Origin: Paguma larvata
Taxonomy: Eukaryota; Chordata; Mammalia; Carnivora; Viverridae
Direction: 5' to 3'
Assembly (NCBI GenBank): GCA_030068075.1
Contig: CM057830.1
Coordinates: forward strand, 27,746,247-27,810,246
DNA length: 64,000 nucleotides
Shown here one piece after another: positions 1-64,000 of the stretch; within the stretch, counting starts at the first letter, position 1, and every line of letters starts with the position of its first letter. The position numbers and the translations under genes were made by a program. The notes beneath the pieces are model-generated. The model saw only the letters and a program-made list of their open reading frames with translations, did no database searches and had not been told where the DNA came from.

Positions 1-79
1 GTTTTATGTAGTGGAATGCTGTGTAAGATTTTACGAAAGAAAAAAATATTTTGAAAACAACAGTTATAGTTGTTCTGCA

Positions 80-675
80 GTGGCTTAAATACTGTCACCC
101 CTCAAAATCCATGTCCACCCAGAACCTCAGAATGTGAAGATAGTCTTTGTAGACGTAATTAGTTAAAGGTTTTTAAATGAAATCATCCCAGATTTAGTGT
201 AGTTATTAAATTCAGTGACTAATGTCTTTCTAAGATAAAGAAGTAAATTTGGACACAGAGAGGACAGAGAGAGACACACAGGGAAAAAGGCCATGTGAAG
301 ATGAAGAGTGAGAGGCACCTGGGTGACTCAGTAGGTTAAGCGCTGGACTTCGGCTCAGGTCATGATCTCAAAATTCTTGGGTTTGAGCCCCGCATCAGGC
401 TCAACTGTATAACAGAATTGGTTTAAAAAAAGGAAAAAAAAAAGATGAAAGGTGAGATTCAACAACCTTTGCTGCCACAAACCAAAGGACACCAAGTATT
501 TCAGGCAATCACCAAAAGCTAAGAGAGGGTCATCGGATTCTTTCTCAGAGCTTCCAGAAGGAACCAACATTGCTAATACCTTGATTTTGGACTTCTGGTC
601 TTCTGAATTATGAAGGAGAAATTGTTATTGTTTCAAACCACTGAGTTTGTGATGATTAAGAAAATTAATACAGAT
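80..675 (+). mobile_element. MaLR (MLT1-type) solo LTR, split by a SINE
   Basis: The sequence on both sides of a SINE reads as one MaLR-type LTR: 'cccctcaaaatccatgtcc' near the start, 'ggccatgtgaagatgaag' before the SINE, then 'ccagaaggaaccaac', 'ccttgattttggacttctgg' and 'accactgagtttgtg' after it. These phrases and their order are typical of mammalian MLT1/MST LTRs. Divergence is high and there is no partner LTR, so this is an old solo LTR. The exact subfamily needs a repeat-library search. Confidence 0.7.
313..445 (+). mobile_element. Carnivore SINE (tRNA-Lys type), short
   Basis: It starts with the SINE head 'ggcacctgggtgactcag', followed by 'cggctcaggtcatgatctca' and 'gagccccgcatcaggctc'. 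The CT-rich second half is missing and it ends in an A-rich tail. It sits inside the MaLR LTR, so it is younger than that LTR. Confidence 0.85.
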
Positions 676-1740
676 ACTAAGACAATTGAACTTCAAACTC
701 ATCTTATAAACTGAGTAGAAAAACTATTAAGTGGACCCCTTACATTTTACAAAATCCTAAAACCTGCAACAGACAGAACAGGTAAATAGCACCCTTAAAG
801 AAGAATATTCCAGAATGAATATGCCATAGATTCATTTGGCCTTCCTTTTAGTATTCCCTCATTTGTCATTACTGATGCTTTGGGATTGCCATGCTCAAGG
901 TGACTCTTGCCTGGTGCTACTTACTGACAGCTCGTAAATGGTCCTATCCATGCCTGCCTATTCAGACATTTCAGGACTGAAGTGAGAGCCAAGAGTTATG
1001 GGAAGGGTTGGCAATGATTGTAGTCTCTACATCCAAACACTTCCTAAAAGATATAATAGCCCAAAATATGTGGGAGGAAGCAGACACAAGAAGGACAATT
1101 CCTAGTAAGAGTAAGGTTGTAGGGAAGGGATAAAAACTACCTGTGAAAGACTTTTACTACACTTGAGCCATAGATATTGTAGACTAAGTCAGGAAGGAAG
1201 GAGAAAAATGGAACCTCTTGGTCTTATTTGGCAGTATTTTAAAAGCAGGACTTCTTTTAAACAATCCCTCCCTGTCCATGCAAAACTAGATAAAAGGATG
1301 CAGACAGGACTGGATGATATGAAGAACACTGTGAGGCTGAAATAAAGAAACTCCAGTGTTAGAAATATAAATACATTGCTCTTAAAAATATGTTTTAATA
1401 TTTAAAAGGGCTAGGTGATTCAAAAATGTTTAAAATAAAATCTTCCACCTCCTGAAATTTTAACAGGTAAGGGAAAAATTCTACCTATATCACAGTTTTC
1501 TCTACTCAGGGAACTCCTTCCAACCCCCAATCCTGTCTTCTCCTCTCCCTTGACCATAATCATGTCATATTAGTGACATATTAGTGATTAATCATGCCAT
1601 TAATGTACATATTAGTGACTCATTTTTCCCTTATCAATTAAAACTCTTACTAGTGGTATCCCTGCTCTATCTTCATTTCTCCTATTTCTAATATATTCCT
1701 CATCCAATATAAAAATCTATCTAGTCAAAAACTTTTAATG
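676..1740. other. Unassigned intergenic DNA
   Basis: No gene, RNA or recognisable repeat was seen. Open frames here (for example one of 60 codons at 1163-1345) have no recognisable similarity and no splice or promoter context. Confidence 0.4.
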
Positions 1741-1745
1741 GAGTG

Positions 1746-1748
<3 letters not shown>

Positions 1749-1778
<30 letters not shown>
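1749..1778. repeat. (CA)n microsatellite
   Basis: An uninterrupted run of about fifteen CA dinucleotides. It should be length-polymorphic. Confidence 0.95.
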
Positions 1779-1780
<2 letters not shown>

Positions 1781-2248
1781 CATGCACACCAGACTTCATA
1801 GCCACAAATCAAGCTACTTCTTAATATAAACTAATCTATACTTTCAGTTTAATCTTGTACTAGTCCGTTAAATAATCCAATGTTCTCAAGAAATGAAGGA
1901 TGTACTGCCAAAATTACTTTGTATTTCTTTTTATTACTCTATATATTTGTATTTCTTTTTATTACTCTATATCTTTTTTGTTTTGTACCCCGAGCTGCTA
2001 TATTTTTCCCTTTCTATATATTCAAACCATAACTATGTTTTAAAGTTTATATCCTTCCCTGATCATCTAAGACAAAACTAGTGCCATCTTTAATAAATTC
2101 CAGTAGTATATGCTTATAATTCATTTGATACCACACATTTCATTGTAGTTTTTTAAAAAGCATAAAGTCAAGGAATATTCTAGATAGGACAAACTTAGGA
2201 AATGTATGTCTCCATATAGCCATAGCTTTCCTGAAAGAAGAATCACCA
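1779..2248. other. Unassigned AT-rich DNA
   Basis: T-rich sequence with a local duplication: 'gtatttctttttattactct' occurs twice in tandem near 1921-1968. No gene or identifiable transposon was seen. Confidence 0.4.
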
Positions 2249-2381
2249 GGGGACACCTGGCTGGCTCAGTCAGCACAGCATTCAACTCTTGATCTTGGGG
2301 TCTTGAGCTTGAGCCCTCAAGCCCTATGTTGGGTGTAGAGATTGCTGATTGATTGATTGATTGATTGATTGATAGATAGAT
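2249..2381 (+). mobile_element. Carnivore SINE with (GATT)n tail
   Basis: The head 'ggggacacctggctggctca' is followed by 'gatcttggggtcttgagctt' and 'ccctatgttgggtgtagaga', an older SINE variant lacking the CT-rich half. The 3' tail has become a (GATT)n microsatellite at about 2344-2375. Confidence 0.85.
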
Positions 2382-2382
2382 T

Positions 2383-2500
2383 CCTGGAAGCTGCTTCAAA
2401 TGTACTTAATCAGAACCTTCAGAGCCTGGGCATCTGTGTTTTTAACAATGTCCCACATGAATTTATAAGCACCCAAATTTGAGAAACGTTGGCTCCATCT
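2383..2500 (+). mobile_element. MER5A-like DNA transposon fragment
   Basis: The order 'aatcagaaccttcagagcct', 'catctgtgtttttaacaatg' and 'aaatttgagaaacgttgg' matches the second half of the MER5A hAT-type element. The first half is missing or was displaced by the SINE just upstream. Confidence 0.55.
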
Positions 2501-2504
2501 ATTC

Positions 2505-2620
2505 CCCTCATTAAACAGATAAGGTAATTGTAATCTCCTGCCTAAGGATAAGCACCATGCCCAGAGATTGTATGAGTAGTTAGAGGCAGAGTCAAACTCG
2601 GGGTCAAGTAAGGTAATGTG
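2505..2620 (-). mobile_element. MIR SINE fragment
   Basis: Read on the minus strand this matches the core of MIR. On the plus strand 'ttaaacagataaggtaattg' and 'gttagaggcagagtcaaact' correspond to the complement of the MIR core. Old and diverged. Confidence 0.5.
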
Positions 2621-3640
2621 CTCTTTCAATGGTATAAATATCCCATCCAGAATTATAAGCCTTTGAGAGAGTAACTGGGTCTTTGTTCCCAACCACCGCC
2701 CGCCCCATGGTATTTTGCACAGTAAGTTACACATAAGCACTTGAGAAATGTGTGGTAAATTAATTTTAGGGATATAGACTATAGACTCTATGTCAGTAGC
2801 TCTCAAATAGGTTAAAAAACTGTATTACTTGACACAACTAGGTTTATAACTGAAAACACCAGATTTAAAAAGAGAGAGAAATAAATGAATGTACACATGA
2901 TTTTCAATAAAAACCAGCACTTTACTCCTGAAAATTCCTTCCCAATGCTCTCCTGCCACTTGTGAGGGACTGTAAAATATTTTAACTTTAACTTGATGAC
3001 TGGAAAATGCATATAATAAAGGTCCCTCAGGTACAGAGTCTGTGGATCTAAAGGAGAGATACCACAGGCAGATGAGAAAACTCTAGTCCCACTATAAACA
3101 CAGGAGGGAGCTATGAGATTTGAAAAGATAAAGCAAACAGTAGAAGAAGAAAAAAAAAACAATGTGACTGTTAGAGCATATTGTTTTAGGGAATAATGAG
3201 TGCTCTTCTAATTTTCCATCCTGTGATATAGTAATGTTTTATTCACAATTAAGACTCCAGGTAGTTGTAGTGATGTTCTTTAAAATTAAAAAAGTCCAAT
3301 TGTACCTTCTTGGCATCAGCATTTTTTCCATCTTTGCTATGCCCTACACTTGTTTTGATCTGACAAGCTTAATGTCATTTGATAGGATGAAAGCAGACCA
3401 TTTTCTGAGAGTTGAGTGCTTCAAGGGCACTCATCCATTTTGTGAGGAATTTCTATCCCTTTCTAGTACTTCTATATTCTTTGCTTTAGATAACAGAATA
3501 AAAATGAATACATTATAAGGTCTGAAATCCTGTTAGAAGGAAAAAAATAATAATTTCATGCTATCTAGCATCCTAAGATATAGACAAAAAGCTATATTAA
3601 ATAGAAGAAGCATTTTACCTAAAACTAAGAGTAATAACCA
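2621..3640. other. Unassigned intergenic DNA
   Basis: No supported gene or repeat. Several 90-136 codon open frames cross it in different frames but show no domain, composition or splice signal that would support coding. Confidence 0.35.
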
Positions 3641-3930
3641 TTTAAAAAGAACTTACTATATATTAGTCACAATAATCAAGACACACATAAATGATCTAAG
3701 TATTTTATTTAGTGCCTACAGTATTTAGTAGCCACAAAATTGCTAGTCAGAGAGCTATTTTCCTTTCAGTTTTACAGATTAGAAACTAAAATTTAGGAAA
3801 TTAAATTAAATTTGTCAAAATCAAATGTTACTAAATAAATAAGCTTTAATTCAAAATCCTAATCTTCCTGACTCCAAACCCTAAGCAATAACTTAGTAGT
3901 AGTAGTAGTATGTTTCTAGGTTTAGCCAAA
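3641..3930 (-). mobile_element. MIR-like fragment
   Basis: 'cagttttacagattagaaac' and 'aattcaaaatcctaatcttc' follow the minus-strand MIR layout (the 'tttacagatgagaaaactga' core on the plus strand). Strongly diverged. A short (AGT)n run follows at 3895-3910. Confidence 0.45.
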
Positions 3931-3935
3931 TCAAC

Positions 3936-4028
3936 CTTACCTGGGAACATGTTAGACATAAAGGGTATCTGGACCCACTCAAAACCTACTGAATCAGAAT
4001 CTGCATTTTAACAAGTCTCTTGGCATAA
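3936..4028 (+). mobile_element. MER5A-like fragment
   Basis: 'cctgggaacatgttagacat', 'aacctactgaatcagaatct' and 'gcattttaacaagtctcttg' are diagnostic MER5A/B phrases in the expected order. Confidence 0.6.
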
Positions 4029-4037
4029 CTCAGCAGT

Positions 4038-4078
4038 ATAAATAAATAAGTAAGTAAGTAAGTAAGTAAGTAAATAAC
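4038..4078. repeat. (TAAG)n/(TAAA)n microsatellite
   Basis: Tandem AAGT/AAAT tetranucleotides directly precede the old L1 fragment. Confidence 0.85.
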
Positions 4079-5530
4079 AATCCAATTAAAAAATGGGCAG
4101 AAGACATGAACAGAAATTTTTCCAAAGAAGACATCCAGATGGCCAACAGGTATATGAAAAGATGTTCAACATCATTAATCATCGGGGAAATGCAAATCAA
4201 AGGAACAATGAGATATCACCTCATACCTGTTAGAATGCCTTTTATCAAAATGTTGGCGAAGATGTGAAGGAAAAGAAACCCTCATGCACTGTTGGTAGGA
4301 ATGTACATGGTTGCAGATTATCACCAACTAGACTGCAAAATCTGACCTTTACTGCCCACCTGCTTGTATCTACCAACCTTTGTCCCACATTTTTCCTTAA
4401 GCTTTTCTTTCCAGCTTATCTCCTAACTCAGGCAAACAGAAAGCAAAACAATTCCTTAAGGAATAGCAACTGCCCTGACAAGACCTTCAGCTAGCCCAGA
4501 CCACCAGGACCAGTTTGAGTGTAACCCCTGACTTGTACTTGAGCAAATGGACCCTGAAGTAACTTTCAGAATGACTGAAAACTATTTACCTCATTATAAT
4601 ACTAAAAATCTCTGCCGAAGAGGGAGCACGAACTTCATTTACATAACACACAATGTATGTATAGGCTTGTTTCGTTAAGGTACCTGAACAGCCTTATGCC
4701 TGCCTCTACATATGATGACGAGGCTTCCCTATCTAAAAATTTATCCTAACCCTAAATAAAAGGAACCCATTTACCTTGCTTGGGCAATTATTCTCATGAC
4801 AGCTATTCCCCATGATCTCCTTATTTGCTGCAAATAAGTTTACTTTGTGCAACAACTTCATCTGGTGTTATCTGTGACTCACCAAGGAGCAAACTCACAT
4901 TGGTTATAAGATAGCCACTGTGGAAAACAGTATAGAGGTTCCTCAAAAATAAAAATAGAATTACCATACAATTCAGTAATTCTACCACCAGATATTTATC
5001 TGAAGATAAAAAAAAACACAAAACAACAATAACTCAAAACGATGTATGCATCTCCATGTTCACTGCAGCATTATTTACAAGAGCCAAGATATGAAAACAA
5101 CCTAAGTGTCCAGTGATAGGTGAATGGATAAGGAAAATTCAGCATATATGTATAATGCAATATTACTAAGCCACAAAAAAGAATGAAATCTTGCCATTTG
5201 CAACACGATGGATGGGCTTTGAAAACATGGTAAGGGAAATAAATCAGAGAAAGACATTGTATGATCTCATTTATATGTGGAATCTTTAAAAAAATTAAGC
5301 TCATGGACACAGAGAACCAATTGGTGAATGCCAATGGTTAAAGGGAGTCAAAAGATATAAACTTTCAGTTATAAAATAAATAAATTATGAAAATATATAG
5401 CATGATGACTATAGTTAATAATACTATATTGCATACTAGAAAATTGCTAAAAGAGTAAATCTTAGAAGCGCTCATCACAAGAATGAAAGAATAAGTAAAC
5501 AAACAAGTACCATGGGTGACTTTTAAGCAC
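4079..5530 (+). mobile_element. Old L1 3' end, interrupted by a solo LTR
   Basis: 4079-4311 encodes the degenerate end of L1 ORF2 ('aaatgggcagaagacatgaa', 'caaagaagacatccagatgg', 'catgcactgttggtaggaat'). The element resumes at 4898 with 'agccactgtggaaaacagta' and runs through the ORF2 C-terminus into a 3' UTR ('atgatgactatagttaataa'). The two halves join sensibly once 4312-4897 is removed. Many substitutions show it is older than the L1 copies at 20-25 and 52-59 kb. Confidence 0.8.
4312..4897 (+). mobile_element. Probable solo LTR inserted in the old L1
   Basis: A 586-bp block starts TG and ends CA and interrupts the L1 ORF2 tail. It is flanked by short near-copies, CATGGT on the left and CATTGGT on the right, as expected of a retroviral target duplication. 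Inside, 'ctaaataaaaggaaccc' near 4753 could be the TATA box or poly(A) signal of an LTR. I cannot name the family; the strand is inferred from that signal. Confidence 0.5.
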
Positions 5531-5607
5531 GATAAAGTTTGAGAAACATCATTATAAATGTCTAGAGTGTCTGTCCTCTTATAGAGCTCAGTGATATGTA
5601 TGTTATT
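5531..5607. other. Short unassigned spacer
   Basis: Nothing recognised between the old L1 end and the next SINE. Confidence 0.4.
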
Positions 5608-5623
5608 AAATTTAGTAATCCCA

Positions 5624-5810
5624 GGGGCACCTGAATGGCTCAATCAGTTGAGTATCCAACTTTTGGTTTCAGTTCAGGTCATGATCTCATGTCACAGTTC
5701 ATGGGTTCAAGCCACTATCAGTGCAGAGCCTGCTTGGGATTCTGTCTTTCCCTCTCTGTCCCTTCCCCTCTTGCTTGCTCTCTCTCAAAAACAAATAAAC
5801 ATTTTCTTTT
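5624..5810 (+). mobile_element. Carnivore SINE with target-site duplication
   Basis: A full SINE: tRNA-like head, 'tcaggtcatgatctcatgtc', CT-rich stretch and an 'aaacaaataaac' tail. It is flanked by AAATTTAGTAATCCCA (5608-5623) and AAATTTAGTAATCCA (5811-5825), a clear target-site duplication. Confidence 0.92.
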
Positions 5811-5825
5811 AAATTTAGTAATCCA

Positions 5826-6245
5826 AGAGATATAAACTAACTGGTAGTTCAAGCATCATATTAGGCCCAAAATATGATTCTTAAATTCAGAGTAATACAT
5901 TTACATCAACATATTTGTTTTAAAATTTAGTTAGAACATGAAACTTTTGGTAATATGTGACTAGCATGCCATCTTTATTCATAATAATAAAATATTCAGG
6001 AAGTTCTTCTTTACATAAGACTCTATGAGTTATTATCTACAGAAACTGTGATAAAGAGGAGACCTTGCTTGCTAGGGGCTTAAAGCTGCACTTGACTATC
6101 TTAGAAGACAAAATAAACTCTTCAAGTAAAAAAATAATAATAATGGGTAAATGAAAATTGCTCATGCTTCTTTTCTCCCCTTCCCCATTCCTCGCCAATC
6201 TATCTCTTCTATGTCTTAAATCTCTGGAATACTGGTGAAGGAGAG
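5826..6245. other. Unassigned AT-rich DNA
   Basis: No gene or recognised repeat was seen. Confidence 0.35.
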
Positions 6246-6725
6246 CAGAAATCGCCAACCCAAAATATGTCTCTTAGGCATAAGGATTATTTTAAGAAGC
6301 TCTGAAAAATTAGTAAAAGTTACCCTTTTGTAAGAGACATTTAAATTTACAAGAGGCATCTCCATTTGTAAAGGTGTCTCTGGCCACTGTACCACAAAGA
6401 CAAGGATGACTTGACAAAATCTCTAGAAACTGTCATAGAGACAAATACCTAAATCTGCATAACGTCCTTATTCTTGTTTACTGTGTTTTTCCTAATCATC
6501 TCCCATAACTGGCCTCCCAACTTTCTGTTCCCATCTTCTTTGTTCTTTAGCTGGAGACGGTATTTAAGGCAGTGTTTTGGGCCATTTGGGGGAGTTACCC
6601 AGTTTTCTTCGGTATCTCCCATGTACACAGGAGGTATACATGTTATTAAACTTTCATTTGTTTTTCTCCTTTTAATCTCTGTTATATCATTTTAATTATT
6701 AGACCAGCCAAAGAACCCCGAAGGT
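6246..6725 (+). mobile_element. LTR-like repeat, family X copy 1
   Basis: First of six copies in the window of one LTR-like family. Shared landmarks in order: 'ccaaaatatgtctcttag', a paired 'tttacatttgtaag' block, 'aaatctctagaaactgtcat', 'catctcccataactggcc', 'ttttgggccatttggggg', 'catgttattaaactttcatt' (an ATTAAA poly(A) hexamer) and 'ttattagaccagccaaagaa'. I know the look of the family but cannot name it safely. Confidence 0.6.
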
Positions 6726-6779
6726 GATTAGGGAGAGCGTGGCAAGCTGAGGGCAAAATACAGGCTAACAACACCTCAG

Positions 6780-7725
6780 ACCCAGGTGGGATATGTGTGA
6801 TATTCCTTGGACACTCCTGGCTGCCCAAGAATAAAGGAAAGGTTCTACCTGCCTGCTACAGTAATGTGGGAAACTAAGGCAATGAAAAATTAAATTTCTT
6901 ACTGCCTACAGCCCACAGACAAGTCCTTGAAACCAGCAGAATAACCTCCCTCTAGGAGCTCAGCTGCCTTGATCATGACACTTTGCTAGGGGCAAAAGAG
7001 GATCTTAGCTAAACATTGTCCCAACCTTGGGGATCTTGTAAGTCAACTTCCTATAGCTCAACTGCCCCAAGATATAGGCTGGCAATCATATTGTTACAGC
7101 AAATACTCAGCACCCAGGAAGAGACAAGCAATATATACCTGCAGAGTCAGAAAAGACTGTTTATTCTACACCAGTGCCAGCCCAACGGAGTCTCCTTCAA
7201 AGGCTGAGCATCTGACTCAGGTTTTACTGATATTTTATACATATGTGCTTTTGGGTTGAGTGGGAATAGTACAGTCAAGCTTCTGGTTCCTGGATGCTGG
7301 CTGATATAAGGGGCAAGCAAGATTACAGAGCCAAAAGCATGCAAGGGGAGTATCAGGCCTCGGACATTTGGCTGGCCCTTTTTGTTTTTAATCTGCTCTT
7401 ACCGACTTTCCTTCTCAATACTTCAAGCTTATGCTCCCCTGAGCATTTTTGCTTCCAAAATACCTTAGAGACTTACTCTATCCCTGACCCCCTCCCAACC
7501 TGAGGACATATAATAGGTAACTCATTATTACCCATCATGACTCCAGTGCAGCTGTTCCTGCCCATGGGTCCTGTCCCCATTTTTTAAAAATAAAACCACC
7601 TTTTTGTACCAAAGATATCTTCGAGAATGCTTTCTTGGCCATCAGCTCGAGAACCCACAAACCCCCCACCATCACCCCAAAACCTCCGCAGGAGGGAAGA
7701 AAGGAAAACTTTTCTGTCCCTAGTT
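6780..7725 (+). mobile_element. Decayed LTR-like sequence at the 5' end of an ERV relic
   Basis: The block ends with 'aaataaaaccacctttttgt' and 'accaaagatatcttcgagaa', resembling the R/U5 end of class I retroviral LTRs. It is followed at about 7725 by 'ttggtgactcagattgg', which resembles the start of a retroviral leader with primer-binding site. The 5' edge is uncertain. Old and broken. Confidence 0.4.
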
Positions 7726-10700
7726 TTGGTGACTCAGATTGGACTTTCACTGGCTGGACACTGTTTGTTCCAGGACTACTAGCTGAGAAATCCTGACACC
7801 TCTGACAAAATGCTGGCAGATTAGAATTCTTATCATGTAAGTCTCCTAAATCTCTGTCTTCAGGGTCTGGTGGAAACAAGAGTGGTGAAAGTCATTTTTT
7901 TTTTCTTTTTCACATCATATTCTAAAGTTAGATTAGCAGGAGAAAATATTTGTGGAACTAATTCTTTGGGTATAGTGACTGGTGATCCTTTTTCTCTGGA
8001 GACATTAACTATGTTTCTTTGTCTCTGTTGAATTGTTATCAGGAGGAAAACCACAAGGTAGAACATAGACACAGGCCTTATAAACCTGCTGTTGGAGCTA
8101 GCCTCACAGACTACTGAGTTCATAGTTCTCACAGCCTGGCATCTGTTTAGATAAACTTTGCTGAAGGTTAAGTGCACATGAGGTAAATTCTGTTGCAAAG
8201 AGACATCTTAGAAACCAAAGCCACAAAATTGGTGGACACAGATGGAGCACTTAAGAGCTGCTATAGCACTCACTACCTAACTCAAATAGTGCTGTGGTAG
8301 GAAAAGTTGGTCACAGAATGGGTTGCTTTGACACCAGTTATCCACCAACCTCAAGAAATTTCCAAGCAACCAAGTACTCAGTAAAACACCACACGATTCC
8401 CAACCAAGGGGCACATCCCTCTTAGGTCTCAGTTTGGCTCCGAAAGATCTAAGGATTCGCTAAAACTGTTAATATGCACATAGATGGGTGAGTATAATGT
8501 GCAGTCAGATGAGGTTTTCCTTTTGTTCTATGTCCTAGGAGTTTGGCTTTGTGACTAGTGGGAAAATTCTCCTTAGTTGCTGCCAACAAGAGGATGCATA
8601 TACGAGCATACATCTGGCAGACAGCTGAAAAGGCTGTAGATCCAAAAATGAGAGGGGATCATGGGAACCCCTCTGATTTATAGCCATCCAGTCAAATGTA
8701 CATGTAACAACCTGGACTTGTAACTAGTATCAGCATTCTCTGTGCCCAACTGCCACCTCTCAGAGTTTGTCATAACAGTCCTATTCCATAAGATTGTCTC
8801 AACCTTCACTGTTTTGTTAGTACTAGAAAAGACCCATTCCGGTAGTGCCTGCCTAAGTGTCACAGATTAGCATGTCTGTGGACTGGAGGAGTCTCAGGTT
8901 CTTACAGGAAACGGAGAACACTATTTGCACTCTATCATTCTTACCACCGATGACAACAAGCCTTTGCTTTCTGAGGCTAACTCTGGGAGTAAACTTTCTG
9001 GATCTTGTGGGGCTGCATCTTTTGCATTCTCCCTTGGGGATGCCTCTTGCATCCATGGTTAAGGCAATAAAAGGGTTTATTGGTTGACTCACTATTGAGA
9101 TTAAAATAAGACCCTACTTGCCAATGGCCAGATGATAGATCCTTTGACTTGGACAAACTTTGATATTAAAAAAAATTTTTTTGAGAGCTCTCATCTTAAA
9201 TTGTTTTATTGAAACCCATGGAAAAAACAAATTGAAAAGTAGATACAAAGGAGTATAACAGCTACAGAAAATCTTTTGCTTCCCAGAGCACCTATTCTAA
9301 ACCTCACTCTCAAAATCCAGCCCCAACACCCCAGCAAATTCTCTTACATTCCAAATCCTCCCCCACTCCCCAGAAAATCTCTTAAACACCCAACTGCCTG
9401 TTTGGACCTCCCTTTCTTTACAAGATTTATGGAGAGTGCTCCAGCATGATCTCCAGGCCCTGGGTATAGAGGTTATTCATGTAAATACTAAAATCCAGAA
9501 AGTGAATTTAGCAGAAGCACCCAAAATGAGCAGTAAGACTTGCTTCGTTGTCCCTTATAATTCTTGTTACTTTCTAGGACCCTGTAATCAGGTTCTGCCA
9601 GCTTTGGGCCTTCTTATACAATGTTTTTTATGGAAGTGTCCTAGACCTCCACTACAAAGAATTCATATCCCATGGACAGCAACAAATCTGAGTTATAAAG
9701 CCCTTTTATCTCTACATTCAAAAGATCCTACCAAATTTAGAGAAGAGTAAGAAAAATTAGTGGCTATTCACAACCCCACTCACAGGGACCTCAACTGGCT
9801 GATAAGATGTGTTCTTCCCTTGCATGATTATCAGACAAGCCACATAGCCCCCTGGAGAAAACTCCCCACATAGAGTAAACAGATGACCAGAATCTCTCTC
9901 AGGTCAGGAAATGGTTCAGATAGAAGCTGATATTCAGGGGTTTGATAGGAGCAATACTAGAGACTTTACCCCTGAAGTGAATAGGTATAAGGTTTAACTA
10001 TGCAGTCATATAGAAGGAGAACATCTGAAAGCCTTTGCTAAATGCCTTGTATAGACTTCTTGAAGACATGATCCATTAAAGTCCTGAGGTTCTAAAGCAC
10101 AAAATCTTTTGATTCCCATTTTGGTTGGAATGGAAGTCTTCTCTCTGATCTAAAGAAGCAAACTGAAGATAAGTGAATTTGATGGGCAGGTTAGCCTTCT
10201 TTGATATTAAGACTGCAATCCAGTTATTTGGGGGAATTGTAAAAAAACTATCTTTGTTTTGGAAATCTCTACAGAACCAGAAATGTGTCCCCCAAAGCAG
10301 TTCAAAGCTCACCCTTCCTTACCTATCTCAAAACCTTCCCTATTTATCTCAAAATGCTTTGTAGATACTGTAAAAGATTAGGACATTGGAAACAAAATAT
10401 TCTTGTACTTATAAAAGAAAGAATTTTAGTATTAATTTTTCTATACCTTCAATAATAAACAAATACACCCCAAAACTCTTAGGGGAAAAGCTGAATACTT
10501 TCCATGTGCCTATGTAATATATTTACCTCCATCTTCTCCAGGATCTAAGAGCCATTCTTTGAAATGCAAACTTCAGGGACATGTTTCTCATCAGAAGAAA
10601 AGGAAGAGGTGGATATTTGGAAATTGGGGTAATGAAGAATCTAAATGTCTTTTCCACAAATATTAGTAGAATAAACTTTAGATATCTAAGCAGGTAACAT
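7726..10700 (+). pseudogene. Endogenous retrovirus internal relic with gag zinc-knuckle trace
   Basis: No long frame survives. At 10360-10404 one frame reads C-R-Y-C-K-R-L-G-H-W-K-Q-N-I, a retroviral nucleocapsid zinc knuckle (C-x2-C-x4-H-x4-C) in which the last cysteine is isoleucine. Short frames upstream (for example 9436-9750 and 10173-10364) end close to it and look like gag remnants broken by stops and frameshifts. With the LTR-like block upstream this suggests a class I (gamma-like) ERV. It encodes nothing functional. Boundaries and class are inferred; the knuckle is the only motif I can point to. Confidence 0.45.
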
Positions 10701-11627
10701 TAATTTAGTCCATCTGCCAAAAAACAGTTTGGATACAACTGTTCTTTCATAAACTAATGAGTTTTACATTATCATACCCATCTTCTGGCTAAAATTTTAC
10801 TTTATTTATTTATTTTTTGGGCAAAAATTTTAACATTGAAGTATAAGATCTGTTTGTGTCTGTCTGTAAGTTTATGTGTATCTATACATGTATTTTGTAA
10901 ATAGGTGACATTTTTCTACTTCCACATGGTATTGCCAAAATTAATTTCTAAAGAACTCTATTTAATTGGCTTAAAATTAAATGCTTATAAATTAAGTATT
11001 CCTAAAGTTCTCAGAAATATAATAGAAACTGACTCAAATGGGTTTCAGTTTCATGTGATCTGGTAAAATACTCAGTATTAAAGCTAGTGTAAGTTTGTTG
11101 GTTTAATTAAAACAGATCTTTAGGGCTTACAACACTGAATATAATGTAGACGTACAACTTTTATTGTGCCTGAGTTCACTAGTCGAATAAATTCATCTTA
11201 ATGTCTTACAAAATTTGTCAACAAGAAAAATAGATTGAAATGATGGCTGACTTTGTCTAATATCTCATAGAGGTTTTGGTTGTAGTCTAAATATAGTTAG
11301 GAAAAAGTAGTTTATATAGATATAAGTGAGATAAGGTTTTTAGGTCAGCTATTTAGCAATAATTATATTTTATAGTATGCGTACTTAAAAATAGCTTCTG
11401 AAATCTTTTCAATGACTTGAAATTTAGAGTTTTGCTAAGTGAAATGACAGAAATTTATTGAATATCTAGATCATTTCCAAATAAGATAAAATAATGAAAC
11501 ATTAATTACTGAACACAGGTTTGTCTACTTTTGGCTTATTGCAGAGAAACTAAAGATAAATTTGGGTCCATTAGTAAACATGTTTTATGTCACATTAAAA
11601 GACTGTACTATAAAAAAGCATATTCTA
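10701..11627. other. Unassigned DNA, possibly more ERV or old L1
   Basis: AT-rich, no open frame worth noting, no repeat I can name. Confidence 0.3.
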
Positions 11628-11662
11628 GGGGCCCCTGGGTGGCTCAGTTAACATGTTAATTG
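11628..11662 (+). mobile_element. Carnivore SINE head only
   Basis: 'ggggcccctgggtggctcag' is the SINE 5' head, but the sequence then leaves the SINE consensus. This is a 3'-deleted remnant. Confidence 0.6.
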
Positions 11663-12138
11663 TCTTTGAGGTCTTGTTATTTATCTGTGAACAGGACTAG
11701 ATCCTACATTCGTATAGTTTCCTCATCTGGCTACAAATCTCCAAACTAATGTTTCTAATTTTATCCCCTCCTTTGACTTGGAATTACTGATTACTAAAAC
11801 CGCCCTTTTTTCTGGAAGCCCTGCTAAGTGAAGCAAGATGATTTGAAATAAACTTCAGGAAAATCACAACAATAGTTCATGTTTAGACAATCTACCTCAT
11901 TCTTCTTAAGAGCCACTAGGAAAGTTTAATGGTATACCCAATGACATCATCAGAGGCATTTAAAATACAAGCCAGGAAAATCTGATTGCCATTGCCTGCC
12001 CTCACTCCATCTGGAAAATGCTTTGAGCCTGACATCTAGAAACCTCTCAACTGGCAGCACAACTCAGACACTAGATTTGTAATTTACTCCAACAGTTAAC
12101 CTTTGTTTTTCTTTTGTTTCCATACAAATGCCCTTTTT
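11663..12138. other. Unassigned intergenic DNA
   Basis: No gene or named repeat recognised. Confidence 0.3.
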
Positions 12139-12250
12139 TTTAAGAAAAAGATTTATTTTTAAGTAATCTCTACACCCAACGTGGGGCTCAAACTCAAACT
12201 CAGAGATCAGGAGTTGCATACTCTTCCGAACTGAGCCAGCCAGCCACCCC
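12139..12250 (-). mobile_element. Carnivore SINE, reverse orientation, short
   Basis: On the plus strand it runs from a T-rich tail through 'aatctctacacccaacgtgg' to 'gagccagccagccacccct', the reverse complement of an older SINE variant. Confidence 0.8.
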
Positions 12251-12445
12251 TAAAAATGCCTCTTATTACTTATCTGATTTCTTGTAAAATGTAGGCCTAA
12301 CTTTGGGAGCCCACCTACAACACCACTTTCTGAAATAAGACATAATTATTCAACTGAACTGACCAATTCTCAGAACAAACAGACTGGTTCAATGAGATAA
12401 AGCAACTCAGCTTCTTATTTAAAGTTTGATAGGTCATAGGCAGGT

Positions 12446-12965
12446 TTGAAAAGGAGCAGAATTTGCCACCTCAAAATCTGTATCTTTGTCAAGGGGATTA
12501 TTTTAAGCTGGTTATTTTCAAGAAGCAGCACACACAGGTGAAACTGTGAAAACTGAGTAGAAGTTACCCTTCTGTAAAAGATATTTACATGTATAAGGAA
12601 AATCTCCATTTAAAAGGGTGTCTCCCTCTCTGTACCAGTAAGAAAAGAGTACTAAATCTCTAGGAAGGCTAGGACTTAAATCTGCTAACAGTCTTATCCT
12701 CCTTTACTGTGCTTTTCCTGGTCATCTCCCATAACAGATTCCCTACTCGCAAAGTCTTCTTTTCTCTTTAGCTGAAGATGGTATTTAGGGTGATGGCTTT
12801 GGCCATTTTTGGGAGTTATTCAGTTTTCTTAAGTCTCTCGAATATATACAGAAGTTATACATGCTATTAAACTTCTGTTTGTTTTTCTTCTGTTAAACTA
12901 TTTCATATTCATTTAATTATTAGACCAGCCAAAGAACCTAGAAAGGAAGAAAGGAAAACTTTTCC
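12446..12965 (+). mobile_element. LTR-like repeat, family X copy 2
   Basis: Same landmarks as at 6246-6725: 'aagatatttacatgtataag', 'ggtcatctcccataacagat', 'tggctttggccatttttggg', 'catgctattaaacttctgtt', 'ttattagaccagccaaagaa'. ATTAAA may be its poly(A) signal. Confidence 0.6.
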
Positions 12966-14234
12966 ACAACTGAAACTGTTCTACTGTTTCCTTAGGTTGT
13001 AGATGCCAACATTCTCCAATATTGCTAAATTTCTCACTCATCCCTCCAGAGACTGAGAAAAGGAAAGCCCATGGCATTTGAGAATTACCAATTTCATATA
13101 ATCAGAAAGGGCTACTTGTCCTAGCCCTTTCATTATAACTAATGTGCTACCCCTCCACTCCCATGGGAGAACTTGGTTCTTCTAAAAAACTCCAAGAATA
13201 TAAAGAAATAACTTGAAATTTTGGAAAAAATGAATAGACTCTAGGGGGACTTGCCTCACGGCCCTTGGGAATTTTCTTAAGGAACATGAGGACCCAAAGA
13301 AAGCAAAAGCGAGTTTAAACATCAGCTTCCAGACTAAATTCCCTTGACAGTTCATTAGGGTCAGTTCCAAATAGCCATGTCTGGCTATGATTCATGTTTG
13401 TTTTTGAAATGCATAAAATACTTAATGACCAAATAAGATCCTTTCAATGAGAGATTTTTACTGAAAAGAATATTACTTAAATTTAATACCTTAATTGTTC
13501 TAAGTAATCAGGAAAATGGAAAAACAGTTAAGTATAGTGGGTAGGAAATCTTTTCTCTTTCATATTAAGTGATTTTTAAAAGCAAGAATGCTACTAAGGA
13601 TCTCGTCTCCCTCTTACTCTCCATTCTCTTCCCTTTATTACTGCCATTTGTTCCCAGACCATACCACTTTATCTGCTTTCAAGATCTTTTGATGCCAAGT
13701 GGCAAAAAGAGTTTCTTTTCATCATTTCTGAACTCTTGGTGGATATTTACACCATCATACCATCATTTATAATGAGGGCATCAGTCAAACGTGTGGCACT
13801 GTGATCATCATAGTCATTGCAAAAAAAAAAAAAAAATGTTGGTGCTTAGCTGAAAGAGGTAATAAATTGATTTGGTTCAGATGACCAGGGAGGATGAATA
13901 AATTTTAACAAACTATTTTTCTCAGAGGAAAAGGAGTAATCACAAGTTCAATGACCTATTGCTCAGCATGCTTTATTTATGTATTTTTAAAATCAACTAA
14001 GAGAATAGCGTTTGAAAAGAATGAGTAAACAAGTTTTTTCTGGAAAGCAAAATCATTTTATAATACAGTGTCACCTTTCTTTTTCCATTGTTCATGTAAA
14101 CGATTGTTCATTGAGTTATATTTATATTTAAGGTATTGACTGGAATAAAAAGCCTTCTGTAACCTTCAATTCACTTCCTGATTAAGAATATTAGAAGCTG
14201 AATGTAATATTAAATATAAAACAGTTCAATTCTC
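12966..14234. other. Unassigned DNA with an A-run
   Basis: Contains a poly(A) run at about 13820-13835 that could be an old retroposon tail, without a recognisable body. Nothing else supported. Confidence 0.35.
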
Positions 14235-14345
14235 ATATTTTATTGATGCGGAATCTTGGACATAGAAGAGTAAAGTACCTCTCCCATAATCACATCACTG
14301 ATTGTTGAATCAGACCTGAGAACGCAGATGTCAGCTCCACGCTAT
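14235..14345 (-). mobile_element. MIR fragment
   Basis: 'gagtaaagtacctctcccat', 'aatcacatcactgattgttg' and 'aatcagacctgagaacgcag' follow the minus-strand MIR consensus layout. Confidence 0.55.
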
Positions 14346-14814
14346 TTTGATCAAACTATGAACTAAATTGGGACCCAAGTTTTTGCTTTGTGTCTAGTTT
14401 TTCATGAAGAGAAAAGTAGGGCAACATAAGGAATACCAATGCATAAAACATCAAATGGGAAATTCCAACCCATTTTTCTGCCTTAGTGGATGAGATTTAT
14501 ATTTTTTTCTGATAAAGCTCTTGAGAGATAATGACAAACAGAATAAATCATAAACTACAGTTCAAAATTAAGGCACATGAAACCAAAATCAATTCCGGCC
14601 ATGAAGGTGGCCGTGATAAAACGGCAAATTCATCTTACTGACCTATACGAGGCTTAAATTTTCATTTCAGCATGCGGATTAACACAGAAAGTACAAACAT
14701 GAACAAAATAATAAGGATTCGGAAAAGACTGAGAAGTACCCTCAAGTTTGCACTGCTACAATGCCAATCATCAGATTTAATCTGAAAATTTTCTTCACTC
14801 GATAACTCTTTAAA
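14346..14814. other. Unassigned intergenic DNA
   Basis: Nothing recognised. Confidence 0.3.
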
Positions 14815-14824
14815 ATAAAATCAC

Positions 14825-15235
14825 ATATTTGTAATGACATGGATGGAGCTAGAGTGTGTTATGCTAAGTGAAATAAGTCAACCAGAGAAAGACAAATACC
14901 ATATGATTTCACTCATATGTAGAATTTAAGAAACAAAACATAGACATATGGGAGGGGGGAAAATAAGAAATAGAAAAAAGAGAAAGGGAAAAAACCATAA
15001 GAGATCCTTTAAAGAAAAGAGAACAAACTGAGCATTGATGGAGGGATGTGGGTAGGGGATGGGCTAGATGGGTCATGGGAATTAAGGAGGGCACTTTTGA
15101 TGACGAGCACTGGGTATTGTATGTAAGTGATGAATCACTGAATTCTACTCCTGCAACCATAATGCATGTCAACTAACTAAAATTTAAATAAAAATTTAAA
15201 AGGAGAAAATAAAATAATAAAATAAAATCACAAAC
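14825..15235 (+). mobile_element. L1 3' end fragment
   Basis: 'gacatggatggagctagagt', 'gtgttatgctaagtgaaata' and 'ccatatgatttcactcatat' are the end of L1 ORF2; 'gggcactttt' to 'cactgggtattgtatgtaag' is the L1 3' UTR, followed by an A-rich tail. ATAAAATCACA occurs just before and just after it, a likely target-site duplication of a 5'-truncated insertion. Confidence 0.8.
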
Positions 15236-15285
15236 ACAGTTGACTTATAGGTAGACAGTTAAGTCATTAAGAACACAAGACTTCA

Positions 15286-15505
15286 GGGGCACCTGGGTGG
15301 CTCAGTGAGTTGAACGCGTCCAACTTGGCTCAGGTTAGTATCTCACGGTTTGTGGGTTTAAGCCCCACGTCAGGCTCTGTGCTGACAGCTCAGAGCCTGG
15401 AACCTTCTTCAGATTCTGTGTCTCCCTCTCGCTCTGCCCCTTCCCTACTCACATTCTGTTCTCTATCTCAAAAAAAATAAACATTAAAATTTTTGTTTAA
15501 AAAAG
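15286..15505 (+). mobile_element. Carnivore SINE
   Basis: Complete SINE: 'ggggcacctgggtggctcag', 'tctgtgctgacagctcagag', CT-rich stretch, 'aaaaaaaataaacatt' tail. Confidence 0.92.
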
Positions 15506-16130
15506 GAAATGGGACTTCAAGGACGAAAACAAGACAAAACAAAGCCAAAAGCAAAATTAAAAATATTCTGAAAGATCTCTCTTGCAAAATGAAGCACTTA
15601 CTTTAATTTATCAAGCAGGAAAACACAAGAGGTTACTTATGGCCTCATTTGTGGATACTTTAGTGTAAAACAACTATGTGCCTAACTCAAGGTATTCATG
15701 ATCCCAGGAAGGCAGGACTAACATAATAGGATATGCTAGTCCTTCTGTTTGTTCACACATTCTGCTTCATTTTGTGCTCTTTAATCATTCTATGTCTTAT
15801 GAGGTTGCCCCATTCACACTGCCTCGCTCAGGCTGTCTTAGATTCATTATGAGTTCAAAGAGAAACATTAGCTGGATAGAAGTGAAGAGAAGAAAGGTTG
15901 GGGATATCTCCTCCATCCCTTCCTTGCTCCAGAGTCACATCTTGGGTAATTTCTGAATCCCTGAATGACTAACTAGCTTTCCTACTGGGCAGGCCCACTT
16001 CCAAGTTCTCATAAATTTTGGCAACAGTTTTTCCAACTCTTGCCTTTCAGCTCTAGAGGTGGTAAAAGCTTCACCGCTATTGCTCCTCTGAATACCAACC
16101 ATCATTTTTTGGTTTTTTTGAAACAACATC
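15506..16130. other. Unassigned intergenic DNA
   Basis: Nothing recognised. Two overlapping antiparallel short frames near 15.8-16.1 kb have no support. Confidence 0.35.
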
Positions 16131-16800
16131 ATTAAAGTTTAATTGTACATATTTAATGTATGTAATTTGTTTAACATATAAATGTATAATTACACTTATA
16201 TTTAAATACAACTGCACATACTTAATACATGCATTAAAATCACATACCTTTAACATATATAATGTAATATATACCTAATACACAGGTAATGTATATAATT
16301 TGGTGAGTTTGTACATATGCCTATTGCCATGAAATCATTTTATAACAATCAAGGTAATAAACATATCCTTCACTTTCAAAAGTTTCCTTCAGTATCTTTA
16401 GTTTTTTGTTTTGTTTCAACTTATTTTATGATAAGAAAACTTAACATGAAATCTACCCACTTAACATATTTTTAAGTACACAATGCAGTATTATTAACTA
16501 TAGGCACTATGTTGTATAACAGATCTCTAGAATTTATTCATCTTGCATAAATGAAACTTTAAAACATGTTGAGCTCCCCTTTTCCCCCTTCCCTTACCCA
16601 GCCCTTAGCAATCATCATTCTATTTTTTTTTTATCCCTAGGAATCTGACTATTTTAGGTAGCTCATATAAATGGAATGAAGCATTTGTCCCTCTGCGACT
16701 GGATTATTTGACTTAACATAATATCCTTCAGAGTCATACAGAGTGTTGCAAACGACAAGATTTCCTTTTTTCAGGGTGAATAATATTCTACTGTGAGACA
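16131..16800 (-). mobile_element. Old L1 3' region, reverse orientation
   Basis: Plus-strand phrases 'cctattgccatgaaatcatt', 'aaatctacccacttaacata', 'ctgcgactggattatttgac', 'aacataatatccttcagagt' and 'gggtgaataatattctactg' are the reverse complement of an old L1 ORF2 tail and 3' UTR. Confidence 0.7.
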
Positions 16801-17580
16801 TACAATTTTTTTCAGGGCCTTGACTCAAATTACAGCTCTGTCTTAAGATAAGAGCCTCCACACAGTTTATGCTGAGTATTGCAGTTTCAGGGTGGCCATA
16901 AGACAAAAAGGGAGCTTTGATTGGGAAATGCTAATCAGCCTCTCTCACACAGGACTAGAAAGTGAAAAGACCTTGATGGGTCACCATTTTCCACTATGAT
17001 ATATAGGGTTTTTAGGCTATATTACTTACTAGCTACTAAACTCAGATTATTGGTTTTAGAATTCTGGTTCACAACTGTGAAATCAAGATTTTAGGGAATG
17101 AAACTCAAAAAAAATTAATTTACTGAGTTTTATTTATAAATATTGTGTCAAAATAGATTTCAGTTACTTATACATTTTAATTAGCACATTTTATCCCAGG
17201 AGATCTATGTGGGAAGCAAGTACAGCATTACAGTATAGCTTCCTTCTGATGGCCCAGGTTTCCGATCCTTTAAATCAAGTACAGAGGTTTAGAGCAGCCA
17301 CTGAGTATATTTACCCAATTCATTTTAAAGTTTTCATGTAATAGGTAAATAAACTGAGAAGCATATGGCATCTAGACCAGATCTGTAGTGGTGAGACTAG
17401 AAATAATTGTGGACAATAAAGAAATAGGAAAATTGAGCAAGGAGAATAAACCCTATGGAGAAAAGTTTCTATTAGACTTCAAAGCTGCAAAGACAAAGTT
17501 GATGCTAAATTCAGAAATTCTCAAGTCACCTCACAAAATACATGACCCTGTTTACTACAACAGGGGTTAGGATTTGTTAG
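16801..17580. other. Unassigned intergenic DNA
   Basis: No supported gene; a 60-codon frame at 17388-17570 is isolated. Confidence 0.35.
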
Positions 17581-17584
17581 GAAT

Positions 17585-17735
17585 TATTGCCTCACATTGA
17601 GGAGCACACTTGATGCGATGAGTACTGGGAGTTGTAGGTAAGCGATGAGCCACAGGTATCTACCCCAAAAATCAAGAGCACACTTTACACACTGTATGTT
17701 AGCCGATTTGATAATAAATCGTATTTTTAAAAAAG
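17585..17735 (+). mobile_element. L1 3' UTR scrap
   Basis: 'gatgagtactgggagttgta', 'ggtaagcgatgagccacagg' and 'ttgataataaatcgtatttt' match the final part of an L1 3' UTR followed by an A-rich tail. Very short 5'-truncated insertion. Confidence 0.65.
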
Positions 17736-18328
17736 GTAAAAAAAAGTATTGCCCCAAATTACAGACAATAAAAGGAGAGAGTAAAATAGGAATATGTGTT
17801 TCCTAACTTTCAAGTCAGGGATATATGCTTTAGATAACAAACATCTAAAGTTTCTGAAGTTATTCTTTAATTGATCCAAATCATAAAGGGATGATCATTT
17901 TAAATGAGTAAATTGTTGCCAGAGAATGGAATCCAGCACAGCATGCAAACTATCATTTTGAAAAGAACTTATACCATTTTAATTATAATATTAGTTTCAA
18001 TAAACCTGTTTGAAGGTTTGTCAAAGTTTTAAAAATGAACATTTCAACAATTTGAGGTAAGTGATGTTTTACAACTTGGATAGAACACAAAGATCACCTG
18101 TTCTAACTCTCTCACTTGAGAGAGATTAAAACCTGAACCCAGAAGTTGACTGTCTTGGGTATTGTGGCTTATTTGTAGTGAATCCAGGATAGGAATCTAA
18201 GTCCCCAAATGCTGGTTCAGTGCTGTCTCCTCTCTGACATAAATCAAACTTAATTTTCATGAAGAATATATGACGTGATTCCATAAAATTAATTGACACA
18301 AAGGCAGAGTCCTTTAAATGAATAAGAG
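17736..18328. other. Mostly unassigned, with a possible MIR at 18090-18240
   Basis: 'gagagagattaaaacctgaa' and 'aatccaggataggaatctaa' have a weak minus-strand MIR layout. Otherwise nothing. Confidence 0.3.
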
Positions 18329-18343
18329 CCCATATAATTTTTA
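18329..18343. repeat. Target-site duplication, left copy
   Basis: CCCATATAATTTTTA, identical to 19595-19609. The pair brackets the inverted L1. Confidence 0.92.
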
Positions 18344-19594
18344 TTTTATTTATTTTATTTTATTTTTTAAAATAGTTTATTTTCAAATTGGTTTACATAT
18401 AACACCCAGTGTTCATCCCAACATGTGCCCTCTTTAATGCCCGTCACCCCCTCTCCACCCTCCCTCACCCCCCTCACCATGTTTGTTCTTAGTCTTTGAG
18501 AGTCTCTTATGTTTTATCTCCTCCCCACTCTGTGTCTTTTTTTCCTTTCCCCTCTTCCCCTCCCTCTGGTTTTTGCTTAGTCTCACAAAGTCCACCTATT
18601 TGTGGAAACATATGGTATCTGTCTTTTTCTGACTGACTTATTTCACTTAACATAATACCCTCCAGTTTCATCCATGTTGCTACACATGGCCAGATTTCAT
18701 TCTTTCTCATTGCCACGTAGTAGTCCATTCTATATATGTACCACAACTTCTTTATCCATTCGTCAGTTGATGGGCACTTGGTTTCTTTCCATGATTTGGC
18801 TATTGTCGAAAGTGCTGCTATGAACATTGGGGTACACGTGCCCCTATGCATCAGCATTCCTGTGTCTCTTGGGTAGATTCCTAGCAGTGCTATTGCCGGG
18901 TCATAGGGTAGCTCTATTTTCATTTTTTTGAGGAACCTCCACACCGTTTTCCAGAGTGGCTGCGCCAGTTTGCATTCCCACCAACAGTGTAGGAGGGTGC
19001 CTGCTTCTCCACATCTCCGCCAGCATCTATAGTTTCCTGATTTATTCACTTTAGCCACTCGGACCGGTGTAAGGTGGTATCTCAGTGTGGTTTTGATTTG
19101 TGTTTCCCTGATGATGAGTGACTTTGAGCACCGTTTCATGTGTCTGTTGGCCATCTGAATGTCCTCTTTGGAGAAGTGTCTATTCATATCTTCCAACCAT
19201 TTCTTCACTGGATTATTCGTTTTTCGGGTGTGGAGTTTGGTAAGTTCTTTATAGATTTTAGATATTAGTCGTTTATCTGATATGTCATTTGCGATTATCT
19301 TTTCCCATTCTATTGGTTGCCTGTGAATGTACAGAAATCGGTGGCATTTCTATACACCAACAATGAAGCAGCAGAAAGAGAAATAAAGAAGCTAATCCCT
19401 TTCACAATTGCACCAAAAACCATAAAATACTTAGGAATAAACCTAACCAAAGAGGTGAAAGACCTCTACACTGAAAACTACAAAAAACTTATGAAGGAAA
19501 TTGAGGAAGACACAAGGAAATGGAAAAACATCCCATGCTCATGGATTGAAAGAATAAATATCGTTAAAATGGCAATACTACCCAAAGCAATCTA
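18344..19594 (-). mobile_element. Twin-primed L1 insertion (5' inversion)
   Basis: 18344 to about 19322 is an L1 3' end on the minus strand: poly(T), 3' UTR, then the ORF2 C-terminus (open 19208 down to 18507, 233 codons). From about 19325 to 19594 the sequence switches to plus-strand ORF2, matching 23010-23260 of the neighbouring L1. Roughly 600 bp of ORF2 between the two parts is missing. Both parts lie inside one 15-bp duplication, so this is one insertion with its 5' part inverted, the classic product of twin priming. Confidence 0.92.
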
Positions 19595-19609
19595 CCCATA
19601 TAATTTTTA
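19595..19609. repeat. Target-site duplication, right copy
   Basis: CCCATATAATTTTTA, perfect match to 18329-18343, showing one recent event. Confidence 0.92.
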
Positions 19610-19733
19610 ACGTTACAGGCATGTATACAGTTATTTTTGTTAATTGGGACAAAATATCCATCAATTCACCTTTACCTTGGAATGGTTTCTCTTAGGGGAA
19701 TACATGTAATTAAGAGCTGAAATCTCTTTTATT

Positions 19734-19945
19734 GGGGCGCCTGAGTGGCTTAGTTGTTAAGCATCCAACTTCAGCTCAGGTCATGATCTCACAGTCTGTG
19801 AGTTCAAATTCCACGTCAGGATCTGTGCTGAGAGCTCAGAGCCTGGAGACTGCTTTGGATTCTGTGTCTCCTTCTCTCTGACCCTCCCCCAACACGCTGT
19901 CTCTATCTCTCAAAAAAGAATACACATTAAAAACATTAAAATATA
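19734..19945 (+). mobile_element. Carnivore SINE, tail interrupted by the U6-L1 chimera
   Basis: Head 'ggggcgcctgagtggcttag', internal 'tcaggtcatgatctcacagt', CT-rich stretch and an A-rich tail 'acattaaaaacattaaaata'. The U6-L1 chimera follows immediately, so the SINE tail was probably its landing site. Confidence 0.9.
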
Positions 19946-20053
19946 GTGCTCGCTTCGGCAGCCCATATACTAAAATTGGAAAGATACGGAGAAGATTAGC
20001 ATGGCCCCTGCGCAAGGATGACAAGCAAACTGTTGAGGCGTTCTATATTTTTT
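19946..20053 (+). pseudogene. RNU6 pseudogene: U6 snRNA retro-pseudogene, fused to L1
   Basis: The whole U6 spliceosomal RNA is present, from 'gtgctcgcttcggcagc' through 'gaagattagcatggcccctg' and 'cgcaaggatgaca' to the T-run. It carries several substitutions (for example in the 5' stem-loop and in the 3' stem 'agcaaactgttgaggcg'). There is no obvious snRNA promoter upstream, only a SINE tail. The T-run passes directly into L1 ORF1 sequence. This marks a template-switch chimera made by L1 reverse transcriptase, not a functional snRNA gene. Confidence 0.95.
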
Positions 20054-20734
20054 AGGCCTTGGATGAAATACAAAGCAAACTGGAAGCAGCCACAGCACGG
20101 ATTGAAGAGACAGAGGAGAGAGTAAGTGTATTAGAAGATAAAATTATGGAAAAAGAGGAAGCAGAGAAAAAGAAAGAGAAGCTGTTCCAGGAACAGGAAA
20201 GGAGAATCCGAGAGCTGAGTGATGCACTCAAATGAAACAGTATCCATATCATAGGAATTCCAGAAGAAAAAGAAGAGAGAGAAAGTAGTCGAAGGGGTGC
20301 TTGAACAAATCATTGCTGAGAACTTCCCCAACGTGAGGAACGAAATGATCATGGAAATCCAAGAGGCACAGAGAACTCCCCTCAGACGTAACTTGAATAG
20401 ACCTTCTGCACGGCACATCATAGTGAAGCTGGCAAAATTTAAAGACAGGGAGAGAATCCTGAAATCAGCTAGGGACAAAAGAACCTTAACATACAAAGGC
20501 AGACACATAAGTGTTGTAGCAGACTTATCTACAGAAACTAGGGAAGCCAGAAATGAATGGCAGGATATCTTCAGTGTTATGAGCAGGAAGGATATGCAAC
20601 CAAGAATCCTGTATCCGGCTAGCCTGTCATTCAGAACAGAAGGAGAGATCAAGGTTTTCCCCAACAAACAAAAACTGAAGGAATTCATCACAAATAAGCC
20701 AGCATTACAAGAGATTCTGAGGGGCAATCTTTGA
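20054..20734 (+). pseudogene. L1 ORF1 remnant (RNA-binding chaperone)
   Basis: L1 ORF1p is an RNA-binding trimer with a coiled coil, an RRM-like domain and a C-terminal domain. The 5' third is missing. An in-frame TGA near 20233 and frame changes near 20280 break the rest. The last 145 codons (20297-20734) are open and carry the conserved stretches 'QEAQRTPLRRNLNRPSARHI' and 'RILYPASLSFRTEGEIKVF'. It overlaps the ORF2 frame start by 4 bases. Confidence 0.85.
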
Positions 20735-23700
20735 AGGAAAGGTTGCAAAGAACACAAACTACCAGAGAAAGCCTAACAAACATGAAACCTACAGATAATA
20801 CAGGGACTATACGCCCATATTTTTCAATATTAACATTGAATGTAAAGGGACTAAATGCACCAATCAAAAGACACAGGGTAACAGAATGGATTAAAAAACA
20901 AGACCCATCTATTTGTTGTCTTCAAGAAACTCATGTTAAACCTGAAGACCCCTTTAGATTGAATGTGAGGGGATGGAGAACTATCTACTATGCTACTGGA
21001 AGTCAGAAGAAAGCTGGAGTAGCCACACTTATATCAGACAAACTAGAATTTAAAATGAATGATGTAATAAGAGATGAAGAAGGACATTATATAATAGTCT
21101 CAGGGACCATCCTGTACAAAGAAATAACAATTATAAATATCTACGTGCCAAATTCAGGGGCAAACAAATTTGTAAAACAAATAATTACAAACAAAAGCAA
21201 CCTTATCGATAAAAATGTCCTAAAAGTAGGGGAACTTAACACACCACTCTCAGCATTGGACAGTTCCACAAAACAGAAAGTCACCACAGAAACAATGGCC
21301 CTGAATGACACGTTAGAACAGATGGGACTAACAAATATCTTCAGGGTCCTTCACCCAGAAGCCAAGGAATTTACATTCTTCTCAACTGCACATGGTACAT
21401 TTTCCAAGACAGACCACATTTTGGGGCACAGGAAAGCTCTGAATAAATATAGAAGAATTGAGATCATATCGTGCACACTGTCAGACCACAGTGCTTTGAA
21501 ACTTGAAATCAACCAAAGGAAGAGGTCTGGAAAATATCCAAAAACATGGAGGCTAAGGAACAACCTACTAAAAGACGAGTGGGTCAACCAAGCAATCAGA
21601 GAAGAAATTAAAAAATACATGGACACAAATGAAAATGAAAATACAACAATCCAAACGCTCTGAAACACAGCAAAGGCAGTCCTGAGAGGGAAATATATTG
21701 CAATCCAGACCCACCTCATGAAACACGAAAAATCAATAACACAAATTCTAACAGCACACCTAAAAGAACTAGAAGCAGAACAACGAAAATAACCCAAACC
21801 CAGCAGAAAGAGAGAAATAACAAAGACCAGGGCACAAATTAATCCTATGGAAACAGAAAAAGTAGTGGAACAGATCAATGAAACCAAGGGCTGGCTCTTT
21901 GAAAAAATAAACAAATAGACAAACCTCTAGCCAGGCTTCTCAAAAAGAAAAGAGAGAGAACTCAAATAGATAAAATCAGGAAAGAAAAGGGAGTAATTAC
22001 AACCAATTCCTCAGAAATACAAGCAATCGTCAGAGAATACTATGAAAAATTATATGCCACCAAACTCAGCAACCTAGAAGAAATGTATAAAGTCCTAAAC
22101 TGCCACACGCTACCAAAACTCAAATGGAAAGAAATAGAAAATTTGAACAGACCCATAACTAGTGAAGAAATTGAATCAGTTATCAAAAATCTCCCATCAA
22201 ATAAAATCCCTGGACCAGATGGCTTCCCTGCAGATTTTTACCAGACATTTAAAACAGAGTTAATTCCTATTCTCCTCAAGCTGTTCCAAAAAATTGAGAC
22301 GTAGGGAAAATTCCCGGACTCATTCTATGAAGCTAGCATCACTCTGATTCCCAAACCAGATCGAGACACAGCAAAGAAAGAGAATTACAGGCCAATATCC
22401 CTGATTAATATGGATGCAAAAATTCTAAACAAGGTACTAGCAAATCGAATCCAACAGCATATAAAAGAATTATTCACCAGGATCAAGTAGGATTCTGCCC
22501 TGGGTTGCAGGGATGGTTCATCATTCACAAATCAATCAACGTGATACATCACATTAACAAAAGAAAAGATAAAAACCATACGATCCTGTCAATAAATGCA
22601 GAAAAAGCATTTGACAAAATACAGCACTCTTTCCTAATAAATAACCTCGAGAAAGTCAGGACAGAAGGAACATACTTAAACATCATAAAAGCCATATATG
22701 AAAAGCCCACAGCTAATATCATCCTCAATGGGGAAAAATTGAGAGCCTTCCCCCTGAGATTAGGAACACGACAGGGGTGTCCACTCTCGCCACTCCTATT
22801 TAACATAGTGTTGGAAGTCCTAGCATCAGCAATCAGACAACAAAACAAAATAAAATGCATCAAGATTGGCAAGGAGGAAGTTAAACTTTCACTTTTTGCA
22901 GATGACATGATACTTTACATGGAAAACCCGACAGAATCCACCAAAAGCCTACTAGAATTGATCCAGAAATTCAGCAAAGTTGCAGGGTACAAAATCAGTG
23001 TACAGAAATGTGGCATTTCTATACACCAACAATGAAGCAGCAGAAAGAGAAATAAAGAAGCTAATCCCTTTCACAATTGCACCAAAAACCAGAAAATACT
23101 TAGGAATAAACCTAACCAAAGAGGTGAAAGACCTCTACACTGAAAACTATAAAAAACTTATGAAGGAAATTGAGGAAGACACAAGGAAATGGAAAAACAT
23201 CCCATGCTCATGGATCAGAAGAATAAATATCATTAAATTGGCAATACTACCCAAAGCAATCTATACATTCAATGCAATCCCAATCAAAATTGCACCAGCA
23301 TTCTTCTCAAAGCTAGAGCAAACAATCCTAAAATTTGTATGGAACCACAAAAGACCCCGAATAGCCAAAGTAATATTGAAGAAGAAAACCAAAGCGGGAG
23401 GCATCACAATCCCAGATTTTAACCTCTACTACAAAGCAGTAGTCATCAAGACTGTATGGTATTGGCACAAAAACAGACACATAGACCAATGGGATAGAAT
23501 AGAGAACCCAGAAATGGACCCACAAGCATATGGCCAACTAATCTTTGACAAAGCAGGAAAGTGTATCCAATGGAAAAATGACAGCCTCTTTAACAAATGG
23601 TGCTGGGAGAACTGGACAGCAACATGCAGAAGAATGAAACTAGACCACATCCTTACACCACTCACAAAAATAAACTCTAAATTGATAAAAGATCTTAATG

Positions 23701-24634
23701 TGAGACAGGAAACCATTAAAATCCTAGAGGAGAAAGCAGGAAAAAGCCTCCTTGACCTAAGATGCACCAATTTCTTACTCGACACGTCTCCAAAGGCAAA
23801 GGAATTAAAAACAGAAAGGACTACTGGGACCTCATCGAGATAAAAAGCTTCTGCATGGAAAAAGAAACAACCAACAAAACTGATAGGCAACCAATGGAAT
23901 GGGAAAAGATAATTGCAAATGACACATCAGATAAAGGACTAGTATCTAAAATATATAAAGAAACTATCAAACTCCACACCTGCAAAATGAATAATCCAGT
24001 GAAGAAATGGACGGAAGATATGAATAGACACTTCTCCAAAGAAGACATCCAAATGGCAAACAGACACATGAAACGTTGCTCAATGTCACTCATCATCAGG
24101 GAAATACAAATCAAAACCACACTGAGATACCACCTCACACCAGTCAGAGTGGCTAAAATGAACAAATCAGGAAACTATAGATGCTGGCGAGGATTTGGAG
24201 AAACAGGCACATCCTGCACTGTTGGTGGGAATGCAAATTGGTGTAGCCACTCTGGAGAACAGTGTGGAGGTTCCTCAAAAAAATGAAAATAGATTTACCC
24301 TATGACCCAGGAATAGCACTGTTAGGAATCTACCCAAGGGATACAGGCCTGCTGGTGCATAGGGGCACGTGTACCCTGATGTTCATAGCAGCACTTTCGA
24401 CAATAGCCAAATCATGGAAAGAGACTAAGTGTCCATCAACTGATGAATGGATACAGAAGATGTGGTATATATATATATACAATGGAATACTATGCAGCAA
24501 TGAGAAAGAATGAAATCTGGCCATGTGTGGCAACATGGATGGAACTGGAGGGTATTATGCTGAGTGAAATAAGTCAGGCAGAGAAATACATATGCCATAT
24601 GTTCCTATGCATTGGTAGGCTTTGGGAGACCTAA
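20731..24634 (+). pseudogene. L1 ORF2 (endonuclease-reverse transcriptase), broken
   Basis: ORF2p nicks target DNA and copies L1 RNA into the nick. The endonuclease part is open to 21663, with 'LQETH' and 'SDHSA' visible, but the usual 'GDLNT' reads 'GELNT', replacing a catalytic-type Asp by Glu. A TGA at 21661 ends it. The RT part appears at 22083-22304 (stop TAG), 22505-23035 (with the 'FADDMILY' catalytic motif near 22895) and 22980-23843. The C-terminal part (23762-24634) sits in further frames. At least five stops or frameshifts make it dead. Confidence 0.9.
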
Positions 24635-24868
24635 CAGAAAACCAGGGAGGAGGGGAAGAGGAGAAGGAAAGGAAAAAAGAAGCCACAGAGAGGAAAGAAG
24701 ACATAACATAAGAGACTATCAAAGACTAAGAACAAACTGAGGGGAGAGGGGGGTGTTGGAGGATGGAGAGTGGGTGATGGGCACAGAGGAGGGCACTTGT
24801 TGGGATGAGCACTGTGTGTTGTATGGAAACCAAATTGACAATAAATTATGCAAAAAATTAAAAAATAA

Positions 24869-25817
24869 AATAAAATATTTTTAATTGAGAGAGTGATAAA
24901 AGAGCTTGAACAACTAAATCGTTTATTGTATGTCCCTTAGCAGGCCATGATGTAATTGTTAAAATTAGAAAGACCTGAAAGAAAGTAAAGGAATACGTGG
25001 AAAAGTGGACACCTAAGTTACCTACTGCAAAATGAAAAGCAAAACTATCATATGGAGTATTGTGGAAAATAGCAAGTGTACCTAATAAATTCATAAATCT
25101 GGCTAAAGAGATGTATAGAAAGAGTAAAAAGAAAATTCAATTGACTTCTTTAAATGTCTGACAATATACGAGAAGATGGAAGATGAACTAAAGGAGAAAT
25201 TGTTCAGTTTTAAAACAATAATGTATGCAAAAAAGGCTGCCCAGGACAGCCTTTGCAGCTAAGAAAAGATCCAAAGGTAAACAATGACCTCATAACAAAG
25301 AACAAAACCTGGACAGTAAAACACACTCTCACACTAAAGAAGAAAAGGGTGTCTCCAAACTAACCCTTTTTAAAGATTTCAGAAAGATTTCAAAACATTC
25401 CTCACTAACTTTTTGCTAGGCAACTCACATCAGCCTCACAGTGACCAAAGGTAGATAAGGACTTGTCTCAGAAAGAAATGTGGGTGTGCATTTTATTTAA
25501 TGAGTGAACACCCAACAGGAATCACAAGCAATCTGATAGAGGATCTGTGCTTTTATAAGCACTGTGAGCTTAGACTAAAAGGGACAGAAACAGTTCAGAA
25601 GGAGAAAAATTCTTGGTAATCTCAACCTTGTACACACAGGAAGCACACTAAGAAAGCTACTCTACTACAAACACTGACGGACCATTTATTTGAAGCAAGA
25701 TAGGATGATTCAGAAGGCTGAATGAAGATACCAAAGGACCAAATGGTGATTTAGAAATGGGACTAGGCTCTTATCAAGGACTTGGAAATATATGCCTAGT
25801 TGAATTTTAGAATTACT
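24869..25817. other. Unassigned intergenic DNA
   Basis: A-rich DNA after the L1 tail; no gene or named repeat recognised. Confidence 0.35.
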
Positions 25818-26028
25818 GGGGCACCTGGGTGGCTCAGTCAGTTGAGCATCTGACTTCGGCTCAGGTCATGATCTCACTATTTGTGAGTTCGAGCCCCACA
25901 TCGGGCTCTGAGCTCTCAGCACAGAGCCTGGAACCTGCTTCGGATTCTGTGTCTTCCTCTCTCTCTGCCCCTCCCCTGCTCATGCTCTGTCCCGCTCTCA
26001 AAAATAAATAAACATTAAAAAAAAAAAA
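25818..26028 (+). mobile_element. Carnivore SINE with target-site duplication
   Basis: Complete and close to consensus. AGAATTACT lies immediately before the head and immediately after the A-tail. Confidence 0.93.
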
Positions 26029-26605
26029 AGAATTACTGTGGACTAGTCCTCCTACTGAATAGAACTGTCTATGAAGGCTATCTTATGTCTAGCTCAAGAA
26101 TGTATGTTACATGAGAGAAGGGAAGATAACATGCCCCTTTATTTCACAGATCTGATTAAGAGCAATAAAACTCAAGAAATTGCAGCTGAAGAGTCTCTTC
26201 TGCCCTAGACCTAATTAAGATGACAAGGTCCTGGATATTCATATTTTGGTGGTCTTCTAAGGAGGTGAATATGTTTTTTCATGTAAAAAGAATGTAAATA
26301 TTATCTGTACAGTGGACTGACTATGGTAAAACAAAGATTGCTGCAAATCCTTCATACTTCTTTCAGTGAGAGATTCTTTTCCTCTTCCTTTGAAACTAGT
26401 CTGGCCAATAGTTACTTTGCCCAATGGAATATCCTAGAAGTAATGTGAAACTGATACTATACACTGCTCTGGGCCTAGACTTTAAGAGAATTATATGGTT
26501 TCTTATAAACTGGAGTTGCTATTTAAGAAATCTAATAAGTCTAGAAATCTGCCAGGCTAACTACATGAGAAAAAATGTCAATAATTTGATGAAATATAAT
26601 TATTA
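26029..26605. other. Unassigned intergenic DNA
   Basis: Nothing recognised. Confidence 0.3.
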
Positions 26606-26627
26606 GTCCTAAAAACAATTTTTAAAT

Positions 26628-26815
26628 ATTTATTTATTTTGAGAGAAAGAGAGGGGGACGGAGAGAGAGTGAGCAGGGTAGGTGCAGAGAGAGAAAAAGA
26701 GTTCCAAGCAGGCTCCACACTGTCAGTGCAGAGCCCCATGCAGGGCTCGAGCACACAAAAGATGAAAAGCTGAAATCAAGTCAGATGCTTAACTGACTGA
26801 GCAACCCAGGCACCT
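26628..26815 (-). mobile_element. Carnivore SINE, reverse, with target-site duplication
   Basis: Plus strand runs from 'tatttattttgagagaaaga' to 'gactgagcaacccaggcacc'. TAAAAACAATTTTTAAA on the left and TAAGAACAATTTTTAAA on the right form a 16/17 duplication. Confidence 0.92.
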
Positions 26816-27510
26816 CTAAGAACAATTTTTAAAATGAAAGGAGAACCATCACATAGTATATTGGGTCAATTAATGAGAAAGCAGTCAATTCTAATAAACT
26901 GGGTTATATTCAATTATATAATTTGGAATCACAGATCATAACGCCTTAGACTCATTTAATTATATTTTCAAGCAGAAAAGGGTACTCATATTGAGTTTCT
27001 GATTGCAATTCAGGCCCTGCAAGTAGTCAATTTCTCTTTGCCTGTTATTACAACTGAATCATCTCATCTGTTCACGATTTGTTCAGTGTATTTTGTTTCT
27101 TTTTTGTTTTTGTCTCTAAGTAGACAAATGTTTCTAGCCTATATGAGTCAGCATCGCAAAGTATTTCACATCACAAAATTATACCTGTATGTTTATACTT
27201 TTATCTGTAATTACAATTGGATATTTAGAAATACACTGAAAATTTCACACACAAAAAAATATGTTACCTGGTCATGAACATTCATAAAAAAAATTGGTAA
27301 GGAGGTGTTTCTTAGGCAGTCTCAGTGCTGGAGATAGGCAGAGCTGTGTCAAATATTCTAGTTTCTCTAAGCACCCACATGCAGAAGTCAGATGACACAC
27401 ACACAAGAAAGGAGCTTTAAGCAGAACGAACTTGAGGAAACCACTGCAGCCACGTGGGCCAACTTGCAGTCTTCCCAGGTTTTCAATTTCTGGGGCTCAG
27501 TTTGCAGTGC
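26816..27510. other. Unassigned; end may hold the pseudogene's lost 5' UTR
   Basis: No gene recognised. The last 100 bases before 27510 could be a decayed 5' UTR of the SRSF2-type pseudogene. Confidence 0.3.
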
Positions 27511-27514
27511 CCAA

Positions 27515-28920
27515 GCTGAGTTCATGCTACCCTTCTTCCAGTGCAGAGTGCTTGACCACTCTTAAGGTGAGCAAACTGATTTAATGTACCTCTAGCAATA
27601 CCCCGTGGCAAGTTTTTGACAAATATGGGTGCATGAGCAATGTGTACATCCTGCAGGACCCCCTCACTAGAGTCCATGGTTTTGCCTTCATCCGCTTCCA
27701 AAACAAGTGCCACGCCGAGGTTGCCATGAACACCCTACACAGGATGGTGCTGGATGGCCACAAACTGCAAGTGCAGATGGTGTTCGCCTGCTAGATTCCC
27801 ATCATGGCCACCACTGCTGGAGAACTCCTTCCCACAGGTACAAATGCCAGGGTTAAAGCCCAAAGCATCAATGTCATTCCAATAGTAGAAATTGATTCTG
27901 ATTTCACGGCAGATCTGGCTTCAGCCAGGCAAAGTCTCAATCTTGCTCTAACGTGATCACCATCAACCTCTGCATCCAGATCTATCTAATGATCCAAGTC
28001 CAAGTCCTCCTCGGTGTCCAGTTCTTCCCCAATCAGGTCCAGGTCTAGATCTGGAAGGCTTCCAACCATAAAGGAAATCCAAGTCCAGACTTAGATTTAA
28101 GAATCTCTTCAAGTTTCCTGAAGAGGAACCCTAGGTGTCCTCCTAGGGTTGAGTCTGCAAGCAACCTAACCGAGCACTCAGAAACGGAAATGGAAATGGA
28201 AATGGCTGGGATGGGGAAGGGGAAGAGAGCAACATATTCCTTCGATTGAAGAGTCCATGGAACAAGCCACTAGCACTTGAAAAGTTCATTCTTTGACATG
28301 CTGCCTAACTTTCTACTTGTTTTAAGTCTTGCCTCAAATGGTAAACTTTTTATATGGCATGCCATTGCCGTCATTCCAATATCTTCTATGTTGGTGAGGT
28401 GAGTAACTTGAAGTTAATGATTTGGATATTACAGGTAAAGCTTTAGTTTTCTTTACATACTGCTGACTTTGGGCTCAAGAGTAAACAGAATGTTGATCTA
28501 ATTTGTGGCCTCCTGATTTAAGAAAACGCATGCAGCCTTTTCTTGTTGAGTACTTAAAAACTGCCTAGTGATCACTTCATAGCCATCGTTTTTTTAAAAG
28601 AAAGACCTACTAAAGTTGTTGTAATTTATGTACATTTGCTATTTACCTTTAGATCTAAATGGTAATCTGGATCTGCATTTGTGTAAAAACATTTCAGGTG
28701 TAAACAATTGATTTTTTAAAGGGTTATCAAACACAGCACTAATTTTTTTATATATTCTTGTGCACTAGACACAGTTGTATAGCAGCTGAAAATGTGGTTA
28801 GCTGTTAAGGTTGTATTTTCTAGTATAGAATGCTTGGCTCTTTCATGATTCTTTCCTGTTGGTTCCTATGTAAGGATGATATGCTGCAAAGAAATAAATG
28901 GCTCTCCAGTTTATTAAAAA
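27515..28920 (+). pseudogene. SRSF2 pseudogene: Processed SRSF2-type splicing factor pseudogene
   Basis: SRSF2 (SC35) is an SR protein with one RNA-recognition motif and a C-terminal Arg/Ser tail. From about 27556 the plus strand translates as a damaged SRSF2-like RRM: 'VFDKYG', 'NVYILQDP', 'HGFAFIRFQNK' and 'VLDGHKLQVQM' are recognisable in order, with a stop early on and another (TAG) just after the RRM near 27792. A degraded RS-domain region ('ccagatctatctaatgatcc', 'tccagttcttccccaatcag') follows without an intron, then a long UTR-like stretch ending with AATAAA at about 28891 and a short A-run. Lack of introns and the poly(A) end mark a processed retrocopy. The retrogene SRSF8 is a less likely parent. 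Confidence 0.85.
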
Positions 28921-30126
28921 GTCTGACAATTATACTTCCAGTCACCCAAGCCTTGCATGTATATATGACAGAGCATATAGCAAGCATATCTAGATGATGA
29001 TAAATATGCCTTTATTTTTCCCTCTCATCCCCAGAATGGTAAATCTGATCATCTTCATTTATGAATTTAAATATGAAAAATGTTAAGAAGAAAATAATTC
29101 ATTAACTTAGTAACAATAACCTGCTTTACCATTTTGCTTATGCTTATACTATATTGTTACTACCTTCCAAAAATTTAATTAAAACATTTTTCCTAGTGCT
29201 TTTAAAAATTAAGATGTGTTCCAATTATATTCTCATTCATAAAACTGTGGAACAAAAAAATAGTAAGGTCATCCATCTCAAGGGTCTTATAAACAAAAAT
29301 GTTAAGACAACACAGTATCAACCTTCAGAGATCCAAGGCATAGATATTTTAACTTAGCAAGCTAAAATCAAAGCCATACACATATGCTATTACCTCAAGG
29401 CTTTGATCCCCGAGCTTGTCATAACCTTGCTCAGGTTCTGCTCCGAATCATCTGGAATTGCCTTCTATGGCTCAATACTCCATTTCAACTTACTGGTTTT
29501 GAATTATTGTTCTGGGAGATAGTTATTCCTGGCTTGACATTGGAATTTGAACCTACTCTGATTCCCTTGCTTCTCTCTTAGCTCAGCATTGCTGTACTAA
29601 CTTAAAATCTCCGCTCACTCTTTCTTCTTTACTTCATGGTTGCCAATCCAGCACTATGGTTCAGGTGTTCTTTTCAATTCCCACTGCCCAATTCTCTGTG
29701 TAAGCAACTAAATCAAACTTTGAAAAACAGATTCAACCTTCTCATATTAGAGTTTCAGAAATTGAAGTCTAGAGAGTTTAAACGATCGGGCAAATAAATA
29801 ATGAATTAAAGATTAGTCTTCAACCTGGGTCTCTAAATTCTTAATCCAATACTCTTTCCTATATATTGAATTGCCTCAAGTACATTGCTTTTAAATACAC
29901 TGTATTCAAATAATGTTTGGGAAACCAATTATGATGTTTGATAACAAATATTAAAAACAAGAATTAAATGGTAATGTTGTAGGAACATCTAAATGTTTGA
30001 AATGAAGTACATTCATATTGCAAAGGAAATTTCAAAACTTAAGTGAAATAGAGCTATTACAAGTACCCAGAAACTAGACCCAAGCCAACAGTTATTAATC
30101 TAACCAAACATCTGTTTAAAGTTTTT
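28921..30126. other. Mostly unassigned, MIR-like piece at 29730-29870
   Basis: 'gagtttcagaaattgaagtc', 'tagagagtttaaacgatcgg' and 'gtcttcaacctgggtctcta' have the minus-strand MIR layout. The rest is unrecognised. Confidence 0.4.
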
Positions 30127-30142
30127 AATCACACCACACCTA
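30127..30142. repeat. Target-site duplication, left copy
   Basis: AATCACACCACACCTA, identical to 30907-30922. It follows TTTTT, so the complementary strand carries TT/AAAA, the canonical L1 endonuclease cleavage site, exactly at the copy's edge. Confidence 0.95.
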
Positions 30143-30906
30143 GGCTTCCATCTCCGCCGTCTCCTCGGTCTTCCCTCCCACCCCTCTACCCCTCCTCCGC
30201 CAGCTGCGTCCTCCCTGTCTCAGAGAGGAACTGTTCCTGGAGGAGCCGCGGGACACCGAAACCAACCAATGAGAAGAGTCGAGACGTGGAGATTGGCACT
30301 GTGGATGGGAAGGGCAACTTCAAGAAACAACCCAAAACACATCCAGCCAAGATGACGAGACGGAAGAATTCTCCTCAAAAGAATCTACAAGAAGCAGTGA
30401 CAGCTCAAGAATTAATGAAAACAGATATAAGCAACATAACAGAACATGAATATAGAATGATAATCATAAAACTAATCGCTGGCCTTGAAAAAAGCTTAGA
30501 TGAATGCAAGGGGTCCCGCGCGGCAGAGTTCAAGGACCTTAAAAACGGTCAGGAAGAATTAAAGAAGACATTGGAAGAAATACAGGGGAAACTGGAAGCA
30601 GCCACAGCAGGGATTGAAGAGGTAGAGGAAAGAGTTAGTGCATTAGAAAACAAAATCATTGAAAAAGAGGAAGCAGATAAAAAGAGAGAGAAGCTGATCC
30701 AGGAACAGGAAAGGAGAATTCGAGAGCTGAGCGATGCACTCAAAAGAAACAATATCCGTATCATAGGAGTTCCAGAGGAAGAAGAGAGAGAGAAAGGAGT
30801 CGAAGGGGTTCTTGAACAAATCATTGCTGAGAACTTCCCCAACATGAGGAAGGAAATGGGCATGGAAATCCAAGAGGCACAGAGAACTCCCCTCAGACGT
30901 AACTTG
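30143..30906 (+). mobile_element. 3'-truncated L1 with a foreign spliced-like leader
   Basis: 30143-30312 is GC-rich, CpG-containing leader with no visible similarity to the L1 5' UTR at 52.6-53.85 kb. From exactly 30313 ('ggcaacttcaagaaacaacc') the sequence is L1, matching 53852 onwards. In the full-length L1, 53852 directly follows 'ttttcctctccag', a strong splice acceptor. The L1 part stops inside ORF1 at 'gacgtaacttg' and is followed directly by the duplicated target, with no poly(A). I infer a spliced chimeric RNA that was primed internally. Confidence 0.85.
30352..30906 (+). pseudogene. L1 ORF1, N-terminal 185 codons, open but cut short
   Basis: ATG at 30352 ('agatgacgagacggaag') opens ORF1p. 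The frame is uninterrupted through the N-terminal region, a long Glu/Lys-rich coiled coil (roughly codons 55-145) and the first part of the RRM-like domain ('NNIRIIGVPEEEER'), until the insertion end at 30906. It then runs into flanking DNA and stops at 31012-31014. Unlike the other two ORF1 copies here, this piece has no internal stop, so its source was a relatively young, possibly active L1. The C-terminal RNA-binding half is missing, so no chaperone activity is expected. Confidence 0.85.
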
Positions 30907-30922
30907 AATCACACCACACCTA
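30907..30922. repeat. Target-site duplication, right copy
   Basis: AATCACACCACACCTA, perfect match to 30127-30142. Confidence 0.95.
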
Positions 30923-31879
30923 TATGTGTATGTTCACACACAAGCACACACCTACTCGCACTAATTAAGATTTTGCTAAACTTAGGCATCCTAAAAATCC
31001 CACCGAGGAGCTAATTGGTTACACATAACATTATCTCACTCTTTATTAAAGTAATAGTGAAAGATACTTAGTTCCCACCAGAACTATTCTGTTTCTTAAT
31101 ATAAACCAAATGCTCAGTGTTAATTTACTTCAGGATATTTCTCTTCATTTGACAATTAAATGAGCATTATTGGGACTATGTATCAGAATTGTATAAAATT
31201 GCATACTATATTACACACATACGAAAATAGGAACATTTTAAAAGGATCTGGTACAGAGAAGTAGGAAATTTAACACAATTAACATATATTCCTAATTAGA
31301 TTTAAATCATAATCAAATGAAAATGATTGCTCATTTATTTCAACTTAAGTATATACAATTTCAGTGCCTAATAAATACTAAATAAATGACAGAAAAAATC
31401 TGTATTATTTTTTCATAAAAGACTAAACCCAATTAAACCTATATAAACATGTTAACTTTATAAAATTGACAACAGCAAATAAGTTTTATGTGGCAAATTT
31501 ATTAAAAATTACTTTTTGACATCTGATTAGATCACTGATCATTATCACTCTCTTGCTGTAACTATTAGGCACCCTCCAATTATAAGTGACAAAAATCCTA
31601 TGCAAGCTTTACATTAAAAAAAAAAAAAAGAAATACATCGGTTTACAGATCTAAAAATCCTAAGGCACATCTAGCTTCAGGGATTTCTCAAATTTTTTCT
31701 TAGGTATCTAGCCCTTTCTACATCTGTGTTTTCCTCTGTCTCTTAACGGTGATTTTCCTCATTCTCGGGTACACAAAATAGCCATAAGCATTTTTACATT
31801 TACATCCTACCAGCTTAGCAAACACACCAGAAAATAATTTTTCATTTTCTGTAGTTACAAGTCACATTTCAGATTTTAC
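30923..31879. other. Unassigned AT-rich DNA
   Basis: Contains an A-run at about 31615-31630. No gene or named repeat recognised. Confidence 0.35.
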
Positions 31880-32105
31880 TTTTATTTTATTTATTTATTT
31901 ATTTTTAATGTTTATTTATTTTTGAGAGAGAAACAGAGCACAAGCAGGTGAGGGGCAGAGATAGAGGGAGACACAGAATCTGAAGCAGGCTCCAGGCTCT
32001 GAGCTGTCAGCACAGAGCCTGAAGCAGGGCTCATACTCACAAATTGTGAGAGCATGACCTGAGCTGAAGTCAGATGCTTAATTGACCGAACCATGCAGGT
32101 GCCCC
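31880..32105 (-). mobile_element. Carnivore SINE, reverse
   Basis: Plus strand runs from '(ttta)n tttttgagagagaaa' through 'aggctctgagctgtcagcac' to 'aaccatgcaggtgcccc'. Confidence 0.92.
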
Positions 32106-32413
32106 ATAAATTTTATTTTTAAATACACTTTTGGTCACATGCCCATGTTTAAACCAGCTACCATAACCAGCACTGTGAGATATGCTAGTTAGACATGGTT
32201 GCATCACATGTCCTCTCCTTTGTCTATAGCAGTGAATTCAGCTAAACCTACACCAATTGAACTAAGATTGAAGAATGGGTTTTTCCCTCAAGAAAATCAG
32301 GGTGCTACTATCATAAGTACATTAAGTGGAAACTAAGCAGGCAAAACCAAAATCCATTATCTGTTTTCAAAAAATAAGAAAACATCTTAATCTGTGCCCT
32401 ATTTCTTTCATTT

Positions 32414-32602
32414 TTTAGAAATGTTTATTTGAGAGAGAGAGAGCACAAAAGCAGGGGAGGGGCAGAGAGAGGAGGACAAAGGATCCCAAGTGGGCTCTGC
32501 ACTGCCAGCAGAGAGCCCTGATGCGGGGCTTGAACTCACCAACCATGATCATGACCTGAGCCAAAGTCAGTCACTCACCTGACTGAGCCATCCAGTAGCC
32601 CC
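32414..32602 (-). mobile_element. Carnivore SINE, reverse
   Basis: 'tttatttgagagagagagag', 'gggctctgcactgccagcag', 'actgagccatccagtagccc': reverse complement of the SINE. Confidence 0.9.
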
Positions 32603-33282
32603 ATGTGCCGTATTATTATAGGAAAAAAAAATCAAAATTCAATTTATATTCTGTGCAATATTCCTTCTGTGATTAATTTCACATAATTTCCACCCCAACT
32701 CCAAAACTGTGGCCACGGTTCCCCAAAGAAGCCAAGGTCTTTCAAGTCTATTCCCTCAGTCTGACACAGACTCTCTTTACCAACACATGCCCAACTGCCA
32801 CTTTCTACCAGCAGAAACTTAAAATTATATCTAAAGATCCATATTTAAATGCAGTATCTCTGAAATATTTCCCAACTCTCATTAAATAATTATCACATGG
32901 TTTCTTGTACTTACATAATAGTACAGATATAAATCTCTTATAGCATATAATATATTGTATTCTCATAGGTTATATGTGATTTTCCATCACCTGGAGTATA
33001 AATTACTCGGGAGTATTTTATTTTGCAATATTTGACATACCTCTAGTGGACATTAACTGATTTATGTTGGACAGATTAATTATTAAATAAGTCCAACTGA
33101 ATAACGTTTAAAATTCCATAGCCAAATCTTGTCTTTACAAGAACAACTTGAAGGAAGGATTCCAAAACAACTGTTAAGTGGGGCTGGTAGTACTAATGAG
33201 TCCAAAAACTCTTGGAGGTCTCCTTCAGATAACATTGCAAATGAGCATTATTCTCACCACACCATTCTAACTGCACTAACAT
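32603..33282. other. Unassigned AT-rich DNA
   Basis: Nothing recognised. Confidence 0.3.
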
Positions 33283-33472
33283 ACAGAGAGAGAGAGAGGG
33301 AAGAAGAGAGAGGACAGGAAGAGAGAGAGAGAGAGGGAAACAGAGAATCCCAAGCAGGCTCCCCACTGTCAGCTCAAACCCGATGTAGGCCTCTAACTTA
33401 TGAATGGTGAGATCATGACCTGAGCTGAAATTGAGTTGATTGCTTAACAGACTGAGCCACCCAGATGCCCCT
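33283..33472 (-). mobile_element. Carnivore SINE, reverse
   Basis: A GA-rich start, then 'caagcaggctccccactgtc' and 'gactgagccacccagatgcc'. A 93-codon frame across it is repeat-derived and not a gene. Confidence 0.9.
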
Positions 33473-33841
33473 TTTTGTTTGTTTTGACAAAAGCTTCAGG
33501 GAATGTGTAATTCAAGATGAGGCGATTAAGAGTGAAATAGGATAAAATGTATATTTAAAAATAATAAAAATAATTAGAAATGATAAAATAATAAAAAACA
33601 AAATAAAATAAAAAACATAACTTAAAAAAAAAAGAGTGAAAATGAAAAGACCCAACTAAAGAAATTCAGGCATGGCCCTGGTAAATTATCAAAAATTTTC
33701 GGCTTCTTAAGGTCTATGATTTGAGGAGTTCATGAGGAGAAAAGAGAGAATTCCGTGAGCATGTGAAAATGAGAATTGCTTCATTTCACCAGCATGACTT
33801 GAGTGCGTGCACGACATTTTGCAGTAGGCAGACATACGGTC
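33473..33841. other. A-rich spacer upstream of the RLIM-like gene
   Basis: AATAAA-type low-complexity runs at about 33560-33635, then unique sequence leading into the putative promoter. Nothing else recognised. Confidence 0.35.
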
Positions 33842-34168
33842 ATGTAACTAGTTACATTTGGTTACTTTAATATACAAACAACTGGGGCATTTCCGGATCC
33901 GGAAAAGCCTCCTGACCTCCTGAGAAGACGCTCGTGCGGGGTAAAAGAAGGTAGGACAGTGACGATTTTGAATGAAATGAAACCTACCCTGAATTCAGTC
34001 CCTAGTTGGTAATAATGCCTAGTATAATGGATGCCTAGGCAACGTGGCCTAGCAAGCTCCATTATAAAGCGGTTCTCTGCTAGGGCCTAGTCAGAGGCTG
34101 TCGGGCTACGGTGACGGTGACGGTGACGGAGGAGGCACCCACGCGAAGGCCGATCCAATGGAAACAAA
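33842..34168 (+). promoter_or_regulatory. Putative promoter and 5' UTR of the RLIM-like gene
   Basis: Local rise in GC and CpG just upstream of the coding start. Three perfect palindromes lie here: ATGTAACTAGTTACAT (33842-33857), TTTCCGGATCCGGAAA (33890-33905, two facing GGAA cores as in ETS sites) and TGCCTAGGCA (34032-34041, part of an RFX X-box-like 'GCCTAGGCAAC'). A tandem 'ggtgac' repeat, with CRE-like TGACG cores, lies at about 34110-34128 and looks like a 5' UTR. No TATA box is evident. Promoter function is inferred from position and composition only. Confidence 0.45.
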
Positions 34169-34290
34169 GATAATCCAGTTATTGTATTTTATATGTTTAT
34201 ATATATATATTAGTATATAAATTAAAATCTGGTTGTTGTATTTCAACAGCATGTCATAAAAGTCAGATATTTTTCAACTTGTTCATCAAG

Positions 34291-37200
34291 ATGGAAAATA
34301 CAGATTCTGACGAAGAAGATGGATCCGCGGCTCAGTGCCGAAGTCAGATGGACCGATTGGTCCGGGAAGAAAACTTCTATGAATTTGTAAATAACCTGAG
34401 TGAAGGAGATTACAGGCTTATGAGGGATAACGATTTGTTAGGCATCCCCGGTGAAAGTACAGTAGAAGAGTTGATGAAGAGACTTCAACAAATTAAAGAA
34501 AACTCACCGGAAAACTCAGAGGAAAATACAGGTATATTTTACTTTTAGGGAGGGAAACTAGAACGAAATGGGTAAGGAACTTCATAATTGTGTCAGCCAA
34601 AGACGATTCAGAAGTGGCACATATTAATTTGATGCTAAGTAATTTCTCATTAAAGAGAACTGGTATTTATTTGATTTTCAGTGAGAATGTAAAGATATCT
34701 TTTATTTTCCCCAGTTCACATTTGGGTTACTTTAATTGGGAACCAGTGTGAAATAGCCTATTGCTATTTTTCTTGGTTTTCTACCTCAACTGAAAGTTCC
34801 TCCAACTTCCTGAGTTACTTTTGTTATATGGCCTTCCTCACCAGCAAAAAATACTGTATATGCTATTCGACCAGTGGTAATTTTGCTCCCAACCCCCAGG
34901 GAACATTTGACAATGTCTTGGGATATTTTTGATTGTCAAAAATGATGAATGGATGTTACTGGCAAATAGTGGGCAGAGGCCAAGAATCTTACAATGTATA
35001 AGATAGCTCCCCAAAACAAAGAGTTGGGCAGCACCAAAATGTCAACAGTGCCAAGGTTGAGAAATCCTGCTCTAATCCCAGGTCTGGTGCTTCTCTCCTA
35101 GTGTGAAGTAGAGAATTTTACTATCTAGTGAAGAGGATATATAACAGTTTGGTTCTTAAATATGGCCTCAAATGTACTATGCTAGATTCAATCTATTCAT
35201 TTGATCTGACCTTCAATTTCATGTCAATTCAAAATCTTGGTTACAGTGGGAAGTATTCAAATACTTTTACTTATTTTTTAATGTTTTAATACATTTATTT
35301 TTGAGAGAGTGAGACTGCATGAGCGGGGGAGGGGCAGAGAGAGAGGGAGACACAGAATCTGAAGCAGGCTCCAAGCTCTGAGCTGTCAGCACAGAGTCCA
35401 ATGCAGGGCTCAAACTCATGAACCATGAGATCATGACCTGAGCCAAAGTCAGACGCTTAATCAACTAAGCCACCCAGGTGACCCCTCCACCTTTTTTTTT
35501 TAAAAGAAGTATTCAAATACTTTTAAACCTATAAACTTTATTTAAATTTGGGCAATAGCTACAATAGTCATATTTTAAAATAACTTTATATGTTATCATA
35601 AGCTCTTAAGAGCCTAGAAGAAGTAATGTTTTGGCTAATGAGAATTAGGCAGTAATGTAAATCAAACTAAAATACTAGCACTGTACCTTAACCTTGTTTA
35701 ATTGTATTTGTGTTTGACAGTAGAGTTAAAAATGTTGCCTCTTGACTTTCCTCCCACAGTGATACACAGGCCTGTGTATATGGTGAAATATTGAAAATAG
35801 ACTTGCTCCAGATTCCCTTTGAAAACATAAAAAGATTCTCTAAATGCATCTATGATTAAGGAACTCAAACTTTCATGCCATTACTTGTAAATCTAGAAAA
35901 TGTAGTTTACAAAATATTAACTCTATATATGTGAAATCTGCTTAAAATACCTGAGTACCAAAGTTATAATATTTTGTTTGTTTTTGGAACAGAGTTTCAG
36001 AGTGCTATTCTATGATGGTTTTACTTTTGGTAGTTCCTTTATGCCTCCACTTATTTTTGTTAACAGGTGGAGGAGAGTCCTCAGACAATAATAGTGAGTA
36101 TCTGTTTGGCTGGGTGGACACTTTTGAACAAACTGAATATGTGACAAGTGGGCAAAGAGAAAACCAATCTTGGGAAGAAAAAACCCAGATTAATTCAGAC
36201 AGTAATGATTCCACATACAATTTAGAAGTAAATTCTGACCCTAATGATGAGAGCCCAAATGCAGAGAATGAATATGTAGCATCTACCAGATCTCCCAGAG
36301 CATACAACATGGAAAGCAGCCTAAGTCAAGCAGAAAACACACAATCTGAATCAACATTTATAAGATCACCTGGATCAGAACAAAGTACAACTGAAGCATT
36401 AATGCAAGTTCCAGTTACCAGAGGTCAGCGAAGAGCAAGAAGCAGGAGCCCTGACCATCGGAGAACTAGAGCAAGAACTGAAAGTAGTCCTGCCCCAAAC
36501 AGAATAAGTGAACTTTTACAAAGATTTCATTATAGTTTAATATCTCCGACTTTTGAGCAGTCTCTGGTAAATGAGACAGAGAGATTTTCTAGGATTCAGC
36601 ACCAAGAAACATCAAGACAGCAAGTAACTGGACTTCAGCTGCAAAATAGGCGTCTGGCTGCAACTTCTGGAGCAAGCAGTGCACTTCAAGAAAAAAGTTC
36701 TCCAGACACAACCAATAATGGTGAATCTTGGGGACTGGGTCAGATAAATCCAACCATACCATTTGATCGTGAAGTAGGACAAGTTCATCCTAGGGCATAC
36801 TCTCAGAGAGAAGGCATAGCTACCAGAACTCAGTTAACATCCGAGACACCAAACACTGTCACTTTAGAAAGTGAACAAGGAAGACTTGGGCATATGTTTC
36901 CACATTCTGAGCAGGCAGATGCAAGAGCTTATGTCAGGAATGCCAGAGTTCCTTCTCTTCATATCATTTTAACTACTGGTTTCAATGATATATCACCTCC
37001 TGCAATTCAGAGCACATTAAGGCAGACAGTGACAGGATCCAGTGACTTTAGTGGTGACCTCGGTGACACTGACACTGATTTAGTGCACAGTGTCTCACCC
37101 CTAAGTCCAAACATGGAAAGGGAAGAGTCACTAAATGAAAGAGATGCTTCTGATGGTAGGGCTCATTCTGATTGCAGTTCAAACCTTAGTTCTGATTCCC

Positions 37201-37718
37201 ATTCAAGTTCCATATTGAATTCTAGTTCAGGCTCCAGTTGCGTGTCTAGTTACAATTCTACTCCTATATCCAGTTCCAGCTCCAGTGATGAATATTCAGA
37301 TATTAGTTCAGTGATGTTTGAAGAGAGTAATGACATAAGCTTACCACCAGGCTCACCATCAGAAACCAGGAGAGAAAACAGACCTATGAGCCCAATAACA
37401 TTTGATGACAGTGATTCTTGGACCTCCCTTAATCTGGACCATTTTTTCCTCTTGAATGAAGACGATCATGACCAACGTACAGGACTTACCGAAGCACAGA
37501 TTGACAACTTGGCTATAAGATCTTTCGGTGAAGGTGGTGCATTAAAAGCCTGTACCATCTGCATCACCGAGTACACAGAAGGCAACAAACTTCGCATCCT
37601 ACCTTGCGCCCATGAATTTCACGTCCACTGTATCGATCGCTGGCTGTCACAGAACTCCACCTGTCCGATTTGTCGTAGGGAAGTGGCAGGTTCTGCTGAA
37701 AGAGAAAGTTCTAATTGA
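34291..37718 (+). CDS. RLIM-like: RLIM-like RING-H2 E3 ubiquitin ligase, two coding exons
   Basis: Exons 34291-34531 and 36067-37718 join in phase (G|GT, a glycine codon) to 630 codons; donor ACAG|GTATAT, acceptor TTGTTAACAG|GT. The ATG has a good context (AAGATGG). RLIM/RNF12 is a nuclear E3 ligase for LIM-domain cofactors and REX1, and a dosage factor in imprinted X inactivation. Visible: RLIM-type N-terminus ('[20 protein letters not shown]', '[11 protein letters not shown]'), a basic nuclear-targeting-like block around residues 199-218 ('[19 protein letters not shown]'), a Ser-rich stretch about 445-497, 'FFLLNEDD', and a complete C3H2C3 RING-H2 at 576-616 ending 'NSTCPIC'. It differs from RLIM at many sites in the middle and ends ESSN rather than ESVV. 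The open frame, intact splice sites and intact RING argue for a functional paralogue or gametologue, fast-evolving outside the RING. Closer to RLIM than to RNF6. Confidence 0.88.
34872..35069 (+). mobile_element. MER20-like hAT DNA transposon
   Basis: 'cagtggtaattttgctccca', 'gggaacatttgacaatgtct', 'tggatgttactggcaaatag', 'gggcagaggccaagaatctt' and 'caaggttgagaaatcctg' follow the MER20 consensus end to end, close to its usual ~220-bp length. It lies in the RLIM-like intron. Confidence 0.8.
35270..35490 (-). mobile_element. Carnivore SINE in the RLIM-like intron, with TSD
   Basis: Reverse SINE ('aggctccaagctctgagctg', 'actaagccacccaggtgacc'). AAGTATTCAAATACTTTTA occurs at 35251-35269 and again at 35507-35525, a perfect 19-bp duplication. 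Some 15 extra T/A-rich bases lie between the SINE head and the right copy. Confidence 0.93.
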
Positions 37719-37937
37719 GATCTGAATTCTCAGCTATATATACTGTTACAGTGATGGACGAACAATAGTCACCTTCTTATGTCCACTTCTGGAGTGATGC
37801 TTAAATAGAACAATTTGAATCTAATCTAAAACTGAATCCAAATGTAACAATCTTAACTGAATGATAGGTTCTTGAGGTAATGACTGGACTTTGTCCACTT
37901 CCTGTTCCAGAATAAAAGGAAATATTAAAAAAAAAAC
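37719..37937 (+). other. Proximal 3' UTR of the RLIM-like gene, possible poly(A) site
   Basis: The sequence after the stop keeps the look of a 3' UTR. AATAAA at about 37911 is followed some 12 bases later by A10. In a normal gene this could be a genomic A-run; in a retrocopy it would be the fossil poly(A) tail. No matching duplication was found on the two sides of the locus. Confidence 0.45.
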
Positions 37938-39817
37938 AATATCCTATCTGACAGCAGAAACAAATTTCACACCATAGTAGATCACTGCATTTCAAAAGAA
38001 ACTTAGCAGGTACACTGGGGTGAAATGTTCCTGATTCCATGAGAGAAATGTATTAATATGATATAATCAACCCAGATGGATCCTAGTAGTTTTATCTAGT
38101 CATGTAAATCCCAGACATGTCATAGCCCTGTCCCGTCTTAGATGTGCATACAAAGACAAAGTTTAAAAATTTTGTCTTCCTATCTCTCTTCCCAGCAGTT
38201 TATATCACTCCCTAATACTACTTTAAAGTTTCTCCCATTTTCCACTACAAATGTATCAATTAAGGTCCTGGGCAAAAAAATGATAGCATACTTGAAAAGG
38301 GTGATGGAATAGCATTTACTGAAGAGACTATTTACTAAAAATGTATAAAGAATGAAAGGAAACCAAGAGATACTGAAGTACCCTAGGCTAGCAACTATGA
38401 GAAGTCAGTATTATCATCACTAGGTTTCAAGGGGCATGGAGAGAGAAGTAGTAGTTCATGCAACCCAGAGTATCCCGTAGTTGTAGCAAAAGACCATCCA
38501 ACAAGAGCTGTGACCTCAGATAAACAAAAGGCAGCCAATGCTAACCTAAAACTTGGAGTAAAGGGTCATGGAAATAAATAAAAATACTTTTACCTTTCTT
38601 TGCTTCTTATTTCTAAAATCCTTTTGGTAGTTTACATTACCAAACCCAACCTGAAGAAAAAGTAAGAGAGACTGGGTGATGAAGCTGATAAAGGTCAGCC
38701 CCCTGGAATCACAAAGGAGGGCAGAGAAGGATGGCCAATGGATCCAAAGAGCAGATCAGACACCATATACCACAACCGGCATTCTCAATTCTTTTCAAAC
38801 TCTGTATGCTTTCTTGCCTCTAACTCTTGCCCTCCATTCTGCTCTTTGACTTAGCTCTTTAACAATCCCCCTTTCAATTTTCCTTTCATCTACTCAGAGT
38901 TGGCACCATAAAGGAGAGAACAAGTACATTTGATCTTTAGAAGTGATGAGATGATGAGATAAACCCATAGAATTTAATTACATTGCTTTTAAACATGACA
39001 CATATTGGTTTGCTGTGACTGTAAACTACTAAGGAAAGAAGCCGATATAGGTATTTCTTCAATTTTTGCTTTATAAATATATTCAAGTTTCGATTTCTTT
39101 TTATTTATAAGTCTAGTTCATACATTTAAAAAAAACATATCCTTAATTCTTATAAAGTTTCTTATGGCTTATATATCTTAATGTTTATGTGAGTTTTCCA
39201 AAGCACCCAATTACTGCTCAGAGCCTCCCAACTTTCGGTCGGAAAGCTTTAAGGTAAAAAGGTAATCCAAGTTCAAAAATATGCCTACTTAATTCAATTC
39301 TAGTTGTCCCCATAAAAGTATCCCAAAATCATGACACTCTAAAATCAAATTTTAGGTCATGCTTCCTTTCTAATCCAAACATAGCGAAGGCTTTTTCTTG
39401 TAATTCTGCCTGGAAACTCTGGAGATATTTTTTTTTGGGGGGGTGTTATTCTGTTATTGTTATTGTTGTTGTTGTTTTGTATACTGGCCAAACCAGCAAG
39501 TTTTGCTGAAAATTTTCAATCCTGGCTTAGGTGATAGTACATTGTATTATAACCAAAGAACAGTCATAAATATTGTAGAATGTGCAACCTATCTATATAA
39601 ATATGAACAATGTTAAGTATGAACCTGTTTTAAAAATTTAAAGTTGGTATCATTACTAACTTTTATTTTCTATGTGAATTGTTGGCAGCCACAGTATTTA
39701 CACAGAAACATGAAATATAAATAAGTGGGAAGTGTGGATGATGTCTTTCAATATATCTTTGAGCTAGAATATTTTTCACACAGAAGATATTTGCATGGCT
39801 GGAAATGAAGTCTTTTT
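37938..39817. other. Unassigned DNA downstream of the RLIM-like gene
   Basis: No further gene or named repeat. It may include distal 3' UTR, since RLIM has a long one, but nothing in the sequence proves this. Short (TTG)n near 39455-39475. Confidence 0.35.
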
Positions 39818-39980
39818 TTTTCTTAATGTTTTATTTTTAAGAGGTTGGGGGGGCAGAGGATCCAAAGTGGGCTCTGGGCTGACAGCAGCAAGCTCCATGC
39901 AGGGCTCAAACTCACAAATAGTAACATCATGATGTGACCTGAAGCCGGATGCTCAACTGACTAAGCTACCCAGGAGCCCC
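39818..39980 (-). mobile_element. Carnivore SINE, reverse
   Basis: 'aagtgggctctgggctgaca' and 'ctgactaagctacccaggag' are reverse SINE; somewhat diverged. Confidence 0.85.
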
Positions 39981-40069
39981 CAGAAATGAAGTGTTGAATG
40001 AACCTCTGAAATAAATTTCACATTAAATTCTGAAAGTTGTTTGAATATTCTGATTGTTATGGAGTATTT

Positions 40070-40257
40070 CTCTTTTTTTAATATTTTTTTATTTTTGGGA
40101 GAGCCCTGGGGAGGAGCACAGAGAAGGGGACAGAGGATGTGAAGTGGGCCCTACACTGACCAGTCTGACAGCAGTGAGCCCGATGCAGGGCTCAAACTCA
40201 CAAACTTTGACCTGAGCTCAAGTCCAATGCTCAACCGACTGTGCCACCCAGGTGTCC
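40070..40257 (-). mobile_element. Carnivore SINE, reverse
   Basis: 'tttttgggagagccctgggg', 'gcccgatgcagggctcaaac', 'actgtgccacccaggtgtcc'. Confidence 0.88.
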
Positions 40258-40399
40258 CTATTACTGAGTACCTGATTCTAGATCTATTTCATTTAAAGTG
40301 ACTAGAAGAATTATAACAGCGGTTGGCTTCTTATATCCTAACATGTTCCAACCTTTCAGAGGATAACAACTGCCTACTTAATGCTTCAGTGCATTAATA

Positions 40400-41455
40400 T
40401 ACGCCTTCTGTGGTAGAATTCTAAAATGACCCCCAAGGATTTTTACAGTTGCCTCTCCCCTGGAATATGAGACTGTGAATGTGATAGAATATTATTCCCA
40501 TTAGTAGGTTATGACATATGGCATAGTCAATTGGGAGATACTGACCTAATCAGATGAGCCCTTAAAGTCAAAGGACTTCCAGTCCAGATAAGATGGTTTA
40601 TACTCCTCTCTCTCTGCTCTCCCTCTGTACATACAACTATATATCCTAGAAATCACATGAGACAACTAAAAGAGAACTTTGAAAGTTCTAAAGGAGAAAG
40701 TATATTGACTAGAGACCCTCCAAATGGATGAACAACTTCGTGGCAGTGCCTCTTATGACCCCTTCCCAAAAGAAAAAGGTGACTTAGGCTCGGGATTTCC
40801 TAACTCCCAACTTAGTAACAGAAAGTGGCTCAAATAGGCTCTTCCTCCACCAGATCAAATAGGAGTCCCACTGAAAACACCAGGTAAGCTCTGCAGAAGC
40901 TGTAAGGAGGAAAAACTAAAATCCCTACTGATAATAAGAGACCTGGAAAAGTGTTTCTTTTCCCCACTGGGCGTGAGGCACCCTTTCCCCATCCAAACCT
41001 ACTGGTGATCAAGGGTATCAGCAAAAGTGATCCCACCATATAAAGCTCCCACCTGGAAAATGCTCTCCTCCTTTGCTGGGAGACTCTTTTCCCACACCCA
41101 GAGATACCAGGTAACTTGCCTGTACCTACAAACTTTAAATAGGAACCAAAGTATCCTAACATAATAGCCAAAATTTTCCATAGACAATAAAATATCACCT
41201 TTCATACCAAGAACAAGATACATGCAGCTTGAATGAGAAATGATGAATGATGCCAATCCTAATATGAATTTGATGTTCGAATTATCTGACAAGGTTTTTA
41301 ATACTGATCTCAGGCATTTAGACCTTTAACAGAGAACCAAGTCACCTCATGTCAGTATTCTGACTTGCAGACCTGTGAACTAATATAGGGATGTTTTAAG
41401 TCACTACATTTGTGCCAATTTCTTATGCAGCAATAGAAAACTAACAAATTTCTCC
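40400..41455 (+). mobile_element. MaLR-like LTR split by an old L1 5' fragment
   Basis: 40400-40575 ('aattctaaaatgacccccaa', 'tgacctaatcagatgagccc') and 41365-41455 ('cagacctgtgaactaatata', 'gcagcaatagaaaactaaca') read as the two ends of a MLT1-type LTR. The middle, about 40580-41320, is a different repeat. Old and diverged. Confidence 0.5.
40580..41320 (+). mobile_element. Old L1 5' UTR-like fragment
   Basis: 'tcctagaaatcacatgagac', the string of 'ggagtcccac...' segments and the end 'cgaattatctgacaaggttt' resemble the 5' region of old L1 families. Low confidence; needs a repeat-library comparison. Confidence 0.4.
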
Positions 41456-41884
41456 TCAATGATCCATCCTATGCCCAGAAAAAGATTATGAGTCCTAAAT
41501 GGCTCAAAATCTTACTTCTAGGCCTACTATAACTTTTTTCTTGGTCCTGTAAAACCACAGAAAGTTCTTATTCAGTTTCAGAATCTTGGGCTAATGTCAG
41601 CATCCCAGACTTATTTTTTACCCTTTATTCTCCAGAGAAAACTTATTTTGATATTGTTACCCAGCACCCTGGAATGGATCTATTTCAGCCTAGACCTCTT
41701 TCACTTAGTTAACCTATTTGTACAGTATTTCTTGCCTGTTAAATTAGAATATCTGCCGGCCCTTTTCCAAATCATTATTTCATGCATTTAACACATACAG
41801 ACTTATCCAGAATGAACCAGGCCTGATGCTGGATGCTAGGATTATAGTCAAGAAGTACAGCACTTATCACTAAGAAATGTATTG
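41456..41884. other. Unassigned intergenic DNA
   Basis: Nothing recognised. Confidence 0.3.
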
Positions 41885-42094
41885 GGGGCACCTGGGTGGC
41901 TCAGTCCATTAAGCCTCTGACTCTTGATTTCAGCTCAGGTCATGATCTCATAGTTCATGAGATTAAGGCCTGCGTTGGGCTCTGTGCTGGGTGTGGAGCC
42001 TGCTTAAGATTCTCTCTTTCCCTCTCCCTCCGCCCCCCGACCCCCACTTGTGCTCCCTCTTTCTCTCTCTCAAGAAAAAAAAAAAAGAAAAAAA
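41885..42094 (+). mobile_element. Carnivore SINE
   Basis: 'gggggcacctgggtggctca' head and 'tgtgctgggtgtggagcctg', then a CT-rich stretch and A-tail. An imperfect duplication of AAGAAATGTATTG / AAAAAATGCATTG flanks it. Confidence 0.9.
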
Positions 42095-43150
42095 TGCATT
42101 GAGTCTTTAAAAAGGCACATAAATAAACATATGCTAGCACTCTGTGGGATAGATACTCTTATATGGATGCCCTAATCTTTTTCAGACACAGGACATAATG
42201 GAATGATCTAGAAGGAGCAATCTACATTCATAAGTCAAAACTCCCTAAGGTTAAGTGATATTTTAGTTGTACCCGGTAGGACTAGTAGTAATTAACCAAT
42301 AAAATGAATGATTAAATTTTATTAATTATTAATTTTATTCTAAGCAAAATAAACACTGTATCTAAGTGTAGAGATGAATAACAGAGCATTAAAAATTCAG
42401 AGATCAGTAAGAAGTACGTTGTGGCTGAATCATTACATTCTGTGGCAGAAAAGGAAGAAGTCTAAAACAGCAAAATATGAAGAGATGAGGCCAATGAGGT
42501 AATAAATGGCCTTTATAATCGTGCTGAGGAGTTGAACCGTATGCTGTAAGCAATGAACAGGTGATATGATTTTAGTAATAGGCAAAAACTAATAATTTTT
42601 ATAGAAGGTGAAACTAGAGTAAATGTAGTAATTATTTAAATAATACTCCACGAATATTTTTCAGAGATGAAGTTAGAAATAAAACTTTAGGTTGAAGAAG
42701 TACATAGAACCATCAGTAAAATAAGTGAAAACAAATATATAACCATACATCTGTACCAGACACTTCATGAGCTTCAGCCTTACCTTTTCCTCATTCCCCA
42801 TTAAAAGAATGTACAACCTGACAGTCTTGTTATTCATGATTCCACTAAATCTGCTTCACACCTCTCTCCTCATTCCAGCAGGTAAGGATACAGTCAAAAC
42901 AACCTGCTCAGTGCCTCTACCTGCTGAGCCCATGGATGAATTCTTTTTCCTTTCTTCACACTCCCTTCCCTATGACTTTGATAACTAGTTTATAGGATTT
43001 CTAAGGGTCGAGTTGACCATGCCTCCTCATATTGGATCACCCTCTCTCTCTGCTTTTGCTCTGCCATCCTGTTCTCTTGCATTTTACTCTCTAACTAAAT
43101 AAGAGCACATACACTCTTGGCCTAAGGCTCTGCTTTCTCGGGAAGTAAGG
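42095..43150. other. Unassigned intergenic DNA
   Basis: No gene or named repeat recognised. Confidence 0.3.
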
Positions 43151-43560
43151 CTAAATACCGCTGCACTAATGACGAAGAGGAAAATGTAAAAAGCAATCTG
43201 GAAGAAACTACCAAGTAAGAGGAAAATTTAGTTTGCAATCTTCCCATTAGTAACAACAGACTCCAAAGGTAACTGAAAAATACTACCCTTAAAGTGCTAA
43301 TGGAGACATCATTCTTAACTTAGAATGCAACGCTCAACCAACCATGTTAACAAATAATAAAAGAAATGACATTTTCAGACAAAGACAGAGATTTATACCT
43401 ACATACCCTACACACCTGGTAAAACTTCTAAGGAACAGGTTTCTTACTAAACGGAATTAACACCACATGAAGGAATGGGATTAAACAATACTAGGCAAAT
43501 AAATTAATACACATGGAGATAAACCCAAGAAAAATTAACTGTTAAACATCATATAATTAT
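43151..43560 (+). mobile_element. Possible old L1 ORF1/ORF2 boundary fragment
   Basis: 'gaaatgacattttcagacaa' and 'cttctaaggaacaggtttct' resemble the ORF1 C-terminal region of old L1 families. Weak. Confidence 0.35.
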
Positions 43561-43696
43561 GTGACTACTTTGGGGGCAGAGACAAAAAAGAAGTGCATTT
43601 AAAATCTAGACAATCATTACATGAAAGATGATATATGATCAGAGCAAATGCTTTGAAATTTCTTAATTTTTTTCTGGAAGGGGTAGAGATATATTT

Positions 43697-43896
43697 TTCA
43701 ATGTTTATTTATTTTTGAGAGAGAGGGAGAGAAAGGGGGAGGAAGGGGAGAGAGGGGCATAGAGAAAGGGAGACAGATAATTCAAAGAAGGCTCTGCAGT
43801 CAGTGCAGAGCCCGATGTGGGGCTCGAGCTCACAAGCCCTGAGATCATGACCTGAGTGGAAGTCAGACGCTTAACTGACTGGGCCCCAGGTGCCCC
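43697..43896 (-). mobile_element. Carnivore SINE, reverse, with TSD
   Basis: Reverse SINE ending 'actgggccccaggtgcccc'. AGGGGTAGAGATAT is found directly before it and directly after it. Confidence 0.92.
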
Positions 43897-44266
43897 AGGG
43901 GTAGAGATATTAAACACAAGACTGTGATCATTCAAGTAAGAATGTTAGCAGTTTAACTACTAAAAATCTAGAATTAGAGTATATAACCTTCAGATCTGTT
44001 GAGGGGAAAAACATAACATTGAATGAAAAATGAAAATTAAAAAAAATACACAATTCATGCAAAGTCAAAATACACAAAACTAGAATATTATTTCTAACTG
44101 GAAACAAATATCTAGATTTATAAAAATATGGATGGTAGAGTATAGTCGAACTTTAGGCAGTGTGTAACTCTGAGCAGGAAGAGAAATGCCATGGAATTTT
44201 AGGGCTCTCCAGTGTACTTCCAGTACTTTATTTCTAAAACACAAAGTTAACAATCAAATATTTTAA
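43897..44266. other. Unassigned AT-rich DNA
   Basis: Nothing recognised. Confidence 0.3.
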
Positions 44267-44280
44267 AAATCACATCTTGA

Positions 44281-44429
44281 GGCGCTTGGGTGGCTCAATT
44301 GGTTACGCCTGCAACTTCAGTTCAGGTCATGATCTCAGAGTTCCTGTATCAGACTCTGCTGACAGCTCAGAGCCTGAAGCCTGCCTCTGGTTCTGTCTCC
44401 CTCTCTCTCTGCCCCTCCCCCACTCACGT

Positions 44430-44471
<42 letters not shown>

Positions 44472-44503
44472 AAAAATAAATAAACATTAAAGTTGTTTTT
44501 TTT
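44281..44503 (+). mobile_element. Carnivore SINE with (CT)n and TSD
   Basis: SINE with a long internal (CT)n microsatellite at about 44433-44468. AAATCACATCTTGA is duplicated at 44267-44280 and 44504-44517. Confidence 0.95.
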
Positions 44504-44517
44504 AAATCACATCTTGA

Positions 44518-44897
44518 ATCTGGGGGTTTGGATAGACTAGTGATTCTTTGTTGTTTTTTGTAAGATTGAAATAATTTGTAATTAGTAAAAGTTAAAAAAA
44601 ATTGTCAGGGATCTCTCCTTTATTAATTCCTTAAGTCTTGGATCATGCTTTCTCCTCTCTTCCTCCTCTTTCTTCTAATTTTTGTCTAGTATATATCTTT
44701 GTATATGGTGCATAGTTAAATGCACATTAAACATTTGTTGACATGTATAATGCACATGAATATATTTTGCAACCTAAACCATTATCATAAATATAAACTC
44801 ACAAAAATGCATCTTTTCCTTCTAAGAAGTGAACCACTATAAACTGTAATATTCTACAGGGTACCTCAAAAGTAAAAAATAGAAAAACAATATGTAC
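44518..44897. other. Unassigned intergenic DNA
   Basis: Nothing recognised. Confidence 0.3.
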
Positions 44898-45430
44898 AAA
44901 TTCGGGGATCCAATTTTGCTACTCCAAGATATGCCTCTTTGACATATTGATTACTATAAACTGGTTATTTTTAAGAAACTACAGACACAAGAGAAGCTCT
45001 AAAAACGGAGTAGAAATTACTCTTGTAAAATACATTTACATATATAAGGGAAATTTCCATATGTAAGGGTTTCCCCTTTGCTGTACCAGGAAGAGGGGGA
45101 TGACTCAATCTCTAGAAACTCCTACCAATGAAGAAGACAAGGACTTAAACCTACTTAACAAACTTACTCTGGTTTACTGTGCCTTTTCTACACATCTCCC
45201 AAGTGGCTCCCCATCACAAACATCTTCTGTCTATAGCTGAAGGTGGCATTTAAGACAATGCTTTTGGCCATTGTGGGGAGTTAGTTTTCCTGGTCTCTCC
45301 CATGTATACAAAAGGCATACATGTTATTAAACTTTTGTTTGCTTTTCTCCTATTAATCTGTCTTGTCAATTTTATTATTAGACCGGCCAAAGAACCTATA
45401 AGAATAGAAAGAATATTATTTTTCCTCTCC
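44898..45430 (+). mobile_element. LTR-like repeat, family X copy 3
   Basis: The most complete copy: 'ccaagatatgcctctttgac', 'aaactggttatttttaagaa', 'cacatctcccaagtggctcc', 'gcttttggccattgtgggga', 'catgttattaaacttttgtt', 'ttattagaccggccaaagaa'. Confidence 0.65.
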
Positions 45431-46337
45431 TACACATGAATCCTGTAGATATACTTTTGCAAATAAACACACTTCTATAGTGAAACTACCATCATAGAAC
45501 ACTTGTAGGAGCAAGGCATTTATGAATACAGTAATTATTTATTGGTGCACAATTATATATAACTTATGTGGGAAACTATTAAGTACCTAGCATGCAAAGG
45601 CAATCTATTAATCTAAGAGTATAATTTATAACAGAGATGAAAGTGGATGTACAATTGTTATGACAGCATAAATATTATCAGAATTATACTTGAGATACTA
45701 TTATAAAGTAGGTCACTGATGGGATAAAAAATAGATTTCTCGAGTGTGTAAGGTCAAAAAAGAATAATGGACATTTGAACTTATTTTTCACAGAAAAGCA
45801 GGAAATATAGGTGTTAGATATGAAATTGAAATTACAACATAATAGTTTTCATTGAATTTTTTTTTCTTTCTGGTTACTAGGTCTTGCTAGAATCATTCTA
45901 ACCATATCATTGAATACTCATTTCATTCTACTCTGTACATCTGATTTGGTTATGATTTCTAAAAGTAATGTATTTATAAACCTCAATATTTCACAAATAT
46001 AAACACAGAATATTAAAGCCAATGTTATTGTGAGATTGAATGAAATCTAACATTATCCAATATCCTCATAATGAAATTTCATAGTATATAGGAAATAAAA
46101 CAGAATTGAAATAATGTATGAACACATGTTACATCTAGTTCAGCTTGAGTGACACATTATACAATAATCCCTTAACATTCATGAAAGATTAATGGTCTCA
46201 AGACAAAAAAAAATCAAATTTATAGGCATTAATCTATTCTAGGATTAATTTTACTACTTACTACTAATTTTACTACTAATGTCAACTTTCTTACAAGTCT
46301 ATTCTAAGTCAAACTTTCTATCACAGTAGAGGGGTTC
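45431..46337. other. Unassigned AT-rich DNA
   Basis: Nothing recognised. Confidence 0.3.
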
Positions 46338-46800
46338 AGAACAATTGTCCCCCAAAGTGTGCCAGTTTGACATATGAACTATTATGAGCTGAAGGCAATC
46401 AAGACCTAGAAGACTCCAGAAAAAAATCTACCTCTCCCCTAAGCTACCTAAAGAATTCAGATAGGGGACCTGGTGGAAGAAGAGAGCTATTACTAAAAGA
46501 TAACTTTTTAATCTGAATGATCTATTTGTGGGGCAAACATCTAAATATCAACATCTGATCTTCTTATCTTCCTGTGAATCACCCTCCTTTCCTTTGAAGC
46601 CCCAGGCCTCTGTTCCATTCCTCAGCGCAAGATGGCATATAAGCCTCAACTGTACAGTTTGTCCTTAGATCTTATATTCTTATGAAGGCTTCCATACACA
46701 GGTAATTAAATTTGTTGTTCTGTTAATCTGTCTTATGTTAATTTGATTAACAGAACAGCCAAAAGATCTAAAAGGATAAAAGTGAAACTTTTTCCTTCTC
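46338..46800 (+). mobile_element. LTR-like repeat, family X copy 4 (diverged)
   Basis: 'tgtgccagtttgacatatga' near the start and 'gttctgttaatctgtcttat', 'ttaacagaacagccaaaaga' at the end keep the family layout; the middle is diverged. Confidence 0.5.
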
Positions 46801-47389
46801 AAAAATAGTTAACTATGATCTCCATACACTTATCTTGTGGATTCGAGGGAAAAACTGAGAGCTGATATCAGAATATCCTGTGAGTCAATGGAAAGATTCC
46901 TTGAGAACAGCCTATATTCCTAACAAAAAACTACCAGGTAATGGTCACTATACACAACACTCTTGGTATTCATACATACAGTATTTCCTTCAAATTGATG
47001 CTCCATGGATCTTCAGTATACAATTATTTATGGAAAAGAGATAAAATTTTTAAACTCTATAGTGCTTTATAAATATACATACAGTTGACAGTCTATAAGC
47101 ATTTAAACCATATCTTTATATTCTACTTTTCACATTTTTGGGGGAAAAGTTTCTTACCCAAAGAAAAGTTGGAAGGCTAGCATAATGAATAAATACACTA
47201 ATTATTAATATATCACCATGCTAGTTGCAACTCTATCTCTCCACACACAGACACACATGCCCACACAAACCTCTTTCATCAAACAATCTGAAATTAGCAT
47301 GAGGATGTCATATTTCACCTCTAAATGCTTCATTATGCTTCTCCCTGTGTTAAGGAAACCCATATCACCATTACCACACTTAAGAAAAC
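46801..47389. other. Unassigned intergenic DNA
   Basis: Nothing recognised. Confidence 0.3.
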
Positions 47390-47515
47390 ATAGGAGATAT
47401 ACGTGCTATTAAACTTCTGTTTGTGTTATCCCCATTAATCTTTTATCACAGTGGGGAGTCTCAGCCAAGAACCTGGAAGGATGGAGGAAAAACTATCTCT
47501 CCTCTCCTATAATAC
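47390..47515 (+). mobile_element. LTR-like repeat, family X copy 5 (3' end only)
   Basis: 'acgtgctattaaacttctgt', 'ccccattaatcttttatcac' and 'cagccaagaacctggaagga' match the 3' end of the family. Confidence 0.5.
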
Positions 47516-49589
47516 TAAAATATCCCTTATTTTCCACTGAGGGTACTTTTTAGCTGTTGTTTTTTCCCTAGAATTCAATCCACTTCAACCATAATATTTT
47601 GCTATGATGGTTCTTTAGTTTTCCATGATCTAAAAGAGTTGATCTGCTGTCTTCTACTTTTAATGGCACTAAATCCTTTGCAGAGTCAAGGCCAGTTGTT
47701 CTTCAAAATGTTACACATTCGATATTCATCTGAACGTACTGCCATGTATAGATTCAATACAATACTTCTGACAAGGTGATGTATAACTTCCTCTGCATCT
47801 CATTAATAGGCACATAATGTCAGGTCATAATGCTATTAGTGATTTATGATGTGACCAGTGATCTCTATTATAAAGGCATATTTTCCATTTGTAATTAATA
47901 AGTAATCTTAGGGATAGTGAATATTCTGTTCTCTTCAGTTTTTTACCATACGGTTTCAGCTATTGACCCCTATCTGAATATGTTACTATATCAGGGGTTA
48001 CAAAATAGTTTCTAATTATGAAATTATTTCTACATTAATTTGATGAGATCATTTGGTATAATCTAATTTTCTACTTTTTAAGAGAACATTTTCTATTTTT
48101 TCTATCTCTTCTCTTTTCAAAAAATTATGAATATTTCTTTACTCTGATTCAAAAATATTTATTATATTAAATACATTATAATACATTACTGACATTATTC
48201 TCTATAATGATCATATTGCACCAAATTTATACATTGGACCCACCTTTGAGGTAGCTCCTAAATACTCTTCAAAGGGTGTCATTTGTCATTTGAGCACTTC
48301 CTTCCTTTCTGGTTCAAGTTGTACTACCTCTGGCCTTTTCCTATAATCAGCCATATCTTCAAGGAGACATGGTTTCTTTTAACGTGAAATGACTTTTAGA
48401 AACCAAGATCTCAGTGTTATTTATGCTATTTGATAATGGCTTATCAACATATTAAAACTCTATGATCATTTATAACTGTTTTTTGTTCTATTTTCTAGAG
48501 TTAGAACATAACTGCTATAGTGAAGGGTAGTTTCTTTAATAATCAACACAATTAAGGGAGGATCACATATTTGGACTCTGCATTATTATTTTGTTCCTGT
48601 AGGACCTCTAATCCCCTCTGTTTACTTTACCATTTCTCTTCATTTTTTAAAGTCCAGGGGATACTCACTCCTTTACCAGTTGCTTCCTTTCCCCCCGGAA
48701 GCAGTACCTTCTTCCTACGACAGTCACTGCAGGTCCCATACTTTTAGCTCTTTTCCTTTGGATTCTCACTAGCCAGTGTTCTGATCCTTTTTGTTTAATA
48801 CCTATACTTAGTATTTTCTTCTTTATAGTGAAGACTTCGATTTCCAAAAGAAATGTATCTGTGTTCTGTCACCAGTATTATCCTGTTGCATACTCATGAT
48901 TTTCAAGCAGTCTCGTCTGAATCGCCTCTTCAGCCTGGGCTCTAAAGCCCAGCTGTGTTGGTTTCAGGGATTTTCCTGTGCGATGTAACTCAAGTTATAG
49001 TATTCTTTAACTTCTAGTTATGCTGTTGGCATAAGTTTTATGTGGTTTTATTTTCTTCCCTTGCTGATCTCTATGGGTTTTGCAGCATGTTAGGTAAATT
49101 AGGATTTAAGAAACTGCTCTTATTGCATAGACACTCAAAGATCTAAAATAATCACTGTATGCTTGATATTATTTTTCTTTTATATAAATAAATCTTGCCT
49201 TGTTTTTGAGTTATTCCTTATTCATAAATGGGAAGGCCTGAAAAACACACACATGATATAATTTTATTATAACATTCGCAGTAACTTTAGACTTAATTCG
49301 AGCAGGGTTGATGCCTCTAAATCAAGTTACTTATTTTTGAGGTTAACTTCCACTGCTATGAAAGTTTTACATACAAAAACAAACAAATAAAAAAGTTTTC
49401 TGTGTTTTTCGTCAGTCTAGCACTCCTGAATTAACTAAAAAAAATCACTTGCTTTTGTGCCTACTGACTAATGACATTTTAGACACCAAAAATTAATTTT
49501 AATCTGTGTATCATTTCTTTTCCTGTTGGTCTGGTGTTCAGCTGGCTAGGCTGTTTGCAATCAGATGTTTGCGTTTGTCGCATAGGAAA
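47516..49589. other. Unassigned; may include old L1-type sequence
   Basis: Two kilobases without an open frame or a repeat I can name confidently. Parts (48.2-49.2 kb) have the look of a diverged interspersed repeat. Not annotated further. Confidence 0.3.
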
Positions 49590-49699
49590 AATTTGTCTCT
49601 ACCCTTCAAGGTTCTTTTGACTGGTTTTAAGAACTAAATTGACATGAAACAGATTAACAAGAGAAAACCACATTTAAATCTTTTTAAGTTTACTTATTA

Positions 49700-49890
49700 A
49701 AAATTTTTTTAAATGTTTATTTATTTTTGACAGGGAGAGACAGAGCATGAGTGGGGAAGGAGCAGAGAGAGAGGGAGACACAGAATCTGAAGCAGGCTCC
49801 AGGCTCTGATCTGTCAGCATAGAGCCCTATACAGGGCTCAAACTCTGAAAGATAAGATCAGGCCCTGACCAACTGAGCCACCCAGGCACC
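49700..49890 (-). mobile_element. Carnivore SINE, reverse (first of a tandem pair)
   Basis: 'tttatttatttttgacaggg', 'caggctccaggctctgatct', 'aactgagccacccaggcacc'. It directly abuts the next SINE. Confidence 0.92.
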
Positions 49891-50074
49891 CTTATTTATT
49901 TATTTTTGAGACAGCAAGACCACAAGGGAGGGAGGGGCAGAGAGAGAGGGAGACACAGAATCTGAAGCAGGCTCCAAGCTCTGAGCTGTCAGCGCAGAGC
50001 TCTATAGAGGCTTGAAACCACGAACCACGAGATCATGACCTGAGTTCAACCAACTGAGCAACCCAGGCGCCCCA
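49891..50074 (-). mobile_element. Carnivore SINE, reverse (second of a tandem pair)
   Basis: 'ttatttatttatttttgaga', 'aggctccaagctctgagctg', 'aactgagcaacccaggcgcc'. The first SINE probably inserted into this one's A-rich tail. Confidence 0.92.
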
Positions 50075-50545
50075 GAAAATCACATTTAATTATATGCATA
50101 TAGGGAATCTATATAAACATGAGAAATTTCAAATAAAGGAAAACTGAGGTACAGAGGTCATTCTGGACTAAGGAGAAAAGGGAGGGGGTCTGGAGCTTCA
50201 AAAGGAAGGCAGGCAATTCACAGGAAGAATACAAAGAGTAAATGTTTGGTAAACAAAAGTTTCCATATAGAAACAAGGAACACAGAGCAGACTTTGATCA
50301 TATAGGCCTTGCTCAGTTCCTCCTTATTTAACCATACCTAGTTTATATTACACTATAGTTAGTTATCTATGGTGACAGCTCCCTTCTTGGAGCAGGTCCT
50401 CTATTTAAATCCGCTTAGGTAATTATGGGAGAGGCAAAAAAAGAAAAACTTCTTGAGTCTTCTGTTTCTTAAAAGTAATCATCCTAAAATAATCCACATG
50501 CCAAAGAGACACACTTTGAGTTGGCAAATTGCGTTCCCCTACAGA

Positions 50546-52564
50546 TTCTTTTCAACTAAGAAAGAGTAAATCAATTTAAAGTACAAAAACAAATGACATA
50601 GGGAAATGCCAAAAGTATCCAATTGAATAGAATAAAACCTAGGAACTTATCAGTCATTTAAACTTTCGAGACATTGCCAATGTCCTCCTAAAGTTTAATG
50701 AGTGTTTTTACCTTATGCCAACCAGATCATTAATGATGAGTTACCCTTTCTCCCAAATGGTTTACAAGCTACAGTGATATTGCAATGCTTGTTGGTAGAA
50801 TTAAAAAAAGAAGAATCAAAATCACCTTAATCCTGCTGTGGGACCACAGCCAATCTTTGGGGCGCAAGGGGAATTGCATGTTCTAAATAGATAAATGTAA
50901 AACAAATCACGGGAACTTAAAGTTATAGTAAAACTTTTTATCAACTTGAATCCCAGGCCCCATTTACCAATTCAGTAAGGTCTGGTAAACTAAAATGGAC
51001 TGCATGAAAAAATGTTCCATTTTTCCTAAAGAATGCTTAAATAGCTTCATGACAAAGTTGACCATACTCTGTTTTATCCATTCTTTAATTTATTCAACAC
51101 ACATTTTACTTAAAGTTTAATACGTGACCAGATATATACTCTAAGTTAAAATATATTCTTACATAAAATATACTCTGTACATATCTTTCCAAAATTTATA
51201 GCCTTGTGGGAAAACAACACCAAAACAATAACAATACCAACAATACTCGATCATAAATATTGATAATTGTTTGACATTAAAAAATGGCCTCTTTTAAGAC
51301 ACATAAATGTAACACTAGTCGTGATTCAGTTGCCGGGTTAGAAAATCTCTTTGAAGAAGGGACATTATTTTTGCCTGGTTCTGACAATAGGAGTTAATCA
51401 GAGGAAGCTACCAGGGGAGAATAGGTAAGCAAAAATGTAGGCGATATGTCACATGTCCAAATTCAAACCTTCTTACTTGCTACATTGTAGCTCAGTGGCA
51501 AGAAAAGGCAGAAGAAAAAAAAATAGGCCTTATGTAACAGAGTAGGTCATTGGTTTGCTTAATGTTCTAGCCATCTGAGTAAAAGAGACAGAATCACCAT
51601 GGTAAACTAAAATTTTAAACCATCATCCACTTCTAATAGTAAGCAAGGCTTATGTATTCTAACCAATTCATAAATTGTCTTCCTCCTTTTGGAGGTGTTA
51701 TATGAGGAATTATAAAAGGGTTTGTGAGTGGCCTTGAATTACTTCTCATGGAAGCAATCAATATACTTGAACTCAAGCAGATGGCTTTCCAGCAAGAAGC
51801 ATCTAGAGGCATTGCTCAACTCTCTAATGACTACTGTGTCATTAGTGTGTCTCCCTAATATGTCTGCAGTCACACCTACTTCTCCTTCCTGTCCCAGTGA
51901 AGAACGTATCCTTTCTCATGACTGTGACAATCCTTCCTTCTGTTCTGGATTCTATATGTTCTCACTTTTTCACCCAATGATTTATATATCATTACCTTCT
52001 CACTCTCTCTTGATTCTTTCCCCCTCATCATTTAAGAAAATATTCATTTAAACGACTCAAATCTTCAAAAGCAACTCTCTATTTATTCGGCATCTCCCCC
52101 ATCATCACTACCAACACCATCACCACCACCAACAATCTTACTATTTCTTTTAAACTTCTCATACTTTAATATCTTTTGAAAAGTTATCTAAATTCTCTAC
52201 CTCTACTTCTTAATCCCCATTTATCTCCCAACCTACTGGAATTTAGCTACTTCTCTGATCATGTCATTAACACAAGCAATCACTCAAATCACCAAAAACT
52301 TCCAATTTGTCAAATCCAATTTAAACTTCTTGAAGATCATTGTACATTACCTCTGAAACCTACTATAATGAGGGGCATCTCCATTTCCCTGAAATTTCTT
52401 TCTTCCTTGAATTCTATGACTCCTCTCCAGATGTCTCTTAAATATCTTTCTTCTTCTGCAGAGATTCCTTTTCAAAGCTTTTTAAATATATGCAAATTTG
52501 GAAAAGAAATACTGTTCTGTGAGCATTCCCATCCTTTTCTCTTCTACCTTGCTATTAAAGAGGT
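50546..52564. other. Unassigned intergenic DNA
   Basis: No gene or named repeat recognised. Overlapping frames of 107-139 codons at 51.7-52.6 kb have biased, pyrimidine-rich composition and no recognisable domain. Confidence 0.3.
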
Positions 52565-53889
52565 TCTGGGAGGGGGCCAACAGGCAGAGGAGTAGGAGGA
52601 CCCAGTATTTCCCTTGTCTTTTAAACCAAGAACGACTGAAACCAAAAAACTCTCAACTCCAAGAATCGGGGAGGAAAGATGTTGCAGTCTACAAGGAACG
52701 GAAAGCAAAATTCAGAAAACGCCCCAAGAACCATGAATTTAATCTGGGACGGATAAAACGAACTCGGGGAGCTGAGCTGAGGGGAGGGTGAGTCGTATTT
52801 GGAGACAGCAGGAAAAGTACCGATCAGGCAACATCTGAACTAGAGGGTCAGAGAGGGGGAGACCACCAACATCCAGCTGCTAAATGCAGAGCTTTTGAAG
52901 AGAAGTTCGGTGGCTAAAGGCAGCACTCCCCTCACGCCGCCAGGCCCATGCTGCCGGGACTGCGCCACCAAGACTGGCAGCGGGGACCCAGTCAGCCTGA
53001 GGCGCTGCTGCCCATAGAGCATTTGCAACCCCGGCACAATTACAGCAAAATTGGGTGTAGCAGGCGGTACGCCAACGTCCACTAAATCACACTATGCCGG
53101 TGCCCGTGCTGGAGTGAGGACACAAATAAAGGGGAGAACAGAGACTCCAGGACTGGTAACAAGGGACTGGAGGAATACCATTGTTGTCTCAAAGGCGGGA
53201 AGTCACCCCAAAAGCCATCCCTGCGGCAGTGAAGGCAGGACCTGCCTAACCCAAACCATGCCCCTCCTCACAGGAGAGACATCTTTCAGGGGGAGCTACA
53301 GACGCCAAGTTCAGACTGCTGCCTGGAGTAACTCCAGGTCATTTCTTCTTTTTTAAATATATGCTCCCCATTCTCCTTCGTACAGATCCCGACCCCTGAG
53401 CTGCCTATCCAGAGAACTGGCTGGCTTAAACAGTCTTTTAACCCACTCTCTCCAGGCATGTTCTACACCTCCTTCTGTACTTTCCTATCTCTCTCTCTGG
53501 AATAACCAGGCCACATAAGTTCATCTGGGCAACATATATCATCATTCCTTTTCCCTTGCACCCGTCCTTATTCGGATATCTCTCAGGCCACATTAAGCCC
53601 TTTAGTCGCTCTACCTGGGCAAAGTCCAATTCCTTCTTCCCCACGCACCAGTCATTATTCTCTCTGTATATGCTGTGCAACCAGCACACTGCTCACCCTG
53701 TGCTTAACGTGTAGCTGGTACTTCAGGACACTGCCCTCAGAGTGTCATTTATTATTCTTTTTTCTGTTGTGAACTGCTTGTTTGTATCATTTGTCAGTAT
53801 GTTTGAGTATTTTTGTTTTTTGTTTGTCTGTCAGTCTGTTTTCCTCTCCAGGGCGCCTTCAAGAAACAATCCAAAACACACCTAGCCAA
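52565..53889 (+). promoter_or_regulatory. L1 5' UTR / internal promoter
   Basis: Begins 'gggagggggccaacaggcag', resembling other mammalian L1 starts. CpG-containing and richer in GC than the flanks at 52.74-53.34 kb. In L1 this region carries the internal RNA polymerase II promoter. It ends with a pyrimidine tract and AG ('ttttcctctccag', AG at 53850-53851), 38 bases before the ORF1 ATG, a strong potential splice acceptor. Confidence 0.8.
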
Positions 53890-54776
53890 AATGACGAAAC
53901 GGAAGAATTCTCCTCAAAAGAGTCTACAGGAAGCAGTGACAGCTCAAGAATTGATGAAAACAGATATAAGCAACATAACAAAACTTGAATATAGAATTAT
54001 AATAATAAAACTAACCACTGGACTTGAAAAAAGCATAGATGAATGCTAAGGGTCCTGCGTGGCAGACTGCAAGGACCTTAAAAACGATCAGGAAGAAAAA
54101 AAAGGCTTTGGATGAAGTACAAAGCAAAATTGGAATGAGCCACAGCGTGGACCGAGGAGGCAGAAGAGAAAGTAAGTGAACTAGAAGATAAAATTATGGA
54201 AAAAGAGGAAGTAGATAAAAAGAGAGAGAAGCTGATCCAGGAACAGGAAAGGAGAATTCGAGAGCTGAGCGATGCACTCAAACAAAACAATATCCGTACC
54301 ATGGGAATTCCAGAGGAAGAAGAAAGAGACAGGAGTTGAAGGGGTACATCAACAAATCATTGCTGAAAACTTCCCGAACATGAGGAAGGAAACGGGCATG
54401 GAAATCCAAGAGGCACAGAGAACTCCCCTCAGACGTAACTTGAATAGACCTTCTGCATGACACATCACAGTGAAACTGGCAAAATATAGAGAGAGAATCC
54501 TGAAAGCAGCTAGGGAAAAAGGGGACTTAACTTACAAGGCAGACACATTAGGGTAGAAACAGACTTATCTACAGAAACTTGGCAAGCCAGAAAGGAATGG
54601 CAGGATATCTTCAATGTTATGAGCAGGAAGGATATGCAACCAAGAATCCTGTATCCGGCTAGCCTGTCATTCAGAACAGAAGGAGAGATCAAGGTTTTCC
54701 CCAACAAACAAAAACTGAAGGAATTCATCACAAATAAACCAGCATTACAAGAGATCCTGAGGGTCACACTATGAAG
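53890..54776 (+). pseudogene. L1 ORF1, broken
   Basis: ATG at 53890 in 'aaaatgacgaaacgg'. The frame runs 53 codons to an in-frame TAA at 54047, where the copy at 30.5 kb has an intact codon. More frame changes follow near 54100 and 54330, and again in the C-terminal part near 54463. C-terminal hallmarks ('RILYPASLSFRTEGEIKVF' in translation) lie at about 54640-54700. Product would be the L1 RNA-binding protein; this copy cannot make it. Confidence 0.88.
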
Positions 54777-54821
54777 GAAACGTTGCAAAGAACACGAACT
54801 GCCAGAGACAGCCTTACAAAC

Positions 54822-55980
54822 ATGAAACCTACAGATAATACAGAGACTATAAGCCCATATTTTTCAACATTAGCACTGAATGTAAATGGACTAAATGCAC
54901 CAATCAAAAGACACAGGGTAACAGAATGGATTAAAAGACAAGACCCATCTATATGCTGTCTTAAAGAAACTCACCTTAAACCTGAGGACACCTTTAGATT
55001 GAACGTGAGGGGATGGAGAACTATCTACCATGCTACTGGAAGTCAGAAGAAAAACCTGGAGTAGCCACACTTATATCAGACAAACTAGACTTTAAAAAGA
55101 ACGATGTAATAAGAGATGAAGAAGGACATTATATAATAGTAGCAGGGACCATCCAGCAGGAAGAACTAACAATTATAAATATCTATGCGCCGAATTCGGG
55201 GGCACCCAAATTTGTAAAACAACTGATTACAAACATAAGCAACATTATCGATAAAAATGTCCTAATAGTAGGGGACCTTAACACACCACTCTCAGCATTG
55301 GACAGATCAACAAAACAGAAAATCACCATAGAAACAATGGCCCTGAACGACACATTAGAACAGATGGGCCTAACCGACATCTTCAGGGTCCGTCATCCAG
55401 AAGCAAAGGAATTTACATTCTTCTCAACAGCAGACGGTACATTTTCCAAGATAGACCACATTCTGGGGGCACAGGAAAGATCTGAATAAATATAAAAGAA
55501 TTGAGATCATACGGTGCACACTATCAGACCACAATGCTTGGAAACTTGAAATCAACCACAGAAAAAAGCCTGGAAAATATCCAAAACCATGGAGGCTAAG
55601 GGACAACCTACTAAAAGACGAGTGGGTCAACCAAGCAATCAGAGAAGAAATTAAAAAATACATGGAAACAAATGAAAATGAAAATACAACAATCCAAACG
55701 CTCTGGAATGCAGCAAAGGCAGTCCTGAGAGGGAAATATATTGCAATCCAGGCCCACCTCAAGAAACACGAAAAATCAATAACACAAATTCTAACAGCAC
55801 ACCTAAAAGAACTAGAAGCAGAACAACGAAAATAACCCAAACCCAGAAGAAAGAGAGAAATAACAAAGATCAGGGCACAAATTAATCATATGGAAACAGA
55901 AAAAGTAGTGGAACAGATCAATGAAACCAAGAGCTCGTTCTTTGAAAAAATAAAATAGACAAACCTCTAGCCAGGCTTCT

Positions 55981-56019
<39 letters not shown>

Positions 56020-58703
56020 AGAGAGAGAGAGAGAACTCAAATAGATAAAATCATGAAAGAAAAGGGAGTAATTACAACCAATCCCTCAGAAATACAAGCA
56101 ATCATCAGAGAATACTATGAAAAACTATATGTCACCAAAGTCAGCAACCTGGAAGAAATGGACAAATTCCTAAATAGTCACATACTACCAAAACTCAAAC
56201 GGGAAGAAATAGAAAATTTGAATAGACCCATAACTAGTGAAGAAATTGAATCAGTTATCAAAAATCTCCCAACAAATAAAATCCCTGGACCAGATGGCTT
56301 CCCTGCGGAATTTTACCAGACATTTAAAACAGAGTTAATTCCTACCCTCCTCAAGCTATCCCAAAAAATTGAGATGGAAGGAAAACTCCCGAACTCATTC
56401 TACGAAGCCAGCATCACATTGTTTCCCAAACCAGATAGAGACCCAGTAAAGATAGAGAATTACAGGCCAATATCCCTGATGAATATAGATGCCATAATTC
56501 TCAACAATATACTAGCAAATCAAATCCAACAGCATATAAAAAGAATTATTCACCATGGTCAAGCAGGATTCATCCCTGTGTTGCAGGGCTGGTTCAATAT
56601 TCGCAACTCAATCAACATGATACATCACATTAACAAAAGTAAACATAAGAACCATATGATCCTGTCAATAGATGCAGAAAAAGCATTTGACAAAATATAG
56701 CACCCTTTCCTAATAAAAACCCTCGAGAAAGTCGGGATAGAAGGAACACATTTAAACATCATAAAAGCCTTATATGAAAAGCCCACAGCTAATATCATCC
56801 TCAATGGGGAAAAATTGAGAGCCTTCCCCATGAGATCAGGAACACGACAGGGGTGTCCACTCTCGGCACTCCTATTTAATATAGTGTTGGACGTCCTAGC
56901 ATCAACAGACAACAAAACAAAATAAAAGGCAACGTGATTGGCAAGGAGGAAGTTAAACTCACTTTTTGCAGATGACATGATACTTTACATGGAAAACCCG
57001 ACAGAATCCACCAAAAGCCTACTAGAACTGATCCAGGAATTCAGCAAAGTTGCAGGGTACAAAATCAATGTACAGATTTCGGTGGCATTTCTATACACCA
57101 ACAATGAAGCAGCAGAAAGAGAAATAAAGAAGCTAATCCCTTTCACGAATGCACCAAAACCCATCATATACCTAGGAATAAACCTAACCAAAAATGTGAA
57201 AGACCTCTATGCTGAAAACTATAAAAACTTATGAAGAAAATTGAGGAAGACACAAGGAAATGGAAAACCATCCCATGCTCATGGGTTGGAAGAATAAATA
57301 TTGTTAAAATGTCAATACTTCCCAAAGCAATCTACATATTCAGTGCAATCCCAATCAAAATTGCACCAGCATTCTTCTCAAAGCTAGAGCAAACAATCCT
57401 AATATTTGTATGGAACCATGAAAGACCTCGAATAGCCAAAGTAATACTGAAGAATAAAACCAAGGTGGGAGGCATCACAATCCCAGATTTTAACCTCTAC
57501 TACAAAGCAGTAGTCATCAAGACTGTATGGTATTGGCACAAAAACAGACACATAGACCAATGGAATAGAATAGAAAACTCAGAAATGGACCCACAAGTAT
57601 ATGGCCAACTAAAATTTGACAAAGCGGGAAAGAGTATCCAATGGAAAAAAGACAGCCTCTTTAATAAATAGTGCTGGGAGAACTGGACAGCAACATGCAG
57701 AAGAATGAAACTAGACCACTTTCTTACACCACTCACAAAAATAAACTCTAAATGGATAAAAGATCTGAATGTGAGACAGGAAACCATCAAAATCCTAGAG
57801 GAGAAAGCAGGAAAAAGCCTCCTTGACCTAAGATGCACCAATTTCTTACTCGACACATCTCCAAAGGCAAAGGAATTAAAAGCAAAAATGAATTACTGGG
57901 ACCTCATCAAGATAAAATGCTTCTGCACAGCATAAGAAACAACCAATAAAACTGATAGGCAACCAATGGAATGGGAAAAGATAATCGCAATTGACATATC
58001 AGAAAAAGGACTAGTATCTAAAATCTATTAAGAACTTACCAAACTCCACACCCGAAAAACAAACAATCTAGTGAAGAAATGGACGGAAGATATGAATAGA
58101 CACTTCTCCAAAGAAGACATCCAAATGGCAAACAGACAAATGAAACGATCCTCAATGTCACTCATCATTAGGGAAATACAAGTCAAAACCACACTGAGAT
58201 ACCACCTCACACCAGTCAGAGTGGCTAAAATGAACAAATCAGGAAACTATAGATACTGGCGAGGATGTGGAGAAGCAGGCATTCTCCTGCACTGTTGGTG
58301 GGAATGCAAACTGGCGCAGCCACTCTGGAAAACGGTGTGGAGTTTCCTCAAAAAAATGAAAATAGACTTACCCTATGAACCAGCAATAGCACTGTTAGGA
58401 ATCTACCCAAGAGATACAGGATTGCTGATGCATATGGGCACGTGTTCCCCGATGTTCATAGCAGCACTTTTGACAATAGTCAAATCATGGAAAGAGAGTA
58501 AGTGCCCATCAACTGATGAATGGATAAAGAAGATGTGGTATATATGTACAATGGAATACTATACAGCAATGAGAAAGAATGAAATCTGGCCATGTGTGGC
58601 AACACGGATGGAACTGGAGGGTATTATGCTGAGTGAAATAAGTCAGGCAGAGAAAGATAGATGCCATATGTTCCCACGCATAGGTAGGCTTTGGGAGACC
58701 TAA
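54822..58703 (+). pseudogene. L1 ORF2 (endonuclease-reverse transcriptase), broken
   Basis: The endonuclease part keeps 'LNVNGLNAPIKRHRV', 'KETH' (usually QETH), 'GDLNTPLS' and, out of frame, 'SDHNA'. A frameshift near 55055 splits it and another follows near 55480. The RT domain is open at 56053-56700, then a TAG, with 'FADDMILY' in the next open piece (56938-57234). Further breaks lie near 57234, 57669 (TAG) and 57933 (TAA). The Cys-containing C-terminus is open at 58071-58703. An A35(GA)9 microsatellite sits inside the ORF at 55982-56034. Confidence 0.9.
55982..56034. repeat. A35 + (GA)9 microsatellite inside L1 ORF2
   Basis: A run of 35 A followed by nine GA units. The L1 copy at 21.94 kb has only 'caaaaagaaaagagagagaa' at the same site, so this is an expansion in this copy. 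Confidence 0.95.
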
Positions 58704-58936
58704 CAGAAAACCAGGCGGAAGGGAAGAGGGTAAGGAAAAGGAAAAAAAAAAGCCACAGAGAGTAAGGAAATCATAACATAAGAGACTCTCAAAGACTAAG
58801 AACAAACTGAGGGGAGAGTGGGGTGCGGGAGGGGTGAGAGTGGGTGATGGGCACAGAGGAGGGCACTTGTTGGGATGAGCACTGGGTGTTGTATGGAAAC
58901 CAATTTGACAATAAATTATTTAAAAAAATCAAAAAA

Positions 58937-59095
58937 TAGTTTCTGATTTTTCTTTATTAATGTTTTTGATGATATTCATTTTCTGAAAGGGTTTGGATAC
59001 TCACAGCCTAGTTCTTTAAGTCCTGTGGCACATTAAATTAGGAAAAAAAGTAGTAAATAGATATTTTGGTAGGGTTTTAAAAGAGGATTGTAAAT
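58937..59095. other. Spacer between L1 and SINE
   Basis: Nothing recognised. Confidence 0.3.
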
Positions 59096-59309
59096 GGGGT
59101 GCCTGGTGGCTCCGTTTGTTAAGCATTCGACTCTAGGTCAGGTCATGATCTCACAGTTCATGAGTTCAAGCCCTGCGTTGGGCTCTGTGCCGACAGCTCA
59201 GAGCCTGGAGCCTGCTTCAGATTCTGTGCCTCCCTCTCTCTGTTCCTCCCCCACTCACACTCTGTCTCTCTCTCAAAAATAAATAAATTTTTAAAAAATT
59301 AAAATAAAA
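59096..59309 (+). mobile_element. Carnivore SINE with TSD
   Basis: 'ggggtgcctggtggctccgt' head, CT-rich stretch, A-rich tail. AAAAGAGGATTGTAAA on the left matches AAAAGAGGAGTGTAAA on the right (15/16). Confidence 0.93.
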
Positions 59310-60139
59310 GAGGAGTGTAAAGAGCGTTGGAGTTCTATTGAAGAGTTTGGGAGAACATAAGCTGAGAAGCTCTAAGGGGATAAATGGCATCTTAATAAAG
59401 GATTTCTCTAAACTACAGATATCTTTGGCAAAGTTTGATAAACACAAGTTAAGAACTCTAATTTTTTAGAGCTCATTTGGTTTACGGTCTGTGTTTCTTA
59501 TAATAAAGCTCAATTCTCAGAACAGAATATATGTTTCATGCATTCAACTGAGTTATCTGCAGATTACAATACAGTGATGAGTAATTCATTTGTAAACATT
59601 CATTAAGCTGTGATGCACTTTATGAATCATCCATTTTTTTTCTGTAAACCATACTTCGAAAAAACATTTACCAAATTTTTTCTCATGATGACTCTCTCCA
59701 CATCTAAATGTCCTACATAGATTTAGCTCTTCAGCTCCAGACATACATTTTCAACTGCTTACCAAATACTTCCATCACTATGTATCACAGGCAACTAAAA
59801 TAAAAAAAGGTACAAGTGAAAAATCTTTTCCTACTCTATTTTCCCTATTCTATAAGCAGAACTACAATATAGCCAGTTTTTCAGCACAGGTTTTCCTTCT
59901 CCATATAATAAGTGTCCTTAGGCCCAAACTATACCCATTCCCTCTTCCCCATACACACATCTACCATCTTTGTTGGTGCACACATTCCTAACCTACTACT
60001 ATACCGGTCTGGTCTCACTGAGGGCATTTATGAATACCACTGTCTATTATTTTTGGTTATTTCACAGAATCTGTTAAATAAAAATCTGAACATATCCCTT
60101 TATTCTCTTTGGTAGAGCATAATAGCAGTCAATACTCAT
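59310..60139. other. Unassigned intergenic DNA
   Basis: Nothing recognised. Confidence 0.3.
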
Positions 60140-60370
60140 ATAGCATTTGCTACATAACAAAGGTTATTGTAAAAAAAAAAAAAAAACAAAACTCTGAAGC
60201 TATTAACTCATTTGATCCTAAACAAAACTTTATAAAGGAAGTATTATAATTACCTCAATTATACAGATATAAATTTGAGGCACAAAAAGATTCAATAACA
60301 GATAACAGTGTATAGAACTTGGATTTGTACCAAGGCTGTACAACTTCAGAAACTCATTTACTAACTTACT
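60140..60370 (-). mobile_element. MIR fragment with an inserted A-run
   Basis: 'aactcatttgatcctaaaca', 'cctcaattatacagatataa' and 'gaacttggatttgtaccaag' follow the minus-strand MIR layout. An A-run lies at about 60171-60186. Confidence 0.5.
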
Positions 60371-60959
60371 GTCATGATCATTTCACAAAATATATATAAA
60401 TATAAGTCATCACATTGCACACTTTAAATTTACATAATGTTTTTCAATTATACTTGAATAAAGTTAGAGGAGGAGGGGAAAATATACTGCTGTTAGTTAG
60501 CTCACATGATCTAGTGTTTTTTTTTTTCTTTCATTGACTTTATCTGAATTTCCTGAAAATATCATATGTCCTATGTCTCCAAGACCTTCAACATTCTTTT
60601 CCATTCACCTAGGATACTCTCCCCATGGCCATTATCCATAGCAAACATGTTGTCTGGTTAACTCTTCTTTAAGAAAGAATACATGTTACTTTCTCTAGAA
60701 CATTCTCCTGACATCTCTATCCTTATATTATGAGATGCCAAGCGTATCTCTACCACTGTACTTATTACCTGCTATTATAATTGGGGTGTTTTTTTGCTTA
60801 TTTGTTGTTCTTATTAAGAAAAAGATCATGAGGCTAATCACTGTTGAAGAACAGTAACTTACACATTGCTTTATACAAAATGGACATGCAGACTATTTGT
60901 TTATTAAGTTGATGGGTAAATAAAGATCCAGAGAAATATATTTATGGTTAAATAAAAAT
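60371..60959. other. Unassigned intergenic DNA
   Basis: Nothing recognised. Confidence 0.3.
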
Positions 60960-60965
60960 AGCTCT

Positions 60966-61015
60966 GCTTTCTTTTTATTTTGAGACAGAGAAAAAGAGAG
61001 ATTAAGCAGGGGAGG

Positions 61016-61057
<42 letters not shown>

Positions 61058-61182
61058 CCAAGCAGGATTCATGCTATAAATGCAGAGCCCAACCTGGGAC
61101 TTGAACCCATGAACCCATGAGATCATAAGCTAAGCTGAAACCAAGAGTCAAATGCTTAACTGACTGATCCACCCAGGTGCAC
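60966..61182 (-). mobile_element. Carnivore SINE, reverse, with (GA)n and TSD
   Basis: Reverse SINE with an expanded (GA)n at about 61019-61052. AGCTCTGCTTT before and AACTCTGCTTT after suggest a duplication. Confidence 0.9.
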
Positions 61183-61194
61183 CAACTCTGCTTT

Positions 61195-61290
61195 AATGAT
61201 ACATTTTCTTATGGAGATTATATGAGCTAATATATTTAGAGCACTTTTCAGTGTCTGGCACATGGCGCAAGCTCAAGAAACTATAGCAAA
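61195..61290 (+). mobile_element. MIR fragment
   Basis: 'ggagattatatgagctaata' and 'cagtgtctggcacatggcgc' match the 3' half of MIR on the plus strand. Confidence 0.55.
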
Positions 61291-62261
61291 AATATCAATA
61301 TGTTTGTTATAATAATTTTGAAACAGACCTCTAGAATTCTAAATTCTACTTTGCTTCCTGACAAAACTTTTGCAGAATGGATTTATATAAACAAAGTGAG
61401 AAAGAAAAAAATTAGAAGCATGTAGGTTAGAGGTGGGAAGGAAAAGTGAAGATAATTTGAAATAGGGATAACTCAAAGTATAAGCAATACTAGGAGGATC
61501 AAGTTTTGAATAAGGAATGCAAGATATAGAAAGAAGAAAACTTAAATATGGAAATTTAATATTGAACTCAGAAGGTGTATCAAATCCCTTTGAATTTAGT
61601 GAGCATTCAATAGACCTATGGTTAATTCATTGGTTGATTAAATGTGATTAAGTACTAAATTCTTCAGCGGATAACCTGAAGTCTGGTTCTTTGGACAGAT
61701 TGAGAGCTGAGGAAAATATGGTCTTCTTATGGTCCTCTGAATAAGGACAGAGAAGCAATGAAATAGATGCTTGCTCTCTATACGGCTCTCACTCTATGTG
61801 TGTGCATGTGTGTGTGTGTGCATGCACATGCATACACTCAGAGAAGTTTTTCAATACCATTTGTTGCAAAGTGAAACATCAAGAAAGAGATTGTTGGATT
61901 GCTGCAACTCTTCTGTAAGTGTTTACTACCCATATTTTCATCCACAAATGTGCACACTGACTTCTTAATAAATAGGCCCCTGAGTGCAGGTCAACTGCTC
62001 CAGACCCACTTTCAGCACTGATGAAGCAGGAAAGCTTGCTATGAAATCTCTTCTGGCATCTCTTTAGCTAGTTGGATATTCCATAACCACTGTGACACAG
62101 TCCGGCCAATTTTGAACTTCATCAACTTTTCTCCTTCCAACATTCAGAGTGTCTCCAGCAGTTTCCCAGACCTATACAGGATGAGGGACATCAGTCACCT
62201 TGAAAGGAAGCTCCAGGGGAAAAAACAAGTTACTTGGTGTCACAGGGTACTGATGTTCCAG
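61291..62261. other. Unassigned; short (TG)n at about 61797-61820
   Basis: No gene or other named repeat recognised. Confidence 0.3.
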
Positions 62262-62930
62262 GTTTTTCTTTTTATATGCCTTATTTTTTTAATTGAGGTG
62301 TAATCGACATATAACTTTACATTAGTTTCAGGTATATAACATAATGCTTTTGAAACTGGTAACCAAAGGTTAATAGGACCAATAAGCACAGCTGCAACTA
62401 TTTAACCAGGTCTTTTTTTTTAATTTTTTTAATGTTTTATTTTATTTTTGACACAGAGAGACAGAGCATGAGTGGGGGAGGGGCAGAGAGAGAGAGGGAG
62501 ACACAGAATCTGAAGCAGGCTCCAGGCTCCGAGCTGCCAGCACAGAGCCCGACGCGGGGCTCGAACTCACAGACCGCGAGACCATGACCTGAGCCGAAGT
62601 CGGACGCTCAACCGACTGAGCCACCCAGGCGCCCCTTTTTTTATTTGCCTTTAAATTTCTCTGACCTCCTTAGAGGAGGCAGATTTGAGGCTTGCCCTCC
62701 CATGTCCTCATGTTGCTGCCTATTGACTAAACTCTTCCTTTGCTGCATACTTCATGTCTCAGTGATCATCTTTACTATACATCGCCCAGATGAACTTGGG
62801 TTTTGTTACAATTTGATATTTGTATATATTACAAACAGATCACCCCATAAGTGTAATTGACATCCATCAGTATACATAGTCACAATTTCTTTTTCTTGTG
62901 ATGAGGACTTTTAAGATAATTTTATCTTAC
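62262..62930 (-). mobile_element. Old L1 3' UTR, reverse, split by a SINE
   Basis: 'aattgaggtgtaatcgacat', 'ttagtttcaggtatataaca' (62288-62343) and 'aaacagatcaccccataagt' (62830-62850) are reverse old L1 3' sequence. A SINE lies in the middle. 62640-62810 is not clearly L1. Confidence 0.5.
62408..62635 (-). mobile_element. Carnivore SINE, reverse, near consensus
   Basis: High CpG retention ('gcccgacgcggggctcgaac', 'cggacgctcaaccgactgag') marks it as one of the youngest SINEs in the window. Confidence 0.95.
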
Positions 62931-64000
62931 TTGAATGAATGATTATTTGAACAAGTGTGAAGGCTGAAAGTCCAGCTTTGTTCATGTTGCTAGATCTTCT
63001 AATTAGATCTCAGCTTCAAGAAGAACACAAGTGGGACAGTGAAAAAGAAAAAGAACAGCAGTATCTAGCCAGGATGTTCAGTCAAATAACTCTAGAAAAT
63101 CAGGAGGTAACAGGCAACAAGCAAAATTTCCCACATATTAGATGCTGGGAGATTCAAAGAGGAACAACTCCACCAATGTCGCATCACTTCTAGTTCTCTT
63201 GTTAAAAATAAGTAAATAAATATATAAACACAAAGATAAAAGAATTTATTACTACTGTGCCAATTAGGGTAAAGATATGTAGAAATTCTCTTAGAAAATA
63301 AACTATTATTTTAGATTGAATGTGAGCTTAACACGAACTACAAAATTTTATTGCTGCCTTGTATTTATGGATTACATATATAGCATGTGTTGTTAGCAGT
63401 TTCTCCTGATTTATAAAGTAACAGTTTTAATCATTTTTAAAACTCAATTAGATATCACTAATAAAAATTACCAATTTTATTTATAAAGGTAATCTTGGAA
63501 ATATAAGTGCAATATTTTTGTCAAAAGACAGTAAATCACAGAAAAATATGATCTCATCATAAAAAAGTAGTATTTGACAAATTTGTTCAGGCACAGATTT
63601 TTCACTTTTGAAATGTGAAAAAATGGCTCTATAATAACATTAGAAAGATCCTAAGTGTTTTTCTTATTTTATGTTCAATTTGTTTTTCTGTGCATGTGTG
63701 TGTATGTGTTTGTACGTGTTTATAGTCTCTTGTCATAACTCTATGTCACTATATCCTAGTAGATGAGAAAAAAAAAAAACAACAAAAGAAACCAGAGCAA
63801 TTTGAAACAATTTTTTAAAACCCATCACAAAGTATAACATAAATTTGAAATGACTCATGACTTACCACAGAAACAAGATGTACAGATCAGAAAACCAGTT
63901 TATAATGTTGTGCAAAAATGACATTCAAATTGCCCATATCTTTTGTATTGAAGAAGAAAATAGATCCTATGCTGTCTCATGGCAAATCTAAGGGCTGTTT
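62931..64000. other. Unassigned AT-rich DNA with one exon-like island
   Basis: Apart from an exon-like island at 63014-63106 (see findings), no gene or named repeat. Short TG-rich run near 63690-63720 and an A-run at about 63770. Confidence 0.35.

What the first reader, a model, noticed from the sequence alone, without database searches (positions are those of the whole stretch)
34291..37718. Intact, divergent RLIM paralogue with a conserved intron position
Two exons splice in phase to 630 codons with a complete RING-H2 and RLIM-type N-terminus. The sequence differs from RLIM at many positions in the middle while RLIM is strongly conserved among placental mammals. An open frame of this length with intact splice sites after so much change suggests selection. 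A second RLIM-type ligase could act in REX1/LIM-cofactor turnover or X-dosage control in cats, or have a testis role. Function is inference.
Basis: partly seen in the sequence, partly recalled or inferred. Interest (0 to 1): 0.85.

Follow-up and report, generated by a model that had tools for sequence, protein, structure and literature searches.

The report
Old half-spliced X-linked RLIM retrogene
This is an intact second copy of the X-chromosome gene RLIM, apparently made long ago from a half-spliced RNA, that kept its ubiquitin-ligase domain but lost the positive charge of the region RLIM uses to sit on chromatin, so it probably does a different job from RLIM, perhaps in sperm formation.

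Summary
In detail: two exons (34291-34531, 36067-37718) splice to an intact 630-codon RLIM-type RING-H2 protein. It is not RLIM: the same genome carries RLIM 29 Mb away on the same 123-Mb contig, which also carries PJA1, so the contig is very probably the X; an RNF6-like gene lies on another contig. RLIM and RNF6 both have two coding introns. The window copy lacks the first exactly, keeps the second with RLIM's intron sequence, and its detectable homology to RLIM ends at AATAAA plus A10. That is the pattern of a semi-processed retrogene. It is not cat-specific: 'RLIM-like' relatives occur in Afrotheria, Xenarthra, Euarchontoglires and Laurasiatheria and branch off after the marsupial split; the host is a feliform, probably not a felid. 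RLIM's basic region, needed for chromatin, REX1 and USP26 binding, has net charge +2 to +7 in 56 of 56 RLIM rows scored and 0 or less in 90 of 90 RLIM-like rows scored. RING and NLS are kept. Best reading: a nuclear ubiquitin ligase with changed targeting, not a second REX1/X-dosage regulator; a male-germline role is inferred, untested.

The parts
33875..34266 (+). CpG-rich presumed promoter and 5' leader
   Evidence: 8-13 CpG per 250 bp against a window mean of 1.9; similar densities occur at four other places in the window (near 30.1, 37.4, 52.9 and 62.5 kb), so this is not unique. Weak similarity of its core to unmasked sequence near RLIM's CpG-rich block, reached by 3 of 200 shuffles.
34030..34056 (+). 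Two adjacent RFX X-box-like motifs (34030-34043, 34044-34056), each with one mismatch
   Evidence: Only pair within 30 bp found in overlapping 491-bp steps across the window; 2 of 2000 mononucleotide shuffles have one. Against: no exact consensus match in the window, 23 one-mismatch entries overall, and at least one motif in 14.5% of 200 dinucleotide shuffles. Motif recalled and chosen after seeing the sequence.
34265..34531 (+). First coding exon with RLIM-homologous leader; CDS 34291-34531 (codons 1-80 and first base of 81). Corresponds to two RLIM exons fused.
   Evidence: Homology to RLIM starts within two bases of the acceptor of RLIM's ATG exon
34450..34451 (+). Fused exon junction where RLIM carries intron A (1088 bp); intron absent exactly here
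   Evidence: RNF6 has the intron at the same place
34532..36066 (+). Retained intron B, homologous to RLIM's intron B, with a later SINE (about 35270-35505) between 20-bp target-site repeats 35250-35269 and 35506-35525
   Evidence: 66-67% BLAST identity along the intron; 77% in a gapped global alignment without the SINE; repeats D8
36067..37718 (+). Second coding exon: middle region, NLS, former basic region, NES-like segment, RING-H2, stop 37716-37718
36420..36482 (+). NLS with one conserved RSRSP motif (residues 199-219)
36798..37094 (+). Segment aligned to RLIM's basic region (residues 325-423), net charge -5 here, +6 in mouse RLIM
37548..37676 (+). RING-H2 finger (residues 575-617)
   Evidence: Pfam zf-RING_2 55 bits; PDB RLIM 6W7Z
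37911..37936 (+). Poly(A) signal AATAAA (37911-37916) and A10 run (37927-37936) where detectable homology to RLIM ends

Best explanation
RLIM-like is a semi-processed retrogene of X-linked RLIM. A partly spliced RLIM transcript, ending at a proximal poly(A) site just after the stop codon, was copied back into the X on the placental stem lineage, carrying the last intron along. The copy acquired a CpG-rich promoter and has been kept as a gene. Its product should be a nuclear RING-H2 E3 with intact catalytic residues, NLS and acidic N-terminus. Because the RLIM basic region is no longer basic, it should not dock on chromatin, REX1 or USP26 as RLIM does, and so should ubiquitylate a different or soluble set of nuclear proteins. 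Expression in post-meiotic male germ cells is the most likely setting. Shown by sequence: intron pattern, ends of homology, RLIM and PJA1 on the same contig, open frame, charge loss in the family rows scored. Inferred: the retrotransposition event, ligase activity, substrate change, germline expression.
For: RLIM and RLIM-like on one 122.9-Mb contig with PJA1. Intron A absent exactly at the splice junction, intron B kept with homologous sequence; RNF6 has both introns. Detectable homology ends at AATAAA+A10 (alignment beyond: z -0.2 and 1.2; inside control z 38) and starts at RLIM's exon acceptor. Clade support 100/100 with turtle and marsupial RLIM outside; with RNF6 as root, RLIM-like stays with eutherian RLIM (SH-aLRT 91). 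Selection: dN/dS 0.56 (bootstrap 0.40-0.82) over 227 codons, 0.21 over 78 codons of the first two RLIM exons; mean identity in the family 81% for the RING, 51-64% for seven of the ten segments; W576 equivalent in 80 of 80 rows. Basic region 0 or below in 90 of 90 scored against +2 to +7 in 56 of 56 RLIM. Basic region necessary and sufficient for chromatin (PMC10781586, passages), needed for USP26 binding and self-association (PMC7613676, passages). Mouse testis makes a short Rlim mRNA by proximal polyadenylation (PMC7935487, section 5).
Against: No transcript or protein was seen. No convincing target-site duplication, expected at this age. A pure A10 run is odd for an insertion this old; RLIM has a short A-rich stretch there too, so the 3' boundary rests on loss of homology more than on the A-run, and part of RLIM's 3' UTR reads N. 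The mouse testis site lies 69 bp after the stop, here 193 bp. dN/dS of the third-exon piece is 0.85, near neutral. Of six RLIM-like rows left out of the charge count by length, five are -7 to -12 and one (colugo P0135, 79 aa) is +2; the one RLIM row left out is 0 over 25 aa. RNF6's whole basic region sums to 0, although its first two parts are +6. The residue aligned to R575, a patient-variant site, is not R in 8 of 80 RLIM-like rows (it is R in the window). Single patient changes in the basic region left REX1 ubiquitylation and degradation in cells working (PMC5976579, passages), so charge is only a proxy for binding.
Confidence: 0.62

Rival explanations
1. Ordinary DNA-level (segmental) duplication of RLIM on the X, followed by exact loss of the first coding intron.
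For: Both genes are on the same contig and share intron B sequence.
Against: Needs a separate exact intron loss, and both ends of homology coincide with an exon acceptor and a poly(A) signal; RLIM intron sequence upstream of the ATG exon shows no homology (z -0.1) and nothing beyond AATAAA aligns better than shuffles.
Confidence: 0.1
2. A decaying pseudogene that happens to be open in this species.
For: 'LOW QUALITY' models in donkey, right whale and one of the Mesoplodon copies suggest damage or assembly error in some lineages; the exon-3 piece has dN/dS 0.85; no human, mouse or rabbit RLIM-like protein was listed.
Against: Open for 630 codons at a divergence where neutral copies stay stop-free in 0.7% of simulations; overall dN/dS below 1; RING and N-terminus conserved in the family.
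Confidence: 0.07
3. A second REX1/X-dosage E3 working like RLIM.
For: On the RLIM contig, RING and NLS conserved, RSRSP motif exact in 65 of 80 family rows; single patient changes in RLIM's basic region do not stop REX1 degradation in cells (PMC5976579, passages).
Against: Charge of the chromatin- and REX1-binding basic region lost in 90 of 90 scored rows; second SR motif region shortened in 36 of 38 rows.
Confidence: 0.1
4. A regulator of RLIM in trans: its acidic N-terminus and non-basic middle copy RLIM's own autoinhibitory N-terminus and cover RLIM's basic region.
For: Residues 1-206 equivalents: median charge -25 in 67 RLIM-like rows, -29 in the window, -11 in 40 RLIM rows; RLIM's N-terminus inhibits its basic region (PMC10781586, passages); RLIM self-associates through that region (PMC7613676, passages).
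Against: No interaction data; intact RING suggests a catalytic role.
Confidence: 0.11

Closest known systems
RLIM/RNF12 (X-linked RING-H2 E3)
   Same: N-terminal region, NLS with RSRSP, RING-H2 residues, intron B position and sequence, same contig
   Different: Lacks intron A, lacks positive charge of the basic region, shorter by one residue near codon 74 and in the NLS tail, 53-55% identity to RLIM rows, faster evolving
RNF6 (paralogue; contig C17 in this genome)
   Same: Same architecture and intron B position
   Different: Keeps intron A and a basic first half of the basic region; RLIM-like branches with RLIM, not RNF6
NCBI/UniProt 'E3 ubiquitin-protein ligase RLIM-like' predictions in placental mammals
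   Same: Same clade
   Different: Computed gene models; no paper on them seen in the searches listed
Rodent preproinsulin I gene (Ins1), classic semi-processed retrogene (recalled, no call)
   Same: Functional retrogene that kept one of the parent's two introns
   Different: Different gene, age and function

Membership tests
RLIM/RNF6 family of RING-H2 E3s | C-terminal RING-H2 with RLIM-type catalytic residues | tested here: met
RLIM/RNF6 family of RING-H2 E3s | RLIM-type N-terminus (1-80) and NLS | tested here: met
   70% and 81% identity to mouse RLIM
RLIM/RNF6 family of RING-H2 E3s | Basic region, net positive | tested here: not met
   -5 in the window; 90 of 90 scored family rows at 0 or below. 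RNF6's whole region also sums to 0, its first two parts to +6
RLIM/RNF6 family of RING-H2 E3s | Phylogenetic descent from RLIM | tested here: met
RLIM orthologue (RLIM itself) | Occupies the RLIM locus | tested here: not met
   RLIM lies at 56.84-56.85 Mb of the same contig
Semi-processed retrogene | Some parental introns exactly absent, others retained | tested here: met
Semi-processed retrogene | 3' end at a poly(A) signal with A tract, 5' end in transcribed sequence | tested here: met
   for the 3' end; the 5' leader could not be fully tested because some RLIM sequence reads N
Semi-processed retrogene | Target-site duplication | tested here: inconclusive
   No convincing flanking pair in the repeat scan of 33000-39500, 20 of 29 families shown; age would erase it
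RLIM function in chromatin/REX1 control | Chromatin recruitment, REX1 ubiquitylation | not testable with these tools
   needs cells
Testis-expressed gene | Transcript in male germ cells | not testable with these tools
   no RNA data

The most novel reading that the evidence does not exclude
Placental mammals carry a second, overlooked X-linked RLIM that acts as an acidic decoy of RLIM: it pairs with RLIM's basic region in trans, lifts RLIM off chromatin, and so sets a dose-sensitive brake on the RLIM-REX1 pathway in the germ line or early embryo, a layer apparently missing in mice, where the pathway was worked out.
Probability: 0.08. Interest if true: 0.88.

Novelty: new variant of a known kind. 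Interest (0 to 1): 0.58.

Why it matters
RLIM is a dose-sensitive X-linked activator of X inactivation in mice and a human disease gene. A second, probably X-linked RLIM, seen in all four placental superorders but with no mouse or human member in the capped hit lists here, means RLIM biology known from mice may not carry over to cats, dogs, cattle, pigs or whales. The family also gives a natural test of what the basic region does: evolution removed its charge and kept the ligase.

Tried and rejected
Authentic RLIM locus: rejected, RLIM is elsewhere on the contig. RNF6 origin: rejected. Felid-specific novelty: rejected. Window inside Felidae: not supported; it falls outside lion+Leopardus, and the order of felids, hyena/meerkat and window is unresolved (AU p 0.43 for window+felids, 0.26 for felids+hyena/meerkat; window+hyena/meerkat in the best tree with support 61/33). 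A second, pre-felid paralogue in a true cat is not strictly excluded. Full DNA duplication: disfavoured. AlphaFold models of exon 2 were too poor to use (mean pLDDT 38.6 and 34.6). XIST exon 4 search gave nothing, and neither did its 14 controls, so it is uninformative. SNORD36 hit is at threshold (30.3 against 30 bits) and was set aside. Paper searches for RLIM with retrogene, paralog, ampliconic, pseudogene or Felis catus, and for 'RLIM-like', listed no paper on this gene; one listed paper with RLIM and ampliconic was checked by passages and concerns genotype calls in human RLIM (PMC12883445). A search for semi-processed retrogenes gave no paper, so the Ins1 precedent is from recall.

Limits: the homologue searches score only the candidates sharing most words and list the best 120 (of 160, 154 and 426 hits). 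No human protein, not even RLIM, appears by name in those lists, so absence of RLIM-like in human is not shown; in mouse only RLIM is listed. Clusters at 90% identity hide members. Thirteen Mesoplodon rows weight the RLIM-like counts. The X-box test was post hoc. No DNA of relatives was available, so dN/dS is only RLIM against RLIM-like in one genome, on unmasked parts, by the Nei-Gojobori count. Loxodonta, Galemys and Microcebus are long branches in the tree. My RNF6 join mis-set the two split codons by one residue each; the NLS, basic-region and RING figures are not touched.

Full report
What is there. The window lies at 27,746,247-27,810,246 of a 122.9-Mb contig (C8) in a 2.44-Gb genome. 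Exons 34291-34531 and 36067-37718 splice with GT..AG borders into 630 codons ending in one stop. The C-terminus is a RING-H2 finger (Pfam zf-RING_2, 55 bits), closest to the solved RLIM RING (6W7Z, E 1.5e-44). In the 144 kb around it the other stop-free stretches of 170 or more codons look like LINE-1 pieces or their reverse frames by eye, with no family search run on them.

Not RLIM itself. A DNA search of the whole genome with exon 2 found two places: the window and, at 74% identity, C8:56.846 Mb. That second place is RLIM: its frame reads the RLIM sequence up to masked stretches. A protein search gave 17 matches: the window gene's two exons, RLIM at 56.846-56.849 Mb of C8, an RNF6-like gene on contig C17, and weaker RING proteins. 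One of these, C8:52.44 Mb, is Praja-1 (PDB 2L0B, E 2.5e-51). RLIM and PJA1 are X-linked in other placentals (recalled; RLIM in mouse also PMC7935487, abstract passage), so C8 is very probably the X. Lengths of the longest contigs named for relatives (123-140 Mb in Geoffroy's cat, fox, mustelid, bear, rhino, hippo and several whales) fit X chromosomes, but others do not settle it (camel 102 Mb, bats mostly 47-73 Mb, sloth 55 and 194 Mb), so linkage outside this genome is inference.

How it arose. RLIM in this genome has two introns inside its coding sequence: A, 1088 bp, after ..GGCACCCCAG, and B, 1308 bp, after ..AATAGAG. RNF6 has introns at the same two places. In the window the exons flanking intron A are fused exactly (34450/34451), while intron B is present and homologous along its length (66-67% BLAST identity). 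Homology starts within two bases of the acceptor of RLIM's ATG exon and ends at AATAAAAGGAAATATT followed by ten A. Beyond that point the alignment scores like shuffled sequence (z -0.2 over 314 bases, z 1.2 over 124 bases), while the segment just inside scores z 38; the RLIM intron upstream of the ATG exon gives z -0.1. This is what reverse transcription of a partly spliced RLIM pre-mRNA with a proximal poly(A) site would leave. In mouse the Rlim mRNA of most tissues is about 7.5 kb and a 2.4-kb form made by polyadenylation just after the stop is detected in testis (PMC7935487, section 5). A heritable retrocopy must form in the germ line, so a germline short form is a natural template; this step is inference.

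Age and spread. In a careful tree of 48 proteins, 38 RLIM-like rows form one clade with 100/100 support, joined to eutherian RLIM, with marsupial and turtle RLIM outside both. The clade holds elephant, sloth, colugos, mouse lemur, ground squirrels and the Laurasiatheria sampled; elephant, mouse lemur and Galemys are long branches. A third search added manatee, galago, squirrels, cattle, goat and deer (the ones printed fall in the clade), and returned RLIM of opossum, koala, Tasmanian devil, birds and tuatara. A tree of 153 rows keeps 96 in the clade. Near codon 74, 37 of 37 RLIM-like rows with data are shorter than RLIM (35 by one residue); in the NLS tail 36 of 38 are shorter and two bats have RLIM's length. 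The copy therefore most likely arose after the marsupial split and before placental orders diverged. Thirteen Mesoplodon proteins whose named contig has one and the same length, 136.9 Mb, suggest local expansion in a beaked whale. In this genome it is single copy at the sensitivity.

Species. The window groups with an unnamed assembly-derived protein (P0002) inside Feliformia (100/100) but outside lion+Leopardus, which are 97% identical to each other and 84-86% to the window. AU tests do not settle the order among felids, hyena/meerkat and the window. A non-felid feliform is the simplest reading.

Selection. RLIM against the window, on the 227 codons readable in both, gives dN/dS 0.56 (bootstrap 0.40-0.82): 0.21 for 78 codons of the first two RLIM exons and 0.85 for 149 codons of the third. 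Within the family (38 rows) mean identity is 81% for the RING, 75% NLS, 68% N-terminus and 51-64% in the other seven segments; seven eutherian RLIM rows have 78-100%. Under neutrality at 0.08 substitutions per site 0.7% of 400 simulated copies stay stop-free; an assumed indel rate lowers this further.

What changed in the protein. Published constructs of mouse RLIM give NLS 206-226, basic region 326-423, NES 502-513, RING 546-587, and NLS phosphosites S212/S214/S227/S229 (PMC7613676, legend passages); SRPK phosphorylates RLIM and anchors it in the nucleus (PMC10952393, passages; that these are the SRPK sites is recalled). The basic region is necessary and sufficient for chromatin engagement and needed for REX1 ubiquitylation, and the N-terminal 206 residues are autoinhibitory (PMC10781586, passages); it also mediates self-association and USP26 binding (PMC7613676, passages) and aids ubiquitin transfer, although two single patient changes in it left REX1 degradation in cells working (PMC5976579, passages). 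Net charge of that region is +2 to +7 in 56 of 56 RLIM rows scored (51 are +6; one of 57 dropped by length, 0 over 25 aa) and -15 to 0 in 90 of 90 RLIM-like rows scored (six of 96 dropped by length: five are -7 to -12, one is +2). For its first two parts (326-381) mouse RLIM is +10, RNF6 of this genome +6, the window 0, so the loss is derived; RNF6's whole region, however, sums to 0. The eight RING cysteines and histidines are each intact in at least 79 of 80 rows and W576 in 80 of 80; R575 is kept in 72 of 80 and in the window. The first RSRSP motif is exact in 65 of 80 rows and in the window; the second is altered.

Mechanism proposed. Catalytic residues and nuclear signal kept, chromatin and REX1/USP26 docking probably lost: RLIM-like should work as a soluble nuclear E3 with its own substrates. 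Against redundancy with RLIM in X inactivation stands the charge loss. For a male-germline role stand RLIM's own role in round spermatids (PMC7935487, passages), the short-mRNA origin, fast evolution with expansion in a whale, and two adjacent X-box-like motifs in a CpG-rich presumed promoter (post hoc). The 70-kb RLIM region fetched has no such pair where readable. None of this is expression evidence.

Novelty. The gene exists in databases as 'RLIM-like' models; six paper searches listed no study of it. The semi-processed origin, placental-wide age and loss of basic-region charge were not seen in print in those listings.

Noticed in passing
window 19946-24877: A full-length U6 snRNA sequence (101 bits) joined directly to a 5'-truncated LINE-1: a U6-L1 chimera of the kind made by template switching (the mechanism is recalled).
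   Followed up: partly
window 35250-35525: A SINE in the retained intron between exact 20-bp target-site repeats, so a fairly recent insertion.
   Followed up: partly
hits P0026-P0049: Thirteen RLIM-like proteins of Mesoplodon densirostris, all with a longest contig of 136.9 Mb: possible X-ampliconic expansion in a beaked whale.
   Followed up: no
P0053, P0128, P0064: RING of mouse lemur and galago RLIM-like is 98% and 95% identical to mouse RLIM, and of a pig-like assembled protein 100%, above the family; gene conversion from RLIM, or a chimeric assembly for the last.
   Followed up: partly
window 41235-41312: SNORD36 match at the Rfam threshold (30.3 against 30 bits), probably marginal.
   Followed up: no
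window 25823-25908 and 62545-62630: ARAGORN tRNA-Arg calls that overlap repeated segments, probably tRNA-derived SINEs.
   Followed up: no
P0122 (Talpa occidentalis): A 1371-aa RLIM-like protein annotated as dentin sialophosphoprotein-like; some bat RLIM-like proteins reach 774-1076 aa, so the disordered middle has grown in some lineages.
   Followed up: no
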